Under the pieces are notes generated by a model. The model was not told the DNA's origin. It searched no databases and worked only from the letters and a program-made list of their open reading frames with translations. A stretch of 64,000 nt of DNA from an uncultured Latescibacterota bacterium (GTDB lineage Bacteria > Latescibacterota > UBA2968): positions 4,844,522 through 4,908,521 of the forward strand of contig OX638329.1 of NCBI GenBank assembly GCA_951812755.1. The letters run 5' to 3'. Positions within the stretch are counted from its first letter, which is position 1; every line of letters starts with the position of its first letter. Shown here piece after piece: positions 1 through 64,000 of the stretch. A program made the translations under genes and the position numbers.

Positions 1-1443
1 ATCCTGCACGGCTATCCCATAGACGGCGTCGTGCTCACCACCGGATGCGACAAAACCACACCCGCCTGCATCATGGCAGCCTGCACCATGAACCTGCCCG
101 CCATCGTCCTCTCTGGCGGCCCCATGCTCGATGGGCACTGGCGTGGTCGCCTATCCGGATCGGGCACGGTTGTATGGGAAGCCCGCGAACGCTATGCGGC
201 TGGTGAAATCGACTACGACGGGTTCATGGACATCGTCACATCGTCCTCGCCCAGTGTGGGCCACTGCAACACAATGGGAACTGCCCTTTCCATGAACTCA
301 TTGGCCGAAGCACTTGGATTATCGCTTACCGGATGTGCGGCCATCCCAGCCCCCTATCGCGCCCGCAAGCAAATGGCCTATCACACGGGCCTGCGCATCG
401 TCGATATGGTCAAAGAAGATCTCACCCCCGACAAAATCCTCACGCCAGAAGCCTTCCAAAACGCCGTTGTAGTTAACTCTGCGCTCGGCGGTTCGACCAA
501 TGCGCCGGTTCACATCACCGCCATAGCGCGACACATTGGCCATGAACTGCCAGCAAAAGACTGGCAAACCCATGGTCACCACATACCCCTCCTCGTCAAC
601 TGTCAGCCTGCGGGCGAATACCTCGGCGAAGCCTTTTACCGCGCCGGTGGCGTACCCGCTGTCATGGCCGAACTCGTCAAAGCCGACAAACTCCACCCCC
701 ACTGCCAGACTGTCACAGGCAAAACCATAGGGGAAAATCTCAACGGCATCGCCATTGAAGACGAGCGCGTTATCAAACCTTATGATCAACCCTTAAAAGA
801 AAATGCTGGATTCATCGTACTCAGCGGCAACCTCTTTGAAGCGGGCTTGCTCAAAACCTCTGTGATCGGCGACGACTTCCGAAAAAAATATCTCCAGCGC
901 GAAGACGACGAAAACGCCTGGGAAGGCACGGCTGTAGTCTTCGACGGTCCCGAAGATTATCACCACCGCATCAACGATCCCAATTTACCCATCGACGAAA
1001 ATTCCATGCTCTTCGTACGCTATTGCGGCCCCGTGGGATACCCCGGTTCAGCCGAAGTCGTCAACATGCTCCCGCCTGACCGTCTCGTACAGGCTGGCAT
1101 TTCCGAACTACCCTGCATCGGCGATGGGCGTCAAAGCGGCACCTCTGCCAGCCCATCCATACTCAACGCTTCGCCCGAAGCCACAGTGGGTGGTGGCCTC
1201 GCCTTTCTCAAAACGGGCGACCGCGTGCGCATTGATCTCAACACCTGCACGGCCAATGTCCTCATCAGCGATCAAGAACTCGTCCAGCGCAAAAAGGACT
1301 GGAAACAACCCGATCTGGTCCACCAGACACCCTGGCAGGAAATCTATCGCCAAAGTGTGGGGCAACTCGCCGACGGCGCATGTCTGGAACTGGCCGTAAA
1401 ATACCAGAATGTGCGCGACAACACCCCGCGTCATTCGCATTAA
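1..1443 (+). CDS. IlvD/Edd-family sugar-acid dehydratase (5' partial)
   Basis: The reading frame is open from base 1, so the start lies outside the window; about 480 residues are present and the stop is TAA. The protein belongs to the dihydroxy-acid/6-phosphogluconate dehydratase family, iron-sulfur enzymes that dehydrate sugar acids or dihydroxy acids. Visible family signatures are TTGCDKTTPA near the start of the window (a cluster-ligand Cys), GHCNTMGTA (second Cys region), SALGGSTNAPVH, and CIGDGRQSGTSASPS near the C-terminus. The run GHWRGRLSGSG and the sugar-catabolic setting resemble arabonate/xylonate dehydratases more than branched-chain amino acid IlvD, but substrate cannot be read from sequence alone. 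The next gene, modB, begins 11 bases after the stop but is functionally unrelated. The family call is secure; the substrate is an inference. Confidence 0.9.
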   Translation: MLHGYPIDGVVLTTGCDKTTPACIMAACTMNLPAIVLSGGPMLDGHWRGRLSGSGTVVWEARERYAAGEIDYDGFMDIVTSSSPSVGHCNTMGTALSMNSLAEALGLSLTGCAAIPAPYRARKQMAYHTGLRIVDMVKEDLTPDKILTPEAFQNAVVVNSALGGSTNAPVHITAIARHIGHELPAKDWQTHGHHIPLLVNCQPAGEYLGEAFYRAGGVPAVMAELVKADKLHPHCQTVTGKTIGENLNGIAIEDERVIKPYDQPLKENAGFIVLSGNLFEAGLLKTSVIGDDFRKKYLQREDDENAWEGTAVVFDGPEDYHHRINDPNLPIDENSMLFVRYCGPVGYPGSAEVVNMLPPDRLVQAGISELPCIGDGRQSGTSASPSILNASPEATVGGGLAFLKTGDRVRIDLNTCTANVLISDQELVQRKKDWKQPDLVHQTPWQEIYRQSVGQLADGACLELAVKYQNVRDNTPRHSH

Positions 1444-1454
1444 ATTTTTACTCC

Positions 1455-2135
1455 GTGATTTTTCCGACTCCTGAAGAATACACCGTCCTCGTCCTATCGC
1501 TTAAAGTGGGCCTGCTCTGCGTGGTGATCAGCCTGCCCTTTGCCGTATTGTTGGGATGGGTACTGGCACGCAAAAACTTTCGCGGCAAACTCATCCTCGA
1601 CGGTCTGTGTCACTTGCCACTTGTGTTGCCGCCTGTAGTTGTCGGGTATCTGCTCCTCCTCCTGTTGGGACGCCGGGGTTTTCTGGGCCAGATTTTGAAC
1701 GACTGGTTTGGTTTGCAGATCGCATTTACCTGGCGAGGTGCTGTGTTAGCCGCTGCTGTGGTGGGTTTTCCGCTCATGTTAAGAGCTGTTCGCCTCGCCA
1801 TAGAAAGTGTTGACCCCCGCCTCGAGCGCGCTGCTCGCACCCTGGGTGCCAATCCGCTTCGCGCCTTTTTTTCCATAACGCTGCGCCTGGCCGCGCCCGG
1901 CGTACTCGTCGGTTCTCTCCTCGCATTTGCGCGCAGCCTGGGCGAATTTGGCGCCACCATCACCTTTGTCTCTAATATTGCCGGCGAAACCCGCACACTT
2001 CCACTCGCCATTTTCACGTACATCAACCAGCCCGACGGCGAAGCCGCTGCCGCACGCCTTGTCTTACTCTCCATCATCCTATCTTTGGGGGCACTCATCG
2101 CCAGTGAGGCCATCGCCCGCAAAATGAAAACTTAA
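1455..2135 (+). CDS. modB: Molybdate ABC transporter permease ModB
   Basis: Inner-membrane permease of the molybdate importer, 226 residues. I placed the start at the GTG at 1455, just after the dehydratase stop, because the longer open frame from 1380 would overlap that gene and the added residues are not hydrophobic. The protein has about five hydrophobic segments and the inner-membrane transport motif of binding-protein-dependent permeases (EFGATITFVSNIAGETRTLP), which is close to the ModB family signature. The preceding stretch ERAARTLGANPLRAFF is the coupling helix region that contacts the ATPase. It is followed 6 bases later by modC. The periplasmic binding protein ModA, usually encoded just upstream, is not in the window. 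Sulfate/tungstate permeases are related, but the LPLVLPPVVVGYLLL region favours molybdate. Confidence 0.88.
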   Translation: MIFPTPEEYTVLVLSLKVGLLCVVISLPFAVLLGWVLARKNFRGKLILDGLCHLPLVLPPVVVGYLLLLLLGRRGFLGQILNDWFGLQIAFTWRGAVLAAAVVGFPLMLRAVRLAIESVDPRLERAARTLGANPLRAFFSITLRLAAPGVLVGSLLAFARSLGEFGATITFVSNIAGETRTLPLAIFTYINQPDGEAAAARLVLLSIILSLGALIASEAIARKMKT

Positions 2136-2141
2136 AACATC

Positions 2142-3203
2142 ATGCTCACCCTTTGCGTACACAGGCAACTCGCCGAATTTACCCTCCAAATCGATGTGAC
2201 GTGTACCTATCCCGTCACCGCGATATTTGGACCTTCGGGCTGCGGCAAAACCACCCTCTTGAATCTCATAAGCGGTCTGCTGCGACCAGATAGCGGCCAA
2301 ATCAACATTGATGATACCATTTTATTTCACGCAGAAAAAGGCATTGATCTGCCACCGGAAAAGCGACGCATAGGCCATGTATTTCAAGACGATTTGCTTT
2401 TTCCACACCTGAACGTGCGCCAGAATCTCCTGTATGGATATCAATTTCTCGCGCCATCAGAACGCAAATTTCATCCCGATGCCATTATCGACCTGCTCGA
2501 ATTAAACACCCTGCTCGACCGCCTCCCAAATCTCCTCTCAGGCGGTGAACGCCAGCGCGTCGCCCTGGGCCGAGCCATCTTGACCTCTCCGAGGCTGCTC
2601 ATCCTGGATGAACCCCTGACCGCGCTCGATCAAGAGCTCAAAGACCGCATCATGCCCTATCTGCGCCACATTCGCACGGATTTGGGCATCCCCATGCTCT
2701 ACGTCAGCCACGCAATTGGCGAAATTCTGCAACTCACCGGACAAGTCATTGTGCTCAATCGCGGGCAAGTGCTCGCGCATGGAGACTTCTTTTCTATTGC
2801 TCACCAGCCCAAAATTCTACCCTTGATCGAAGCACACGGTTTTGAAAATGTCCTGCCCGTTGAAGTCATCGCACCCAATCGCGTGCAATACAACAACCAG
2901 ACCCTCCACATCCCCCCCTGTGATCGCACATCGGGCACGCATATCTTTATAGGCATACGGGCAAACGACATCATTTTGTGCCGACAGCGGCCTGCAGGTT
3001 TAAGCATTCGCAATGCCCTCTCTGCACAGGTACTCGACATCGTTGAAACACAGGGCCGGAGCCTCGTTTACATCGATGTGGGCAAACGCCTCGCCGCTGA
3101 AGTCACCCCTGAAGCGATAGAGGAATTGGCTTTAAAAATCGGCGACCCTGTAATTTGCCTGATTAAAACACACGCCATTCGCATAGGTCCAGATGTCTCT
3201 TGA
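2142..3203 (+). CDS. modC: Molybdate ABC transporter ATP-binding protein ModC
   Basis: ATPase of the molybdate importer, 353 residues, the usual ModC length. It has Walker A (GPSGCGKTT, residues 30-38), the ABC signature LSGGERQR near residue 131, Walker B LLILDEP near 152 and the switch histidine in YVSHA. The C-terminal part from about residue 280 looks like a Mop/TOBE molybdate-binding domain (SIRNALSAQVLDIVETQGRSL pattern, shortened here), which separates ModC from generic ABC ATPases. It sits 6 bases after modB, so the two are probably translated from one message. There is no adjacent modA, and no ModE-like regulator or Moco RNA motif was recognised upstream. Confidence 0.9.
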   Translation: MLTLCVHRQLAEFTLQIDVTCTYPVTAIFGPSGCGKTTLLNLISGLLRPDSGQINIDDTILFHAEKGIDLPPEKRRIGHVFQDDLLFPHLNVRQNLLYGYQFLAPSERKFHPDAIIDLLELNTLLDRLPNLLSGGERQRVALGRAILTSPRLLILDEPLTALDQELKDRIMPYLRHIRTDLGIPMLYVSHAIGEILQLTGQVIVLNRGQVLAHGDFFSIAHQPKILPLIEAHGFENVLPVEVIAPNRVQYNNQTLHIPPCDRTSGTHIFIGIRANDIILCRQRPAGLSIRNALSAQVLDIVETQGRSLVYIDVGKRLAAEVTPEAIEELALKIGDPVICLIKTHAIRIGPDVS

Positions 3204-3656
3204 GATCTACGCCATTTCCGAAAAAAATAAAATTTCTGAAACCTGTTCACAACCTGCACTGTCTATTTATGTGACGTTGGGTAACTATTTTTTTACTTTT
3301 CGTTCCAAAGTGCATCCAAAGGCATGTAATAGTGAAGATAAAATTTGCAAAAAATTCCGATTTCTTCCTTGACGTATCGGAGTTCTCTAACTATCTTTTT
3401 GAAGCTGAACATTATTGTTGCAATCCATCAATCTCAAACAGGGAATCCATCGTGTATATCCGTAAACCCGCATCACAGGGCTGAGTCTCCTGGAACGACA
3501 TCCCGGTAACACCTTTACACAAGAGATTTTCGTGTTCAATCTCGCCATTGTTGCCTCTAACAGTCCTATCCAGGATAGCTCGCAATTTGAATTGCACGCG
3601 CTTTTATTGCGCCTGGGGAGGACTATATGGCTTGTTGAATGCATCAAAAAGACACT

Positions 3657-3681
3657 GCCATCCTCGCCGGATGGCTTTTTT
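3657..3681 (+). terminator. Rho-independent terminator (first of two)
   Basis: A seven-base stem, GCCATCC paired with GGATGGC around a five-base loop, is followed at once by six T residues. It lies about 450 bases after modC, so it more likely ends a small transcript in this interval than the mod operon itself. Confidence 0.7.
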
Positions 3682-3684
3682 AAT

Positions 3685-3723
3685 GGCCACTGCGCAAAAC
3701 GAGACGCGGTGGCCCTTTTTTTT
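3685..3723 (+). terminator. Rho-independent terminator (second of two)
   Basis: A ten-base stem (GGCCACTGCG with CGCGGTGGCC, one G-T pair) and a ten-base loop are followed by a run of eight T residues. It starts only four bases after the first terminator. Tandem strong terminators in a gap without a gene suggest an upstream small RNA or a barrier protecting the promoter at 3745. Confidence 0.8.
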
Positions 3724-3744
3724 CAAAGGAGGCACTATGATTAT

Positions 3745-3773
3745 TTGACAAACGATTGGTAAACAAATATCTG
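3745..3773 (+). promoter_or_regulatory. Sigma-70 promoter before ECF sigma operon
   Basis: The -35 box TTGACA (3745-3750) and a -10 box TATCTG (3768-3773) are separated by 17 bases. It lies directly after two terminators and upstream of the small genes at 3816 and 3972 and the ECF sigma factor, and so is the likely promoter of that set. Confidence 0.6.
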
Positions 3774-3815
3774 GCTCACCATTTCTCCCCCTTCACCAGA
3801 GAAAGGAGATCTGAT

Positions 3816-3920
3816 ATGATGTCAGTACAAACAGAAAGGCCCTCACGCGAGTCTTTGGCGGGACGACGTGAGGACCCCAGATCACACCGACAAGTACATG
3901 CGGTGTTCCGCATAATTTAG
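3816..3920 (+). CDS. Putative 34-residue peptide, possible leader
   Basis: This short open frame begins ATGATG, seven bases after a strong Shine-Dalgarno (AAAGGAG), and about 45 bases after the predicted promoter. The predicted peptide is basic and hydrophilic with no membrane segment (begins MMSVQTERPSRESLAG). Its coding sequence contains a perfect seven-base inverted repeat, CCTCACG with CGTGAGG, at about 3840-3872, so the transcript could fold over its own message. It may be a small protein, a leader peptide for the downstream sigma operon, or simply a structured leader with a chance frame. No family was recognised. Confidence 0.4.
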   Translation: MMSVQTERPSRESLAGRREDPRSHRQVHAVFRII

Positions 3921-3971
3921 GACAAATTTCTGATAACTGCAAATGGAATCATAAACTTGTGGAGAAATTAG

Positions 3972-4169
3972 ATGCAAACCTGGAAGGATGTATTCAGCAG
4001 AAAAGAAGAATTGCAAAATCTGAAAAACATCGGATTCTGCTTTCTGATCGTCATTGCCCTCATCACGGGGTCTTATGCCCTGACGGGGTTGCGAGATATT
4101 TTTCAAGTCTCGCTTGCGGAGCCTACCGAATGGGAAGTCACCGCAGTACCTGACGATATTGACGAGTAG
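3972..4169 (+). CDS. Small single-pass membrane protein, 65 residues
   Basis: The predicted protein has a charged N-terminus (MQTWKDVFSRKEELQNLK), one hydrophobic helix at about residues 21-38 (GFCFLIVIALITGSYALTG) and an acidic tail ending PDDIDE. A GTGGAGA ribosome-binding site lies about eight bases upstream of the ATG. Its stop lies 32 bases before the preferred start of the ECF sigma factor, and a GTG in that gene's frame overlaps the stop, so the two are almost certainly co-transcribed. A small membrane protein next to an ECF sigma could be an anti-sigma partner or a target, but it lacks the zinc-binding anti-sigma motif H-x3-C-x2-C, so the role is unknown. Confidence 0.6.
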   Translation: MQTWKDVFSRKEELQNLKNIGFCFLIVIALITGSYALTGLRDIFQVSLAEPTEWEVTAVPDDIDE

Positions 4170-4201
4170 TGATAATCATTCACAGAGGGAGGATGCTAAC
4201 C

Positions 4202-4783
4202 ATGGAGTACGCAGAAGAGCGAGATCTGGTGCGTCGCACGTTAAATGGCGATGCCGGGGCTTTCAACAGCCTTTACAAACGCCATCACGCCCGGATTCTC
4301 GCCACACTAATTGGACGAACCAGAAATCGACACGATGCTGAAGATTTGATGCAAGTGACTTTCTTGCGCGCCTATCGCGGTTTGTCCGGGTTTCGCGGGG
4401 AGGCCGCGTTTTCAACATGGCTGATGCAAATTGCCCTGAATGTGTGTACTACGCACATGCGATCCAAACAAGCCCGTAGATCGTGGCAGAAAACCATTGA
4501 AGATACACAACTCGGTTATCGAGATAGGTGGGAGCCAGCCAGTACAGAGCGTCCCGACGATGCGTTGTCTCGAAAAGAATGCCGCGAAATGCTCGAAGAA
4601 AGCATAGCAGAACTGCCACAGCGATATCGCCATGCCGTGCGCTTGCGCTATGTAAAGGATCGATCTTATGCAGAAATTGCCAGAGAACTCGGCGTGCCAA
4701 TGGGCACCCTGAAAACTTGGCTTCATCGCGCGCGACACCAGTTGCAAGAATCTCTTAACGATACGGAACTTGCGGCAATGTAA
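4202..4783 (+). CDS. ECF-type RNA polymerase sigma factor (RpoE-like)
   Basis: Extracytoplasmic-function sigma factor of 193 residues. I chose the ATG at 4202 because GAGGGAGG ends nine bases upstream; the GTG at 4169 and the ATG at 4193 are worse placed. Region 2 is visible as FNSLYKRHHARIL followed by DAEDLMQVTFLRAYRG and FSTWLMQIALN, which bind core polymerase and the -10 element. A linker of about 35 residues leads to region 4, with the helix-turn-helix RSYAEIARELGVPMGTLKTW near the C-terminus. It lies in an apparent operon with the small membrane protein upstream and a zinc-finger protein 65 bases downstream. No classical anti-sigma gene is adjacent, which is unusual for this class. Confidence 0.9.
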   Translation: MEYAEERDLVRRTLNGDAGAFNSLYKRHHARILATLIGRTRNRHDAEDLMQVTFLRAYRGLSGFRGEAAFSTWLMQIALNVCTTHMRSKQARRSWQKTIEDTQLGYRDRWEPASTERPDDALSRKECREMLEESIAELPQRYRHAVRLRYVKDRSYAEIARELGVPMGTLKTWLHRARHQLQESLNDTELAAM

Positions 4784-4848
4784 AACGTCTTACAACGTGT
4801 TATCGCAATAGCTGTTAAATTTCAACAACCAAAGGAGAAATTCATTTT

Positions 4849-5061
4849 ATGAACTGCGACATTTGCGGGTGCGAAAACGCGCACATCCACAAAATCAATC
4901 GCATGTATGGCAAGGGGAAACACACCGTCACCATTCGCAATATTCCCCTTGCGATATGTCCGACCTGTGATGAACGCTATTTTGCGCCTCGCATATTCGA
5001 CAATGCCGATCAACTGAGTCCAGCACTTCACAAACACTCAGAATCGACTTGTCTCGTGTAA
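4849..5061 (+). CDS. YgiT/MqsA-type zinc-finger protein
   Basis: A 70-residue protein with two CxxC pairs, CDIC at residues 3-6 and CPTC near residue 42, in the arrangement of YgiT-type zinc fingers (the N-terminal half of MqsA-like antitoxins). The segment between them, with HTVTIRNIPLAICPTCDERY, matches the family pattern in which the second knuckle follows a short beta hairpin. There is no helix-turn-helix domain and no MqsR or RelE-like toxin gene beside it, so it is a stand-alone small version. The start is supported by AAAGGAG nine bases upstream. It is followed by a strong terminator that probably ends the sigma operon. Confidence 0.75.
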   Translation: MNCDICGCENAHIHKINRMYGKGKHTVTIRNIPLAICPTCDERYFAPRIFDNADQLSPALHKHSESTCLV

Positions 5062-5079
5062 ACAAGTAAAATAAAAAAA

Positions 5080-5110
5080 GCCGCCGGTATCACCTATCGG
5101 CGGCTTTTTT
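5080..5110 (+). terminator. Rho-independent terminator
   Basis: GCCGCCG and CGGCGGC form a seven-base perfect stem with an 11-base loop, preceded by an A-run and followed by six T residues, so it may work on both strands. It ends the ECF sigma and zinc-finger transcript. Confidence 0.88.
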
Positions 5111-5322
5111 GTGTTCATTTTCGGACACTACTGTATCAAAATCGGACACTTGCCTACGTAATTAAATTTAAAGAGTCAGTTGATCTTTTTAATTTACGCC
5201 AGTATCCGAAATTTTTAAAAAAATCAAGCGTTTTATTTTCAACATGTTACAATAGAGACAAGAAAAAAAATCGCCTGAACCATCGATTTAAAGAACGTTT
5301 GGCACGATTTTTGTTTATTAAC

Positions 5323-5498
5323 TGATGTTACGCATGTCTGCGTTTTTGTCATGCTGAGCGGAGTAGAACGGAGCCGAAGCATCTGTTCCACCTGCGTTGG
5401 TAGAAGATGAACTGCTACGCAGTTGTACCCCGCTCCTTCGACTTCGCTCAGAATGACAGGCGCATTATCGCATTATATTCTGCCTATGCGTAACGTCA
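5323..5498. repeat. MITE-like or REP-like intergenic element with terminal inverted repeats
   Basis: A 176-base element is bounded by inverted repeats, TGATGTTACGCAT at 5323-5335 and ATGCGTAACGTCA at 5486-5498, which match at 12 of 13 positions. Inside is a second inverted pair, GTCATGCTGAGCG (5348-5360) and CGCTCAGAATGAC (5445-5457), 12 of 13 matching. It has no coding capacity. Sequences resembling the inner pair are common intergenic repeats in several bacterial phyla (recalled, not searched). The rest of the gap from 5112 to 5546 is AT-rich and holds nothing else I can name. Confidence 0.7.
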
Positions 5499-5546
5499 CT
5501 TATTAAAATACAAAATCGTTCTTTCCAATTTTCAAAGGAGGTCCCC

Positions 5547-8090
5547 ATGCTAAAAAATTACCTGACCATAGCCCTGCGAAATCTGGTGCGCTACAAAATA
5601 TACACCGCGATCAATGCCCTCGGCCTGGCAACGGGTATTGCATTTTGCCTCCTCACATTTCTCTATGTGCGGCACGAATGGACTTATGATCAATTTCACG
5701 AAAAATCCGACCGCATTTTCCGACTGGGGGCATCTGGCGGAATGTTTGGCAAAAGTGACAATGCCATGCGTATCCGACTATCGGGTCAAATTGGGCCACT
5801 CATGCGAGAAAACATCCCGCAATTTGCCCATGTTGTGCGGATACACGAAAGAACTGTAAAAGTGTCTCATGACAGCAACACCTTTGAAGTAAAATCTCTG
5901 TTTACCGACGAAGACTTTTTTCAACTATTCACGTTTCCGCTCATTCACGGCGATCCCAAAACCGCACTCGCAAACCCCAACAGTATTGTCTTAACGCAAA
6001 GTGCGGCGAAAAAATATTTCGGACAAAACGATGTTGTGGGACAGGAAATCAGTATCCACCACGAAATTTGGAAAGAGGAAGAGAAGACTTTTGTAGTCGC
6101 GGGTATCGCACAGGATCCCCCTGAAAATTCCAGCATTCAATTTGATCTGATTCTTTCCCAGACGAGCCTTCCTCCTCCTGAAAAAAAAATGATGGCATTT
6201 ACCATGACAGCAGACGGCAAATTCGAAAGCAAAAAAATTACTCCGTCCATTTTCTCATGGGGAAGAGATGTCACTTATATACGGCTAATCGATAACGTGC
6301 AATTGGCAGACATAGCTCCTGTACTGAATGCATTTGTTGAAGCAAACAAAACTTCTTCAAGCAGGGACCGGGACTTGACCTTGCACTTGCAGCCCATTGC
6401 AGATATCCATTTTGATCGCGAGATAATAGAGGGGCCTTTAACAGAGGGGCTTTCAACACCGAGTAACCCCACATATTCCTACATCCTCGCGGGCATTGCC
6501 CTATCCGTATTGCTGGTAGCGTGCATCAATTTTACGAACCTCGCCATTGCGCGGTCTGCGACCCGAGCGAGAGAGGTGGGGATACGCAAAGTAGTGGGTG
6601 CAATGCGTTTTCAACTCATGAAACAATTTTGGGGCGAGTCTTTGCTACTCACGGGTGTGGGAATGTTACTGGGGCTTGCACTAACAGAGTTTTTTCTTTC
6701 GACCTTCAACGCTTTGACGCAAGTGAATTTAACACTGAATTATTGGCCTTCTCTATCCGGCGTGCTCTTTGGCGTGTCGCTCTTATTGATTATCAGTCTG
6801 GTATCGGGCATCTATCCGGCACTCGTGCTATCGGGTTTTGACCCCATTGCCGTTTTGAAAAACCGATTCAATATCGGCGGCAGATCCTGGTCTGGCCGCA
6901 TTCTGATCGTTGGTCAGTTCGTCGTTGCGATTTTGTTTCTCATTGCCACCCTTGTAATGTCTCGGCAACTGATATTCTTAAAAGAAAAGAATCTGGGCTT
7001 GAATGAGTCGCAAGTCGTATTGATAAAAACACAGAGTCTTTACACTTCAGCTCTTCCGCAGCAACGCCATCTGATACCTCAACAACTGCAAATTTTCAAG
7101 CGAGAACTCAAACGGCACACCCAGATCGTAAACGTGACACAATCAGATTTGTTTTCCAACTTGAAAGCGGACTCAGATAACCACCAAGACAATATTACAT
7201 TTCCTAATGGGGAAGTGATAAAAAAAGCAGACATTTACGTGGATTATGACTTTTTCGACACACTGGGCATTGTATTGTTGGCGGGGCGCAACTTTTCGCC
7301 AGATTTTGGTACAGATGCAAAACAGGCTGTTCTGGTCAATAAAACATTTGTCGAACGCTCACAACTGGAACAACCCTTGGACACGACATTGCCCATGAGA
7401 CAAATGAAGGCCTATTTTACTCCGGGAGATAGCATACCAAAAATCCAGTCAATAAAAGACCCCAAAATTATCGGTGTCGTAGATGATTTTCACTTACAGT
7501 CGCTACATTATGCCCTGCCCCCTGTAGTGATATTTTTAGATGCAGGTGACAAGGCCAATGACTTTCTTGTACGTATTCGCCCAGAACGCATACCTGAAAC
7601 ACTCGCCTTTATGGCCGAAAAGTGGCAGTCTATTGCAGGCGATGCTCCGTTTGACTATGTCTTCCTCGACGAAAATTTTGACCGCCTCTACCGCGAGGAA
7701 GAACGCTGGGGCACCATTGTCCAATACGCCTCCTTCTTCGCACTCTTCGTCGCCTGCCTCGGCGTCCTGGGCCTCACATCCCTCGCCATTACCCGACGCA
7801 CCAAAGAAATCGGCATCCGCAAAGTACTCGGCGCGTCGAACCATCACATCGTCGCCTTATTATCCAGAGAATTTGTGGTACTCATTCTCATCGCCAACCT
7901 GATTGCCTGGCCCATCGCCCACTACGGCGTCGAACACTGGTTGCGAGATTTTGCCTACCGCATTGATGCGGGTATGAGCCTCTTTCTACTCGGCGGATTG
8001 CTCGTCTTTGCAACAGCCCTGCTCACCATTGGCGTTCAAGCCCTGAAAGCCGCACAGCGCAATCCCGTCCACGCCCTGCGGTATGAGTGA
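5547..8090 (+). CDS. FtsX/MacB-type ABC transporter permease
   Basis: An 847-residue permease of the duplicated FtsX architecture. It begins MLKNYLTIALRNLVRYK followed by the first membrane helix, then a periplasmic MacB-PCD-like domain to about residue 300, three membrane helices around residues 305-440 with the coupling segment REVGIRKVVGAMRFQL, a second periplasmic domain, and a final FtsX domain with the matching segment KEIGIRKVLGASNHHI and three helices. The C-terminus ends NPVHALRYE, as is usual for this family in Acidobacteria and FCB phyla. The start has a perfect AAAGGAGGT ribosome-binding site. No ATPase or membrane-fusion gene is adjacent, so its partners lie elsewhere. These proteins usually serve lipoprotein, peptide or drug export; the substrate here is unknown. 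Confidence 0.92.
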   Translation: MLKNYLTIALRNLVRYKIYTAINALGLATGIAFCLLTFLYVRHEWTYDQFHEKSDRIFRLGASGGMFGKSDNAMRIRLSGQIGPLMRENIPQFAHVVRIHERTVKVSHDSNTFEVKSLFTDEDFFQLFTFPLIHGDPKTALANPNSIVLTQSAAKKYFGQNDVVGQEISIHHEIWKEEEKTFVVAGIAQDPPENSSIQFDLILSQTSLPPPEKKMMAFTMTADGKFESKKITPSIFSWGRDVTYIRLIDNVQLADIAPVLNAFVEANKTSSSRDRDLTLHLQPIADIHFDREIIEGPLTEGLSTPSNPTYSYILAGIALSVLLVACINFTNLAIARSATRAREVGIRKVVGAMRFQLMKQFWGESLLLTGVGMLLGLALTEFFLSTFNALTQVNLTLNYWPSLSGVLFGVSLLLIISLVSGIYPALVLSGFDPIAVLKNRFNIGGRSWSGRILIVGQFVVAILFLIATLVMSRQLIFLKEKNLGLNESQVVLIKTQSLYTSALPQQRHLIPQQLQIFKRELKRHTQIVNVTQSDLFSNLKADSDNHQDNITFPNGEVIKKADIYVDYDFFDTLGIVLLAGRNFSPDFGTDAKQAVLVNKTFVERSQLEQPLDTTLPMRQMKAYFTPGDSIPKIQSIKDPKIIGVVDDFHLQSLHYALPPVVIFLDAGDKANDFLVRIRPERIPETLAFMAEKWQSIAGDAPFDYVFLDENFDRLYREEERWGTIVQYASFFALFVACLGVLGLTSLAITRRTKEIGIRKVLGASNHHIVALLSREFVVLILIANLIAWPIAHYGVEHWLRDFAYRIDAGMSLFLLGGLLVFATALLTIGVQALKAAQRNPVHALRYE

Positions 8091-8177
8091 GGTCGATTTT
8101 CTCATTTGACAGGAAAGGACAAATCGTGAATATTTAAAAAAGAGAAAATAGGAACTGTTATCGACCAGGAGACTCAA

Positions 8178-8477
8178 ATGGCTCGTATAGATATTCCCCG
8201 AATCGCGTATCCCCACATCGAACAGAATCCAGATATCCTCTCAGGCGAACCTATTATACGAGGAACACGCATTGGCGTGCGGCACATCGCAGAATGGGAC
8301 CGCCGTGGATACAGTGTGAATAAAATTATCGCACAATATCCTCATTTGACCCATGCACAGGTTCAAGATGCCCTATCTTATGCTTTTGATCACAAGTCTG
8401 AAATTGATCAACTCATCCAGGCAAATACAAAAGACGCTGTCCGATCAAAATATCAAGATAGTGCATGGATACCATAA
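8178..8477 (+). CDS. DUF433-domain protein, antitoxin-like
   Basis: A 99-residue protein with the DUF433 core: PDILSGEPIIRGTRIGVRHI, then a helix pair YSVNKIIAQYPHLTHAQVQDALSYAFDHKSEID. This helix-turn-helix family commonly acts as the DNA-binding antitoxin of DUF5615/Mut7-C PIN-type toxin pairs. No such toxin gene follows; the next gene encodes an unrelated 98-residue protein, so this copy is solitary or an orphaned antitoxin. The ATG has GGAGA seven bases upstream. A TTGACA at 8106 with a 19-base spacer to TATTTA is a weak promoter candidate. Confidence 0.8.
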   Translation: MARIDIPRIAYPHIEQNPDILSGEPIIRGTRIGVRHIAEWDRRGYSVNKIIAQYPHLTHAQVQDALSYAFDHKSEIDQLIQANTKDAVRSKYQDSAWIP

Positions 8478-8556
8478 AGTTATATTTGGCGTTAACCCAT
8501 TGATTTTTATTTTTTAAAAAAGTTTAATTGTTTTCCATTAAACTGTAAATTTTTCC

Positions 8557-8585
8557 TTGACACCTGTTCTTTTGTTTAGTATTTT
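8557..8585 (+). promoter_or_regulatory. Sigma-70 promoter for the 8630 gene
   Basis: TTGACA (8557-8562) and TATTTT (8580-8585) with a 17-base spacer, about 45 bases before the start codon at 8630. This matches the spacing of the other promoters in the window. Confidence 0.65.
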
Positions 8586-8629
8586 TGTGCATAGAACGTT
8601 GAGACATAATCCCTCGACAGGAGGTAATC

Positions 8630-8926
8630 ATGGCAAGCGTTGTGGTTCAGACCGAACAGGAGATTGAGGAAATTCTATTGTCCGATTTGAGTCGGGATCT
8701 GCTCAAAGTGGCCGATCGCATTCAGGCCGAGATGCCACATGTACCTTTTGACGCCATTCGCCCCGAAGCCATGGCGCGCGTCGAAGCCGCCGAGCAAGCC
8801 ATCGACACCTTGGCCCGGGATTTGAGCCAGGGGCAAGGGGAACTCACGGAGTGGCACAGCGCCCTGACGGCTTACGAATCGGCCTGGTTTCAGGTTATTG
8901 AATCTTTAGGCGTTCGCAATAATTAA
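8630..8926 (+). CDS. Hypothetical 98-residue helical protein
   Basis: I do not recognise this protein. It is acidic and predicted mostly helical, with no membrane segment, cysteine or obvious binding motif; the segments EEILLSDLSRDLLKVADRIQ and EAAEQAIDTLARDLSQGQG look like amphipathic helices. It has an excellent ribosome-binding site (AGGAGGT, six bases before ATG) and its own strong promoter, so expression is probably high. The next gene (9008), which resembles single-strand annealing or recombination proteins, starts 81 bases later on the same strand, so the two may be co-transcribed and act together; this is inference from position only. Confidence 0.7.
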   Translation: MASVVVQTEQEIEEILLSDLSRDLLKVADRIQAEMPHVPFDAIRPEAMARVEAAEQAIDTLARDLSQGQGELTEWHSALTAYESAWFQVIESLGVRNN

Positions 8927-9007
8927 ATCACATATATTCACGTTTATTGTCGGCAATAAATACCCCGTTGTGTTGCCGATTTCCACGAAAGCAAAGGAGA
9001 GATAGCA

Positions 9008-9739
9008 ATGTCCCAGCGAGATATGAAGACGAGTCAGACTGCTTCAGCAGTTCAACCTGTTGACCCTATCAAGAAGCAGATTGCAGAATCCGAAGGTTTT
9101 CCCATCGGGAAGATCGATGAGTTTGTGGTGTTCATTCAGAATGATCCCTACATCACATCTGCGGGTTTGCAGTACAAAATGCTACAAACCTATAAGGCTG
9201 GCAAATTCGCTGTACAGGCTGTAATGCCTTCCAAAGAAGAATACGCTCTATTGCGGCGGATGATGGGATTAAAAGATGAGGAACCGCTGGTGGTAATGCG
9301 CGGTGAAGTGTGGGTTGATGGGCTTGCGCGGCCCTTTGTCGATTACGGTACCACAACGCCTAAAAATCTCAAAGGATTTGTGCGATTTTCAGATTATCCA
9401 CTCGAAATGGCGACGCGACGCGCCACCAATCGGGCGATGCGTTTGGCTACCGCGACCGGGATGTGTTCTGTCGATGAGTTGCAAGTCGCTGCAGATTCCC
9501 AAGACCATCTCAACGGCGATATTGAAGCAGATCACAACGGTTCACCTGCTACGCAAAGTCAGATTGATCTGATTAAAAATCTGGGACGAAGCCCACGGCT
9601 AACCGAGCGAGAACGCGAGCGGTTGAAAACCCAGATTGAAGGTGGATTGGATAAGCGTCAAGCATCCGAATTGATCCAAAAAATAAAAGCGAGGTTAGAC
9701 GCCCGGCGCAAAGCCGATGCACAACCTATTGCAGCTTGA
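9008..9739 (+). CDS. Putative RecT/ERF-like ssDNA-annealing-type protein
   Basis: A 243-residue soluble protein. The segment YITSAGLQYKMLQ followed about 90 residues later by MATRRATNRAMRLATATGM and then CSVDEL resembles the core of RecT/ERF/Rad52-like annealing proteins, in which a conserved aromatic-Gly motif precedes an Ala/Arg-rich helix of the type TRAxNRAxR. The tail, ATQSQIDLIKNLGRSPRLT followed by DKRQASELIQKIKAR, resembles the C-terminal helical module seen on such phage proteins. Identification rests on these patterns by eye and is tentative. No other phage genes are nearby, so this may be a domesticated copy. The start at 9008 has AAAGGAGAG upstream and a terminator follows at 9812. 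Confidence 0.5.
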   Translation: MSQRDMKTSQTASAVQPVDPIKKQIAESEGFPIGKIDEFVVFIQNDPYITSAGLQYKMLQTYKAGKFAVQAVMPSKEEYALLRRMMGLKDEEPLVVMRGEVWVDGLARPFVDYGTTTPKNLKGFVRFSDYPLEMATRRATNRAMRLATATGMCSVDELQVAADSQDHLNGDIEADHNGSPATQSQIDLIKNLGRSPRLTERERERLKTQIEGGLDKRQASELIQKIKARLDARRKADAQPIAA

Positions 9740-9811
9740 TTTTGAGCCGGTTGTCGCGCGTATTCTTTCGTCAGGGGAGAGGGGAAGGATTTGGCGTACA
9801 ACCGGCACAAC

Positions 9812-9847
9812 AAAAAAGCGGGAGCTCTTTGAGAGCCCCGCTTTTTT
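9812..9847 (+). terminator. Rho-independent terminator
   Basis: GCGGG pairs with CCCGC and an inner GCTC pairs with GAGC across one bulged A; the hairpin has an A-run before it and six T residues after it. It ends the 8630-9739 transcript. Confidence 0.82.
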
Positions 9848-9950
9848 GTTTTCTACGGCGAATAGTGCCCCACTTGTGCTTTCGTTTCCTTTTGTGTATC
9901 ATGGGGCGAATTTGCAGCCAATCAAAAAATGCGATAAAAGGCGTATTGTT

Positions 9951-12308
9951 ATGAAATGGATAATACTGGGAATTTTGTGCATTGCACTGACTGCAACAGA
10001 TGGTCTGGCAAAAGATGCTTCGCCAGAGGCCATTGCCGCGGCAGAGAGAGCATATCGAGAAGGGATGAAACACTTTGAGGCAGAAAATTTGGACGCGGCA
10101 CTCGTATCTTTTCAATCCGCAATTGCCCAGCACGAAAAGTACGCCCCCGCCTATGTGGGACTGGGCCATATATATTTGAAACAAGGCGATTTGTCCGAAG
10201 CGGAAAAAGCGTTTAAAACCGCAGTCTCAAAAAATAAAAAATACGCGCCAGCTTACAATGGATTGGGCCTGGTCTATAGCCGTAAAAAGAACGAACTGCG
10301 TCGGGCAATTGCGTATTTTCGAGATGCAAATCGGGCGGATAAAAAGTATTCGGAGGCGCAATATAACCTGGCGCAAACCCTGGAAAATTACGGCAGTAGT
10401 GAGACCCTCAAAGCCTATCGCAATGTCTTGAAGATCGACCCCAAACACCCCAATGCAAACTATCGCATAGGGATATTGCTGGATAAAGATGGAGAACGCG
10501 AAAAAGCCGTGCAAGCGTATCGCGATCAGTTAGAAGCAAAACCGGACCACCGCGGCGCGCGCATAAACCTGGGCATTGATCTGAAACTGCTCGGACAATT
10601 ACGAGAGGCACTTCAGCACTTGCTCGAAGTTGCGACCGTTGCCAGCGATTTTCAACGTCGAGCCGTATTGGAATTGGCGCAGGTATTTCAAAGAGCAAAG
10701 GCATTTGACCAATCAGCGCGATTATTTGAATCATATATCAAACAGTTACCAGAAAAAGAACAAGAGACATATTGCGATCTAAACCTCGTCGCATCGGGTC
10801 CCATTCGCAAGGAATATAACGATGCCGAGACACTCCCCGAAAAAAAACGCGTTTTTAGAACATTCTGGTCGCGTTTAGACCCGGCTCCTGTCACCGAAGC
10901 CAATGAGCGATTATTGGAACACTATCGCCGCATCGCGTATGCGCGTGAATTTTTTGGGACACAGCGATTTCCCTGGGATGCACGCGGCGAAGCCTATATT
11001 CGCTATGGCGCGCCCGACCATGTGAGCAATTCGGGCAATATTCAACTGGAGCGAACAAAAAAATTGGTTGACGTAAAAGAGCGGCTCATTCAAAAAGCCG
11101 GACCAGCGGTAGATCGATTGCTCAGAGCGCGGGCCGACGCGGTCGCATCGAGCATGGTGGGTATGCGAGGGCAATTGCCGCGCAGCGGACAACAAAGTCC
11201 CGGCGCGCGCGGCGAACGACAACAAGTAACCAGTGGCACCATTTTGGGCTGGCCAGTATATCCGGTAGATGGGATATGGGAATACTGGATCTATGCCGAT
11301 GTTGGCGATGGTATAGAGGTCGTGTTTGAACAGCGCGTAAATCAAGGAGCCTGGGATTATGCCGATATACCACTCGGCAGAGGACGGATTGCGAGGATAT
11401 GGCAGGACATGCATCCAGAAATTGTCTTGAAGGGAGTTGCAGCTCTTACACCGATGACATATCGCCCCGACTTTGCGACGGGCGCATTGGATTTTCATCT
11501 TGCCTCATCGGCTTTCCGGGGACAAGAAGGTCTAACCACGCTCGAAATTTATTACGGCATTCCAACCTCGCAATTGCACTTTGTGGCCGGGCAAGATGGC
11601 GCGAGGATCGCACAATTAGACCGCGGCATTGTGGTTTACAATCAGGCGGGCAATCCCATCTATCGCACGAGCCAGGAAATGGTGCTGGGCGCGTCGGGTG
11701 AAGCCGATCAGTCACCTGGCGCGTATATGCCGGAGATGGACCGTTTATTTTTAACGCCGGGCAATTATCGCATTTCCGTGCAAGTCTTAGATCGTCGTTC
11801 GAGAAAATCACAGGTATATCACATCAACCGCGTCGTACCCGAATTTGATATAGACGACGAGTTAAAGATCAGCGATGTGGAACTCGCCGCCACTATTAAT
11901 GTGACCGATAAGAGCCAGTTCCAAAAAGGCGATATTGAAGTGATTCCCATAGCTTCAAAAGCCTATTTGCCCATACAACCCGTGTTTATCTATTTTGAAA
12001 TTTACAACTTAAAACGCAATGCCTTCGGCCAGACCAAATATCGTGTATCTTACGTGGTGCGATCGCGCGATCAAAAGACCATCGGCGCGCGAATTTTGGG
12101 TGGCGTGGGCAAAATGCTCGGACAAAAGAGCGAGCAGGGCGTAGTTTCAATCGAATACGAGCAAGTGGGAACAGAAACCCAGGAACCGGGATATATTGAA
12201 TTGGATATGTCGCGCTCTGAACCGGGCGAAAAGATCGTAGAAATCGCGGTTGTAGATGAAACAACAGGCCAGACAGCAACCGCAACAGCGACATTTGTTA
12301 CTCAATAG
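9951..12308 (+). CDS. TPR and GWxTD-domain secreted protein
   Basis: A 785-residue exported protein. I use the ATG at 9951 rather than the longer frame, because it begins a clear signal peptide (MKWIILGILCIALTATDGLA) and lies after the terminator of the previous gene. Residues about 30-270 form tetratricopeptide repeats (for example YAPAYVGLGHIYLKQGDLSE and YAPAYNGLGLVYSRK). From about residue 290 follows the GWxTD-type domain, with FWSRLDPAPVTEANERLLEH, FPWDARGEAYIRYGAPDH and the WEYWIY strand. The biochemical role of GWxTD proteins is not established; they are common in FCB phyla and Acidobacteria. A second member lacking the TPRs lies at 47047-48663. The stop is 16 bases before the glycerate kinase start. 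Confidence 0.88.
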   Translation: MKWIILGILCIALTATDGLAKDASPEAIAAAERAYREGMKHFEAENLDAALVSFQSAIAQHEKYAPAYVGLGHIYLKQGDLSEAEKAFKTAVSKNKKYAPAYNGLGLVYSRKKNELRRAIAYFRDANRADKKYSEAQYNLAQTLENYGSSETLKAYRNVLKIDPKHPNANYRIGILLDKDGEREKAVQAYRDQLEAKPDHRGARINLGIDLKLLGQLREALQHLLEVATVASDFQRRAVLELAQVFQRAKAFDQSARLFESYIKQLPEKEQETYCDLNLVASGPIRKEYNDAETLPEKKRVFRTFWSRLDPAPVTEANERLLEHYRRIAYAREFFGTQRFPWDARGEAYIRYGAPDHVSNSGNIQLERTKKLVDVKERLIQKAGPAVDRLLRARADAVASSMVGMRGQLPRSGQQSPGARGERQQVTSGTILGWPVYPVDGIWEYWIYADVGDGIEVVFEQRVNQGAWDYADIPLGRGRIARIWQDMHPEIVLKGVAALTPMTYRPDFATGALDFHLASSAFRGQEGLTTLEIYYGIPTSQLHFVAGQDGARIAQLDRGIVVYNQAGNPIYRTSQEMVLGASGEADQSPGAYMPEMDRLFLTPGNYRISVQVLDRRSRKSQVYHINRVVPEFDIDDELKISDVELAATINVTDKSQFQKGDIEVIPIASKAYLPIQPVFIYFEIYNLKRNAFGQTKYRVSYVVRSRDQKTIGARILGGVGKMLGQKSEQGVVSIEYEQVGTETQEPGYIELDMSRSEPGEKIVEIAVVDETTGQTATATATFVTQ

Positions 12309-12324
12309 GATAGGAGCAAATTCG

Positions 12325-13668
12325 ATGCGTATTTTTGACGTCGAAACCATGCGCGCCCACGCGCGTGAGATTTTTGATACAGCAGTCAAGGCAGTTGATG
12401 CCGAACAGTGCGTACGACAATTTGTATCGCTGGATGGCGATATTTTGCGCGTGGGCGAGCAAAATCACGATTTAAGTGTTTACAGCCGCATTCTGGTCGT
12501 GGGCACGGGCAAAGCCTCGCCGCAGATGGGCGTGGCACTCGAAGATATATTGGGCAATCGCATCTCTAATGGATCTATGAATACAAAATACGACCATGCA
12601 TTGCCCTTAAAACATATCGATATAGTGGAATGCGGCCATCCCGTGCCAGATGAATCGGGGGTTGAAGGCGTCGGGCGCATGGTGCGTCTGCTGGAGGGAG
12701 CGGATGAAAACACGCTGGTGATTTGTTTGATTTCCGGTGGCGGATCGGCACTTGCACCCGCACCTGCTGATGGATTGACGCTTGCGGACAAGCAAGAGAC
12801 AACGAGTTTGTTATTGGCATGTGGTGCAAATATTGTAGAACTCAATGCCATCCGCAAACATCTGTCGCGCTTAAAAGGTGGAGGTTTAGCGCGTGCGGCA
12901 TTTCCCGCGACCGTTGTCGCGCTGATGTTGTCAGATGTGATTGGCGATCCCATGGATGTCATTGCATCTGGTCCCACAGTGCCGGATACCGCGACATTTA
13001 AAACGTGTATGGATATTCTGGACAAATACGAATTGATCGATAAAATACCCGAAAGTGTTCGGTTGCGGCTAAAAGCCGGTTTGGCCGGAGATATTGAAGA
13101 TACGCCCAAGCCCGGCGATACGGCACTCTCCAGAGTTCAGAATCTCGTAGTCGGCAGCAATGGCCTGGCAGTAACTGCGGCAAATAATAAAGCGATAGAA
13201 TTGGGGTATAATACGCTGGTATTATCTACGCGCATCGAGGGCGAGGCGAGAGAAATTGCTTATGTATATGCGGGTATTGCCAAAGAAATTGTGACATCTG
13301 GACAGCCCATTGCTGCACCTGCTTGCGTGATTGCCGGCGGAGAAACAACCGTGCTGGTACGCGGAGATGGCAAGGGCGGACGCAATCAAGAGATTCCGCT
13401 GTCGGGCGCAATTCAATTGGCCGGGTGGGACAATGTGGTGCTGTTTAGCGGCGGCACCGACGGCACCGATGGACCAACCGATGCCGCGGGCGCCGTAGCC
13501 GATGGGCAAACCATAGCGCGGGCAGAAGCACTGGGACTTTCCGCGATCGCGCATTTAAAAAACAATGATGCCTACCACTTTTTTAAGCCGCTGGACGACC
13601 TGATCATCACCGGAGCAACCGGAACCAATGTGGCAGATGTCGCGCTGGTAATGGTCGGGAATGCATAA
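12325..13668 (+). CDS. Glycerate 2-kinase (DUF4147/MOFRL family)
   Basis: A 447-residue kinase that phosphorylates glycerate, feeding it into glycolysis; cytoplasmic. The ATG at 12325 follows the GWxTD stop and has AGGAG nine bases upstream; the longer frame only adds the end of the previous gene. The N-terminal domain carries VVGTGKASPQMG near residue 58 and the glycine-rich loop LISGGGSAL near 140; the C-terminal MOFRL half shows AGGETTVLVRGDGKGGRNQE near residue 340 and FSGGTDGTDGPTDAAGA, all standard for GckA/TtuD-type enzymes. Glycerate arises in sugar-acid breakdown, which fits the acid dehydratases and oxidoreductases elsewhere in the window. Family assignment is firm; the exact product (2- or 3-phosphoglycerate) is inferred. 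Confidence 0.92.
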   Translation: MRIFDVETMRAHAREIFDTAVKAVDAEQCVRQFVSLDGDILRVGEQNHDLSVYSRILVVGTGKASPQMGVALEDILGNRISNGSMNTKYDHALPLKHIDIVECGHPVPDESGVEGVGRMVRLLEGADENTLVICLISGGGSALAPAPADGLTLADKQETTSLLLACGANIVELNAIRKHLSRLKGGGLARAAFPATVVALMLSDVIGDPMDVIASGPTVPDTATFKTCMDILDKYELIDKIPESVRLRLKAGLAGDIEDTPKPGDTALSRVQNLVVGSNGLAVTAANNKAIELGYNTLVLSTRIEGEAREIAYVYAGIAKEIVTSGQPIAAPACVIAGGETTVLVRGDGKGGRNQEIPLSGAIQLAGWDNVVLFSGGTDGTDGPTDAAGAVADGQTIARAEALGLSAIAHLKNNDAYHFFKPLDDLIITGATGTNVADVALVMVGNA

Positions 13669-13704
13669 TTTGGCGCATCTGAATGTTCACAGGGAATATC
13701 TCCA

Positions 13705-14478
13705 ATGTCCAATCCCACCGATCCCATCCTCAACGAAGTCGAAGTCGATTATTTCCGGCGCCACGGGTATATCGTGCGCACGGATTTGCTCACCGATGAT
13801 GAACGCGACGAATTTATCGCCCTATTTGATCGTGACCGCGAGCAATTTAAGTTTCGCTGGCATCCCTATGGCTACCATCAGCAGACCAATTACGACGCGC
13901 TCGTCACCACACCCGAATTTGACCGCGTGATCCGTCACCCAAAAATTCTCGCGGCCATCGAACAACTCATGGGGGGACCGGTTTGCTTTGGCGAAATCGG
14001 CGCGCGTTACATGCTCCCTTACGACGGCGAACTGCACCGCAGTTGGCACCGAGACCGCCCTCACTGGGACGGGCATCCATTCCGAATGGACTATATCCAA
14101 CTCATGCTCTATCTCACAGATGTCGGCGCAGACACCCACTGCTTCTCACTCTCTCCCGAATCGGTTTACGAACCCACGCTCGAAGATAACGAGGCACAAA
14201 TCAAACGCGGGGGCATCGCCGATATTCACGGTCCCGCAGGCACGGTCTGTCTCTTCAATGTCGCGGCACTACACACGGCTACCACGCGACCGACGAAATG
14301 CGACCGCAAAACCCTGCAAATCTACTACGGACACCGCGACCACAAATACCTGGCCAATGACTCCGTCATCCCCCCCATCTTCTGGCGCGACCACGAAGAC
14401 CCCGAAGTGCGCGCCTTTTACGGCAACCTCAACGAAGTCTCCAATATTTACAACAAAGCATTTGGAATCCGGCCATGA
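13705..14478 (+). CDS. Phytanoyl-CoA dioxygenase (PhyH) family protein
   Basis: A 257-residue Fe(II)/2-oxoglutarate-dependent oxygenase. It opens with the family pattern EVDYFRRHGYIVRTDLLTDD, and the metal-binding HxD is HRD in SWHRDRPHWDGH near residue 115. The distal histidine is probably in NVAALHTATTRPTK with the 2-oxoglutarate-binding arginine nearby. The substrate is unknown: PhyH enzymes of this type are greatly expanded in some marine phyla and act on varied small molecules. The next gene, another 2-oxoglutarate oxygenase, overlaps its stop by an ATGA, so the two are translationally coupled and may act in the same pathway. The ribosome-binding site (AGGGAAT) is modest. Confidence 0.88.
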   Translation: MSNPTDPILNEVEVDYFRRHGYIVRTDLLTDDERDEFIALFDRDREQFKFRWHPYGYHQQTNYDALVTTPEFDRVIRHPKILAAIEQLMGGPVCFGEIGARYMLPYDGELHRSWHRDRPHWDGHPFRMDYIQLMLYLTDVGADTHCFSLSPESVYEPTLEDNEAQIKRGGIADIHGPAGTVCLFNVAALHTATTRPTKCDRKTLQIYYGHRDHKYLANDSVIPPIFWRDHEDPEVRAFYGNLNEVSNIYNKAFGIRP

Positions 14479-15287
14479 ATTTCCGAACAACACCTCTCAC
14501 GTCCCACTACGGCATTGAAGTTCACGACATTGACCTCTCTCAAATCAATGGCGAAATGGCCCAAGCCATTCTCGACGCAGTCAACGAACACGCCCTGCTT
14601 CTCTTTCGACGGCAATCGCTCCACGACGAAGACATTTTCGCCCTCAGTGCCGCACTCGGACCTGTCGAAGAACCCGCAGCCAGAGTCAACCACAGTCCCC
14701 GTTTCAAAGAAGTCAATTACATCTCGAATTTGAACAATGATGAAGGTACATTTATCGGCGCTCCCATTACAGACGATGACGGTGGCTGGCATACAGACCA
14801 GGCCTTTCGCAAAAATCCCGCTACACTATCGACGCTTTTCTGCATCATCGCCCCCGAACAAGGAGGCGGCACCAGCTTTTGCAGCACACACATGGGCTAT
14901 GAAGCCCTTCCAGAAACACTCAAGAAGCACATCGAGAACATGCGCGTCAAATACCTGCCCGGCAAAATTCACGAAATCGAACCCCTTGTAGTCACCCATC
15001 CTCTGGTACTCACCAGCCCGAGCACTGGGCGAAAAACCCTCTATCTGGCTCCCGGCACGCGTGGCATCGATGGACTGGACGAAGCCGAAAGCCAGGCCAT
15101 CAAAGACGAACTGCTCACCTACCAACTCCGCCCACAGCACATATACCAGCACAACTATCGCATGGGCGACATGCTCATTTACGATAACGCACAACTCCTG
15201 CACAAACGCGACGCGTACAAAGGTCCCCGTTTCCTGAAAATTACACGCGTCTTTCTTTCCTCCGACCACTTCGCCGTTCCCGACTGA
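14475..15287 (+). CDS. TauD/TfdA-family dioxygenase
   Basis: A 270-residue Fe(II)/2-oxoglutarate dioxygenase of the TauD/TfdA clan. Metal ligands are visible as HTD in GGWHTDQAF near residue 99 and the distal His in YDNAQLLHKRD near residue 240; the 2-oxoglutarate-binding Arg is in LKITRVFL near the end. HPLVLTSPSTGRKTLYL matches the TfdA/TauD pattern for substrate-side strands. The family releases sulfite, trims aryloxy acids or modifies amino acids; nothing here fixes the substrate. It overlaps the upstream PhyH gene by four bases, and the large membrane protein starts two bases after its stop, so the three probably form one operon with uptake and oxidation of the same compound. Confidence 0.88.
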   Translation: MNFRTTPLTSHYGIEVHDIDLSQINGEMAQAILDAVNEHALLLFRRQSLHDEDIFALSAALGPVEEPAARVNHSPRFKEVNYISNLNNDEGTFIGAPITDDDGGWHTDQAFRKNPATLSTLFCIIAPEQGGGTSFCSTHMGYEALPETLKKHIENMRVKYLPGKIHEIEPLVVTHPLVLTSPSTGRKTLYLAPGTRGIDGLDEAESQAIKDELLTYQLRPQHIYQHNYRMGDMLIYDNAQLLHKRDAYKGPRFLKITRVFLSSDHFAVPD

Positions 15288-15289
15288 CC

Positions 15290-17284
15290 ATGGCTGCAAC
15301 ATCTCCCCAACAAGAATCTCAAGCTATTCCCTCGCGCATCACAGGGCGCTCTGTGCTCTTTGGCACACTCACCGCCATTGTCCTCAACGTGTACACCGAC
15401 CACGCCGGGCTGGTGATGGGATCGTCATCCCTGGTCAAATCGCAATATCCAATGGCCATGTTGTTGCCCTTTGTACTCTGGTTATTTACCAATATCGGCC
15501 TAAAAACCTTCTGGCCCAAAGCGGCACTTTCGGGCACCGAACTACTGGTCATCTACAGCATGTCCTGGATCGCAGGCGTTATTCCCCTCGAAGGTTGGGC
15601 AGCTTATTGGACGAGCACAATGGCCGTGCCCACCTATTATGCGTCACCTGAAAATCGCTGGACCGAAATCATCTTTGACATCTTGCCCTGGTGGACCCTG
15701 CCAGATGTATCGCCTGCGGTTATTCGTCCTTTCTACGATGGATTGTCTCCATACAGTTCCATCCCCTGGGCGGGCTGGTTGCAACCTCTGTTCTGGTGGA
15801 CCGCCATCTCATTGGCCGTTTTTGCAGCGGGATTGTGCTTGTGTATTCTCTTTCAACGCCAGTGGGAAAACCACGAGCGACTCGCCTTTCCGCTTGCACA
15901 ATTTGCCATAGAACTCACCTCTGGCTTTGATCAACCCGGGCGCGTCCCCGGCATATTTCGCAACAAAATCTTCTGGGCGGGCTTTTTTACTGTTTTTGGT
16001 GTTTTCGCGTGGAATATCCTCGGTTATTTCGCCACTGGCCTGCCGCGCATCACCATTTATGCCGGGTACCTGAGCAAACAAATCGACCTCGCCCGCGACT
16101 TTCAACCCATTTACCTCCGCATCTTGCCCCCGGTAGTTGGCCTCACCTACTTCTGCAATCTCGACATCCTCTTTAGCTTTTGGGTTCTGCGCCTCGTCGC
16201 CATAGTTAAACTCGGCATTATGGACCGCACGGGTTTCACCCTGGGCCTGGCTAACCAGCAGGCAAAATCATCCGAAATCATCAATCTCGAAAGCCATGGC
16301 GCCCTTGTTTTGCTGGCAATCTGGTCTATTTGGGCCGCTCGGGGGCATTTGTCTCGCGTCTGGCAAGCTGTTGTAGAAGGCCGACAGTCTGTTCATAACG
16401 ACGGCATTATATCCTACCGCATGGCGTTTATTGGCTTTGTTCTGGCAACTGCCTTCATCATCGGCTGGATGAGCGCGATGGGCATGTCCATCCCCATCGC
16501 GCTCTTGCAAACCGCGCTACTCTACACGGCATATCTCACCGTGGCTAAATTCACAGCCGCCAGTGGTTTTCCCCACCTCCTACCCATATATGGTAAGGGC
16601 GGAGGCATGGTCTATACCTTTGTCGGCACTGCCAACTTGACCCCCTCGGACTTTGTGGGTACTGAATTTGTCAATTCCAGCGCCTTCTTTGGCAACAACC
16701 GCATCCCTGCATGGCCCGCGCTACCCCATCACCTGAAATTGCACGGCGCAACGCCAAACACCCGCATTGCCCGTATCGCCGCGCTCGCCTTCACCGCGGG
16801 CTTGCTCGCATCCTTCATCTTTATTATCTATTTGGCCTATGCCCACGGAGGGCAAAATCTGCACACAGCCCCATTTTCTGGCCGCTCAAACTCGGCCTCG
16901 GTTCGCCTCTACAGCAACATGACCAACCACATTCTCAACGAACAAAAAACCGTTTTTGATCCATATAAAATGGCCGTATGGTTCATTGGCATCTTTGAAG
17001 CGCTCGTGCTCATTGGCTTGCGAAGCCGCCTGCCCTGGTGGCCCCTGCACCCGATTGGCCTCGCCTTTCAAAATACCTCTGGTCCGAGAATCTACAGCTT
17101 CTCCATTTTTCTCACCTGGGCTGCCAAATCACTTTTCCTGCGTATCGGCGGCATTGCTCTGTACCGCCGCGCAGCCCCTTATTTTATCGGTTTGCCAGTG
17201 GGCTATGTCACCGGCGTCATCGTTTCATCTATTGTCGATCTCATCTGGTTTCCAACAGGTGGGCACTGGACACATGGATGGTAA
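15290..17284 (+). CDS. Large polytopic membrane protein (DUF6785/DUF6784-type), possible transporter
   Basis: A 664-residue protein with roughly 12-14 hydrophobic helices. Its overall pattern (TYYASPENRW, WAGWLQPLFWW, then a long tail with PIGLAFQNTS and FSIFLTWAAKSL) matches by recollection the DUF6785/DUF6784 family, which resembles oligopeptide transporters and is frequent in Latescibacterota and Planctomycetota. It starts two bases after the TauD-like stop, so it is coupled to the two dioxygenase genes and may import their substrate. No transport signature such as a nucleotide-binding or SLC motif was seen. Function is inferred from topology and context only. Confidence 0.8.
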   Translation: MAATSPQQESQAIPSRITGRSVLFGTLTAIVLNVYTDHAGLVMGSSSLVKSQYPMAMLLPFVLWLFTNIGLKTFWPKAALSGTELLVIYSMSWIAGVIPLEGWAAYWTSTMAVPTYYASPENRWTEIIFDILPWWTLPDVSPAVIRPFYDGLSPYSSIPWAGWLQPLFWWTAISLAVFAAGLCLCILFQRQWENHERLAFPLAQFAIELTSGFDQPGRVPGIFRNKIFWAGFFTVFGVFAWNILGYFATGLPRITIYAGYLSKQIDLARDFQPIYLRILPPVVGLTYFCNLDILFSFWVLRLVAIVKLGIMDRTGFTLGLANQQAKSSEIINLESHGALVLLAIWSIWAARGHLSRVWQAVVEGRQSVHNDGIISYRMAFIGFVLATAFIIGWMSAMGMSIPIALLQTALLYTAYLTVAKFTAASGFPHLLPIYGKGGGMVYTFVGTANLTPSDFVGTEFVNSSAFFGNNRIPAWPALPHHLKLHGATPNTRIARIAALAFTAGLLASFIFIIYLAYAHGGQNLHTAPFSGRSNSASVRLYSNMTNHILNEQKTVFDPYKMAVWFIGIFEALVLIGLRSRLPWWPLHPIGLAFQNTSGPRIYSFSIFLTWAAKSLFLRIGGIALYRRAAPYFIGLPVGYVTGVIVSSIVDLIWFPTGGHWTHGW

Positions 17285-17334
17285 TTGGGAATAAAAATAA
17301 GGATTAGGTAGATTGACTGACCGCTGATTACTTC

Positions 17335-17363
17335 GTAGGGACGGGTTTCAAACCCGTCCCTAC
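17335..17363. repeat. 29-base palindromic REP-like hairpin
   Basis: GTAGGGACGGGTTT and its exact complement flank a single central base, giving a perfect 14-base inverted repeat. Similar GTAGGG-type palindromes are dispersed in many bacterial genomes. It lies in the gap between the membrane protein and the epimerase, close to the latter's start at 17377. Confidence 0.8.
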
Positions 17364-17376
17364 AGAAAGGTTTTTC

Positions 17377-18096
17377 ATGTCCGAAAAAAAACACATTCTC
17401 ATCACAGGTGGTGCGGGCTTTGTCGCCGGCATGTTGCGCCAGCACTGGGACGCGACCTATCGCCTTCGGCTTGCAGATGTGAACCCGGTTGAAAATCTTG
17501 CCGATCACGAAGAATTTGTCCAGATGGATATTACCAATCTCGACGAATTTCAAGCGGCTTGCCGGGGCATTCATACCGTAATACACCTCGCAGCCGACCG
17601 CAGTCCGCGTGCCGACTTTTACGAAACCCTGCTCGACCTCAACATTATTGGCGCGTACAACGCCTTTCACGCTGCACACCTGTGCGGTTGCAAGCGTATT
17701 GTTTTTGCCAGTTCGGTCAATGCCGTGTTGGGCTACCCGGGCGATTCCTCCATTGAATGGGATGTACCCGTATTTCCCACCAATGTCTATGGTGCCACCA
17801 AATGCTGGGGCGAAGCCCTTGCGCGGGTGTATTCCGAAACCCATGAACTCTCCTGCATCTGTGTGCGCCTGGGTGGCCCGAGATGGAATGCCGATGAAAT
17901 TTACGATCCAGACAAACCCAGCATACTCATCAGCCCGCGGGATACCGCACAACTTTTTCAAAAATGCGTGGAAGCAGATACCGATTTTGCCATTGTACAC
18001 GGCGTATCTGATCACAAAAAATCCTATCTCGGAATTGATGCCACCAGGGAAGTATTGGGCTACACCCCACAAGACGGCACAGCGAAAAGGCGGTAA
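17377..18096 (+). CDS. NAD(P)-dependent epimerase/dehydratase (extended SDR)
   Basis: A 239-residue Rossmann-fold enzyme. The nucleotide-binding loop is GGAGFVAG at residues 9-16 (a TGGAGF-type motif), followed by an Asp-containing strand LRLADVNP and by VIHLAADRS, the typical HLAA motif. The catalytic pair is YGATK near residue 137 with a serine in FASSVNAV near residue 112. It is shorter than most sugar epimerases (about 300 residues), so the substrate-binding lobe is reduced, as in uronate dehydrogenase-like members; that comparison is an inference. AGAAAGG precedes the start. The QueD-like gene begins 15 bases after its stop and may share a message. Confidence 0.87.
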   Translation: MSEKKHILITGGAGFVAGMLRQHWDATYRLRLADVNPVENLADHEEFVQMDITNLDEFQAACRGIHTVIHLAADRSPRADFYETLLDLNIIGAYNAFHAAHLCGCKRIVFASSVNAVLGYPGDSSIEWDVPVFPTNVYGATKCWGEALARVYSETHELSCICVRLGGPRWNADEIYDPDKPSILISPRDTAQLFQKCVEADTDFAIVHGVSDHKKSYLGIDATREVLGYTPQDGTAKRR

Positions 18097-18111
18097 ACAG
18101 AAAGGATACCC

Positions 18112-18564
18112 ATGGGAAAGGGGAAATTCTCATCGACGAAAACATATCACGATCTACCCTGTGCACACCGTCAGGGGTATCACGACGGCCACTGTCGATT
18201 TATTCACGGATACAACCGCGAGATCACATTTTATTTTACCTGCAACGAACTCGACGAAAATCACTTTGTCGTCGATTTTAGCAAGCTCAAGAAACTCAAA
18301 ACATGGTTAGATCACATGTTTGACCACACGATGCTCATCAACGAAAATGATCCCGAACGCGAATTTTTTGAAGAAATGCACCGCCGTGGCCTGATTGATC
18401 TGCGAATTATGCCCAACGCTGGCATGGAAGCATCATCAAAATTTGTCTTTGATTATGCCGATAAACTCGTGCGCGACATGACCCAGAACCGATGCTGGGT
18501 CTATAAAGTTGAAACCCGTGAAAACATGAAAAACTCGGGTATATACGAACTTGTGGATGACTGA
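18112..18564 (+). CDS. 6-carboxytetrahydropterin synthase-like protein (QueD family)
   Basis: A 150-residue T-fold protein of the PTPS/QueD family, which converts dihydroneopterin triphosphate to a pterin in queuosine or biopterin routes. Visible motifs: a zinc-ligand His in LPCAHRQ, then CRFIHGYNREI containing the catalytic Cys and a second zinc His, and DHMFDHTMLI with the catalytic Asp-His. In classical QueD the zinc motif is HGH; here it is HGY. A subfamily with HCRFIHGY is, as far as I recall, widespread in other bacteria, so this is probably a variant and not a broken gene, but its activity is uncertain. No other queuosine gene is in the window. AAAGGA precedes the ATG. Confidence 0.82.
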   Translation: MGKGKFSSTKTYHDLPCAHRQGYHDGHCRFIHGYNREITFYFTCNELDENHFVVDFSKLKKLKTWLDHMFDHTMLINENDPEREFFEEMHRRGLIDLRIMPNAGMEASSKFVFDYADKLVRDMTQNRCWVYKVETRENMKNSGIYELVDD

Positions 18565-18624
18565 AACGCGCACCTGAATGGCGTGTTTTATATTTACTGC
18601 ACAAAATACTGCACATATTTTTTT

Positions 18625-18669
18625 AATAACACAATAAATTGTTTATAAACAATAATTTGTTGTGTTATT
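18625..18669. promoter_or_regulatory. 45-base AT-rich palindrome
   Basis: AATAACACAA at 18625-18634 and TTGTGTTATT at 18660-18669 are perfect inverted arms, and the inner arms (AAATTGTTTA and TAAACAATAATTT) are nearly complementary. A T-run follows, so it could be a weak AT-rich terminator for the QueD-like gene, or an operator since it ends six bases before the -35 box of the sigma factor promoter. Confidence 0.5.
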
Positions 18670-18675
18670 TTTTTC

Positions 18676-18704
18676 TTGACTTATGAACAAATGTTCACTA
18701 TATT
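18676..18704 (+). promoter_or_regulatory. Sigma-70 promoter with LexA-like palindrome in spacer
   Basis: TTGACT (18676-18681) and TATATT (18699-18704) with a 17-base spacer. Between them TGAACAAATGTTCA (18684-18697) is a perfect palindrome of the form GAAC-N4-GTTC, which matches the Gram-positive-type LexA box. A repressor there would block polymerase. The promoter serves the group-2 sigma factor at 18794. Confidence 0.65.
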
Positions 18705-18793
18705 TTTGTTCCGCCATAACTGAGGCCATTTAACAGAATCAGACAGATGTTTCGCACAGAGTATAGGGCCTCAGAACACCACAAGGAGGAAAC

Positions 18794-19801
18794 ATGATTT
18801 CCGAAATGAACCAACGTCACAGCCCCGTCCAGCAGGCCCCTCACAAAGCGCCAGGGCAAGGCGCAGATCGTGTTTGCACCTCACCCCATGCAGGCGATGA
18901 ACCCTCTCTGGCCTATTACTACAAGGAGATCGAGCGACACCCACTGCTCACGCCAGACCAAGAAAAAGCACTGACAGAGCAAATTGCCCTGGGCGACCTG
19001 CCAGATGCGAGTGCTCGTGCTCGGCGGGCAGGAGAGCATGCCCGCGAAAAGCTCATCACCAGCAACCTGCGCTTTGTCATTCACGTTGCCAAAAATTTTA
19101 AGAATCAAGGACTGCCCCTGGCCGATCTCATCAATGAAGGCAATATGGGGCTGATGACTGCCGCTCGCAAATTCAAACCCGAAAAAGGTTACAAGTTCAT
19201 CACCTACGCAGTCTGGTGGATCAGACAGAACATCCTCAAAGCCCTCGAAGTTCAAACCCGATCCATCCGGATTCCCGGCAATGTTATCAATGACCTCAAC
19301 AAACTGCGAAAAGTCGAAGCTGATATGACTCAGCACCTCGACCGACATCCCGATGCCGATGAACTCGCCCAGGAAACCGATCTACCCCTGAAAAAAGTCA
19401 CACACACCCTCGAATCGGCCTACAACACCGTGTCGCTGGATACCCCAATGTACGATGAAGTCACAAGCTCATCGCCTCGCGCTGTCACCCTTCAAGAAAC
19501 CCTGCCAGATCCCCAAAAATTATCTCCGGAAGACGCCTATATTCAAAATACCATGCACAATGATATACACAACGCGCTCAGTGCCTTGCCCGATCGCGAC
19601 CGACAAATTTTGCATCTCTATTACGGTTTCGACGACCCAAAGGAACGCGCCGAAATCAGCAGATCAAAACCCGTAACCTATCAACAAATAGGCAACAAAC
19701 TGGGAGTAAGCCGAGAACGGGTGCGCCAACTCAAAGAAGAAGCACTCAATCGGCTGCGGCATCCCACCCACAGTAAGCGACTTGCTACCTATTGCAGTTA
19801 A
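18794..19801 (+). CDS. Sigma-70 family RNA polymerase sigma factor (RpoD/RpoS-like, group 2)
   Basis: A 335-residue primary-like sigma factor. Region 1.2 is SLAYYYKEIERHPLLTPDQE; region 2 includes LRFVIHVAKNFKNQGLPLAD and the -10 recognition helix YKFITYAVWWIRQNILKAL; region 3 begins with TRSIRIPGNVINDLNKL; region 4 carries VTYQQIGNKLGVSRERVRQL, the -35 binding helix-turn-helix. It lacks the long acidic region 1.1 of the housekeeping factor, so it is probably an alternative, stress-type factor. CAAGGAGG sits seven bases before the ATG. Transcription from a promoter with a LexA-like palindrome suggests damage or stress control (inference). A strong terminator follows at 19851. Confidence 0.92.
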   Translation: MISEMNQRHSPVQQAPHKAPGQGADRVCTSPHAGDEPSLAYYYKEIERHPLLTPDQEKALTEQIALGDLPDASARARRAGEHAREKLITSNLRFVIHVAKNFKNQGLPLADLINEGNMGLMTAARKFKPEKGYKFITYAVWWIRQNILKALEVQTRSIRIPGNVINDLNKLRKVEADMTQHLDRHPDADELAQETDLPLKKVTHTLESAYNTVSLDTPMYDEVTSSSPRAVTLQETLPDPQKLSPEDAYIQNTMHNDIHNALSALPDRDRQILHLYYGFDDPKERAEISRSKPVTYQQIGNKLGVSRERVRQLKEEALNRLRHPTHSKRLATYCS

Positions 19802-19850
19802 AGTGAGAAATTATACACCTCTTGTCTTATTAAAACACAGCCCAAAAATC

Positions 19851-19882
19851 AGAGCGTCGGCAAATCGCGCCGACGCTCTTTT
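19851..19882 (+). terminator. Rho-independent terminator
   Basis: An 11-base perfect stem, AGAGCGTCGGC with GCCGACGCTCT, a seven-base loop and a T-rich tail (TTTTGTATTT). It ends the sigma factor transcript. Confidence 0.9.
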
Positions 19883-19985
19883 GTATTTCTACTTGCGTCT
19901 AAAGCCAAAACCTTGCTATTTACAATATTCAAATGAACTTCTTGGCAAGTTGCACGCCGCTTATTAGCTCACAGGTAAATCATCT

Positions 19986-20798
19986 ATGAAAATCATCATC
20001 CTCTCTGCACTCGGCGCACTCATTCTGCTCGGCGTGGGTGTGTACATTGTTTTTTATATTTCAGAGCGCGACAAAATTGAAGGAAAATCCTTCTTCCGTC
20101 TTGAAAATCGCTGGCTCTACGGATTTTTGGGCTACGCATCTGTCATTGTCATCACTTTTTTGGTCCTGATTTTGCAAACCTCGCTCACGCGCCAGGAGAA
20201 AACCCTTGAAAATACGCAAGCGCGGTTCCAGCAAGAACTCACAGCTTTTCGCGAGCGACTCGGCGAACAAACCGACCGTCTCATGTCCCAAATCAATGAA
20301 AAAGCGGAACTCACTGGCTCTGAAGTCGAGGTGCGTGGCAAGCTATCCAATGAAATCGCACATCACCAACGCACCCGCAAAGAACTTGCCTCTGCACGCG
20401 AACAATTGCGCCTCACACAAAGCGACTTAGATCGGGAAACCCGCGCACACCGCGCCTATCGGGACAGCCTCAACACCGAAAGATCGCTTCACGCATCAAC
20501 CCAAAATCGACTCAAGCGCGAGGAAGCGCAACACACCAAAAACCGCGAGACATTGCGAAACACCCAACAAAAACTCGACCGCGCCAACGAGCAACTAAAC
20601 GTACAAAATCGCCAGATTAAAGCGCTGAGAAGCGATCTCAAACGCGCACAGGACAACGCCGACAACGCACGCCAGATAGCCAGCCGCCTCTTACAGCAAT
20701 CCGGTGACCATCAGCGGGCACTCCTGATCCTTCAAGCCACCGTCGATTCTCTCTTTCTAAAAGAATTTAAACGCCCCCGAGTTCCCTCAGACAAATAG
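19986..20798 (+). CDS. Membrane protein with long periplasmic or cytoplasmic coiled coil
   Basis: A 270-residue protein of unknown function. It has two hydrophobic helices, at about residues 3-25 (IIILSALGALILLGVGVYIV) and 45-65 (GFLGYASVIVITFLVLILQ), then about 190 residues rich in Glu, Arg, Gln and Leu in heptad-like order, predicted to be a long coiled coil, and a short tail. The architecture is like scaffold or tether proteins. It lies 19 bases upstream of the RND membrane-fusion gene on the same strand, so it may belong to the efflux operon; no homologue with known role is recognised. The ribosome-binding site is weak (CAGGTAA). Confidence 0.75.
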   Translation: MKIIILSALGALILLGVGVYIVFYISERDKIEGKSFFRLENRWLYGFLGYASVIVITFLVLILQTSLTRQEKTLENTQARFQQELTAFRERLGEQTDRLMSQINEKAELTGSEVEVRGKLSNEIAHHQRTRKELASAREQLRLTQSDLDRETRAHRAYRDSLNTERSLHASTQNRLKREEAQHTKNRETLRNTQQKLDRANEQLNVQNRQIKALRSDLKRAQDNADNARQIASRLLQQSGDHQRALLILQATVDSLFLKEFKRPRVPSDK

Positions 20799-20817
20799 AC
20801 GAGGAGAAAAATACATC

Positions 20818-21981
20818 GTGAAACTCAAAATCCTCCTTCCCATCATTGTCCTGATCATCGGTGTTCTGGGTGCTTATGCTCTTGTCAAAAGCCGGGAAGT
20901 CGTCCAGCCCAAACCAACGGAAGTGCCCCCACCGCTCGTACGCGTTCAATCCGTTTACCCCACAGACTTTCAGCTCATTATTCCAGCGCAAGGCACAGTT
21001 GCCCCGCGCACGCAAACCACGCTCGTTTCACAAGTGGCAGGCCAGATCATTGATGTATCGCCCGCATTTGCCAATGGTGGCTTTTTTGAAAAAAGCGATG
21101 TTCTGCTCACCATAGACCCGCGCGATTACGAAGTCGCTGTTGCACAAGCACAGGTTCAGGTCGCACAGGCCAAATTGCGATTGGCACGCGAAGAAGAAGA
21201 AGCCGCAATTGCCCGCGACGAATGGAAACGCTTAGGCAATGGAGAGCCAACAGATCTGGTTCTGCGCAAGCCACAAATTGACGAAGCCCGTGCGACCATT
21301 GCCGCTGCCGAAGGCGCATTGATGCGCGCCAACCTCAACCTCGAACGCACGCAAATCAGAGCGCCATATCCCGGACGCGTTCGCACCAAAAATGCCGATG
21401 TCGGGCAATACGTCAACCCCGGTTCGCCGCTCGGTCAAATTTACGCCATTGACTATGCCGAAGTGCGACTGCCCGTGCCCGATGCCCAGCTCGCTTACCT
21501 GGACCTGCCGTTCTCCTTCCGCAATAACCCCCACGATAATTCAGGCCCAGATGTGCGCTTCCACGCCACATTTGCCGGGCGCGAACACACTTATATGGGA
21601 CGCATTGTGCGCGTTGAAGGCGAAATTGACACGCGCTCTGGCATGATCGCACTCGTCGGGCGCGTAGATAATCCATACCATCAGCGCGCTAATAACACAC
21701 CGCCATTAGCTGTGGGTATGTTTGTCACCGCAGAAATTCTGGGCCACCGCGCGGAAAATGTCGCGGTCATCCCGCGCACTGCACTGCGCGGAAAAAATCG
21801 CGTCCTCGTGGTCACGGGCAATCGCCTCTATTATCGAACCATCGACATCTTGCGCGCCGACGCAGAAAAAGTCGTTGTTAGAAGCGGTTTAAAATCGGGC
21901 GAGCAACTCTGCATATCGCCAATCGATACCGTCGTCGATGGCATGCGCGTGCGCACTGTGCGCACTGGAGGTACGCAATGA
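20818..21981 (+). CDS. RND efflux system membrane-fusion (periplasmic adaptor) protein
   Basis: A 387-residue adaptor of the AcrA/MexA family that links the inner-membrane pump to an outer-membrane channel. It starts with GTG and AGGAG ten bases upstream, and has an N-terminal hydrophobic anchor (residues 4-22). The lipoyl half-motif is QGTVAPRTQTTLVSQVAGQI followed by an alpha-helical hairpin (VAQAQVQVAQAKLRLAREEEE) and the second half ERTQIRAPYPGRVRTKNADV. The beta-barrel and membrane-proximal domains follow. The pump gene overlaps its stop by four bases. No outer-membrane factor gene of the TolC type is adjacent. Substrate cannot be inferred. Confidence 0.92.
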   Translation: MKLKILLPIIVLIIGVLGAYALVKSREVVQPKPTEVPPPLVRVQSVYPTDFQLIIPAQGTVAPRTQTTLVSQVAGQIIDVSPAFANGGFFEKSDVLLTIDPRDYEVAVAQAQVQVAQAKLRLAREEEEAAIARDEWKRLGNGEPTDLVLRKPQIDEARATIAAAEGALMRANLNLERTQIRAPYPGRVRTKNADVGQYVNPGSPLGQIYAIDYAEVRLPVPDAQLAYLDLPFSFRNNPHDNSGPDVRFHATFAGREHTYMGRIVRVEGEIDTRSGMIALVGRVDNPYHQRANNTPPLAVGMFVTAEILGHRAENVAVIPRTALRGKNRVLVVTGNRLYYRTIDILRADAEKVVVRSGLKSGEQLCISPIDTVVDGMRVRTVRTGGTQ

Positions 21982-24900
21982 AAAATGCCATTGAATGGTT
22001 TGCCCGAAATAGCGTGGCGGCCAATCTGCTGATGGTATTGATCATGGGAGGCGGCATTTTTCTCGCATCCAGTATCCGCATGGAAGTCTTCCCAGAGTTT
22101 TCGAGTGACATGATCAATGTCTCAATGATCTATCTGGGTGCTGCCCCTGAAGAAGTCGAAGAAGCCGTCTGCATACGCATCGAAGAAGCCGTAGTAGGTC
22201 TCGACGGCATTGAGCGCATCACCTCCACGGCATCGGAGAACAGCGGTGTTGTCAACATCGAAATCGCGCCCGGTGCTGATACGCGCAAATTGCTCGACGA
22301 TGTCAAAGCCCGCGTAGATGCCATCACCACTTTTCCGGTGGAAACGGAAAAACCCGTCATTCGAGAAATCACCAACCGCCGTCAGGTCATCAACGTTGCC
22401 ATCTCGGGACCGACAGATGAAAAAACCCTCAAAACAATTGGCGAGCAAGTCAGAGACGACATTGCAACCATTCCCGGCATCACACAAGTAGATCTCGTAA
22501 GCACACGTCCTTATGAAATCGCTATCGAAGTCTCGGAAAATGACCTGAGGCGTTATAACCTCACCTTTGGCGAAATTGCCATGGCCGTGAGGCGTTTCTC
22601 GCTCGATCTGCCCGGCGGTGCCATTCGAACACAGGGTGGAGAAATCTTGTTGCGCACCAAAGGACAGGCATATCGCGGTAAAGAATTTGAATCGCTCGTC
22701 TTGCGCTCCCGCCCCGATGGCACGCATCTTCGTCTGGGCGATGTCGCCACAGTCATCGACGGGTTTGCAGAAACAGATCAATCTGCCCAATTTGATGCAG
22801 AACCCACCGTGATTGTCCAGGTTTACCGCGTGGGCGATCAAAATGCTCTGGACATCACCCAAAAAGTCAAAGCCTATATCAATGAAGCACAACAACGCCT
22901 GCCCGATGGCATCAAACTCACCGTATGGGCAGATTATTCTCGCATCTTAAACGACCGCCTGGAACTTATGCTCTACAATGGTCGGATGGGCTTTATCCTC
23001 GTCTTCATCGCACTGACGATGTTTTTGCGTTTGCGACTCGCCTTCTGGGTCGCTCTGGGCATTCCCATATCATTTCTCGGTGCAATCGGCCTGATGCCCT
23101 TCTTCGACGCCTCCATCAACATGATCTCCCTCTTTGCATTTATTGTGGTGCTCGGCATTGTCGTAGATGACGCGGTCATCGTAGGGGAAAACATCTATCG
23201 CCATTACCAAATGGGCAAACGCGGCTTGCGCGCAGCAATCGATGGCGCACAAGAAGTATATGTTCCCGTCATTTTTGCTATCCTCACATCTATTGCCGCC
23301 TTCTCCCCCCTGCTCACCGTTGAGGGCAACATGGGGAAAATCATGAAACTCATTCCCCAGATTGTCATTCTCACCCTCATCTTTTCACTCATCGAATCGC
23401 TCTTTATTTTGCCAGCGCACCTCGCGCATGCCAAAATAGATCCAAAAAAAGACGGAGATCCCCCGCGCAAACGCGCCATTGTCACCCTGTGGCAACGCGT
23501 TCAAAATAGCGTGGCCGATGGCTTGCTCACCGCTGTTGACCGCTATTATCGCCCCTTTCTCGAATGGGCGCTTCAGTGGCGGTATTTGACAATCGCGGCG
23601 AGTGTTGCCACGCTCTTTCTCACCGTGGGTCTCGTTGGCGGCGGGTGGATCAAATTCGTCTTTTTTCCTCCAGTTGAGGCCGACAGGGTCGCAGCCATGC
23701 TCACTATGCCCCAGGGCACACCTGCCGAGGTGACAGAAACCGCAGTGCGCCACCTGGAGGCGTCAGCGCGCCAACTCCAACGCGAAATAGAAGGTGAGAA
23801 TTCGGGTTCGGTATTTCGCCATGTTCTCGCAACCGTAGGTGAACAGCCCTATCGCGCAGCACAAGGTCCACCCACCGGGAATGCCGCCTCATTTTCATCA
23901 GCACATCTGGGCGAAGTCAATATTGAACTCGTGCCTTCAGAAAATCGCAATATCGGAAGTGAAGAAATTGCCAGGCGTTGGCGCGAACTCACCGGCACTA
24001 TTCCCGACGCGGTCGAACTGACCTACTCATCCTCGCTATTTTCATCCGGAGAAGCCATCAATATCCAGTTCTCAGGTCCCGACTATGGCGAATTGCGCAA
24101 AGTCGCCGAAAAATTCAAAAGCGCGTTGGATGACTATCCCGGTGTCTTTGACATCGCCGATTCGTTTCGCCCGGGGAAAGAGGAAGTGAAACTCTCCCTC
24201 ACTCGACAGGCCGAAACCCTCGGCATCACATTGGCCGACCTCGCGCGCCAGGTCAGACAGGCATTTTACGGCGAAGAAGCGCAACGCATTCAGCGCGGTC
24301 GCGACGACATTCGCGTGATGGTGCGCTATCCCGAATCAGAACGACGATCCCTGGGTAATCTCGAAGACATGCGCATTCGCACGCCCAGCGGTGGCGAAGT
24401 GCCCTTCTCAATTGCCGCCAGAGCCGAACTCGGCCGGGGCTATGCATCCATCCGCCGCGCCGACCGCCAGAGAGTTATCAATGTCACCGCCGACGTCGAT
24501 ATCAGCATCGCCAATGCAAACGAGATCATCGCCGATTGCACTCGCACTGTCTTGCCCCAAATATTGGCAGAACATCCCCGCGTGCGCTACGATTTTGAAG
24601 GCCAGCAAAGAGAACAGACCGAAATGCTACAGGGATTGGCCAACAGCTTTGTCATCGCCTTGCTCATCATTTATATTTTGCTCGCCATTCCCTTCAAATC
24701 CTATGCCCAACCCCTCATTGTGATGGGAGCCATCCCATTTGGGATCGTCGGCGCAGTCTGGGGGCATGTCGCTCTCGGGTTTGATCTCTCGCTACTCTCT
24801 GCATTTGGCATTGTCGCCCTCACAGGTGTCGTAGTCAATGATAGTCTGGTCATGGTCGATTTTATCAACAAACAACGCGAAAAAGGCCACGCACTTTCCG

Positions 24901-25187
24901 ACGCCCTCCGCGAAGCCGGAGCTGTGCGTTTCCGCCCCATTCTCTTGACCTCAGTCACAACATTTCTCGGCCTCACGCCCCTGCTATTAGAAAAAAGCCT
25001 TCAGGCGCAATTCCTGGTTCCCATGGCCATATCCCTCGGTTTTGGTGTAATCTTTGCAACTGTCATCACCCTCTTGCTCGTTCCCATTACCTACTATATT
25101 CTCGAAGACATCATCAACGCCTTTTATCGACTCATCGGGCGCGAACGCAGCGCATTCCGCGCAGAACTGAATCGCGCAGCAGATTAA
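21978..25187 (+). CDS. RND multidrug efflux permease (AcrB family)
   Basis: A 1069-residue proton-driven inner-membrane pump. The first helix NSVAANLLMVLIMGGGIF is followed by a periplasmic loop beginning MEVFPEFSSDMINVSMIYLG; helix 4 carries the acidic pair in GIVVDDAVIVGENIYRHY, required for proton relay; the second periplasmic loop and helices 7-12 (for example GVVVNDSLVMVDFINKQR) complete the repeat. It lies in one operon with the adaptor at 20818, with ATGA overlap. Sequence style (VFPEFSSDMI, EEVEEAVCIRIEEAV) places it among the AcrB/CzcA-like HAE1-type pumps common in FCB and marine bacteria, closer to lipid or drug exporters than to metal pumps. A terminator follows at 25216. Confidence 0.95.
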   Translation: MKNAIEWFARNSVAANLLMVLIMGGGIFLASSIRMEVFPEFSSDMINVSMIYLGAAPEEVEEAVCIRIEEAVVGLDGIERITSTASENSGVVNIEIAPGADTRKLLDDVKARVDAITTFPVETEKPVIREITNRRQVINVAISGPTDEKTLKTIGEQVRDDIATIPGITQVDLVSTRPYEIAIEVSENDLRRYNLTFGEIAMAVRRFSLDLPGGAIRTQGGEILLRTKGQAYRGKEFESLVLRSRPDGTHLRLGDVATVIDGFAETDQSAQFDAEPTVIVQVYRVGDQNALDITQKVKAYINEAQQRLPDGIKLTVWADYSRILNDRLELMLYNGRMGFILVFIALTMFLRLRLAFWVALGIPISFLGAIGLMPFFDASINMISLFAFIVVLGIVVDDAVIVGENIYRHYQMGKRGLRAAIDGAQEVYVPVIFAILTSIAAFSPLLTVEGNMGKIMKLIPQIVILTLIFSLIESLFILPAHLAHAKIDPKKDGDPPRKRAIVTLWQRVQNSVADGLLTAVDRYYRPFLEWALQWRYLTIAASVATLFLTVGLVGGGWIKFVFFPPVEADRVAAMLTMPQGTPAEVTETAVRHLEASARQLQREIEGENSGSVFRHVLATVGEQPYRAAQGPPTGNAASFSSAHLGEVNIELVPSENRNIGSEEIARRWRELTGTIPDAVELTYSSSLFSSGEAINIQFSGPDYGELRKVAEKFKSALDDYPGVFDIADSFRPGKEEVKLSLTRQAETLGITLADLARQVRQAFYGEEAQRIQRGRDDIRVMVRYPESERRSLGNLEDMRIRTPSGGEVPFSIAARAELGRGYASIRRADRQRVINVTADVDISIANANEIIADCTRTVLPQILAEHPRVRYDFEGQQREQTEMLQGLANSFVIALLIIYILLAIPFKSYAQPLIVMGAIPFGIVGAVWGHVALGFDLSLLSAFGIVALTGVVVNDSLVMVDFINKQREKGHALSDALREAGAVRFRPILLTSVTTFLGLTPLLLEKSLQAQFLVPMAISLGFGVIFATVITLLLVPITYYILEDIINAFYRLIGRERSAFRAELNRAAD

Positions 25188-25215
25188 TCGCGCGTGGTTT
25201 TCGCGCAATTACAAG

Positions 25216-25245
25216 GGCCGATTGCTTTTGCAACCGGCCTTTTTT
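25216..25245 (+). terminator. Rho-independent terminator
   Basis: GGCCG with CGGCC, then TTGC with GCAA around a TTTT loop, one A-C mismatch, and a run of six T residues. It ends the RND operon. Confidence 0.82.
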
Positions 25246-25253
25246 GCTCGCTA

Positions 25254-25282
25254 TTGACAAGCTTTGTCGATGCGTGTACATT
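25254..25282 (+). promoter_or_regulatory. Sigma-70 promoter for sulfatase 1
   Basis: TTGACA (25254-25259) and TACATT (25277-25282) with a 17-base spacer, between the RND terminator and the sulfatase start at 25336. Confidence 0.7.
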
Positions 25283-25335
25283 GCCCTCACGGTATATAAA
25301 GCTCCTGTATAGCTCAAATTTGAAAGGAATAATCA

Positions 25336-26709
25336 ATGGCCCCCAACATCATCTTTATCCTCACCGATGACCAAGGACCCTGGGCTGCCGGATGTTATGG
25401 CAATCCAGAAATTCGCACCCCCAATCTCGACCGCATTGCCGCCACGGGTATTCGCTTTGACAATTTCTTTGTCACCATCCCCGTGTGCTCGCCCAGTCGC
25501 GCCTCTTTTCTCACCGGTCGCATACCCTCACAACACGGCGTACACGACTGGATCCGCGAAGGCAACACGGGTCCCGATGCTGCTTCTTATCTCCAGGACG
25601 AAATCTGCTACACCGACATCCTATCCGAACACGGCTGGACATGTGGACTATCGGGCAAATGGCACCTGGGCAATAGCACCTTGCCGCAGCACGGCTTCTC
25701 GCACTGGTTTGCCCACGAAAAAGGCGGTGGTCCCTACAACGACGCCACACTGGTACGCAATGGCGAACTCGTCACCGTACCGGGTTATGTGACCACCGCC
25801 ATCACAGACGACGCCCTCGCATTCATCGACAATCACGCCAATGACGACAAGCCCTTTTACCTCAGCGTTCACTACACCGCGCCCCACAGCCCCTGGACTG
25901 GACATCCCCAGGATATTGTCGATTCCTACGACGATTGCCCTTTCGAATCTTGTCCACAAGAAGATCCGCACCCCTGGGCGGGAGGCTTGAGCAATAATTT
26001 GGGCAAACGCGAAAGTCTCAAAGGTTATTTTGCCGCTGTCACCGCAATGGATTATGACGTAGGACGCATCCTCGATAAAATTGAGAACAAAGGAATTCGC
26101 GATAACACCCTCGTTGTCTTCACCTCCGACAATGGTTTTTCCTGTGGTCATCACGGCTTTTGGGGCAAGGGCAATGGTACGCGCCCCTTAAATATGTATG
26201 AAAACTCCATCAAAGTACCCTTCCTATCCAGCCATCCCGGCGTCATCCCCGAAGGCAGCGTGCAGCCCGCAATGGCTTCGGGATACGATTTTATGCCTAC
26301 TCTCCTCGACTATCTCAACCTCCCGTTACCCGAAGACCGCAACTACCCTGGCCGGTCCTTTCTCGCCGCTCTCAAAGGCGAAGAAGACCCCGGGCACGAC
26401 AATGTCGTTATCTACGATGAATACGGCACGACGCGCATGATCCGCACGGCAGAATGGAAGTACGTACACCGCTATCCCGATGGCCCCAACGAACTCTACA
26501 ACCTGCAAAACGATCCCGACGAGCGCGACAACCTCGTTGACGACACCGCACAGACCAACCGCATCAAAACGATGAAAACGCAGATGGAAACGTGGTTTAC
26601 AACCTATACCGTCCCCGACAAAGACGGGCGCGATTACACCGTCAGCGGCGCAGGACAACTTCGCCCCGTTGGCCGAAACTGGGAAGACGACCGCAAACCC
26701 TTTGCATAA
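25336..26709 (+). CDS. Sulfatase (Cys-type, formylglycine dependent)
   Basis: A 457-residue sulfatase of the alkaline phosphatase superfamily, hydrolysing sulfate esters. The maturation motif CxPxR is CSPSR with Cys51, to be converted to formylglycine; metal-binding Asp residues are in ILTDDQG (residues 8-14) and TSDNGF, and the catalytic Lys-His pair is in SGKWHLG. No signal peptide is visible, so it may be cytoplasmic unless export is by another route. A second sulfatase at 35864 is similar across its length, pointing to paralogues. AAAGGAA precedes the ATG and its own promoter lies upstream. The maturing enzyme (FGE or anaerobic SME) is not evident in the window; the SUMF1-like proteins at 54.6-57.8 kb lack the active cysteines. 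Confidence 0.93.
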   Translation: MAPNIIFILTDDQGPWAAGCYGNPEIRTPNLDRIAATGIRFDNFFVTIPVCSPSRASFLTGRIPSQHGVHDWIREGNTGPDAASYLQDEICYTDILSEHGWTCGLSGKWHLGNSTLPQHGFSHWFAHEKGGGPYNDATLVRNGELVTVPGYVTTAITDDALAFIDNHANDDKPFYLSVHYTAPHSPWTGHPQDIVDSYDDCPFESCPQEDPHPWAGGLSNNLGKRESLKGYFAAVTAMDYDVGRILDKIENKGIRDNTLVVFTSDNGFSCGHHGFWGKGNGTRPLNMYENSIKVPFLSSHPGVIPEGSVQPAMASGYDFMPTLLDYLNLPLPEDRNYPGRSFLAALKGEEDPGHDNVVIYDEYGTTRMIRTAEWKYVHRYPDGPNELYNLQNDPDERDNLVDDTAQTNRIKTMKTQMETWFTTYTVPDKDGRDYTVSGAGQLRPVGRNWEDDRKPFA

Positions 26710-26719
26710 GGAGGTACCG

Positions 26720-27604
26720 GTGAAAACGGGTGTGTGCAGTTACTGCTTCAATTCGATGCTGACCGAGGGTAAGATCTCCTTGATGGAGGCGATCGAATTC
26801 GTGGGAGAGGAGACTGAGGCCGACTGCTTCGAGCCCTACTCCCCATACTGGAGTCCCGATCGAGACGTGCAAGAACAGGCGCGCGAGGCCCGGAGTCTGA
26901 TGGACCAGGTGGGCCTGCAGGCCTCGTGCCATGCCCTGGCGACGGATTTCGCTGTCTATGACGAAGGCGAAAATCGCGCCTGCCTGGACTGGTGTGAGAA
27001 GATGCTCCAGGTCGCCGTGATCCTCGGCGCCGATACGGTCCGCGTCGATCCCCGCACCACCCCACCTCCCGGCAGATCCCGCGACGATATCGATCCCGAA
27101 GACGCCCTCGCCCGCATTGCTCAAAGCATGCAGACCGTCGCCGACATCGCTATCAAAAAAGGTCTGAAAGTCGGCGTTGAGAACCACGGGCTGCTGCTCG
27201 GACGCACGTCGCAGACCGCGCGCATCGTCGAGCTGGTCGATCGCCCCAACTTCGGCGTGAACCTCGACTTCACCAATTTCCGCACGGTCTTCGGAGAAGA
27301 CCACGTTGAGGCGGCCCGGCTTCTCGCCAGACATGTCGTCCACATCCATGCCAAGGACTTCCACATTCGGCAGGATCCCCAGCCTGGGGAGGAGTGGCGC
27401 AAAATCCCCTCGGGCGAATACGTCAAACGCGCGGTCGGCGGCGAGGGGAACTCGGGTTGGGCCGAGATCTTTCGCATCCTCAAAGATGCGGGCTACAGGG
27501 GTGCTATCTCCCTCGAGGTCTCAGATCCAGCGGACATCCGGGGCAGTGTCGCGAAAGGGGTGGCCAATCTGAAGCGTATCATCGCGGAGGTAGAGCGGTT
27601 GTAA
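26720..27604 (+). CDS. Sugar phosphate isomerase/epimerase, TIM barrel
   Basis: A 294-residue xylose-isomerase-like TIM barrel protein. The GTG at 26720 is chosen because a perfect AAGGAGGT lies just upstream, after the sulfatase stop. Metal and substrate residues are visible as VGVENHG (Glu), NFGVNLDFTNF (Asp), VVHIHAKDFH (His) and ISLEVSD (Glu), the usual four-metal-ligand order. The gene is clearly richer in G+C, with more CGG, CTG, CTC and GAC codons, than the genes on either side, which suggests recent transfer. Immediately after its stop lies the tail of a degraded FtsX-type permease gene, consistent with insertion into an older gene. The substrate is unknown. Confidence 0.88.
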   Translation: MKTGVCSYCFNSMLTEGKISLMEAIEFVGEETEADCFEPYSPYWSPDRDVQEQAREARSLMDQVGLQASCHALATDFAVYDEGENRACLDWCEKMLQVAVILGADTVRVDPRTTPPPGRSRDDIDPEDALARIAQSMQTVADIAIKKGLKVGVENHGLLLGRTSQTARIVELVDRPNFGVNLDFTNFRTVFGEDHVEAARLLARHVVHIHAKDFHIRQDPQPGEEWRKIPSGEYVKRAVGGEGNSGWAEIFRILKDAGYRGAISLEVSDPADIRGSVAKGVANLKRIIAEVERL

Positions 27605-27640
27605 TGCCAGAGCCAGGACGTGGATGGAAGCCACGGCGAC

Positions 27641-27778
27641 CCCTACCGCATTGAGTTGGGTTTGGTTACATTTCTACTCGGTAGTTTTGTTATGTTTATA
27701 GTAGTTGTTACAACGGTTGTCACCCAGGTCCTCAAAGCAATACGCACAAACCCTGTTAATGCCTTGCGATATGAATAG
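27641..27778 (+). pseudogene. C-terminal remnant of an FtsX-type ABC permease
   Basis: In the frame that runs through 27641-27778, the translation contains YRIELG, TFLLGSFVMF and the ending RTNPVNALRYE before a TAG stop. This lines up with the last 45 residues of the permease at 5547-8090 (YRIDAG, LFLLGGLLVF, RNPVHALRYE). There is no start codon or upstream coding region for it; the TIM-barrel gene ends 37 bases before. It is a fragment of a lost permease gene left next to the transferred TIM-barrel gene. Confidence 0.75.
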
Positions 27779-27785
27779 GGGATCA

Positions 27786-28034
27786 ATGAATTGGCCAATA
27801 TGGTGGGACTGGGAACTGGAAATAACACCACACGTTGAAACGCGAATGGAAGAAAGAGATTTCACTGAAATCGATCTGAGAACCATGCTGGATCGCGCTG
27901 ATGCGTTTGAGCCAGATGAAATTGAAGGACGGTATATGATTCAAACGCGACATCGTCGAGACGATTGGATAATTATTGTTGAGCCAGATGAAGACGATCA
28001 CTTATTGGTGGTTATAACCGCTTTTCACATATAA
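27786..28034 (+). CDS. DUF4258-type small protein, possible toxin
   Basis: An 82-residue protein with the DUF4258 pattern: ITPHVETRMEERDFTEIDL, a helix of the form H-x2-xRMxER, then a beta-strand series ending DDWIIIVEPDEDDHLLVVIT. This fold is RelE-like and the family is often paired with a small antitoxin. The next gene, nine bases later on the same strand, encodes a DUF2283-type protein, so the two may form a toxin-antitoxin pair; this is an inference from family habit and spacing. The start at 27786 is near the stop of the permease remnant; a longer in-frame start is unlikely. The ribosome-binding site is AGGGGAT. Confidence 0.6.
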   Translation: MNWPIWWDWELEITPHVETRMEERDFTEIDLRTMLDRADAFEPDEIEGRYMIQTRHRRDDWIIIVEPDEDDHLLVVITAFHI

Positions 28035-28042
28035 GGTACCCG

Positions 28043-28312
28043 ATGAAAACTCGATATTTGGAAGTGACATTTCGCAAGGGTAAACCGCTTGCGGCCTATT
28101 TGTATTTGCCGAGAGAACCCGGTGCCAAGAGTGCCAGAACAGAACTTATGGGGTCTGGCTTGCTGGTGGATTATCAGGCCGATGGCCGTCCGATTGGCTT
28201 AGAGATCACGGCACCTGACAAAGTCACATTGGATCAGATCAACAGTATTCTCAAGCGGTTGAATTTACCCTTACTGGACCCCCAGGAATTGGCCCCCTTA
28301 CAAGCGGCATAA
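28043..28312 (+). CDS. DUF2283-type small protein, possible antitoxin
   Basis: An 89-residue protein whose central segment GSGLLVDYQADGRPIGLEIT matches the DUF2283 core (D-x-dG-xhhGhEI). The N-terminal part has a beta-strand start MKTRYLEVTFRKGKPLAAYL. The C-terminal helix LDQINSILKRLNLPLLDPQE could bind a partner. It follows the DUF4258 gene by nine bases. AAGGTA precedes the ATG. The pairing suggests an antitoxin, but the family also occurs alone and no repressor domain is visible. Confidence 0.6.
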   Translation: MKTRYLEVTFRKGKPLAAYLYLPREPGAKSARTELMGSGLLVDYQADGRPIGLEITAPDKVTLDQINSILKRLNLPLLDPQELAPLQAA

Positions 28313-28329
28313 GACATCGGAGAACGAAT

Positions 28330-29556
28330 ATGAATAAAAAATTAGCTCTCTATGGCGGGGAAAAAACGCGCACAGCCCCCTTCACTTCGCGTGCGCCATT
28401 TGGAAAAAAAGAAGAGGAATTGTTATTGGACGCCGTGCGCAGTCAAAATTTATTTGGCAAGAGCGGCACCTATGTCAAAGATTTTGAAAAGCAATTTGCC
28501 GACTTTTACGGAATGGGATATGCACAAAGTTCAACGAGCGGCACAGCGGCCATTCATCTGGCAGTGGGCGTTGTCGATCCCGAACCGGGGGACGAAATCA
28601 TCACCGCGCCCATTACCGATCCGGGCAGCGTAATGCCCATTTTGATTCAAAATGCCGTGCCTGTATTTGCCGACGTCGATCCCCTGACGATGAACATGAC
28701 CCCCAAATCAATTGAAGCAAATATTACAGACCGAACGCGTGCAATCATCCTCGTACACTTGTTTGGCCGCCCCTGCAATGTCGAAGAAGTGGTGAAAATT
28801 GCGGAAAAATACCATATTACGCTAATTGAAGATTGCAGCCAATGTCACGCCACCAAATACAAAGGTCGTTATGTGGGAACTTTTGGACATATGGGTTGTT
28901 TTAGCTTGCAGCAGTCCAAACACATGACCACGGGCGATGGTGGGATGACGGTCACGCATGACCGAGAAACCTATATTCGCCTCAAGCTATTCTCCGATAA
29001 GGGTTGGGATTATCAATATATGGCCGATCGCGATCACGCTTTTGTCGCACCCAACTATCGCATGACCGAGATGCAGGGCGCGGTTGGCCTCGCACAGTTA
29101 GAAAAGGTGCGAGGCGTGATCGAAAGACGGCACGAATTGGGCGCATTGCTATGTGAACTGATTGCCGATGCGCCGGGAATAACGCCCATTCCACCCGAGG
29201 GAGACCGCGAGGTTTCATGGTGGAATTTTGTTTTTCACGTCACGGGTCACGATCCCGATGAATTTTGCAAAGCCGTGCGCGCCGAAGGCGTCTCTATGGG
29301 GGCGCATTATATCAAAGATCCAATTTTTATGCGCGGGAATTACCTGACCGAAAAACGCACCTATGGAAACAGCGGATTCCCCTTTCACCACGGCGTAACA
29401 AGCCGCGAATATAACTACGGCCCAGAACTCGTTCCCGGTGCTGTACAGGCATTGAGTACAGTCGTTGTATGGGGCTTGCACGAGCACCTCGACGAAAAAG
29501 ACATCCGCGACACCGCCGCCGCGATCAACAAAGTCGCAAACGGCCTGGGCAAATAA
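28330..29556 (+). CDS. DegT/DnrJ/EryC1/StrS-family aminotransferase
   Basis: A 408-residue PLP-dependent sugar aminotransferase-like enzyme. The N-terminal TSGTAAIHLA segment, the Asp-containing strand ILVHLFGRPCNVEEV and ending IEDCSQCHATKY, and the Schiff-base lysine in SLQQSKHMTTGDGG (near residue 197) are the family landmarks. The family transfers an amino group to keto-sugars or catalyses related dehydrations in sugar modification. It starts with GGAG eight bases before the ATG, 17 bases after the DUF2283 gene, and the TolB-like lipoprotein follows 18 bases after its stop. The specific substrate is not determinable. It is unlike the transferred TIM-barrel gene in composition. Confidence 0.92.
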   Translation: MNKKLALYGGEKTRTAPFTSRAPFGKKEEELLLDAVRSQNLFGKSGTYVKDFEKQFADFYGMGYAQSSTSGTAAIHLAVGVVDPEPGDEIITAPITDPGSVMPILIQNAVPVFADVDPLTMNMTPKSIEANITDRTRAIILVHLFGRPCNVEEVVKIAEKYHITLIEDCSQCHATKYKGRYVGTFGHMGCFSLQQSKHMTTGDGGMTVTHDRETYIRLKLFSDKGWDYQYMADRDHAFVAPNYRMTEMQGAVGLAQLEKVRGVIERRHELGALLCELIADAPGITPIPPEGDREVSWWNFVFHVTGHDPDEFCKAVRAEGVSMGAHYIKDPIFMRGNYLTEKRTYGNSGFPFHHGVTSREYNYGPELVPGAVQALSTVVVWGLHEHLDEKDIRDTAAAINKVANGLGK

Positions 29557-29574
29557 ACGAAAAAAGGAATCCAA

Positions 29575-30600
29575 ATGCACCAGTCTCGTACACGGTGGTA
29601 TTACACCAGAGGCATCTTTGCACTCTGCATCATGGCTCTTTCGGCTTGTGGAAGCACACCGCCGCCGGACATCACGGCACCGGGAGAACCCGGTGCTGAG
29701 CCAATACCGGGAGGCCCTGGACGGATCGCATATATAAAACAAAACCTGCAAACGGGTAGTTTTCATCTCCATATTGTGAATCCCGACGGTAAAAACCCCA
29801 TCAATCTCAATCCCATAGACGACCTGGCTGAATATTCCGGGCAATCGTGGTCGTCCGACGGCTCACAACTCGCCTTTGCCTCAAATCGCAGTGGCAATGC
29901 CAATTTCAACATTTTTGTCATGAATGCCGACGGGAGCAATATCCGCAGCGTGGTTGAAGATTCGGGAGGCGACTTTGCATCATCTTGGTCTCCCGATGGG
30001 CAGAAAATACTCTTTCAAGCATGGCGCAGCGATGAGACCGTTTGGGATATTTATGTAATCAACATCGACGGTTCTGGCGAGCAGGTGCTGATCAATACAG
30101 ATATGGAAGAGCAACTACCCGTCTGGTCACCCGATGGCACCAAATTTGCCTATCAGGCCGGACATCGCGGTCAGGGAATCGATATTTATATCGCCAATGC
30201 CGATGGTACAGGCGCGATGCGTTTGACAGATGGCAATGGCACCTTGCACGCTGCACCTACCTGGTCGCCAGACGGAATGCAGATAGCATTTGAGTCCAAT
30301 CGCCATCAACCCCCGTCAACAGGCACGCGAATGCCTCTGGCACAGTACGAGATTTATGTGATGAATCAGGACGGGTCAAATATGCGCCGCCTCACGTCTT
30401 CCCAACCCCTCGAAGCATTACGCAATCCAACCTGGTCACCCGATGGGAAGCAAATTGCATTTGAATTTCACACTTATTCAACAAATCTAATCTTGGGATT
30501 TTCGACCGTTAAGGTTATGAACGTAGATGGCTCCAACACTTTTTCTATTCCCAATATCCCCCTTGGCGCGCGCTTTCCACGCTGGTCGCCCGTGCCCTAA
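29575..30600 (+). CDS. TolB-like PD40 beta-propeller lipoprotein
   Basis: A 341-residue exported protein. The signal ends in a lipobox LSAC, with Cys25 to be lipidated, so it is probably anchored in a membrane facing the periplasm. About six repeats of the PD40 type follow, marked by SWSPDGQKILFQ, VWSPDGTKFAYQ, TWSPDGMQIAFES and TWSPDGKQIAFEF, with IYVMNADGSNIR-like strands between them, forming a six-bladed propeller like TolB or DPP4-type N-domains. No catalytic domain follows. AAAGGAA lies seven bases before the ATG. Role unknown, perhaps binding of peptides, glycans or proteins. Confidence 0.9.
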   Translation: MHQSRTRWYYTRGIFALCIMALSACGSTPPPDITAPGEPGAEPIPGGPGRIAYIKQNLQTGSFHLHIVNPDGKNPINLNPIDDLAEYSGQSWSSDGSQLAFASNRSGNANFNIFVMNADGSNIRSVVEDSGGDFASSWSPDGQKILFQAWRSDETVWDIYVINIDGSGEQVLINTDMEEQLPVWSPDGTKFAYQAGHRGQGIDIYIANADGTGAMRLTDGNGTLHAAPTWSPDGMQIAFESNRHQPPSTGTRMPLAQYEIYVMNQDGSNMRRLTSSQPLEALRNPTWSPDGKQIAFEFHTYSTNLILGFSTVKVMNVDGSNTFSIPNIPLGARFPRWSPVP

Positions 30601-30742
30601 ATACACATCCACGTCGTGAATCGACCATATGAAAAGTCTTGGATTTTATCTGAGGGTTTTTTATTTGACTTCGCCGCTTTTGTCCAATTAATTGTTTTGC
30701 GGTTGAGTTATGGTATTGCGAACCACTTTCAGGAGGCGCGTT

Positions 30743-31462
30743 ATGAGGCGGCCAACAGATGCTGAACGGCAGGAGTGGGAAGCCAACGGAGTGTTATTTT
30801 TACAAAATGCAATTGAGGGAGAAGACCTATCGCGGTTACAGGCGACATTTGATCGGTGTACCGCCGAGGCCAGACGCGAGTGGTTGGAGGGAATAGCAAA
30901 AGGCACGCGTCCGGCTGCCCATTTTGATATACCAAAGCCATTGGAAAAGGACGACGTATTTATCGACCTGATCGATTATCCGGGCTGGTACGGATTTTTG
31001 ATGGATTTCGCCGATGAAGATCTGATCCTGCTCGCACCGCAAGTGCGAACCCTGCCGGTATCACCTATCAGTTATGTGGGCTGGCATCCGGACGTACCAC
31101 ATACGACACCGCTCCACATGAAAGTACAGATTTATATTGAGGATGTTCCGACCGATGGCGGTGCATTTGGATATGTGCCGGGCAGCCATAAACCCAACGC
31201 AGGGCTGTGTCCCGTGGTTCGCCCACTCGATTCAATGCCGGGGCACAAAGTGTATCCCGGCAAAGCGGGCGATGCGGTATTATTCAATTCTTATGGATGG
31301 CATACCGCAATGGTCAACCGCACATTAAAGCCGCGCAAGTCGATTATCCTCATTTATGAAAAGTGGAGTAAGGACCGCATATTGACCGATCAATTTGCAA
31401 CGATTGCGGATAAATGCACGACGCCAGACCGCAGACGTTTATTTAGTCTGGATGAGAGATGA
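30743..31462 (+). CDS. Phytanoyl-CoA dioxygenase (PhyH) family protein
   Basis: A 239-residue Fe(II)/2-oxoglutarate oxygenase. I prefer the ATG at 30743 because CAGGAGG ends seven bases upstream; the longer frame from 30710 lacks such a site. It opens EWEANGVLFLQNAIEGEDL, the metal HxD is HPD in GWHPDVPHT near residue 115, and the distal His is in SYGWHTAMVNRTLKPRKS with the 2-oxoglutarate-binding Arg just after. The next gene, an amidohydrolase, begins four bases after its stop, so they are probably coupled. It is not closely similar to the PhyH protein at 13705 beyond the core motifs. Confidence 0.88.
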   Translation: MRRPTDAERQEWEANGVLFLQNAIEGEDLSRLQATFDRCTAEARREWLEGIAKGTRPAAHFDIPKPLEKDDVFIDLIDYPGWYGFLMDFADEDLILLAPQVRTLPVSPISYVGWHPDVPHTTPLHMKVQIYIEDVPTDGGAFGYVPGSHKPNAGLCPVVRPLDSMPGHKVYPGKAGDAVLFNSYGWHTAMVNRTLKPRKSIILIYEKWSKDRILTDQFATIADKCTTPDRRRLFSLDER

Positions 31463-31466
31463 TAGT

Positions 31467-32369
31467 ATGCCAATTATTGACTCACACCTGCATGTATTTG
31501 AAAAACTGTCGGCTGAATTTCCCCGAGAGGTAAATGAACAGTGTCCCGCAGATAGGGCAGAGACAGCGGAAAAATTGCTGGAAGTCATGGCTACCAATGG
31601 GGTCGATCAAGCGGTATTGACACAGATCGGTGGTACACAATTGGTGCATCACCGGTACTTACAGCATTGTTTGAAGACCTATCCCAACCGCTTCCGGGGA
31701 ATTGGATTGATTCCTCGGGATAAATGGGACGCGCCAGAAGACCACATGGATCGGCTCGCTGAGAACGGGGATATTATCGGATTCAGGATTAACGAAATTG
31801 GCGGGCCTGCCGATCCCCTATCCCAAATGGATGTACGAACATTTACTTCGTATCGCATCTGGAAACACGCGGCTAAAAAAAACTACGTGATGTGGCTGTA
31901 TATTCGGGCAAAAGACGCACATCAAGTCGCCTTTATGGTTCAGGCATTTCCCGAAATTCGCGCCGTGTTTAACCACCTGATGATCTGTCCGGGCGAGGGG
32001 ATGTTTTCGTGGGACGACGAAGGCCGCCCGCACATCAATACCCCTATACCGCCGCTGACTCGCTACTCAATGCTGGGCTTGCACGAATACCCAAACATCT
32101 GCGTACATCTATCGGGACAATATGCGTTTAGCCAGGAGGCCTGGCCCTATTGCGACCTGGAAGGTTGGCACAAAACACTGCTTTCCAAGTTCGGCGCAGA
32201 CAAATTGATGTGGGCGACGGATTTTCCCTGGATTTTGGAAGACCCGGGGTATGATAAGCTGGTGCAGGTAATCGATGAATTACTACCGGATCTAAACGCG
32301 CAGCAAAAAGCAGAAATTATGGAGGGAACGGCAAAACGGGTTTTGGGCTTTCCCGACGTGGCGGATTGA
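31467..32369 (+). CDS. Amidohydrolase-related metal-dependent hydrolase
   Basis: A 300-residue TIM-barrel hydrolase of the amidohydrolase-2 (COG3618/COG2159-like) group. The metal-binding motif DSHLHVF is at residues 5-11; further metal and catalytic residues are probably His in RAVFNHLMIC and Asp in MWATDFPW near residue 260. These enzymes open lactones or decarboxylate aromatic and sugar acids. The ATG at 31467 follows the PhyH stop by four bases. Its 3' end overlaps the convergent minus-strand DUF2723 gene by about 53 bases. Substrate unknown; a lactonase in sugar-acid breakdown is a reasonable guess from the genomic setting. Confidence 0.85.
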   Translation: MPIIDSHLHVFEKLSAEFPREVNEQCPADRAETAEKLLEVMATNGVDQAVLTQIGGTQLVHHRYLQHCLKTYPNRFRGIGLIPRDKWDAPEDHMDRLAENGDIIGFRINEIGGPADPLSQMDVRTFTSYRIWKHAAKKNYVMWLYIRAKDAHQVAFMVQAFPEIRAVFNHLMICPGEGMFSWDDEGRPHINTPIPPLTRYSMLGLHEYPNICVHLSGQYAFSQEAWPYCDLEGWHKTLLSKFGADKLMWATDFPWILEDPGYDKLVQVIDELLPDLNAQQKAEIMEGTAKRVLGFPDVAD

Positions 32370-34401
32370 CCCTTTTAAAATTGACCTTGTATTGTTCGAG
32401 AGCCTCGAGTGCCTTGTTATCGGGATGGGGATATATGTCGCGGGATTTCGCAAAAGACGCAACAGCTTCTACCCTCTGGCCCTGTTTTTGCAGCAGGCTT
32501 CCCTTCAAGTAGTATAGCCGCGCCAGGGTTTGCTTTTTCAATGCCTCGTATTTGAGCGTCTCCGCCCTATCTAACCACGCCGAGACTTGTTCCCAGTGCG
32601 AGCTATTCCCGTGCTCTATCAGTGTGGCAGCCATCCCAATGAGGCAGGCGTAACTTCTCTCTGAGAGGCGGAACAATTCCTGCATTGAACCGAGGAGCCC
32701 CGGATCGCCTGAAAAATAAATCAAACCCAAATATCGCCCGTACTGGAACAACAATCCGTTTCGCCGCACGCGCTCCCAGCGATCAATGGGTTGTCGCGCG
32801 ATGAGTTGCGCGAAGTATTCCTCTCCTCGCGGATGGCGTTTCAGTTCTATGGTGCCGGGCTTGCCATCTTTAACCGCCTCCATGAGAAAACCATAGATCC
32901 GTCCCTGGCGATCGGGAAAAATGTCGAAATCCATGGGGAAAAAAAGGGCGCGTTCGGTCGAATCGGTGAATTGTTCCAAAACCTCCTTCTTTTTTTCTTT
33001 TTGCAAGAACGGATCGTAGAGGCGTTTGCCATATACGAGCCCCTGAAGATTGTACAACGCGACATCTGGGCGGCGGTTCTCGATGTATTGATAATAGCCC
33101 ATCGGCCCGGTTGCATCGCCGAATACGAATAGAACCGCGTCCTCCGGCAGAATATCCAACTGCATGTCCGCATAGTGCTCGGCAAAGTCGCTATCGGAAC
33201 GATCATTGACCCACCAGTGTTCGTGCACCGACCACGCAACCATCGCCGCGCCCACCAGCACTACCATAGCAATGCTGAGTCCTGGCCCACGGGCAAATTT
33301 GGAGGACAACCTTTCTGCCAACCAGTCGAACACAACCTGCAATCCAATACCCAACCATAGGGCCGCTATGCCGTAACACAACAGAGAATAGGGACGAAAG
33401 ATCGCGACCCAAAAAAAGTCAAAATCGAAGCCCAGCAGGGCGATCAGCACGATGCTATTGCCGAAAAATATTAGCAGTCCCGAACCCGCTTTTGCGATCT
33501 GCCGCCGCCGGAACAGCACGATTAGCCCAAACACGGCGAGCACAAATCCAGGCAACGTCAATTGCCACAAAAATTCATTGCCAAGCCATTGCATGAACCC
33601 GAATCGGTCATTCCATCCCGCGCTGGGGCTGGCATCTATATGGGCATAGCCTTGACGGCTGAAATAATGCCAGAATTCTTTCAACGTATCGATAGAGCCG
33701 TAAAAGTTGATCAGAGGATCCCGATGTGACCGCCAGACCATCCACGCATAAGGTAATGCCGCACACGGCAGGGAAATCCCCAAAAGCAACGGCAGTTTCC
33801 GATACACGGTGCGCCAAACAGGAAAGATCAATACCACCAAACCCGGCGTTGAAAGCACCATCAAAGGCCAGTGATTGGTCAGGCTCAATCCATAAGCGAC
33901 AGCCGCGGCAATCCAGATCCCGGTGCGCTGCGGCTGGCGGATGCCGTACAAAAGCAGTGCGTAGAGGCCAAAAAAGAACAGTGCATTGAGCGCATAAACC
34001 TCGGCGATAATAGCCTGAGACCAGAAATGCTCAGAAGCGGCAAACAACCATGTAGCGGTCAGGGCGGGAATTGACGATGCACCCAACATGCGAGCACACA
34101 AATAGACGTAGCCACAGGTGAGCGCGCCCAATACCGCGCTGGACAAATGGCCGAGAAAAGCAACACTGCCAAAAGGCAATTGCGTAAATAGATAGACAAT
34201 AAGGGTATAGAGCGGATAGCCTGGCGGATGGGCCACACCGAGGTGCGCTCCAGCCATGAGAAACAGGCCGTCGTCTTCCAAAACAACAGTGCGCGGCATA
34301 GTAAGCACATAAAGCACAAACGGGGCGACAACTGATGCGGCCAGTGCGATCCCATCGCGCAAGGGCTTAAATGCTTCCATTTGGGCATCCATGCGATTCA
34401 T
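32317..34401 (-). CDS. DUF2723-type membrane protein with C-terminal TPR region
   Basis: A 694-residue polytopic protein. The first half has about ten membrane helices and the pattern LTMPRTVVLEDDGLFLMAG, then GVAHPPGYPLYTL, which resembles the GT-C/DUF2723 protein mannosyltransferase-like family; the acidic pair EDD and the HPPG motif lie in the first extracytoplasmic loop. The C-terminal 250 residues are soluble and TPR-like (YACLIGMAATLIEHG, LARLYYLKGSLLQKQGQ). I start at MNRMDA (34401), where GGAGG lies ten bases upstream; the longer frame is unsupported. It overlaps gtrA by ATGA coupling and converges on the amidohydrolase gene. Probable role: lipid-linked sugar transfer to proteins or cell-surface glycans (inference). 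Confidence 0.85.
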   Translation of the reverse strand: MNRMDAQMEAFKPLRDGIALAASVVAPFVLYVLTMPRTVVLEDDGLFLMAGAHLGVAHPPGYPLYTLIVYLFTQLPFGSVAFLGHLSSAVLGALTCGYVYLCARMLGASSIPALTATWLFAASEHFWSQAIIAEVYALNALFFFGLYALLLYGIRQPQRTGIWIAAAVAYGLSLTNHWPLMVLSTPGLVVLIFPVWRTVYRKLPLLLGISLPCAALPYAWMVWRSHRDPLINFYGSIDTLKEFWHYFSRQGYAHIDASPSAGWNDRFGFMQWLGNEFLWQLTLPGFVLAVFGLIVLFRRRQIAKAGSGLLIFFGNSIVLIALLGFDFDFFWVAIFRPYSLLCYGIAALWLGIGLQVVFDWLAERLSSKFARGPGLSIAMVVLVGAAMVAWSVHEHWWVNDRSDSDFAEHYADMQLDILPEDAVLFVFGDATGPMGYYQYIENRRPDVALYNLQGLVYGKRLYDPFLQKEKKKEVLEQFTDSTERALFFPMDFDIFPDRQGRIYGFLMEAVKDGKPGTIELKRHPRGEEYFAQLIARQPIDRWERVRRNGLLFQYGRYLGLIYFSGDPGLLGSMQELFRLSERSYACLIGMAATLIEHGNSSHWEQVSAWLDRAETLKYEALKKQTLARLYYLKGSLLQKQGQRVEAVASFAKSRDIYPHPDNKALEALEQYKVNFKRVNPPRRESPKPVLPFPP

Positions 34402-34820
34402 TGCGTACCGTCCTCCTTGTCTCCTGCCTGCCCGTCTGTCACCTCGCGAAACGTCCAGAGGGAATTGATGAAATAGTTGAACAATGTGGCTGGGGCAATC
34501 GCACACCCCTGCAAAATGACTGATTGCACCGCGGGGAAAAGGAAGGAAAGCAAGACAAACGTGCCATAACTCAGCATGAGCGTCACCAGAGAAACGAGGT
34601 TGTACTTCAACCCCCGAACACGCTTTTTTCCCGCCATCGCGCGATCGCGGAAGGTCCAGTAGTTGTTTAGCAGAAAATTTGAGATAATCGACAGCTCAAT
34701 TGCAATTGGCGATGCCAGCAACTTATGCACACCGAGATTGAGCAAGAGCTGAAACGAACCGAGATTGACAAATACCCCCGAGAAACCCGTGAGGGCAAAT
34801 TTGATAAATGTCCGAGACAT
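34398..34820 (-). CDS. GtrA-family membrane protein
   Basis: A 140-residue protein with four hydrophobic helices, in the GtrA family (bactoprenol-linked glucose flippase-like). Landmarks are FIKFALTGFSGVFVNLGSF near the start, ISNFLLNNYWTFRDR in the middle (the conserved FxxNxxWTF) and LFNYFINSLWTFRE near the end, where the motif repeats. The start ATG at 34820 is used; the frame can be extended to a TTG at 34847, which seems less likely. Its stop overlaps the start of the DUF2723 gene, so both are one unit and may supply lipid-linked sugars for surface glycosylation. The phosphodiesterase gene at 34958 is transcribed divergently. Confidence 0.88.
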   Translation of the reverse strand: MSRTFIKFALTGFSGVFVNLGSFQLLLNLGVHKLLASPIAIELSIISNFLLNNYWTFRDRAMAGKKRVRGLKYNLVSLVTLMLSYGTFVLLSFLFPAVQSVILQGCAIAPATLFNYFINSLWTFREVTDGQAGDKEDGTQ

Positions 34821-34957
34821 AAATTTTCCGGTAAATTGGATTTTCAACTGATCAAATTAACAACGCACGCTCGAGAAATCAAGCGCAAGATAAAAAAATT
34901 CTCTCTCGCATTCGTCCATGTCAGAATACACAGACGATTTGATACGGTTGACCGACA

Positions 34958-35839
34958 GTGAAACGAGTCGCTAAAATTTTGCTCCTCTCTATATTGTTGT
35001 TCACTGCACTATGTGTTGTGCTATCCATCTGGAGGAAATCGATGCCCGATCATCCTTTTTTTAATAAAAACGCGGGTGTTGAAGTGATTGCACACCGGGG
35101 GGGATGGCGGTTGTGGCCCGAAAATACGCTATATGCTTTTCAACATGCAGTAGATCTCGGCGTGGATATGCTGGAAATGGATATTCGCAGTACAAAAGAC
35201 GGCCATATCGTGGTTTTTCACGATGAGACCGTGACGCGTACGACCAATGGCAACGCGCGTGTAAATGATTTGACGCTTGTAGAATTGAAACAGTTGGATG
35301 CAGGGTACAAATGGTCGGCGGATAATGGCGCGACTTTTCCCTTTCGCGGAAAAGGAATTGAGCCTCCAACGCTGGACGAAGTCTTTGCGTCTTTTCCGCA
35401 CATGCGAATGACCATTGAAATCAAACAGAAAGATCCGGATATTGTCACAGCATTTGGCAACCTGATTCGCCACCATGGAATGCAGCACCGCGTATTAGTC
35501 GCGTGTTTTGACACCGGGACATTGAAACGTTTTCGCAAGCAGTTTCCCGAAATTGCAACATCGCCGGGAATGACGGAAGGAATGATTTTTTACGCCCTGT
35601 GCTGGTTGCATTTGAGCGCGGTTTATCAGCCCAATGTCGAAGTATTGCAGTTCCCACTTAAAATGGGACCAATAAACGGTAGCCATCCACGCCTTTTATC
35701 TGGCGCGCGCAAAAACAATATACAAGTGCAAATATGGACTGTAGATGACGAATCGAAAATGCGAATGCTGATTGAAAACGGTGTAAATGGCATCATCACC
35801 CGCCGACCAGATCGCCTGTTAAAAATACTCGGGAGATAA
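34958..35839 (+). CDS. Glycerophosphodiester phosphodiesterase
   Basis: A 293-residue enzyme hydrolysing glycerophosphodiesters to glycerol-3-phosphate and an alcohol. It starts with GTG and an N-terminal hydrophobic helix (residues 5-23), so is membrane-anchored or secreted. The GDPD motif is VIAHRGGWRLWPENTL with the catalytic His-Arg and Glu, followed by MLEMDIRSTKDGHIVVFHDE containing metal-binding Glu-Asp and the second catalytic His. These are all intact. The C-terminal QIWTVDDESKMRMLIENGVN is typical of the family. A sulfatase gene follows 24 bases after its stop. The ribosome-binding site is poor. Confidence 0.92.
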   Translation: MKRVAKILLLSILLFTALCVVLSIWRKSMPDHPFFNKNAGVEVIAHRGGWRLWPENTLYAFQHAVDLGVDMLEMDIRSTKDGHIVVFHDETVTRTTNGNARVNDLTLVELKQLDAGYKWSADNGATFPFRGKGIEPPTLDEVFASFPHMRMTIEIKQKDPDIVTAFGNLIRHHGMQHRVLVACFDTGTLKRFRKQFPEIATSPGMTEGMIFYALCWLHLSAVYQPNVEVLQFPLKMGPINGSHPRLLSGARKNNIQVQIWTVDDESKMRMLIENGVNGIITRRPDRLLKILGR

Positions 35840-35863
35840 ACCTTCACAAACGGAATAAATACT

Positions 35864-37345
35864 ATGTCTGAACAACTCAATTTGCTTTTTATATTAACAG
35901 ACGATCAGGGATATTGGGCGATGGGATGTGCGGGTAATTCGGAAATTCGCACGCCCAATCTGGATCGATTGGCCGCGACGGGATTGCGCTTTGACAATTT
36001 CTTTTGCGCGTCGCCAGTCTGTTCGCCAGCTCGGGCTTCCATCTTGACGGGCCGCATTCCATCTCAACACGGCGTACAGGATTTCTTGCGGGCGGGCAAT
36101 TCAAATATTTACGGCACAGATGATCGAGCTATCGAATATCTATCGGGACAAACAGCATATACAGATATCTTATCTGAACGGGGTTACACATGTGGTTTAA
36201 GTGGCAAATGGCATCTGGGCTATTCGGAAAAACCGCAGAAAAGTTTTGCGTTTTGGGATGTTCACGCAAGTGGCGCTGGACCGTATTACAATCCCCCGAT
36301 GATTCGCGACGGCAAAGCGTATCAAACATCGGATTACGTGAGCGATCTGATTACAGATAATGCATTGGAATTTTTGGAAACCCAAAAGGATGCAGATCAA
36401 CCATTTTGCTTGAATGTCCACTACACAGCGCCTCATGCGCCCTGGGGGCGAGAACACCATCCGCCTGAGTTATTCGAAGATTATTATCAAAACTGTCCTT
36501 TTGAATCAACCCCCGATGAACCCATGCATCCGCAGCAGTTGTCAAAGACGGGGTCATCGGGTTCTTTGGGATTTACAAAAGAAGAGCGTAAAGAAACGCT
36601 CAGCGGATATTTTGCCGCAATGACCGCGATGGACGCCAACGTGGGCAGGTTGCTGGATTGGCTGGAAGCCAATGGGTTGCGGGAAAATACACTCATCGCA
36701 TTTACAAGCGACAATGGGATGAACATGGGACATCACGGGATTTACGGCAAAGGCAATGGGACATATCCGCCGAATATGTTTGACACCTCAGTGAAAGTCC
36801 CCATGCTCTTCTCGCATCCAGGTCGCGTTCCCGAAGGCGTGGTTATTTCTTCACTGCACAGCCATTACGACATCATGCCGACCTTGCTGAACTATCTCAA
36901 CATAGAAAATCCCGACGCCGATTCCCTTCCCGGGCGCAGCTTTTCTGCGTTATTAGAAGGACGTGCTTTAGATGGCGACGACCGGGTGGTTGTATTCGAC
37001 GAATACGGTCCCACGCGAATGATTCGCACCGTGGAATGGAAGTACATCCATCGCTATCCCTATGGTCCTCATGAACTCTACGACCTGATAAACGACCCAG
37101 ACGAGCGACAAAATCTGATCGCAAAACAAAAACATCAAACAATAAGGGAATCGCTACAGGCCGATCTGGATGTGTGGTTTGCGCGCTATGCCGATCCCCT
37201 GCGGGATGGCTCGCGCGAAGCCGTGATGGGCAGAGGACAATTGGACATTGTCGGACCTGCTGCAAAGGGACGAAAGCGATTTGGCGATGATGTCGTTTTT
37301 GAGCGCGATAAAAATGGAGATATTGACAATGACCGATCTACTTGA
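35864..37345 (+). CDS. Sulfatase (Cys-type), second copy
   Basis: A 493-residue sulfatase. The maturation motif is CSPAR with Cys53, the metal-binding ILTDDQG is at residues 10-16, and SGKWHLGYS and SDNGMNMGHHG carry the remaining active-site residues. It is a paralogue of the sulfatase at 25336: the two share long stretches such as NFF-x(6)-CSPxRAS-x-LTGRIPSQHGV and EYG-x-TRMIRT, and align throughout, with an extra C-terminal tail here. No signal peptide is visible. Its stop lies 17 bases inside the next gene, the enolase-superfamily enzyme, so the two are coupled. A role in removing sulfate from glycans fits the GH29 gene downstream (inference). Confidence 0.93.
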   Translation: MSEQLNLLFILTDDQGYWAMGCAGNSEIRTPNLDRLAATGLRFDNFFCASPVCSPARASILTGRIPSQHGVQDFLRAGNSNIYGTDDRAIEYLSGQTAYTDILSERGYTCGLSGKWHLGYSEKPQKSFAFWDVHASGAGPYYNPPMIRDGKAYQTSDYVSDLITDNALEFLETQKDADQPFCLNVHYTAPHAPWGREHHPPELFEDYYQNCPFESTPDEPMHPQQLSKTGSSGSLGFTKEERKETLSGYFAAMTAMDANVGRLLDWLEANGLRENTLIAFTSDNGMNMGHHGIYGKGNGTYPPNMFDTSVKVPMLFSHPGRVPEGVVISSLHSHYDIMPTLLNYLNIENPDADSLPGRSFSALLEGRALDGDDRVVVFDEYGPTRMIRTVEWKYIHRYPYGPHELYDLINDPDERQNLIAKQKHQTIRESLQADLDVWFARYADPLRDGSREAVMGRGQLDIVGPAAKGRKRFGDDVVFERDKNGDIDNDRST

Positions 37346-38462
37346 TGAACGCATTGTACGCATTGAAAAAGTAATGTTAAAAAGTCCGCGTCCCCGCTTT
37401 GTGGGCGTAAATTCCAAAGGTGGTCCCATAGGCGATATGGTTACGGACCACGTCGTTCGCATCCATACAGAGAGCGGGACTGTTGGCGTTGGCTGGTCGC
37501 GCATAAATCGCAAACAGGCCGAACAATTTTTGGGAAGACAATTGAATGAACTCTTCGCATTGCCCACGGGCTGTTTGGACGCAGGAGAGAGCATCGACTT
37601 GCCGCTATGGGATCTGGTGGCAAAACTCGCGGATCTGCCATTGTATAAACTGCTGGGCGCACACGGTTCCCGACAAGTGGAACTTTATGATGGATCGGTC
37701 TATATCGACGACCTGGAAGCGACTGATGACGAAGCAGTGGCAATTTTTCGGGAAGAAGTAAAAACCGGCCAGGAATACGGATTTAAAAATTTTAAAATAA
37801 AAATTGGGCGCGGGGCAAAGTGGATGCCGATTATGGAAGGTCTGGAACGGGATGTGCTGGTCATTCAAACAATTCGAGAAGCAGCGGGACCAGACGCCAA
37901 AATTCTCGTTGACGCCAACAATGGAACAACGCTGAATATTGCCCAGGAAATTCTCAAACGGTGTGAATCCGCAAGGATTTACTGGTTTGAAGAAGCCTTT
38001 CACGAGGAACGGGGATTCAACGAACCTTTTAAGGCATTTATTCAAGCCTCTGGTTATGACACCTATGTCGCAGATGGCGAGTCAGGACCACCCCCGCCTA
38101 ATTTTTTTGACATGGTAAAACGCGGCTGGATTGACATTGTGCAACACGATTTCCGCGCCAGGGGATTGACCTGGTGGAAAGCGACTGCGGATATGATTGC
38201 GCCCTGGGGTGCCCAATGTGCCCCGCATTGCTGGGGCAGTATTATCGAGCGTTATGCACACGCACATTTTGCCGCTTCGATTCCAAATTTCTGCCTATTA
38301 GAAACAGCGCCAGCAGATACGCAGGGCACAGTGCTCGACGGTTGGGAATTTCGAGACGGCCACCTCATTGTGCCAGATACACCGGGAACGGGATTTGACC
38401 TCGCACCTGAAACAATCGCACGGGGAACACGCGAAGAAGGCGGGTTTTGCATTTCCGCTTAA
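37329..38462 (+). CDS. Mandelate racemase/muconate lactonizing enzyme family protein
   Basis: A 377-residue enolase-superfamily enzyme acting on acid sugars by abstraction of an alpha proton. I start at the ATG at 37329 with GGAG about 11 bases upstream; the longer frame is buried in the sulfatase gene. The general-base motif KIKIG (K-x-K) is near residue 158, the metal ligands are VDANNG, WFEEAFHEE and an ADGES region near residue 250, and the distal acid/base region is HDFRARGLTWW. These fit the mandelate racemase or glucarate dehydratase-type groups; the exact substrate is unknown. Its neighbours (sulfatase, fucosidase, dehydrogenase) suggest dehydration of a sugar acid. Confidence 0.88.
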   Translation: MTDLLDERIVRIEKVMLKSPRPRFVGVNSKGGPIGDMVTDHVVRIHTESGTVGVGWSRINRKQAEQFLGRQLNELFALPTGCLDAGESIDLPLWDLVAKLADLPLYKLLGAHGSRQVELYDGSVYIDDLEATDDEAVAIFREEVKTGQEYGFKNFKIKIGRGAKWMPIMEGLERDVLVIQTIREAAGPDAKILVDANNGTTLNIAQEILKRCESARIYWFEEAFHEERGFNEPFKAFIQASGYDTYVADGESGPPPPNFFDMVKRGWIDIVQHDFRARGLTWWKATADMIAPWGAQCAPHCWGSIIERYAHAHFAASIPNFCLLETAPADTQGTVLDGWEFRDGHLIVPDTPGTGFDLAPETIARGTREEGGFCISA

Positions 38463-38473
38463 AAAAGGATAAC

Positions 38474-39577
38474 ATGATGAATAACACACTCGGATTAGCC
38501 CAGCCCCAGGACGTCGGCATGTCTGCCGACCAACTCGAACGAGCCTTTGGCTTGCTCACAGCCGCTACAGAAGCAGGGCAAATTGGCGCGGCATCGCTGA
38601 CAGTTACAAGGCACGGCAAGGAAGTCTTCGCCCGGGGATGCGGGCAAGAGCACCCTCGCACAGGCCGGCCAGTCGATGCAGATTCAATATTTCTCCTCGC
38701 CTCAATCACCAAGCCGGTTACAGCCTGCGCGCTAATGATACTCGTAGATCGGGGTCTGATCTCACTCAACGACTCGGCCATCAATTATCTACCCGAATAC
38801 ACAGGTGGCGACCGTCCCGCCGTCAAAGTGCGCCACTTGCTCTCGCACATATCCGGCATGCCCGATATGCTTCCCGAAAACACTATCTTGCGACAGGCAC
38901 ACACGCCCGTGGCGGGCTTCGTCGAACGGGCACTCCAGACGCCCTTACTCTACAAACCGGGAACCGATTTTTGTTACCAGAGCATGGGCATCCTGCTCGC
39001 AGCCGAAATAGTCGAACGAGTTAGCGGGCAACGATTGCGCGACTTCGCGCGCGAGGAGATCTTCGCACCGTTGGGAATGGCGCGAAGCGCATTGGGAATG
39101 GACGAATGGCCACTTCAGGACGTGGTGTGGTGCGGCACGGACGCCGAAGAGGACGAAGAACAACAGAGCTGGGGTTGGAACTCCCCGTATTGGCGCGACT
39201 TTGGGGCGCCGTGGGGCGGTATGCACAGCACCGGACGCGATCTGGCGATCCTCTTGCAAACCATGCTCAACGGCGGCGCTTATGGCAATCTGTGCATCTT
39301 CAGCCGCGCTGCTGTCGCCACAATGACACAAGATCAAAACGGGGCACTCAATGCGCCCTGGGGAATCGGTTGGGGCGTATCAGGAGCAAGGGTATGGGGC
39401 TTTTGGGGCGACCTGGTATCGCGACGAACCTTTGGACACACTGGAGCGACCGGCACAGTGGCCTGGGCAGATGCCGAACGTCAACTCAGTTGCATCGTGC
39501 TCACCAATCAGATGGTCGCCGAAGGCAGCCTCCTGCGACGGGTTTCCAATGCGGTCGCAGCAGCAGTGGAAGAATAG
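38474..39577 (+). CDS. Serine hydrolase, class C beta-lactamase family
   Basis: A 367-residue serine hydrolase with the penicillin-binding-protein-like fold. The active-site serine is in LASITKPVT (S-x-x-K near residue 77), the tyrosine motif is FCYQSMG near residue 165 (YQS in place of the common YSN), and a HTG motif lies in FGHTGATGT near residue 325. Enzymes of this group act as esterases or peptidases more often than as beta-lactamases. No signal peptide is visible. The ATG at 38474 is preceded by AAAAGGA and lies 11 bases after the enolase-superfamily gene stop. In a glycan-degrading setting it might remove acyl esters (inference). Confidence 0.88.
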   Translation: MMNNTLGLAQPQDVGMSADQLERAFGLLTAATEAGQIGAASLTVTRHGKEVFARGCGQEHPRTGRPVDADSIFLLASITKPVTACALMILVDRGLISLNDSAINYLPEYTGGDRPAVKVRHLLSHISGMPDMLPENTILRQAHTPVAGFVERALQTPLLYKPGTDFCYQSMGILLAAEIVERVSGQRLRDFAREEIFAPLGMARSALGMDEWPLQDVVWCGTDAEEDEEQQSWGWNSPYWRDFGAPWGGMHSTGRDLAILLQTMLNGGAYGNLCIFSRAAVATMTQDQNGALNAPWGIGWGVSGARVWGFWGDLVSRRTFGHTGATGTVAWADAERQLSCIVLTNQMVAEGSLLRRVSNAVAAAVEE

Positions 39578-39604
39578 TTTTCAGCCATACACTAAGGAGA
39601 CAAT

Positions 39605-41326
39605 ATGAATACCGCAGCAAAAACTCAACAGACCAGACGCGACCGCGAGCGCATTGCATGGTGGGAAGAAGCGCGATTTGGCATGTTCATCCACTGGGGC
39701 CTGTACGCGATTCCCGCGGGCAAATGGAAAGGCAAAGACATTGAGGGCATTGGAGAATGGATTATGCGCCGAGCGGAAATTCCTGCCGCGGAATACGAAC
39801 AACTCGCCTCAAAATTTAATCCGGTAAAATTCGACGCCGATGCGGTTGCCAAACTCGCGCGGGATGCGGGTATGAAATACCTCGTCATCACCGCCAAACA
39901 CCACGACGGCTTTGCCATGTATGACTCCCCGTGCAGCGACTACGACATCGCCGATGCCACGCCTTATGGCAAAGATATCATGGCAGACCTATCCAAAGCC
40001 TGCCAAAAATACGGCATTCGCCTCTGCTTCTACTATTCTCAAGATCAGGACTGGCACGACCCCAATGCCTCGGGGAATGACTGGGATTTTGACCCTGCGA
40101 CAAAAGACTTCGCCTATTATCTCGAGAACAAAGTCAAACCCCAGGTGCGCGAGTTACTCACACAATACGGGGCTATCGGCTTGATATGGTTCGACACCCC
40201 CGTCTCCATTTCCCTGGAACAGAGCCAATCGCTCTCCCGTCTCGTCCACGGTTTGCAACCCGGCTGTCTCGTCAGTGGTCGCGTGGGCAATGGCGTGGGG
40301 GATTACGGAAGCCTGGGCGATAACCAGATCCCCACCGGTCGCCTCGAAGGCTACTGGGAGACACCCGCCACCCTCAACGATACCTGGGGCTACAAAACCG
40401 ATGACCACAACTGGAAAAGCGTAAAAACACTGCTCCATCTTCTCGTTGAGCTCACCAGCAAAGGCGTCAACTATCTGCTCAACATCGGGCCGCGCGCCGA
40501 CGGCAGTGTACCCATGCCCAGTGTCAATCGCCTTCGCGCCATTGGCGAATGGATGAAAACCAACGGCGAAGCGATCTACGGCAGCAAAGCCACGCCATAT
40601 CCCTATGAATTTCCCTGGGGCGGCATCACGCAAAAAGGCAACCGCCTCTACTTGCTCTTTACCACATGGCCCGGCGAAGATTTCACCCTCCTGGGCCTGC
40701 GCAACCGCGTTGCAAAAGCGACCTTACTCGCCGACAAAAACGCGCACATCGACGTCTCTCAAACCCGCGAGAGAGATTGTGATATTCTAAAATTGCACCT
40801 GCCCGAATGCCCCGATCCAAATGTCTCGGTCATCGCCCTCGAGCTCGATGGCACACCCGATGTCGATCAAACCGCCCTCCAGCAAACCGATGGCTCTATC
40901 ACCATGATCGCCAGCATGGCGAGCTTGCATACGCCTGAATCGGGACCACAAATCCGCATGGGCGAAACTGGCGTTATCGAAGACTGGTTTGATACAGCCA
41001 ACTGGATCTATTGTGACTTCAAAGTTTTCAAATCCGGCACCTTTGAAGTCCGCGTTCACACCAGCACGCTCCGCCGCGCCCGCGAATGGACAGGCGGCCA
41101 CGAAGTGCGCGTTGACATTGCGGGCAATACATTCCACAAAACCATAGCACCCGACGTCTGGAGCGACAGCCCCAAAGCGCAGTATTTCCCCGAAGCCGCA
41201 ACCATTATCGGCCAGGTCCAACTCGACAACCCCGGTGTTTACACCATCGAAGTCCGCGCAGAATCCATCAACGCACAATCCCGAGCCGGATTGTCTGTCT
41301 CAGCCATTTCTCTGATGCGCCAATAA
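39605..41326 (+). CDS. Alpha-L-fucosidase, GH29
   Basis: A 573-residue glycoside hydrolase of family 29, removing terminal alpha-L-fucose. The catalytic TIM barrel begins GMFIHWGLYAIPAGKW, continues with the substrate-binding KYLVITAKHHDGFAMYDS, and the nucleophile Asp is in GLIWFDTPV near residue 197. HNW and NYLLNIGPRADGSV are typical later motifs. The last 150 residues form a carbohydrate-binding-like beta domain (VRVHTSTLRR and IEVRAESIN). No signal peptide is visible, so the substrate is probably a short imported oligosaccharide or export is by another route. TAAGGAG precedes the ATG. With two sulfatases nearby this supports use of sulfated fucose-rich glycans. Confidence 0.95.
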   Translation: MNTAAKTQQTRRDRERIAWWEEARFGMFIHWGLYAIPAGKWKGKDIEGIGEWIMRRAEIPAAEYEQLASKFNPVKFDADAVAKLARDAGMKYLVITAKHHDGFAMYDSPCSDYDIADATPYGKDIMADLSKACQKYGIRLCFYYSQDQDWHDPNASGNDWDFDPATKDFAYYLENKVKPQVRELLTQYGAIGLIWFDTPVSISLEQSQSLSRLVHGLQPGCLVSGRVGNGVGDYGSLGDNQIPTGRLEGYWETPATLNDTWGYKTDDHNWKSVKTLLHLLVELTSKGVNYLLNIGPRADGSVPMPSVNRLRAIGEWMKTNGEAIYGSKATPYPYEFPWGGITQKGNRLYLLFTTWPGEDFTLLGLRNRVAKATLLADKNAHIDVSQTRERDCDILKLHLPECPDPNVSVIALELDGTPDVDQTALQQTDGSITMIASMASLHTPESGPQIRMGETGVIEDWFDTANWIYCDFKVFKSGTFEVRVHTSTLRRAREWTGGHEVRVDIAGNTFHKTIAPDVWSDSPKAQYFPEAATIIGQVQLDNPGVYTIEVRAESINAQSRAGLSVSAISLMRQ

Positions 41327-41343
41327 ACGAATAGGAGGATACC

Positions 41344-42360
41344 ATGCCACTGGAAGTATGTGCCCTATCGCCCGAAAAGATGGAATTGCGGAAATACGAG
41401 GTACCAAAAATTGGAAAAGGACAGATGAAAGTGCAGAGCATGTACGCTGCTGCCAAGCACGGAACCGAATTATCGGGGATCAAAGGTGACAGCGCGAAAC
41501 GCGGACCTTATGATCCTGAACTCCAGGTGTTCCCAAACACGGGCAAGGGACGGTCGTCTCGGACGGGCAATATGTTTATGGGTACTGTAATCAGCGAGGG
41601 CGTAGATGGGTTTGCAGAAGGCGACGTAGTACTGAGCTACGGGCCATTTCGAGAAGTCCATGTCATTTCGACAGAACGGTGCTGGAAAGTACCAGAAGGA
41701 TTTTCATGGAAGTCCGCAGTCTGTTTGGACCCGGCGGATTTTGCCATGTGTGCGATCAGAGATGGACAGGTGAGAGTCGGAGACGCTGTGGCCGTATTTG
41801 GGATGGGCGCCATTGGATTGATGGTCGTACAAATCGCCAAACTATCCGGGGCATATCCAATCATCGCGGTCGATCCATTGGAAAACCGACAACAGGTAGC
41901 CCAAATCTGCGGCGCCGACCTGATCCTTGATCCCACAACCTGTGATGCGGGCGTAGAAATCAAAAAAGCAACCGGAAACCGGGGGGTAGATGTGGCAATT
42001 GACTACAGTGCCAATGTACATGCTCTACAAGCTGCCATACGCGGCGTAGCATTTGGAGGCACTGTGGTGGCTGGGGCTGCGCCAGCACCTTATGGTCCCG
42101 GCCTGGATTTTGGTGCAGAAGCGCATTACAACCGCCCCAATCTCATCTTTTCACGGGCGTGTAGCGATCCGAACCGGGAATATCCCCGATGGGACGAAAA
42201 ACGCGTTTACGCCACCTGCTGGCGACTGCTCACCGAGGGAAAACTAACGGGCGAACCAATTGTAACACCCGTAGTAGCATTTGAAGATATCGTCACAGAA
42301 TATCCAAAAATCACCAGCAACCCCGAGCAGAATATCAAATTAGGAGCTTATTTCAAATAG
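41344..42360 (+). CDS. Zinc-type alcohol dehydrogenase-like oxidoreductase (MDR family)
   Basis: A 338-residue medium-chain dehydrogenase-like enzyme with the NAD(P) loop VFGMGAIGLMVVQIAK near residue 155 and the acidic strand IIAVDPLENR. Unlike zinc alcohol dehydrogenases it lacks the catalytic Cys (the position reads KHGTE) and the four structural-zinc cysteines, and so is probably zinc-independent or uses another metal arrangement. It lies 17 bases after the fucosidase stop with AGGAGG upstream. It could oxidise a sugar or sugar acid released by the neighbouring enzymes; the substrate is unknown. Confidence 0.87.
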   Translation: MPLEVCALSPEKMELRKYEVPKIGKGQMKVQSMYAAAKHGTELSGIKGDSAKRGPYDPELQVFPNTGKGRSSRTGNMFMGTVISEGVDGFAEGDVVLSYGPFREVHVISTERCWKVPEGFSWKSAVCLDPADFAMCAIRDGQVRVGDAVAVFGMGAIGLMVVQIAKLSGAYPIIAVDPLENRQQVAQICGADLILDPTTCDAGVEIKKATGNRGVDVAIDYSANVHALQAAIRGVAFGGTVVAGAAPAPYGPGLDFGAEAHYNRPNLIFSRACSDPNREYPRWDEKRVYATCWRLLTEGKLTGEPIVTPVVAFEDIVTEYPKITSNPEQNIKLGAYFK

Positions 42361-42429
42361 CTCTCAGCGCACATGCAGCGTGGATGGGGTATCCCCCTTA
42401 AATCCAGATCAGGAGAAAGGAAGGCAACG

Positions 42430-42972
42430 ATGGCCAGCACAGAAATCAAACTTACTTCTGAAGACTACCTGAAGATGCCTGACGACGAACGCTATGAACT
42501 ATTGGACGGAGAATTGGTTATGGCACCAGCACCCCGTACCGATCACCAGATGGCTGTTATGAACCTGGGATCGCTACTCCACATATTTGTGAAGGGAAAA
42601 AATTTAGGCGTCGTGCTTTCTGCCCCCACCGATGTGGTGCTTTCGGACATAGACGTTGTGCAGCCAGACCTGTTGTTTATCTCCAATGAGCGCGTGCATA
42701 TCATCACAGATGAGAATATTCATGGTGCGCCCGACCTGATTATCGAAGTCCTGTCTCCATCCACAGCCGAGCGCGACCGCATGTTCAAACTCGACCTGTA
42801 TGCCCGGCACGGCGTAAAAGAATACTGGCTTGTAGATACCGATGCCAAAACTGTAATGGTCCTGCTATTAGGCGAACACCGCTTCGAGGTGATAGGCATC
42901 TACGGAGAAGACCAGGCTTTGAATTCGCCAACCCTGACGGGGTTCACCTTCAATGTTAACGAAGCAATTTAG
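42430..42972 (+). CDS. Uma2-family (DUF820) restriction-endonuclease-fold protein
   Basis: A 180-residue protein with the PD-(D/E)XK nuclease fold of the Uma2 family. The core is YELLDGELVMAPAP, then DVVQPDLLFIS with an Asp, then DLIIEVLSPSTAERDR with the Glu, and VKEYWLVDTDAKTV. The ATG at 42430 has GGAAGG upstream and the longer frame has no support. The family is very common in cyanobacteria and other phyla in many copies of unknown role, often near mobile DNA. It probably does not take part in the sugar operon upstream, from which it is separated by 69 bases. Confidence 0.85.
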   Translation: MASTEIKLTSEDYLKMPDDERYELLDGELVMAPAPRTDHQMAVMNLGSLLHIFVKGKNLGVVLSAPTDVVLSDIDVVQPDLLFISNERVHIITDENIHGAPDLIIEVLSPSTAERDRMFKLDLYARHGVKEYWLVDTDAKTVMVLLLGEHRFEVIGIYGEDQALNSPTLTGFTFNVNEAI

Positions 42973-43232
42973 ACGCGCAAAAACAGCCAACATCATATCA
43001 TCGTGCCAGGTCATCGATTTTTTTGACGAATTTGGAGCCATTACCCGGCGCAAGGTCAAACAAACCAAAACGGCCAGAGTCGTTTGACCACTGACCGCTC
43101 GCTGTCCATCTCTTATGCGCCTGTGCTACGGCCTCTGACCTAAGGGTTTTACCCTGATCATCCTCTCATCCGGACCATCCTGATGAACTGGTCTGAAAAT
43201 CGACCAGTTGTACACCGCTTCTGACAATGTTT

Positions 43233-45128
43233 TCACCCCAATACCCGCACATCTCCCTGCCGAATAGTTATACCCTGCGTATCGAAATAATTTAACAGCG
43301 GCACGGCAAATTTGCGCGTGGTGCCGATTAGACTGCGAAAAGTCGATACATCGATCTCCCCATTTTCTTTCAAATAATCGACCAATTGCCGCGTCACATC
43401 TTCCATCACCTCCGGGTGGAAGATCAACGCATCATCCAGACGCACCAAATTTCCCATAGCCTGCATCGCCGACACCACATCGCGCACAGATCTTGCGTTG
43501 GCCTGGATAGCATCGGGCAACGTCTTTAAGTCCTCAGGCGTTGTCCCCCCATCTTTTAACACCCGCGCAATAGCATCGCGAATCTCCTCTTGTTCGGGCG
43601 TCAACGCAATTTTGTAATCGCGTAACCCAATCAGCGCGCTTTCGCTCCTTAAAACACCTGCGTGAACGAGATATTCAACACCGTGAGCAAACAAATCGTC
43701 AGCAGGTGCGCCATTCACCAATACGCGAAGCTCCTCGCGTCGCGCACCTGGCCGGAGGGGATGCGCCTCGTGAAAAACCCGCATCGCATCGCCAATCCCG
43801 TCCAGCAATTCACGCCAGCACATCGCGTGGACATACATCGTTTTACCCGCCTGTACAAAAGAAATCACATCACCCGAATCTACGAGTGCAATTAACTGGC
43901 TCTCGATCTCACTCGCAGACACCGCCATCTCAGATGCGAGTTGTAGCACAGTTCGCGGTTGCAATCGCGCGGCCTTTAAGCGCGTCAACAAAACCTGCGT
44001 GGGATCGTCCTGCTCCAATTCTCGTAGTGCGTCATTGACATCATCTCGAAACCGCCGGTGCTTCACGGGTTGAGGATCCAGCACCACACCACCGCCCAGC
44101 GTTTGCACCGGTGAATACCGCCGGATCACAAACCGATCTCCTCTCGCGGCAACGCCCGGTTCTTCCAGACGCAGCTGCACCAGTTGCGATTCGCTCGGCA
44201 ACAAGGTCTCACCTTCGAGCAACACCACGCGAGCCAAAACCTCTCGCGGTCCCATAAGCAGATGTACGCGCGTGCGATTGGTCACATGCGCGGGGGCATC
44301 GGGTAACATGTGCAATCGCGCATCAATCATATACGTCGTCTTAAAATACCCCGGTTGTACCAGAAGATCACCCCGCGACACCTCATCTACCTCGACACCA
44401 CTTATATTAATAGCCGCACGCGCACCTACCCGTGCCACATCCACATCCCGCCCATGCGTTTGCACGCCGCGCACGCGAACACTCTTACCCGACGGCAACA
44501 GCGACAATGCGTCTCGCACGCGCACCTCTCCTGAAATCACAGTACCAGTCACCACAGTACCAAATCCCTGCACGGAAAAAGCGCGATCAACGGGCAAGCG
44601 AAAAATACCCTGATCTGGCCGTGCTTCAACCCTTGCGATCTCCGCCTCAACCGCCGCGCGCAACGCATCAAACCCCTCACCCGTAATCGACGATACCGGC
44701 AAAATCGGCGCATCCTCCAAAAATGTCTCGGCAAACACCTCCCGCAATTCCTCCTCCACCAGTTCCAGCCACTCTTCTTCCACCAGATCGACTTTTGTCA
44801 ACACCACAATACCGCGGGGCACGCCCAAAAGATTTAAAATGCCCAGATGCTCGCGCGTCTGCGGCATCACGCCATCGTCGGCAGCCACCACAAAAAGAGC
44901 CAGATCAACCGTACACACACCCGTCACCATATTCTTGACAAACCGCTCGTGCCCGGGCACATCGATAATGGTCACATTGTCTTGCCAATACGCAAAACCA
45001 ATATCAATGGTCACGCCGCGATCGCGCTCCTCCGGCAAAGTATCGGTCTCAATACCCGTCAAAGCCTTGACCAACGCCGTCTTGCCGTGATCGATATGCC
45101 CGGCCGTTCCAATAATCACATGCACCAT
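43233..45128 (-). CDS. selB: Selenocysteine-specific translation elongation factor SelB
   Basis: A 631-residue GTPase that delivers selenocysteinyl-tRNA to the ribosome at in-frame UGA codons with a SECIS element. G1 is GTAGHIDHGKTALVKAL at residues 7-23, G3 is IDVPGHERFV, G4 is TKVD. Domains 2 and 3 follow (VVTGTVISGEV, GDRFVIRRYSPVQTLGGG) and the C-terminal 250 residues are the winged-helix array that binds the SECIS. It starts TGATG-coupled to selA. The family call is certain. No obvious tRNA-Sec gene, selD or selenoprotein was found in the window. Confidence 0.95.
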   Translation of the reverse strand: MVHVIIGTAGHIDHGKTALVKALTGIETDTLPEERDRGVTIDIGFAYWQDNVTIIDVPGHERFVKNMVTGVCTVDLALFVVAADDGVMPQTREHLGILNLLGVPRGIVVLTKVDLVEEEWLELVEEELREVFAETFLEDAPILPVSSITGEGFDALRAAVEAEIARVEARPDQGIFRLPVDRAFSVQGFGTVVTGTVISGEVRVRDALSLLPSGKSVRVRGVQTHGRDVDVARVGARAAINISGVEVDEVSRGDLLVQPGYFKTTYMIDARLHMLPDAPAHVTNRTRVHLLMGPREVLARVVLLEGETLLPSESQLVQLRLEEPGVAARGDRFVIRRYSPVQTLGGGVVLDPQPVKHRRFRDDVNDALRELEQDDPTQVLLTRLKAARLQPRTVLQLASEMAVSASEIESQLIALVDSGDVISFVQAGKTMYVHAMCWRELLDGIGDAMRVFHEAHPLRPGARREELRVLVNGAPADDLFAHGVEYLVHAGVLRSESALIGLRDYKIALTPEQEEIRDAIARVLKDGGTTPEDLKTLPDAIQANARSVRDVVSAMQAMGNLVRLDDALIFHPEVMEDVTRQLVDYLKENGEIDVSTFRSLIGTTRKFAVPLLNYFDTQGITIRQGDVRVLG

Positions 45129-46534
45129 CAGCCCTGCGCTCCTATTTTCACCGCATCGCGCACAATACGCACTTCGTCATCTCTTATCGTGCGCAAATCC
45201 AGAAATAAATGGTCATCGCGTACATAGCAAATAACGGGCGGGTCATGGCGGCGCAACGCAGTGGAAAGGGACAAAATATCGCCACCGGAAATTGCTACCG
45301 CAACGCTCGGAATATTTTCCAAAGGCAACGCGCCACTGCCGGTTTGTGCATGGGAATCCACCAATTCGCATGAAAAACCCTCGAGTTCACCAATCGCCTG
45401 CAACAATCGTCGTCCGCGCTGTTCAAGTGTCGTCACAGGCTCTGTCAACATGCGGAGTGTAGGATGTTCGCGCGTTAATACCTCTGGATTCAGGAACAAC
45501 TTCAACGTCGCCTCCAACGCGGCATACGTCAGCTTCCCACAACGCAACGCGCGCATCAAGGGATTTTTGCGAATTTGTTCCACAACATTTTGTTTGCCCA
45601 CAATAATCCCACACTGCGGCCCGCCGAGAACCTTGTCACCGCTAAACATCACCACATCTGCCCCGGCAGAAATACTATCGGATACCAGCGGCTCATAAGG
45701 CAATCCATAATCCCGCAAATTGACCAGCACACCACCGCCCAAATCGTGTGCCACAGACACGCCGCGTCGTCGTCCCAATGCTACCATATCTTCGAGTGCA
45801 ACTTCGGAGGTAAATCCCATCACCTTGTAATTGCTCGGATGCACCGCCAGCATCACTCCCGTATTCTCCGCCAAAGCGGCTTCGTAATCGCTCAAATGAG
45901 TGCGATTGGTCGTACCCACCTCAACCAGTTGCGCCCCACTGCGCGCCATAATATCGGGAATGCGGAAAGACCCCCCAATTTCGACCAGTTGTCCGCGCGA
46001 CACAATCGCCTCTTTGCCACCAGCCAGGGTATTTAACGCCAACAAAACAGCCGCTGCATTGTTATTTGCAATCGCAGCGGCTTCGGCACCGGTCAACTCA
46101 CACAGCAATTTTTCCACAAGTGTCGTACGCGACCCGCGCTGTCCAGTATCCAGATCCAATTCCAGATTGCTATACGAACCAGCAATATCGGCAATATGTT
46201 TCACCGCAACATCGGGCAATGGCGCGCGTCCCAAATTGGTGTGCAGGATAACCCCAGTCGCGTTCACAACACGCCTGAGATTTGGCGCGAGCGAATCTGC
46301 CAATTGGCTCTGTACATCGGCAACAATCCATTCGGTCAACGCCTCACGCGACGCCCCCACCGCTTCGCCATCGCGCATCATCCCTCGCACGCGATCTATC
46401 GCCTGCCGAATCATATCAGTCAAAACAGACGTCCCGCAGCGCTTTGACAGCGTCTGTATCGCACGCTCATTGAGCACCCGATCCACACCGGGAATAATTG
46501 AATAATCTATGTTTTTTTTAAAATCACGGCTCAT
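45128..46534 (-). CDS. selA: L-seryl-tRNA(Sec) selenium transferase SelA
   Basis: A 468-residue PLP enzyme converting seryl-tRNA(Sec) to selenocysteinyl-tRNA(Sec) with selenophosphate. Family motifs: RRVVNATGVILHTNLGRAPL in the N-terminal region, the Schiff-base lysine in MFSGDKVLGGPQCGIIVG near residue 295, and LMRALRCGKLTYAALEATL. It is complete from the ATG at 46534. Its stop overlaps the start of selB by one base (TGATG), so the two are translated together. The ribosome-binding site is weak. The hicB-hicA pair lies upstream on the same strand, separated by only six bases from selA. Confidence 0.95.
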   Translation of the reverse strand: MSRDFKKNIDYSIIPGVDRVLNERAIQTLSKRCGTSVLTDMIRQAIDRVRGMMRDGEAVGASREALTEWIVADVQSQLADSLAPNLRRVVNATGVILHTNLGRAPLPDVAVKHIADIAGSYSNLELDLDTGQRGSRTTLVEKLLCELTGAEAAAIANNNAAAVLLALNTLAGGKEAIVSRGQLVEIGGSFRIPDIMARSGAQLVEVGTTNRTHLSDYEAALAENTGVMLAVHPSNYKVMGFTSEVALEDMVALGRRRGVSVAHDLGGGVLVNLRDYGLPYEPLVSDSISAGADVVMFSGDKVLGGPQCGIIVGKQNVVEQIRKNPLMRALRCGKLTYAALEATLKLFLNPEVLTREHPTLRMLTEPVTTLEQRGRRLLQAIGELEGFSCELVDSHAQTGSGALPLENIPSVAVAISGGDILSLSTALRRHDPPVICYVRDDHLFLDLRTIRDDEVRIVRDAVKIGAQG

Positions 46535-46540
46535 TGGATT

Positions 46541-46753
46541 TTACGCATTTCGAAAATCTTGCCAATCAATCCCCAACCGTCGCACAGCAGTCCGAATAGT
46601 TCCCAATTTCAGATCCTGTCCTCCCCAATCTGGGATAACAGTAGCACCGTGGGAATAGGGATTAAACCATTTCCGGTGTGATCCACCGCCTCTTCGCTTT
46701 CGTTCTTGACAGCCGAGTATCGTTAGTTTCCGAACAACTTCGCGATATTTCAT
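46541..46753 (-). CDS. hicA: HicA-type mRNA interferase toxin
   Basis: A 70-residue toxin with the HicA fold: MKYREVVRKLTILGCQER, then GGGSHRKWFNPYSHGATVIP, whose His (in GSHR) is the catalytic residue in the family. It is followed by a YcfA-like tail. Its start overlaps the stop of hicB by four bases (46750-46753), so the antitoxin gene is upstream in transcription, the less common but known order. It cleaves mRNA when free of HicB. Its end lies six bases before selA. Confidence 0.85.
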   Translation of the reverse strand: MKYREVVRKLTILGCQERKRRGGGSHRKWFNPYSHGATVIPDWGGQDLKLGTIRTAVRRLGIDWQDFRNA

Positions 46754-46995
46754 GGGGCTGATATCACAGTTTCACACCATACGGGACTATTTGCATCGGG
46801 AATACGGGTGTTTTGTGGCAATGCGCGTCCTATATCTTCATACAATTCAATAACCGCAGCAAGCGCGTCTTTGGCATTTTCCAATGCATGGTACATAGAA
46901 TCCCCTTCAGTGACCAACTCTGGCAACAAGGGCGATGTTACAGTATAACCCCCTTCGGGTTGCGGTGTCAGAACAAGTGGTACTTTATAGTCCAT
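46750..46995 (-). CDS. hicB: HicB-type antitoxin
   Basis: An 81-residue antitoxin with the HicB N-terminal fold: YKVPLVLTPQPEGGYTVTSP, then LPELVTEGDSMYHALENAKDA. The ATG at 46995 has TGGAGGC seven bases upstream; a TTG three bases earlier in the frame is less likely. The C-terminal part is short and no clear DNA-binding domain is visible. It is coupled to hicA by a four-base overlap. Confidence 0.85.
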   Translation of the reverse strand: MDYKVPLVLTPQPEGGYTVTSPLLPELVTEGDSMYHALENAKDALAAVIELYEDIGRALPQNTRIPDANSPVWCETVISAP

Positions 46996-47046
46996 CAAAA
47001 TGCCTCCAAAAAAAGGTGAGACGACCAGCCGCCAGCCCCCGTCTTC

Positions 47047-48663
47047 TCACGGCACAATTTTAAACGCGATCTCCTTCTTCACATCGCGATCTGCCAGCAA
47101 ATCCGTCACCTTGACGCGGACTTCTTGACCGCCCGGCTCGGCGTCTTTCAAATCCAATTCGACATACGCCATGTCCTCCGCAGTATCACCCGATTGCTCA
47201 TAAGAAATCACCACTTCCCGGCGCTTCTCTTGCAAACGCAACATGCGACCCAATCCGCGCAACGCGCGAATCGGCGCCATCCCTTTTTCCTGAGCGCGAA
47301 AAGAATAATCCACGCGATATTTAGTCCGTCCAAATTCATCGCGTTTCAAATTGTACACCTCAAAATAGACAAACGCATTTTGATCCGGACGAAATGCCTT
47401 TGAAGCCATCGGAATAATTTTTAATCCGCGTTTTTGAAACGGACCTGGCTCGTCACTCTGCCCAACATAAAATGCGAGGGCAATATCGCTCACCAAAAGA
47501 TAATCGCGCTGCGAAAAATCTGATACGGCCAATGATTGTTGATACACCTGCGATTTCCCCGACACTACATCGCGGATCTGAAAAGAGAGATAGTGCAGCC
47601 CCGCTTCAACCTCAAACGCGAGCACGCCCGGGATAAACGCCCCATCCAACACTTGCTGGTCTGATGGTGCCTGAAATGTCAATTGATCCTGCACGCGATA
47701 GACCTCTGACCACAGGCTATCAAACATCGCAAGACCGCGGTCCAGCATCACCTGATCGGTTTTGTCATCAACGGGCAATCGCGCCATTTCCGTGGCCGGC
47801 AACCCATAGTAGATTTCCAGCCGCGTCGTGCCATCCTCGCCGCGAAATCCAGCGGGGAAATAATAAAAATCAACGGGAAGATTGGCAATATCTGCATCGT
47901 AAACAGAGGGTTGGTGCGCTGCCACTTGCCGCAAAACCATCTCACTTTGATACGCCATTAAATCCGTTGTCAAAGACAGACTCAAGCCCTCGGGCATCGG
48001 TGCAAAGTCATACCTGTTCCCCTTGCCGCGGCGCACAAAATCAAACTCTGTCCCGCCCTCCAAATCCGCATACACCCAGTATTCCCACCACGACATCGAC
48101 GGTATGGGGAAAATGGGTTGCCCGGGCCTGATCCTCAGGGCAATGCGTCTGCGATTCACATAATTTTGTCGCGCATCCTGTATCTCCCGATCCATCTCAT
48201 TTTGAATATCGCCTGACTTACTCGTGTGATCGGGTTTGCCAAACCGCACATAAACCTCGCCTCGATCATCCCATGGGAACTCTCCCTGACCGTAATATCG
48301 GCGCGCATACGCCACGCGCCGATAATGCTCAATGAGCCGCTCATTTGCCTTTGTCAACGGCGAGGGATCTAAACGCAACCAGAAGCGATTGATCAACTCG
48401 GCGCGTTTTTCCGTATCCGCATCCCGGTAAATTTCCAGATCTTCGGGAAATGCCACTTGCGCCAAATCGCGATAGAGCGCCCGCTCTTCTTCTGACAATT
48501 CTTCGATATATTCTTCAAACAGCGCCTGAGCCTTCGCATAGTCCCGGACGGACTGCGCCTGAACCGCCTGTACCAACAGCGGACTGTCAAAATCGCTATT
48601 CTGCGCCCACAGCGCTGTGCTCAACGCACACACCATCAGAAAACCCGTCAATATCGCATGCAT
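47047..48663 (-). CDS. GWxTD-domain secreted protein
   Basis: A 538-residue exported protein and paralogue of the C-terminal part of the 9951 gene. I start at the ATG at 48663, which gives a signal peptide (MHAILTGFLMVCALSTALWA) and has AAGGTGG upstream. The GWxTD region has FWLRLDPSPLTKANERLIEH, FPWDDRGEVYVRFGKPDH and MSWWEYWVYADLEGG, each matching the first copy; the strand VFIYFEIYNLKR in the first copy is matched by AFVYFEVYNLKRDEFGRTKY here. It lacks the TPR block of the first copy apart from a short helical start. Function unknown for the family. Confidence 0.88.
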   Translation of the reverse strand: MHAILTGFLMVCALSTALWAQNSDFDSPLLVQAVQAQSVRDYAKAQALFEEYIEELSEEERALYRDLAQVAFPEDLEIYRDADTEKRAELINRFWLRLDPSPLTKANERLIEHYRRVAYARRYYGQGEFPWDDRGEVYVRFGKPDHTSKSGDIQNEMDREIQDARQNYVNRRRIALRIRPGQPIFPIPSMSWWEYWVYADLEGGTEFDFVRRGKGNRYDFAPMPEGLSLSLTTDLMAYQSEMVLRQVAAHQPSVYDADIANLPVDFYYFPAGFRGEDGTTRLEIYYGLPATEMARLPVDDKTDQVMLDRGLAMFDSLWSEVYRVQDQLTFQAPSDQQVLDGAFIPGVLAFEVEAGLHYLSFQIRDVVSGKSQVYQQSLAVSDFSQRDYLLVSDIALAFYVGQSDEPGPFQKRGLKIIPMASKAFRPDQNAFVYFEVYNLKRDEFGRTKYRVDYSFRAQEKGMAPIRALRGLGRMLRLQEKRREVVISYEQSGDTAEDMAYVELDLKDAEPGGQEVRVKVTDLLADRDVKKEIAFKIVP

Positions 48664-48751
48664 AACAACCACCTTGTGAAATGTAGATATACCGTATAAA
48701 ATAAATCTACCCGATAATCCCCCGACTCGCAAAGAAAAATTCCGTCATTTA

Positions 48752-48780
48752 TTGACAAGCGACACGCCTGCATGTATCTT
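48752..48780 (+). promoter_or_regulatory. Sigma-70 promoter for fbaB
   Basis: TTGACA (48752-48757) and TATCTT (48775-48780) with a 17-base spacer, between the divergent GWxTD gene and the aldolase start at 48864. Confidence 0.7.
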
Positions 48781-48863
48781 TTTCACCTATTTTTAGAAAA
48801 ATCAACGCGCTTTCGCAAAACTTTTGCAATCCGCCCAATTTAATTTCTCAGAAGGAGTTTTCC

Positions 48864-49949
48864 ATGGCAGTTGATATGGCAGTTGCTGTTCAAAATGGCA
48901 TTGGCAAAATCGCAGACTACCTTGGCGATGACGCCGATGATTTACTCACATATGAAGCACTGATCGACAAAAACTTGCTCTCACTGCCCGGTCCCGACTT
49001 TATCGACCGGGTCTTTGCAGATTCCGATCGCGCCATTCCCGTACTCAACAACCTGCAACGCCTCTACGGTTCAGGGCGGCTCTCAGGCACCGGGTACATT
49101 TCCATTCTCCCCATTGATCAGGGCATCGAACACTCCGGCGGCGCGTCCTTTGCCCCCAACCCCATCTACTTTGATCCCGAAAACATCGTCAAACTCGCCA
49201 TTGAAGGGGGCTGTAATGCCGTGGCAACCACGCTGGGCGTACTCGGAATGGTCGCCCGCAAATACGCTCACAAAATCCCCTTTATCCTCAAATTTAACCA
49301 CAATCAACTACTCACATATCCTTCTCAATACGATCAAGTCGTATTTGGACAAGTCGAACAAGCCTGGGAAATGGGATGTACAGGTGTAGGTGCCACGATT
49401 TATTTTGGCTCGCCCGAATCCAACCGACAAATCGTCGAAATCAGCGAAGCCTTTGCCCGCGCACACGAACTGGGGCTATTTACCGTACTCTGGTGCTATT
49501 TGCGCAACTCGGCCTTTGCGACCGATGACATCGACTACCACGAAGCCGCGGACCTCACGGGACAGGCCAACCACCTCGGCGTCACTATTGGTGCAGACAT
49601 CATCAAACAAAAATTGCCGACGAACAACAACGGTTACACAGCCCTGAATTTTGGACGCACCCACGACAAAGTCTATACCGAACTCTCGTCTGATCACCCC
49701 ATTGACCTGTGTCGCTATCAGGTCGTCAATTGTTACATGGGCAAAGCCGGACTGATCAATTCCGGAGGCGCATCTTCAGGTGCCAGCGATTACGCCGAAG
49801 CCGTGCGAACCGCTGTAATCAACAAACGCGCCGGAGGCACTGGCCTCATCTCTGGGCGCAAGGCATTTCAACGCCCCATGCATGAAGGCATCCAACTCCT
49901 CAACAATATTCAAGACGTCTATCTCTGCTCCGATGTGACCATCGCCTGA
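48864..49949 (+). CDS. fbaB: Fructose-bisphosphate aldolase, class I (DhnA type)
   Basis: A 361-residue aldolase cleaving fructose 1,6-bisphosphate in glycolysis or the reverse in gluconeogenesis. It is very similar to E. coli FbaB by recollection: [28 protein letters not shown], the Schiff-base Lys in [10 protein letters not shown] near residue 247, and the C-terminal [20 protein letters not shown]. The first ten residues before [11 protein letters not shown] are extra compared with E. coli. AGAAGGAG lies nine bases before the ATG and a terminator follows. This is a class I enzyme of the DhnA group, common in bacteria outside the class II majority. Confidence 0.95.
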
Positions 49950-49964
49950 TTCACACACAAAAAA

Positions 49965-50007
49965 GCGGAGCTTTCGATCTATCGAAGGCTCCGTCTTTTG
50001 TTTTTTT
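49965..50007 (+). terminator. Rho-independent terminator
   Basis: CGGAGC with GCTCCG and an inner TTCGAT with ATCGAA form a long stem with a two-base loop, followed by TCTTTTG and a run of T residues. It ends fbaB. Confidence 0.88.
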
Positions 50008-50039
50008 AAGGTGGATGGGAGAGGGCTGATCGCTAATAT

Positions 50040-50474
50040 TCAGACCAACTTTTTACCGTCAAAAATCATTTTGTCCTTTTCGTAAATCGCGCCCGTTTCT
50101 TCATCCAACTCGTACTTCATCAACTGCCCCATAGACATGTGGTTGAACACCTCTTTGGGATCGCCGTATTTTTCCAGCAATTTTTCAATTGGGCCTTCAA
50201 ACTCATAGGTTCGGCGTTTGGGCCGTTCGCGTGCTCTGCGCTCGGTCTCTTCCTTGCTCAAAATTGGCAATCGCTCGGCAGCGGGACCTAATCGACTCGC
50301 GTATTCCTGCCGCCTGCGGTACTGGTCGTGTCGCTTTTCAACCTCGTCTTTGGCCTCTTCCCGCTCCTTGGCGCTGAGCAGATCTCCTGCCCGTTCTGAC
50401 CACTTTTCCTGTTCGCGCTCGCGCACATCATCACGGCCCACTTTTCGCATAATATCTCGCAGAGAATCACTCAT
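50040..50474 (-). CDS. Hypothetical charged 144-residue protein
   Basis: A soluble, highly charged protein with many Glu, Lys and Arg residues and no recognised family. The N-terminal two thirds looks helical (SLRDIMRKVGRDDVREREQE and EAKDEVEKRHDQYRRRQEY), and the last third is less charged and may fold (YEFEGPIEKLLEKYGDP and GQLMKYELDEETGAIYEKDK). GGAGGG lies eight bases before the ATG, so it is probably expressed. It is convergent with fbaB and divergent from mazG. Function unknown. Confidence 0.7.
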   Translation of the reverse strand: MSDSLRDIMRKVGRDDVREREQEKWSERAGDLLSAKEREEAKDEVEKRHDQYRRRQEYASRLGPAAERLPILSKEETERRARERPKRRTYEFEGPIEKLLEKYGDPKEVFNHMSMGQLMKYELDEETGAIYEKDKMIFDGKKLV

Positions 50475-50582
50475 CTTTCAAACCCTCCAAAGCCAGATAA
50501 ATTTAAGACTATCAAGTGACCAAAAAATAACGCGCCTCATCCCATTTGTCAAAGGTAATTCTCGCTTTTAAAAATATCGGGG

Positions 50583-50611
50583 TTGACGCTGGCCGTCTTT
50601 GCAACCATATT
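50583..50611 (+). promoter_or_regulatory. Sigma-70 promoter for mazG
   Basis: TTGACG (50583-50588) and CATATT (50606-50611) with a 17-base spacer, upstream of the mazG start at 50644. Confidence 0.55.
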
Positions 50612-50643
50612 GCAGTCATACAACACCATGCGAAAGGAAATAT

Positions 50644-51429
50644 ATGTCCAATTTGGAACGACTTATCAACATCATGGCGCGCTTGAGAGGACCTGCGGGC
50701 TGCCCGTGGGACAAAGAGCAAACGCACCAAAGTCTGAAACCCTACCTCATTGAAGAAACCTATGAAGTCCTCGAGGCGATTGACCGCAATGACGATAGCG
50801 AAATCAAAGAAGAACTGGGTGACCTCTTATTGCAAGTCGTCTTTCACACGCAAATTGCCAGTGAAGAAAATCGATTTACCATAGACGATGTGGCTGAAAC
50901 CATTACTGACAAACTCATCCGCCGCCATCCGCATGTTTTTGGCGACACACAAGCCGATACACCCGACGAAGTAATAAAAAATTGGGAAGCCATCAAAGCC
51001 GAAGAAAAACCCGACAAAAAAGCCTCTCTGCTCGACGGCGTACCGCAACATCTGCCGTCATTATTGAAAGCCCGCAGACTTCAGGAAAAAGCCGCACGGG
51101 TGGGGTTTGAATGGGAACACATTGCGGATGTGGCTCAAAAAGTGCGGGAAGAAACAGAAGAATTGATACACGCACGAGAATCCGGCGCAATAGAAAAGAT
51201 CCAGGAAGAATTTGGAGACTTGCTATTTGCCCTGGTCAATCTCGCTCGATTTCTCCAAATATGCCCTGAAGAAGCCCTCATACAAACCAACAGAAAATTC
51301 CAATCGCGCTTCCGGTACATCGAAACCGAACTGTGCAAAAAGGGCAAAACACCCCATGAATCTACGCTTGAGGAAATGGACGCGCTGTGGGAAGCCGCAA
51401 AAAAAGAGACTCAACCCCAAAAATCGTAG
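50644..51429 (+). CDS. mazG: Nucleoside triphosphate pyrophosphohydrolase MazG
   Basis: A 261-residue pyrophosphohydrolase that removes abnormal or excess NTPs. It has both MazG repeats: CPWDKEQTHQSLKPYLIEET near residue 20 followed by EELGDLLLQVVFH with the metal-binding EELGD motif, and a second, VGFEWEHIADVAQKVREETEEL with EEFGDLLFALVNLARF. The ATG at 50644 has AAAGGAAA upstream; the extra residues of the longer frame are not supported. Its 3' end overlaps the convergent gene at 51411 by 19 bases. The call is firm. Confidence 0.95.
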   Translation: MSNLERLINIMARLRGPAGCPWDKEQTHQSLKPYLIEETYEVLEAIDRNDDSEIKEELGDLLLQVVFHTQIASEENRFTIDDVAETITDKLIRRHPHVFGDTQADTPDEVIKNWEAIKAEEKPDKKASLLDGVPQHLPSLLKARRLQEKAARVGFEWEHIADVAQKVREETEELIHARESGAIEKIQEEFGDLLFALVNLARFLQICPEEALIQTNRKFQSRFRYIETELCKKGKTPHESTLEEMDALWEAAKKETQPQKS

Positions 51430-51923
51430 TGTGCAGACAATTCCAAAACGGGAATAGGGGCAGATTCCCAATCGTCAATCCAACAAATAATGCTATCACA
51501 GGCCATGTAATCGAGATTTTCGCGCTCAAAATCACTGCTTCGCAACACAGCGTGCGCTCGAACCGGCAATTCATTACTCGACAGAATATAATTCGGAAAT
51601 GCCTCCTGAGATTTGAGCACCTCAAATCCCAATTTGTCGTAAACCCGAATAAACAACTCGCGGACATTGGTCGCATTTCGCACAGCGGGATACGTCAAAA
51701 GTGGTTCTCGATTAACAGGAGCCAGTTGTTTTCCAATGACGTCAAGCGTACTCTGGGGAATCGTAATCGTTTTCGCACTTTTGCGCTCCAACTCGGCTTC
51801 GATCCGCTTGAGAGCCAATTCGGCGACCTCTTTGGAATCGCTAATCGATTTGCGCACGCGCTTGCCATCTTCATCGTAGTACCCGATCCACCACTTCTTT
51901 CCCCGCTGATAAAGCCAGGCCAT
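51411..51923 (-). CDS. Protein with integrase-like arm DNA-binding N-terminus and unknown C-terminus
   Basis: A 170-residue protein. Residues 1-45 (MAWLYQRGKKWWIGYYDEDG and GKRVRKSISDSKEVAELAL) match the pattern of the N-terminal arm-type DNA-binding domain of tyrosine recombinases (short beta strands then a helix). The rest, about 120 residues ending in VLELSAHYDFWG, contains none of the catalytic R-HxxR-Y motifs, so it is not an integrase. GGGAG lies seven bases before the ATG. It may be a fragment fused to another domain, an accessory DNA-binding protein or an Xis-like regulator. It lies at the edge of the accessory region. Confidence 0.6.
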   Translation of the reverse strand: MAWLYQRGKKWWIGYYDEDGKRVRKSISDSKEVAELALKRIEAELERKSAKTITIPQSTLDVIGKQLAPVNREPLLTYPAVRNATNVRELFIRVYDKLGFEVLKSQEAFPNYILSSNELPVRAHAVLRSSDFERENLDYMACDSIICWIDDWESAPIPVLELSAHYDFWG

Positions 51924-52302
51924 AGTTGTGCTCCCGCCACAAAACGTCAGTGTGTCTTATAATAGCCACAAAAAACGAGAAAAACGATCTGCCACCAATA
52001 TTACACAATATATTGTATATTGCTTTCAAAATAAAGCACAATATATAGCGACATCTATCTGAAAAGGACAAAAAATGTGGCTATTAGCCACAAATTGTCC
52101 ATCAAATAATAATCTAAGCCACACTTTTATGCAACAAAAAGAATACACCCCAGCATCAAAAATACCGGAGTGTTCTTGTAAGCTTACACAGGACATAGTC
52201 ACACTTGTATGGAAACTCTCCTTGGAAGTGATATGTTCAAAGACGCTGTTATCGACATCGTATCGGATATTGTCCAGAAGCCTCAACTAAAGGAGAAAGA
52301 AA
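51924..52302. other. AT-rich intergenic region with hairpin
   Basis: No strong gene. A 71-codon plus-strand frame (52075-52290) has AAAAGGA upstream but no recognised family and odd composition, so it is not called. At 52066-52100 a compound hairpin is formed by outer arms GGACAA/TTGTCC and inner arms TGTGGCT/AGCCACA, which would cover that frame's Shine-Dalgarno and start. An ACAATATATTGT palindrome lies near 52007-52018. There is no template-repeat-like, Asn-codon-rich sequence here. Confidence 0.4.
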
Positions 52303-52572
52303 ATGGATCAAAATGAACAAGGAACGATAAAAGATATTGTCAAAGTGATCTATCACTCCAGAGGTGACTGGCGCACGCCGGGGGGCATTGCAAGGGATCT
52401 CAAAATATCTCCTGAAACGGTAATCCAAATCGTCAAAAACCATCCTGAATTTTTTATTTTAGCAAGCGACGAACGGGTGAAATTTGTTATCCGTTTCGGT
52501 GGTCTCGATGCCGTGTCACTCACCGATAGTGCGCGAATTTTATATCTTCAGGAGCTAACGCTGAGTGCATAG
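52303..52572 (+). CDS. Hypothetical protein with winged-helix-like pattern
   Basis: An 89-residue protein, no recognised family. DWRTPGGIARDLKISPETVI looks like a helix-turn-helix and is followed by IVKNHPEFFILASDERVKFVIRFG, which could be the wing strands. AAAGGAG lies nine bases before the ATG. Its 3' end overlaps the convergent reverse-transcriptase fragment by 18 bases. It may be a small regulator of neighbouring genes; this is a guess from shape only. Confidence 0.6.
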   Translation: MDQNEQGTIKDIVKVIYHSRGDWRTPGGIARDLKISPETVIQIVKNHPEFFILASDERVKFVIRFGGLDAVSLTDSARILYLQELTLSA

Positions 52573-53001
52573 CTCACGACGTATCCGGTAAGCATTGTTC
52601 TGCACTACAAAGAGTAGCGATGTCCCTTCCTCATGCGCGATCCACGCGCACACCCTCGCGACCACTTCCTCACGTGTAATATGACCCTGTCGCCAGCGGT
52701 CGCGCATACCCCGCAACCGATTGCGAAAGCGACGTACATTGGTTTCTGACAACCGCCGGTATCCGTCGGGTAAGAGCACAAAGCCCAAAAAAGTGGTCGG
52801 TGTTTTTGTCTCGACAATTTCCGTCTTTTCCGGATGCAGACACAGCCGACGACCCTGCAAAAAATGGGCAATGTGATCACGCCAGGTCACAAGTTGTTTG
52901 GGATCGCCGTGGAATAGCGCAAAATCATCGACATAGCGCACATAGCCTTTGGCTCGTAGTACTTCTTTGCAGAAGTGGTCCAGACCATCCACATCTGGAC
53001 C
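52555..53001 (-). pseudogene. Reverse transcriptase, C-terminal fragment (DGR-like)
   Basis: The frame begins directly after a stop codon, with GLDHFCKEVLRAKGYVRY, then the polymerase signature YVDD (domain 5) near residue 21, then FLQGRRLCLHPEKTEIVETK and TTFLGFVLL (domains 6 and 7), and a basic thumb region ending RIRRELCTQR. Everything N-terminal to the LDHF segment (domains 0 to 4, about 200 residues in a complete enzyme) is missing, and the join coincides with the end of an unrelated coding fragment. In DGR enzymes the segment just before YxDD and the spacing to LGF and a W-rich thumb look like this, so I call it DGR-type from pattern memory, not from a search; retron and group II enzymes were considered and fit less well. 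Inactive as it stands. Confidence 0.75.
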
Positions 53002-53064
53002 TTACCTGACTACTTCCACGATAATTATCACTTTCGATCCAGAACCAAAACGGGAGACCGCCAT
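53002..53064 (-). pseudogene. Orphan tail of a propeller protein
   Basis: A 20-codon open frame whose translation ends GSGSKVIIIVEVVR, matching the C-terminus GAGSKAHIIVERVR of the propeller protein at 53298-54449. It lies between the truncated WG-repeat gene and the reverse-transcriptase fragment and is a leftover of a rearranged copy. The ATG at 53064 is probably accidental. Confidence 0.55.
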
Positions 53065-53252
53065 TATTTCTCAAGAAATTCCTTATTGATATATCCCCAC
53101 TTACCATCTTTTTTCACACGCGCCAAACCGTCTGAAAAAGACTCTGCATCGTAAAATTGCGGCTTGATAACATATGCGACCTCGTCCTGTTCCGCATCGG
53201 TGCTTGAAAATAGCAGTGTTGAAAAAATCAGCATGTATAACATCTTATTCAT
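53064..53252 (-). CDS. Truncated WG-repeat (KWG) secreted protein
   Basis: A 62-residue frame with an N-terminal signal peptide (MNKMLYMLIFSTLLFSSTDA) and one WG repeat, FSDGLARVKKDGKWGYINKE, before it stops. Intact WG-repeat proteins have several such units, so this is probably the remaining 5' part of a longer gene cut by recombination; the propeller-tail fragment directly follows. It has a good ribosome-binding site (GGGAGG), so a short protein may still be made. Confidence 0.55.
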   Translation of the reverse strand: MNKMLYMLIFSTLLFSSTDAEQDEVAYVIKPQFYDAESFSDGLARVKKDGKWGYINKEFLEK

Positions 53253-53297
53253 AGCTACAAACCTCCCTTTCTTACAGGCTTAAAAACAGATACATCT

Positions 53298-54449
53298 TTA
53301 TCTGACTCTTTCGACGATGATATGCGCCTTCGATCCGGCACCACCCCGATGACGCCAGACCTGCGTTTCCGTATTTTCCCCGGTAACGCGGATCTCACCC
53401 GTGTTTTCGTCTTTGTAGCTACAGTCCCCCTTGTAGCCCGTGCCGTTGAGGGCTGTCAATTCCACCGCATAGCTCTCGCCTGCCCAGACCGTCAGCGTGT
53501 AGCAGTCCCAGGCATTGTCAATTTCTCCGGAAAATACGGTCCTGCCATCTACATTGACGCTAATCTTATCACCATCTTCGCACTGGTGGTCCCGGATACA
53601 AATTTTAAGGGTCCCCGTCGTGCCCTTGATTTTCATTGGGAAGTCCTGGATGTCCTGATCACTCCAGCTACCCTGACCACTACTGCCAGCCAGGCCGCCG
53701 TAGGCATAAATTTTATCGTCATTGTCGTCCACCACCCACATGGTCGTCCCATCCGACCAGATTCCGGTAGGGGAGTGGTTCCCTGAGGCGAGATCAAAGC
53801 CCTTGTCCGAGTCACGGGCTTTAGATCTCATGTTGTAGGCATAAATCTTATTGCCATAGTCGTCCGCCACCCACATGGTCGTCCCATCCGACCAGATTCC
53901 GTAAGAGTCTTGTCTTCCGGCGGCGTATAGCTTATCGAAGTCCTTGTTCGGATCATGGGCTTTAGATCTCATGTTGTAGGCATAAATTTTATTGAATTGG
54001 TAAGCGCTGTCCACCACCCACATGATCGTCCCATCCGACCAGAGACCTGCAGAGGCGTAGTTTCCAGCGGCGCTTAGCGTATTGAAGTCCTTGTTCGGAT
54101 CATGGGCTTTAGATCTCATGTTGTAGGCATAAATCTTACCGCTTTCCGCCACCCACATGGTCGTCCCGTCCGACCAGATCCCTTTAGAGGAGGTGTTTCC
54201 TGCGGCGCTTAGCGTATTGAAGTCCTTGTCCGGGTCGCGAGCTTTAGATCTCATGTTGTAGGCATAAATCTTACCGCTTTCCGCCACCCACAGGGTTGTC
54301 CCGTCCGACCAGATCCCTTGAGGGCCGTTGTTTCCGGCGTCTTTTAGCGTATCGAAGTCCCTGTCCGGGACGTGGGTCAGGTCTCCTGTCAATGCCGGAC
54401 CTGCCAACACAAACACCGAACAAATGGTCAACAGAATACGGTTCCACAT
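53298..54449 (-). CDS. Secreted repeat beta-propeller protein with C-terminal beta domain
   Basis: A 383-residue exported protein. The ATG at 54449 has GAGGAGG upstream and starts a signal peptide (MWNRILLTICSVFVLAGPA). Five to six repeats of about 46-50 residues follow, each containing GIWSDGTTMWVAD-like and KIYAYNMRSKA-like strands, as in an NHL-like or six-bladed propeller. The C-terminal 115 residues (GTLKICIRDHQCEDGDKISV, then TGYKGDCSYKDENTGEIRV) look like a separate beta-sandwich binding domain. At DNA level the repeats share an almost identical 28-base segment, pointing to recent duplication. A paralogue lacking the C-terminal domain lies at 57832. Function probably extracellular binding. 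Confidence 0.85.
   Translation of the reverse strand: MWNRILLTICSVFVLAGPALTGDLTHVPDRDFDTLKDAGNNGPQGIWSDGTTLWVAESGKIYAYNMRSKARDPDKDFNTLSAAGNTSSKGIWSDGTTMWVAESGKIYAYNMRSKAHDPNKDFNTLSAAGNYASAGLWSDGTIMWVVDSAYQFNKIYAYNMRSKAHDPNKDFDKLYAAGRQDSYGIWSDGTTMWVADDYGNKIYAYNMRSKARDSDKGFDLASGNHSPTGIWSDGTTMWVVDDNDDKIYAYGGLAGSSGQGSWSDQDIQDFPMKIKGTTGTLKICIRDHQCEDGDKISVNVDGRTVFSGEIDNAWDCYTLTVWAGESYAVELTALNGTGYKGDCSYKDENTGEIRVTGENTETQVWRHRGGAGSKAHIIVERVR
53818..54270. repeat. Tandem repeat units in propeller gene
   Basis: A 28-base segment beginning GCTTTAGATCTCATGTTG recurs exactly four times, near 53818, 53959, 54107 and 54241, with a period of about 135-147 bases. A fifth exact copy is at 58151 and a variant near 58017 in the paralogous gene. 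Each unit encodes one propeller blade edge. The nearly unchanged DNA implies recent duplication or gene conversion. Confidence 0.75.
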
Positions 54450-54607
54450 AGATGCCTCCTCTATAAACTGTTTCAAAACTATGGTGATGGAATATTCCTC
54501 CTGCATAACACATCAACCACACCTCAAAAAAATCTTAAAATCCCTCCCAAAAACCAAAAAACCCCACCCCTCCCCACAAATGAGGTAAAGATGTAAAGAA
54601 TCAGGAG

Positions 54608-55676
54608 CTAAAAAGACCGAGCAACTCGAAAACCGAGGAAATTGAGCCGGTTTACGGTGGGCATCCCGTCGCGATTCGCAGAACGCAAATCCCTCGGTAA
54701 GAAGAACCACGAACCACCACGTAATACGCGATAAGAGCAGTCCCCAGATTCCCACGCAGAACCATCTGTCGGTGCGCCCCTATAACTGTCATTCCAACAA
54801 TCTTGCACCCACTCCCTCACATTCCCGTGCAGGTCGCGAAGTCCCAGCCATTGGCCTTGAACAATCCCATTGGAGCTGTCTTCTCAAAATCCCACCGACT
54901 GTGCCGCAACCATCGCAATTGGCGCGGTTGACACCAATCTCGTTGCCCCAGCTATACGCCGTCGTTGAACCAGCGCGCGCCGCATACTCCCACTCCGCCT
55001 CGCTCGGCAAACGATAGTGCTTACCCGTCTGTGACGATAGCCAGGCTACGTACGCTGACGCATCATACCACGAAACATTGATCACAGGACGCCGACCTCG
55101 CCCCCAACCTTCATCGTCTGCTCGCTCGCGACCCGTCGCCTTCGTGAAACGATCGTACTCCACAAACGTCACCTCGTACTTCGACATTTCGAACGATGCT
55201 ATACTCACTACATGCACAGGCACTTCGTTCCCATAACAGTCTATACCCGACACACAGCCCATCCGAAAACGTCCCGACCGAATCACTACCATCTCAGGCT
55301 CCAGCGGTGTTATCTGTGCCGCCTGTTCCGCCTTATTCAACAACGCCAGTGCCTCCTTGTAGAACTGTCCCTTCTTCCCTGCTGTGACTAAATACTTCTG
55401 CACCGCGTCAAGCGTAGTCCGAAGTGAGCCTGCTTTCAAAGCAACCTGTGCATATTTGAAAAGGAACGCTTCCAGCAGGGTGAGATTGTGCTCCTTTTGC
55501 AATCCAACAATCTGATTCATCTGTTTGAAGGCACCTACATAGTCTTTCTTTTCGATTAGCTGTTCTGCCTCAAGCAGATGTTTATCTACCATGATCTCTG
55601 GTGGAAGTTGGGCAGATGCAACTGTGAAGAATCCCAGTGAAAATAGAACAAAAATACTACTGATTACTCCCTGCAT
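54608..55676 (-). CDS. SUMF1-like C-type-lectin-fold protein, frameshifted (putative DGR target 1)
   Basis: The signal peptide begins at 55676 (MQGVISSIFVLFSLGFFTVA), followed by a helical region to about residue 140 and then a SUMF1/FGE-sulfatase domain: MVVIRSGRFRMGCVSGIDCY, INVSWYDASAYVAWLSSQTG, YRLPSEAEWEYAARAGSTT. The frame is broken twice, near 54891-54893 and 54843-54845, each fitting loss of one base from a G-run on the coding strand; the domain then continues correctly to ARSF at 54608. The tail RVLRGGSW-x3-PRD-LRSANR and NRLNFLGFRVARSF has the form of a DGR variable region. It lacks the cysteines of true formylglycine-generating enzymes, so it is not the sulfatase activator. Confidence 0.8.
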
Positions 55677-55739
55677 CTTGTCTCTCTTGTCATTAAAAGC
55701 AAACACCGATAAACATTGATGAGCACGGATGGTTGTGGT

Positions 55740-55901
55740 TTCCTTACTGACAAGAACGCTTGGTTGGACATCTTCGAATACACTGAAGATGGGTATAATC
55801 CGCATCATAGGCATTCTTCAATCGCCTACCATGCGCCGATGGCCTACGAAGCATATGCCGTAATGATTCTATACTGCAAGCTACATCAAACACAGACTTG
55901 A
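55740..55901 (+). pseudogene. IS3-type transposase C-terminal fragment
   Basis: The plus-strand frame translates to KNAWLDIFEYTEDGYNPHHR followed by HSSIAYHAPMAYEAY and a stop, which fits the C-terminal end of the rve/DDE transposase of IS3 family elements (typically IFEYIExxYNxxRxHSxLGYxSP). No upstream transposase, terminal repeat or second orf was found. It is a relic at the 5' side of SUMF1-like gene 1. The rest of the gap 55677-56020 holds no other gene I can support. Confidence 0.7.
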
Positions 55902-56020
55902 AACTCAAGCTCTAAATACTCCACCAAAACGAGAGAACTCCAATTCGTCTTTCTGCGCCTACAAAAGCGATGGCACATTTTTTCGTGTCACTCTCAAAAT
56001 AAGGAACAAGTAACGGTTCC

Positions 56021-56416
56021 TCATTGCCGTTCCATATTTGCAAGAATGGAACCCGTGTGATAAATGATTGTTTCGTTTAGGGAGTCCAGACAGGAAAATT
56101 TCATTTTTGCATGCTTGTGGTGATCAGACAAGTCAGACAGCAGAGAAGTTGTATGAATAAGGCTTGTGTCAAGATGGGCATTGGCCACCATTGCAAGACT
56201 GTCTAATCTCATGATTTGACCTTCTATTTCCTCAATGTTCTTTTCTATCTGTGCCAACCTGCTCTCATCTGCACCATTCTCGACAAAAACTATCACACTT
56301 TCGGCAGCATCTTTAGCAGTGTGAAAAAATGAGATCGCCAAAAAAATCAATATTACGAACGCTTTTTTGGGGTTTTTGCGGGCAAAGACCGAAAAAAGCT
56401 CTATGAGTATTTCCAT
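56021..56416 (-). CDS. Small membrane protein with coiled-coil, unknown
   Basis: A 131-residue protein with an N-terminal hydrophobic helix (AFVILIFLAISFFHTA) after a short basic lead, then about 90 residues in alternating helical pattern (ESRLAQIEKNIEEIEGQIMR) likely to form a coiled coil. AAGGAGG lies seven bases before the ATG at 56416; the GTG at 56422 is too close to the site. No family recognised; not an Avd-type four-helix protein. It lies in the minus-strand cassette with another small membrane protein. Confidence 0.65.
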   Translation of the reverse strand: MEILIELFSVFARKNPKKAFVILIFLAISFFHTAKDAAESVIVFVENGADESRLAQIEKNIEEIEGQIMRLDSLAMVANAHLDTSLIHTTSLLSDLSDHHKHAKMKFSCLDSLNETIIYHTGSILANMERQ

Positions 56417-56443
56417 TTGCACACCTCCTTATCGTTATCCCGC

Positions 56444-56659
56444 CTATGACGAATTCATCTGCATATAGAAGATTTGAATTAGCAGGCCAATTGCCGTGAG
56501 AACAAGACCCACAATAGCAACTATGAAACTATAGTTAATTCTTCTCCTCCATTCATTTGCTATTTGTTCCAATAGTGCCCTAAACAGTATTCTGATCACC
56601 AAGCCCATTGCTACCATAACGACCAGCATGATGACCATCAAGATTATAAGAAATTCCAT
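56444..56659 (-). CDS. Small two-helix membrane protein, unknown
   Basis: A 71-residue protein with two hydrophobic helices (EFLIILMVIMLVVMVAMGLV and FIVAIVGLVLTAIGLLIQIF) joined by a charged loop (LEQIANEWRRRINYS). The ATG at 56659 has GGGAG upstream; a longer frame begins upstream but has no site. It is 27 bases upstream of the coiled-coil protein on the same strand. Unknown function; possibly holin-like or scaffold. Confidence 0.6.
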   Translation of the reverse strand: MEFLIILMVIMLVVMVAMGLVIRILFRALLEQIANEWRRRINYSFIVAIVGLVLTAIGLLIQIFYMQMNSS

Positions 56660-56951
56660 TTTCACTCCCTGGGTTTGAGTTTGTGAAACTTTACATTTTG
56701 AAATCGTCTGCTGTCTGCGGGCTTCACCTGCCTGCTTCAATGATGATTCGCGCCTTTCCCTGCCCACAAACGTGACCGGGATTCTTCTGTAAAGGCTACT
56801 CCTGCCTCACGCCGTTCACATAGGTTTGTTTACGATGATCCCGTGCAGATGAAGAGTGTCGTAATCAGTTTCTGATTTCAGCCACACGACCTAAAAAACA
56901 CTACCTCCCTTCTTTCCGAAAAAGAGATAAAGAAGTAAAAAAAATCAGGAG

Positions 56952-57773
56952 TTAAAGATCCCGGAGAACTCGAAAACCGTAGTTGAAGCTCTGGTGCTCG
57001 GGGTTCCAGTTGGGCGGCGGCGACCCATGGAGGCGCCACGAGCGCATGAGGGGTCGCCCGAAGCGACGCGCCGAACGCAAGTTCCCCGGACCGTTGAACC
57101 ACGAACCACCACGCAAAACGCGCTCAGAGCAGTCTCCTGACAGCCAGGCAAAACCATCTATCGGTGCCCCTTCATAATTTTCATTCCAACAATCTAACCC
57201 CCATTCCCATACATTCCCGTGCATGTCATGAAGCCCCCAACCATTGGCACTGAACGATCCCACTAGTGCTGACCTCTCACCACCCCACACACTGCCGCAA
57301 CCATCGCAATTGGCGCGGTTGCGACCTATCTCATTACCCCAGCTATACTTCGTCGTTGAGCCAGCACGCGCCGCATACTCCCACTCCGCCTCGCTCGGCA
57401 AACGATAACGATCCCTTGTCTGCTCCGATAGCCACTCTGCGTACGCCATCGCATCATACCACGAAACATTGATCACAGGACGACGACCACGGCCCCAGCC
57501 TTCATCGTCTGCCCGCTCGCGTCTCGTCGCATTGGTGAAGGCATCGTACTCCTCAAACGTCACCTCGTACTTCGACAGGGCAAACGAGTCTATACTCACT
57601 GCATGCACAGGCTTCTCACTTTCCCCGCAGTCTATACCCGACACGCAGCCCATCTTAAAACTGCCCGACGGAATCACCACCATCTCAGGTATTGGAAAAC
57701 TCGGTTGGGAATACACTGAATACACTGTCCAGCAACTCACCACAACGACCAGGACTACAAATATGCGCCACAT
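56952..57773 (-). CDS. SUMF1-like C-type-lectin-fold protein (putative DGR target 2)
   Basis: An intact 273-residue secreted protein with signal peptide (MWRIFVVLVVVVSCWTVYSV) and a full SUMF1/FGE-sulfatase domain: MVVIPSGSFKMGCVSGIDCG, INVSWYDAMAYAEWLSEQTR, LPSEAEWEYAARAGSTTKYS, LHDMHGNVWEWGLDCWNENY. The tail RVLRGGSWFNGPGNLRSARR then continues about 40 residues longer than in target 1, to NYGFRVLRDL. It lacks the FGE active cysteines, so no formylglycine activity is expected; sulfatases in the window must rely on another enzyme. It shares the layout of target 1, with the same minus-strand orientation and a preceding propeller gene. AGAGG precedes the ATG. Confidence 0.85.
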   Translation of the reverse strand: MWRIFVVLVVVVSCWTVYSVYSQPSFPIPEMVVIPSGSFKMGCVSGIDCGESEKPVHAVSIDSFALSKYEVTFEEYDAFTNATRRERADDEGWGRGRRPVINVSWYDAMAYAEWLSEQTRDRYRLPSEAEWEYAARAGSTTKYSWGNEIGRNRANCDGCGSVWGGERSALVGSFSANGWGLHDMHGNVWEWGLDCWNENYEGAPIDGFAWLSGDCSERVLRGGSWFNGPGNLRSARRFGRPLMRSWRLHGSPPPNWNPEHQSFNYGFRVLRDL

Positions 57774-57831
57774 ACCGAACCTCTTTCTTGTAGGATTAAA
57801 AACAGATACGACTTACGACATCATTTGACCG

Positions 57832-58365
57832 TCACCTGACTGTTTCCACCTGGATAGCCTGATCTCCCTGATCACTGGCGACGGCCAGGCCGCCGTAGGC
57901 ATAAATCTTATCAAAATGATCGTCCACCACCCACACGGTCATCCCATCCAACCAGATATCCCTGGGCTGGGCATATACTGAGATGTGTAGCTCGAAGTCC
58001 TTGTCCTGGACATGGGCTTTAAACCTCATGTTGTAGGCATAAATTTTACCGTCAGAACTGTCGAGCACCCGCATGGTCGTCCCGTCCGACCAGATCCCTG
58101 CAGGGTAGCTGTTTCCTGCGGCGAGATTGAAGTCCTTGTCCGGGTCAGGGGCTTTAGATCTCATGTTGTAGGCATAAATCTTATCGAAATAGTGGTCCAA
58201 CACCCACATGGTCGTCCCATCCGACCAAATCCCTTCTGGGAATTTGTTTCCTGCAGCTTCCAGCGTATTGAAATCCTTGTCCGGAGCACGGGTCAAGTCT
58301 CCAGCCGATGCCGGACCTATCAACACAAACACCGAACAAATGATCAACATAATACGGTTCCACAT
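57832..58365 (-). CDS. Secreted repeat beta-propeller protein, short copy
   Basis: A 177-residue paralogue of the 53298-54449 product. The ATG at 58365 has GAGGAGG upstream and a closely matching signal peptide (MWNRIMLIICSVFVLIGPAS). It has about four propeller-like repeats (GIWSDGTTMWVLD, KIYAYNMRSKA) and lacks the C-terminal beta domain. The DNA around both starts, including about 45 bases upstream, is nearly identical between the two copies. Its stop is 58 bases before SUMF1-like gene 2, so this gene is the first of the cassette after the sigma-54 promoter at 58477-58492. Confidence 0.82.
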   Translation of the reverse strand: MWNRIMLIICSVFVLIGPASAGDLTRAPDKDFNTLEAAGNKFPEGIWSDGTTMWVLDHYFDKIYAYNMRSKAPDPDKDFNLAAGNSYPAGIWSDGTTMRVLDSSDGKIYAYNMRFKAHVQDKDFELHISVYAQPRDIWLDGMTVWVVDDHFDKIYAYGGLAVASDQGDQAIQVETVR

Positions 58366-58476
58366 AGATGCCTCCTCTATAAGCTGTTTTAAAACTATGG
58401 TGAAAGAAAAAAGCATTAAAAAAGCGTATCCATCTGTCCAATCATCAATCTGACGGGACTCGGAACTTATTTATAC

Positions 58477-58492
58477 TGCAAAAAGTGTGCCA
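58477..58492 (-). promoter_or_regulatory. Sigma-54 (RpoN) promoter
   Basis: On the minus strand the sequence reads TGGCAC-ACTTT-TTGCA, with the -24 GG and -12 GC elements at the standard spacing (TGGCACN-N4-TTGCA). Transcription would start near 58466 and run into the propeller gene beginning at 58365, with a leader of about 100 bases. It is the only full match I found in the window. Confidence 0.75.
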
Positions 58493-58548
58493 ATGTGAGT
58501 ACTGTTCCAGGCCACTATACTCATAAAGGGTTGTTTTATATCAAAAAA

Positions 58549-58596
58549 GAGCCAATCTAACTATATAATATCGTCGTAGAATAGTCGGATTGGCTC
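58549..58596. promoter_or_regulatory. Inverted repeat, possible activator (UAS) site
   Basis: GAGCCAATC at 58549-58557 and GATTGGCTC at 58588-58596 are perfect nine-base inverted arms, 57-104 bases upstream of the minus-strand sigma-54 promoter. Further inverted arms ATAAGAC/GTCTTAT lie at 58601-58622. Such palindromes upstream of a sigma-54 promoter are typical positions for enhancer binding by Fis-type helix-turn-helix activators. Confidence 0.5.
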
Positions 58597-58661
58597 CCGC
58601 ATAAGACTTTACATGGTCTTATAGAAGACGTATTATGGTCTCAGGACTATAGTACATCCTT

Positions 58662-58715
58662 TTTTGTTTGCAAGTGTGAGATACAATATTATGTTTTGTT
58701 TGTAAGTGTGAAATT
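58662..58715. repeat. Direct repeat upstream of activator gene
   Basis: Two copies of TTTTGTTTGCAAGTGTGA (18 bases shown) occur about 33 bases apart, near 58662 and 58695, differing at few positions. They lie about 170-240 bases upstream of the sigma-54 promoter and just before the activator gene, and so could be further enhancer sites or an autoregulatory site. Confidence 0.5.
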
Positions 58716-58749
58716 TAATCTTTTTCACCCATATCACAAGGTTCTTTCT

Positions 58750-61700
58750 ATGACCAAACCACTTGACCGCACAGGCACCTATCGGACTTATTCCATAGCC
58801 GATGGCCTGGCCGGAATGCGCATTGAACACATTGCCGAGGATAGCAAAGGTTATCTCTGGTTCGCCACATGGGGCAACGGTGTTAGTCGCTTCGACGGGG
58901 ACGTGTTCCAGAATTTTACGCGACGGGACGGTCTTATTAATGATCATACTTATTTTATTTTACAAGACAGTCAGAATCGGTTGTGGTTCGGTACCGAAAA
59001 TGGAGTTTGCTGGTACAACGGGACAGTGTTCCACCATTTGGAGGACGAGGGGATCGCTGGTCGTGCTGTGCACAGCATTTACGAAGACAGTGAGGGACGT
59101 ATATGGTTTGGTGGCACGAGAACCATGGGATATTACGACGGCACGGCTTTCCACGATTTGATTCCACTTTATCTGCAAGACTACGAACAGCCGCCTTCTC
59201 CTCAGTGGTCCAACCTGTGTTGGGGTATTACTGAGGATCCGCAAGGTCATATGTGGTTTGGCTTTGACTACCCCATTCGCTTCGATGGTACATCCTTCCA
59301 TCGCTATGATGAGAAAGAGGGATTTCCTCGAGATGGAAACGTCTATTCTGTGGGCAGAGACCCTGCTGGCAAGGTGTGGATTGGTCGGCTTGGGCATCGG
59401 GACGGGCTCTGGTGCTATGCCGATGGTGCTTTCCAGTCTGTTCAGGTAGATCTGGGTGGTGGGTTACGCAAAATTCAGTGTGACGGTACAGGTCGGATGT
59501 GGTTCAGTACTTCAGAAGGGGTGCTTTATCAGGACGGTGAAGGATTTAGCAGATTTACCCCTGCCGATGGCTTGCCCCATCCCGCAGTCAAAGCCGTGTT
59601 TCAAGATCGCGATCATCAGTATTGGTTCGCAACCTGGGGTGGCGTCGTGCTCTACGATACACAGATCAGCGTTTTCGATCTCAGTGCAGAGTTCTCCTCA
59701 AACGTGAGTGAGGTCTCGCAACTCGTGCAAGATCGGCGAGGTGATATATGGGTCGGGTGTGTCGTTTACCTTCTCAATCCCTTGAACAAAAGCGTGTTTC
59801 GCTTCGATGGCGAGCACTTTGCATTCGCAGGCACCGAGTATGACTTTGATATCAACAACTGTTTTGCTATCTACGAGGACCACGAGGGGTATCTGTGGTT
59901 TGGAGGCCGCAACGGGCTGTTTCGCTACGATGGGCAGAAGGTTGAAAAAATAGAAACAATCGCAGAATTAGACGGAAAAAGTATTAGTGCAATCGCCCAG
60001 GACTCGCAAGGAGGATTCCTTTTTGGTCATTGGGAGAACAGCACAGGAACAAAAAGAAAAGATATTTTTGCCAGCGCATTGAAGCTTATTTACCAGCGAG
60101 GGGAGCAGTTCCAGACCATTTTTGTAGAGAATGAGAAGAAAGATCCATTTAGCCGCATTGGCACTGTGGTTATTGGGCGCAATGGCGAGATCTATTTTCA
60201 TCTGGTCTGCCACCATTTCTCAGTTGGTGACAAGGGCCTGGCGCGCTGGCATCCCGAAGATGGTCTTAAATTTTATGGGGTTGAGGATGGGCTAATAGAT
60301 GACAGGGTAAATGACCTGCTATTAGACCGCGCTGGCAACCTGTGGATTGCTACTCAGGGCGGTCTCAGTTGCTTTGATGGCAACATCTTTCACAACTTCA
60401 CAACAGCAGACGGTTTGCCCAGCAACCGCATCCACTGCTTGCACGAGGATCGGAAAGGCCATATTTGGCTCGGCACAGACGGAGGTGTGGCTCACTACGA
60501 CGGTCAGTTTTTCCAGATCATCAAGTCACCGCATATAGGACCGGTTTCCCAGATACTCGAAGATCGCGATGGCGCGTTTTGGTTCGGTACAATCCAAAAT
60601 TCTCTGGTGCGCTACCGTCAGCGGCAAAATCCGCCCCAGATTCGCCCATTGCAAGTGATTGCCAATAAGGTCTATGAAAACGCGAAGGAAGTCATCGTAT
60701 CTAAGACAGACCAGAATGTGATTTTCGAGTATAAGGGCCTGAGTTTTTCCACCCATCCCAGCGACATGCTCTATGTCTATCGTCTGAAGGGATACGACCC
60801 CGATTGGCAACCAGCAACCCGAAAGATGCGGGCGCATTACCGGGACTTACCGCCGGGAGACTACACCTTTCAAGTCAGAGCGATAGATCGCGATCTCAAT
60901 TACTCAGAGATAGCGCATGTGCAACTCTCGATCACAGCAGACCCGCGTATCGAAGCATTGACGGACGTAATTAACCGTCGTGGGAGCCAGAAGTTTATCG
61001 GTCACAGCGCCGCACTGCGACAGTTTCAAGACAACCTTGAAAAAATTGCATCTACCAATATAACCGTGCTGATTCTGGGCGAGACAGGGGTGGGCAAGGG
61101 ACTGGCTGCTCGGATGCTACACGCGCTGAGTGCCCATAGCAATGGACCTTTTATAGAGGTTAATTGCGGTGCGTTGCCCGGGGCGTTGGTCGATAGCGAA
61201 CTGTTTGGGCACGAGAGAGGGGCTTTTACCAGCGCAGTTTCCCACAGACTGGGCAGAGTGGAACTGGCAGAGGGTGGCACGCTCTTTTTAGATGAGGTCG
61301 GCGATATGGCTGTGGAAACGCAAGTCAAGCTGTTGCGCTTGCTGGAAGAGGGCACGTTTGAGCGGGTTGGGAGCAGCGAGACGCTGACGGCAAAGACGCG
61401 GATTGTAGCAGCGACCAATCGCGACTTAAAGGAGATGGTCAATGAAGGTGATTTTCGGGAGGATCTCTATTATCGCCTCAATGCCTTTCTGATGTATTTG
61501 CCACCGCTACGCGAGCGCAAGGAGGATATACCTGAGTTAGCCGAGTATTTTAAGGATCGCCTATCAGCACATATAGGCAAGCAAATTGACCCTTTGACGC
61601 CAGAGATTATCGAGATATTGCAAGCCTACGATTGGCCGGGCAATGTGCGGGAATTAGAGCACACCATACAGCGGGCTGTCATCTTGTGTCCTGATTCTCA

Positions 61701-61950
61701 AATCGGAGTGGGAGATCTGGGACTGTATATTTCTCGAATCGAAGATACGCAACGGGCCTTATCCACTTCTCAAGCCCGCGAAATCGTGCCATTGGATGAA
61801 CATGATCGCCGCTACATCCTCGACGTACTCAAAGCCACGAAATATCAGATAAAGGGGCCTGGTGGCGCAGCAACACTGCTTGGGGTACCGCCTTCTACCC
61901 TGTATGGAAAAATGAAAAAACTGGGCATCAAAAATAGAAAATCAAAGTAG
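58750..61950 (+). CDS. Reg_prop beta-propeller sensor fused to sigma-54 activator
   Basis: A 1066-residue regulator. The ATG at 58750 has AAGG ten bases upstream. Residues 10-640 hold 14 Reg_prop-type repeats (for example EDSKGYLWFATWGNG and LLDRAGNLWIATQGGL), enough for two seven-bladed propellers, followed by a Y_Y_Y domain near 645-720 (LPPGDYTFQVRAIDRDLNY). A sigma-54 AAA+ domain follows: Walker A GETGVGKG near 777, the sigma-54 contact loop GAFTSA (GAFTGA variant) near 824, Walker B GTLFLDEVGDM, and a C-terminal Fis-type HTH (GGAATLLGVPPSTLYGKMKK). No signal peptide, membrane helix, histidine kinase or receiver was found, unlike hybrid two-component sensors with the same propellers. It probably senses an intracellular ligand and activates the divergent sigma-54 promoter. 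Confidence 0.9.
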   Translation: MTKPLDRTGTYRTYSIADGLAGMRIEHIAEDSKGYLWFATWGNGVSRFDGDVFQNFTRRDGLINDHTYFILQDSQNRLWFGTENGVCWYNGTVFHHLEDEGIAGRAVHSIYEDSEGRIWFGGTRTMGYYDGTAFHDLIPLYLQDYEQPPSPQWSNLCWGITEDPQGHMWFGFDYPIRFDGTSFHRYDEKEGFPRDGNVYSVGRDPAGKVWIGRLGHRDGLWCYADGAFQSVQVDLGGGLRKIQCDGTGRMWFSTSEGVLYQDGEGFSRFTPADGLPHPAVKAVFQDRDHQYWFATWGGVVLYDTQISVFDLSAEFSSNVSEVSQLVQDRRGDIWVGCVVYLLNPLNKSVFRFDGEHFAFAGTEYDFDINNCFAIYEDHEGYLWFGGRNGLFRYDGQKVEKIETIAELDGKSISAIAQDSQGGFLFGHWENSTGTKRKDIFASALKLIYQRGEQFQTIFVENEKKDPFSRIGTVVIGRNGEIYFHLVCHHFSVGDKGLARWHPEDGLKFYGVEDGLIDDRVNDLLLDRAGNLWIATQGGLSCFDGNIFHNFTTADGLPSNRIHCLHEDRKGHIWLGTDGGVAHYDGQFFQIIKSPHIGPVSQILEDRDGAFWFGTIQNSLVRYRQRQNPPQIRPLQVIANKVYENAKEVIVSKTDQNVIFEYKGLSFSTHPSDMLYVYRLKGYDPDWQPATRKMRAHYRDLPPGDYTFQVRAIDRDLNYSEIAHVQLSITADPRIEALTDVINRRGSQKFIGHSAALRQFQDNLEKIASTNITVLILGETGVGKGLAARMLHALSAHSNGPFIEVNCGALPGALVDSELFGHERGAFTSAVSHRLGRVELAEGGTLFLDEVGDMAVETQVKLLRLLEEGTFERVGSSETLTAKTRIVAATNRDLKEMVNEGDFREDLYYRLNAFLMYLPPLRERKEDIPELAEYFKDRLSAHIGKQIDPLTPEIIEILQAYDWPGNVRELEHTIQRAVILCPDSQIGVGDLGLYISRIEDTQRALSTSQAREIVPLDEHDRRYILDVLKATKYQIKGPGGAATLLGVPPSTLYGKMKKLGIKNRKSK

Positions 61951-61951
61951 A

Positions 61952-62908
61952 TTATATATTATCGCGAATTTTTTCCCAAACAGTCGCCGCGGCGTGGACA
62001 TCTTGAATCGCCAGACCGCTCGAATACGCAATACACCCTTGCCCGCGCAAGTGTTCCAAATGCCCCAACGCCGCATGCCCGATATTCAGTATCTCATCCC
62101 CCTCACCTTTTACCCAGCGGGGCGTATCTACTCTCTCGCGCAACGCGAGAAACTCGCCCGAATTCAACACCTGCTCACCGTGATCTGGCACAACAAATCG
62201 CCGCGTCAACAAACCTGGATCCAATTGCGTGGAGCGTCCATCGCCCCCAATTACGGAAATATGAACATGACTTTTCACATCAAATAAAATCGGCTCTGGC
62301 GTAGGCACAGAAGTAAAAATAGCATCTGCCCCATCAATACAGGTCTCAATATCCGCGACCATCTCCAGATCACAGGAAATATCCCCCCCAACATCTGCAC
62401 AATACGCCGCGCGCCTCTCTGCCGTCCTGCTCGTTACACGTATGGTCTCTGGCGCCAGAGTCACATCAATACACTTGCCCATTGCCTGTGCAATACGCCC
62501 CGTCCCCAGAATCGCCGCCGTGCGTACAGGCGTCTTCGCCAAATACTTTGCGCCCAACGCGCCCGCCGCACCCGTACGCATATTGGTAATATACTCGGCA
62601 TCCAGCGTGACTCGGTCGCCCCTCCGCACATCCTCCAATTCGATCACAGCGGTTCTCGAACCCAACCGCCCCACCTTGACATCCGAACGCTCTTCGATAA
62701 CCTTTTGTCCCATAAATCTCCCCTTCCACCAGCCCGGCATCACCAGACGAAAAAGGTCCATCTCTCCCTCGCGCGAAACTTCCTCTTTACGCAACGGATT
62801 GACCATTTTCCCAAGACCATAGAGCCGAAACGCCTCGTCGCAACTCTCGACAAAATCCCGCGTTGTCATCACCGCAGCGATTTGCTCATCTGAAATATAC
62901 TGTCTCAT
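61952..62908 (-). CDS. Ornithine cyclodeaminase/mu-crystallin family protein
   Basis: A 318-residue NAD(P)-dependent protein of the OCD family, which includes ornithine cyclodeaminases and imine reductases. The Rossmann loop is AAILGTGRIAQAM near residue 130, preceded by the family segment DAEYITNMRTGAAGALGAKYLA, and AIFTSVPTPEPILF follows. The catalytic Lys and Asp of true OCD are not certain here. It is convergent with the activator gene, one base after its stop, and has a good ribosome-binding site (AGGAGATG). Function probably a ketimine or amino acid reduction. Confidence 0.88.
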   Translation of the reverse strand: MRQYISDEQIAAVMTTRDFVESCDEAFRLYGLGKMVNPLRKEEVSREGEMDLFRLVMPGWWKGRFMGQKVIEERSDVKVGRLGSRTAVIELEDVRRGDRVTLDAEYITNMRTGAAGALGAKYLAKTPVRTAAILGTGRIAQAMGKCIDVTLAPETIRVTSRTAERRAAYCADVGGDISCDLEMVADIETCIDGADAIFTSVPTPEPILFDVKSHVHISVIGGDGRSTQLDPGLLTRRFVVPDHGEQVLNSGEFLALRERVDTPRWVKGEGDEILNIGHAALGHLEHLRGQGCIAYSSGLAIQDVHAAATVWEKIRDNI

Positions 62909-62934
62909 GTATCATCTCCTGATTCGTCTATCCA

Positions 62935-62963
62935 TTGACATTTGTTTTTGGGCGATCTATTTT
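62935..62963 (+). promoter_or_regulatory. Sigma-70 promoter for CBM9-like gene
   Basis: TTGACA (62935-62940) and TATTTT (62958-62963), 17-base spacer, 48 bases before the GTG start at 63012 and divergent from the OCD-like gene. Confidence 0.65.
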
Positions 62964-63011
62964 AGGGCTATAGGGATATAATATAATCAACTGAACCGGA
63001 CGGGGTGATGA

Positions 63012-63773
63012 GTGAGACTATTTACACTCAAAACAGCCTCTCTAATTTTACTTCTCGGGGAGATTTTCATGACACAATCAATTCATGCCGATCGCCCAAT
63101 GTACACTATTTATCGCGCAGGCACACCAATTGTAATTGACGGACGCCTAAATGAACCCGCATGGGTCGCAGCCCCAGACGTAGGAGCTTTTGTATTTCCG
63201 TGGTACGAATCGGGCAAAAAAGAACAAACCATAGCCAAAATGCTTTGGGATGACACTTATTTATACGTCTCGTACATCTGTGAAGATGCACATATTTGGG
63301 CAGAACACACCGCGCGCGATTCCGACGTGTGGAAAGACGACACCGTCGAGGTATTTACAGCACCCAACCCCAATCAGCCCCAGGCTTATTTCAATATTGA
63401 AATGAACGTACTCGGCATCTTTCTCGACCAATTTCATCCACAAGGCCCGGACGCGCCCGTACCCGGCGAGTGGAACGGCGAAGGTATTCAGATCAAAACG
63501 CAAATCGTCGGCACATTAAACGATGACAGCGACGAAGATGAATACTGGATATTGGAAGCCGCCATACCCTTTGCAAATTTTGCACACGTCGCCGTGCATA
63601 CCCCCCCAGAGATAGGTGACATCTGGCACCTCAATCTAAATCGTCTGGGCGGCAAAACCAATGAGCAATTTAGCCAGTGGTCGGGCAGCCGCACGCCGCA
63701 GCCGCAATTTCATTCACCAGATGATTTTGGACGGGTGGTATTCTCGGATAAGGCGAGTCCATTCTGGCGGTAA
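63012..63773 (+). CDS. Secreted carbohydrate-binding CBM9-like protein
   Basis: A 253-residue exported protein. It starts with GTG and a signal peptide (residues 1-27, ending QSIHA). The remainder is a single CBM9-like beta-sandwich: PIVIDGRLNEPAWVAAPDVG at the start, KMLWDDTYLYVSYICEDAHI and WKDDTVEVFTAPN in the middle, and WILEAAIPFANF with GDIWHLNLNRL near the end, all typical of CBM9-like proteins. No catalytic domain is present. The C45 peptidase gene follows 19 bases after its stop. It probably binds a glycan or other sugar-containing compound. Confidence 0.85.
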   Translation: MRLFTLKTASLILLLGEIFMTQSIHADRPMYTIYRAGTPIVIDGRLNEPAWVAAPDVGAFVFPWYESGKKEQTIAKMLWDDTYLYVSYICEDAHIWAEHTARDSDVWKDDTVEVFTAPNPNQPQAYFNIEMNVLGIFLDQFHPQGPDAPVPGEWNGEGIQIKTQIVGTLNDDSDEDEYWILEAAIPFANFAHVAVHTPPEIGDIWHLNLNRLGGKTNEQFSQWSGSRTPQPQFHSPDDFGRVVFSDKASPFWR

Positions 63774-63792
63774 TCGCAAAAGGAGAAAAAAC

Positions 63793-64000
63793 ATGTCGCA
63801 AACATTGCCATTGCTCGAAGTCAGTGGTTCGCCAACCGAGCGAGGTCGTGCGCATGGCGAGGCATTTAAGGAACTGATCCGGGACCTGGTCGCCATCAAT
63901 TTTGAAGATATGGTCCAGGGAACACAGGGCTATCTGACAAAAGAGCGCGTATATGAAATTGTATCAACTTACGCGGGCCCCAATCGCGACTATGCACCCC
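63793..64000 (+). CDS. Peptidase C45/acyltransferase family protein (3' partial)
   Basis: The window ends inside this gene; 69 codons are present. The N-terminal segment LEVSGSPTERGRAHGEAFKE fits the start of the C45 (acyl-CoA:6-aminopenicillanic acid acyltransferase-like) family, in which a Gly-x-Pro-x-ERG-x2-HGE pattern precedes the autoprocessing cysteine. That cysteine is not reached. AAAGGAG lies eight bases before the ATG, and it is probably in an operon with the CBM9-like gene. Confidence 0.7.
   Translation, partial: MSQTLPLLEVSGSPTERGRAHGEAFKELIRDLVAINFEDMVQGTQGYLTKERVYEIVSTYAGPNRDYAP

Follow-up and report, generated by a model that had tools for sequence, protein, structure and literature searches.

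A predicted LexA operator between the −35 and −10 elements of a group-2-type sigma factor gene, conserved across an order of uncultured bacteria

A palindrome resembling a LexA box lies within the promoter of a sigma factor gene in the 64,000-nucleotide stretch of Latescibacterota DNA analysed here (the window). This arrangement raises the question of whether the SOS repressor controls the sigma factor and, if so, what the factor would contribute to the response to DNA damage. The promoter (CTTGACTTATGAACAAATGTTCACTATATT) spans positions 18676-18704 and combines TTGACT, a 17-bp spacer, and TATATT upstream of a sigma-70 gene (Table 1). A preliminary description of this DNA had stated that the palindrome fits GAAC-N4-GTTC and sits exactly between a good −35 and a good −10 element; direct reading confirms both points and places the core of the palindrome, GAACAAATGTTC, at 18685-18696. 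In a scan of 18500-20100, which returned two promoters, the sigma promoter is the better one, with 10 of 12 matches and a spacer of 17. The box between its −35 and −10 elements is therefore placed to block the promoter. Upstream, an A+T-rich inverted repeat with a T run behind it is probably the terminator of the neighbouring 6-pyruvoyl tetrahydropterin synthase (PTPS) family gene; it is not among the matches of a G+C-based terminator scan. The T run abuts the −35 element, and with a probable terminator in front of it the sigma promoter would stand alone. Moreover, since an intrinsic terminator follows the gene and a single promoter is recognisable, the sigma gene probably forms a single-gene transcript.

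Table 1. Features of the sigma factor locus, with positions counted from the first nucleotide of the window.
Feature	Position	Strand	Evidence
PTPS gene (6-pyruvoyl tetrahydropterin synthase family), upstream of sigma gene	18112..18564	+	ORF; Pfam PTPS 5.9e-19
A+T-rich inverted repeat, then T run abutting −35	18627..18667	+	direct read
−35 element TTGACT	18676..18681	+	direct read and promoter scan; kept in relatives
LexA operator (predicted), TGAACAAATGTTCA, taking 14 of 17 spacer bases	18684..18697	+	direct read; lexA/recA matrix; 20 of 20 orthologous promoters
−10 element TATATT	18699..18704	+	direct read and promoter scan; kept in relatives
Sigma leader stem	18720..18774	+	helix search
Shine-Dalgarno AAGGAGG, outside leader stem	18783..18789	+	direct read
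Sigma-70 family factor, 335 aa, group-2 type	18794..19801	+	ORF, Pfam, tree
Intrinsic terminator, 11-12 bp stem, detected on both strands	19851..19879	+	terminator scan

The genome (6.53 Mb, one contig) holds a single LexA-family match and a single recA. The LexA protein (L001 1066-1695) matches its family over the full length (TIGR00498, 231.8 bits) and comprises a DNA-binding domain and an S24 peptidase domain. In an alignment with solved LexA, the VAAGEP cleavage region, the serine of GDSM, and the lysine of TVKR fall at matching places, and the protein thus has both domains, the Ala-Gly cleavage site, and the Ser-Lys dyad of a canonical LexA. The boxes found in the lexA promoter (TTGACGGATGCACGAACGTTCACTATATT; longer read CTTGACGGATGCACGAACGTTCACTATATT) and in the recA promoter (TTGACGTATATACAAATGTTCACTATACT; longer read CTTGACGTATATACAAATGTTCACTATACT) agree with the sigma site in form and place: the three promoters share one layout and the same operator, with the box in identical register. 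CTGT-N8-ACAG, which the preliminary description had named as a form that would speak against its reading, does not occur within 300 bases upstream of any of the three genes; the same holds for GTTC-N7-GTTC, GGTT-N10-AACC, and TTAC-N3-GTAA, known LexA box forms according to the accessible part of one study (PMC8565304). The form proposed earlier, GAAC-N4-GTTC, holds at the sigma gene, whereas the box of this organism is looser and reads roughly TGMAC-N4-GTKCA. Its halves are unequal, strict towards the −10 element and degenerate towards the −35 element. Within the order, it ranges from TGAAC-N4-GTTCA in most genomes to TGCAC-N4-GTGCA in some. The box thereby spans the Gram-positive SOS (Cheo) box, GAAC-N4-GTTC, and the form TGCNC-N4-GTGCA that Mazon et al. 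reportedly described in 2004 for Fibrobacter succinogenes. Such a range inside one order can help to follow changes in LexA boxes.

The bare string GAAC-N4-GTTC is so common, with two exact occurrences in the window and 58 in the genome (45 for a reversed control pattern), that it proves nothing by itself. A matrix of 14 columns was built from 20 sites (8 lexA, 12 recA) and no sigma sites; these were picked from 38 found in order to reduce near-copies, and one locus (L214) owes its assignment to recA solely to its leader. The sigma site has the top matrix score in the window, 22.1 bits, while the next unrelated site reaches 9.25, and one of 10^7 simulated positions attains the sigma-site score. 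Scored with the matrix of the box alone, the whole genome should hold about one site this good by chance (1e-7 x 13 million positions); the box alone would consequently not settle the case, and position and conservation do. The strict pattern ACNNNYGTKCANTATA, which includes the −10 element, occurs at five places in 6.53 Mb (control, 0), namely at lexA, recA, the sigma gene, a gene for a 109-aa protein at 611,234, and a gene for an HlyD-family efflux lipoprotein at 5,427,106. Matrix score, promoter position, and conservation together rule out a chance palindrome.

The ortholog search covered all 21 genomes of the order. Sigma orthologs with 48-94% identity to the window protein are found in 20 of them; G014, an assembly of 930 contigs, has no ortholog at E 1e-68. 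The box lies between −35 and −10 in every one of the 20 orthologous promoters, and the sequence farther upstream differs among genera. lexA was found in 20 of the 21 genomes, with the strict box at 19 of these loci and a variant, TGAACCCATGGGCA, which the strict pattern missed, in the lexA promoter of G021. recA was found in all 21 genomes. Its box was read directly at 17 of them and by leader similarity at G019; at G016 the gene lies at a contig start and shows no site, at G017 the box has no adjoining TATA, and at G022 the upstream stretch read contains no box. At the sigma gene, GTGCA replaces GTTCA in three of the 20 orthologs (G011, G012, and G020), and variants altered in both halves occur in G020 (TGCACATATGTGCA) and G012 (TGCACAGATGTGCA). 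In G011 and G012, all three genes (lexA, recA, and sigma) have GTGCA as the right half. Discordant halves are seen in G020, where the sigma box has GTGCA and lexA and recA have GTTCA, and in G019, where lexA has GTGCA and the sigma gene GTTCA. With the same box in the lexA and recA promoters and in all orthologous sigma promoters, the earlier proposal that a LexA-like repressor controls this group-2 factor gains clear support, and the palindrome very probably serves as a LexA operator through which a group-2-type sigma gene is repressed.

Two further features of individual genomes concern the box and its reader. The sigma promoters of G011 (L033) and G012 (L031) carry tandem LexA-type boxes, the second one 30 bp upstream of the first and both of the GTGCA form. 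G015-G018 (L068-L071), which belong to another family, encode a second, diverged LexA-like protein of 39-40% identity, possibly the product of a lexA duplication.

Pfam assigns regions 1.2, 2, 3, and 4 to the sigma protein and yields no match for region 1.1, a combination that fits group 2. In line with this class, its best solved relative is a SigB, and it shares 43% identity with the RpoD-like paralog. A quick tree was computed from the 20 orthologs, 80 RpoD-like genes from other bacteria, and five of this genome's seven further sigma matches. In this tree the orthologs group together in a single clade that excludes RpoD (SH-aLRT 100) and has a long stem branch of 2.92 changes per column; between regions 3 and 4, its members vary. 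The partner of the RpoD-like paralog in the same quick tree is a Candidatus Latescibacterota record (SH-aLRT 90), a lead from a single gene. A contig scan with the sigma factor returned RpoD-like genes of other phyla at 36-42% identity, close relatives being absent among the matches. The segments of region 2.4 (YAVWWIRQNILKAL versus YAVWWIRQAILQAL) and region 4.2 (SRERVRQLKEEAL versus TRERVRQIKEKAL) are near those of the RpoD-like paralog, and the promoters recognised by the factor are thus probably RpoD-like.

In the LexA/RecA mechanism, a LexA dimer blocks the polymerase, and RecA filaments trigger LexA self-cleavage. At this locus, a LexA dimer seated between the −35 and −10 elements would bar RNA polymerase from the sigma promoter in undamaged cells. 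RecA filaments forming on damaged DNA would induce self-cleavage of LexA, which would free the sigma promoter and, together with it, lexA, recA, and a small set of further genes. The sigma factor, with its near-RpoD contact residues, would then join core RNA polymerase and move transcription to its own targets. With high confidence, judging from the promoter sequences and their conservation, we favour this joint reading, in which a LexA operator blocks the sigma promoter, damage frees it, and the factor shifts transcription. The preliminary description had gone on to tie a whole regulon to DNA damage. The sequences show the box itself, its match to the box of lexA and recA, its place in the promoter, its conservation, and a LexA protein that fits its family over the full length; LexA binding, damage induction, and a sigma regulon, both that it exists and what it comprises, are what we infer.

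SOS usually amounts to a flat set of LexA-controlled genes, and an order-wide, LexA-controlled, RpoD-like sigma factor would turn it into a cascade with a delayed and larger output. In such a two-tier SOS, LexA would hold a handful of genes, and the sigma factor would switch on a second regulon as the main damage output in the order; the factor may also reread SOS promoters and thereby amplify itself, and the stem in its leader may add a further step of control. We offer this extension tentatively, as quite possible although we lean slightly against it. A missing Y-family polymerase in the genus fits the two-tier arrangement but does not prove it. If it holds, the damage response of a genus apparently without these polymerases would be unlike the mutagenic SOS of E. 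coli. Defining the promoters of the sigma holoenzyme would be a concrete way to learn how these uncultured bacteria respond to damage. Alternatively, the operator could be real and the factor an amplifier of RpoD-type promoters, those of SOS included, without a separate regulon. Its region 2.4 and 4.2 segments, near those of the paralog, and the RpoD-like SOS promoters agree with such an amplifier, but the long stem branch and the variability between regions 3 and 4 suggest a role of its own, and we regard the amplifier as conceivable yet rather doubtful.

Further candidates for the SOS regulon come from the strict pattern, which occurs at 2-8 places per genome in the 21 genomes, lexA, recA, and the sigma gene among them (control, 0-4). 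It precedes genes for an ankyrin-repeat protein (L231, L235) and an HlyD-family lipoprotein (L232, L098). In several genomes it also precedes the gene for a conserved small protein of roughly 100 aa (L094 (1638-1964), L230, L234, L236, L241; likely relatives, in other families, at L245 and L248). The small protein has no Pfam match and is a candidate new SOS protein. Moreover, a radical SAM protein of 257-265 aa stands behind a LexA box in relatives (L229, L233, L238; L212, L244, L246). It resembles a spore photoproduct lyase by look, Pfam giving Radical_SAM only, and a tblastn search of the window did not find its gene there. In some relatives, roughly 34-38 kb separate this gene from the sigma gene. 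Several other strict-pattern places (such as L210, L237, and L240) look like chance, and most additional matches to looser patterns fall inside coding sequence (judged by look to be uvrB, ribosomal protein S4, a sulfatase-like gene, and others) and were likewise taken as chance. At uvrA (L101, named by look), the box is reversed between TTGATG and TATATT with a 17-bp spacer. As the pattern searches covered one box orientation and the strict pattern missed this site, the list of LexA-regulated genes is a lower bound. A search for Y-family polymerases (PF00817) found none in the 11 genomes of the genus (G000-G010), and 11 of 14 control genomes gave matches. Lack of these polymerases alongside a canonical LexA is unusual among bacteria.

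The reversed uvrA box also bears on whether the shared sequence is a repressor site at all. It might instead be the signature of a promoter class, reflecting a preference of one holoenzyme for an extended spacer or a particular −10, as the likeness of the three promoters extends to the −35 element, the −10 element, and the base before it (CTATATT). A preference of this kind is hard to reconcile with a pattern found at only five places in 6.53 Mb and 2-8 per genome across the order, with a conserved part that is palindromic and altered in both halves in some genomes (G020, G012), and with a uvrA box that occupies the same place in the opposite orientation. lexA promoters, moreover, are normally repressed by LexA itself, and we consider a promoter class very improbable. 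Least probable of all is a different dimeric repressor at the sigma box: short palindromes serve many repressors, LexA binding is here a prediction, and G015-G018 have their second, distant LexA-like protein, but the same box stands in the lexA and recA promoters and the genome of the window has one LexA-family match.

A LexA operator at the sigma gene, as favoured here, has precedent in LexA control of other sigma genes; an order-wide group-2 case looks like a new form of such control. In E. coli, the rpsU-dnaG-rpoD operon is under LexA. E. coli RpoD is a LexA-controlled sigma-70, as is predicted for the window factor, but it is the essential primary factor and is encoded in an operon, whereas the window factor is secondary and has its own promoter. 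For C. glutamicum, the accessible text of one study describes a putative LexA box, TGGTACATATGTTCTA, overlapping the −10 element of P4, a housekeeping-type promoter of sigH-rshA, and its authors tie SigH to DNA repair (PMC3489674). That gene and ours share a putative LexA box at the promoter of a sigma gene. However, SigH as described there is an ECF factor with an anti-sigma factor and several promoters, whereas the window factor is RpoD-like with a single predicted promoter, and no anti-sigma gene was recognised beside it; further, unlike in the sigH account, conservation of the box was checked over an order. In M. tuberculosis, according to the available portion of the report, sigG is induced by DNA damage as part of a RecA-independent response, and deleting it left DNA-repair genes unaffected (PMC3776920). 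Damage induction, which is predicted for the window factor, is thus shared, but the sigG response does not depend on RecA.

The study on non-canonical LexA in Bacteroidetes has no sigma-factor passage in its accessible sections (PMC8565304), and that on the cyanobacterial LexA regulon does not mention sigma in the text available (PMC3091678). The accessible part of a Synechocystis LexA study reports little change of sigF, a group 3 factor (PMC4759255). In Prochlorococcus, group-2 sigma genes respond to UV, and the available part of that account mentions no LexA box (PMC2921402). Our literature search, with most subscription journals outside its scope, found neither a description of a LexA box for this group nor LexA combined with a group-2 sigma factor in this phylum.

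The leader of the sigma mRNA contains a predicted stem in which CTGAGGCC (18720-18727) pairs with GGCCTCAG (18767-18774), so that the extreme 5′ end of the mRNA is joined to bases immediately preceding the Shine-Dalgarno sequence. In each of the 20 orthologous leaders (relatives, L019-L037), the best helix from an unguided search occupies this same position, the 5′ arm beginning 6-15 bases past the −10 element and the 3′ arm ending 15-33 bases before the start codon. In 12 representative leaders, whose arms were put in register by hand, all eight stem positions vary, and both sides of the pair change at seven of them; pair 5, for example, changes from G-C to A-T, and pair 6 only from G-C to G-T. 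Shuffle tests of single leaders are weak in several cases, where as many as 63 of 200 shuffles do equally well. Since single leaders are often no better than shuffles, the shared position and the paired changes carry the case for the stem. At E 1, Rfam gives no family match to the leaders; a sub-threshold SAM-Chlorobi match lies elsewhere in L018. The stem could possibly act as an mRNA-stabilising or regulatory leader.

Leaders of the two other genes were obtained with an automatic finder, from 10 of 12 recA loci and 3 of 10 lexA loci. The three lexA leaders read are no better than shuffles. recA leaders carry a stem of 7-12 bp right after the transcription start, which in this genome (L072) is formed by TGCGGTGCAG...CTGCGCCGTG. 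These recA stems (L073-L088, L215) have no Rfam match, and in other genera their sequence differs while the pairing is kept.
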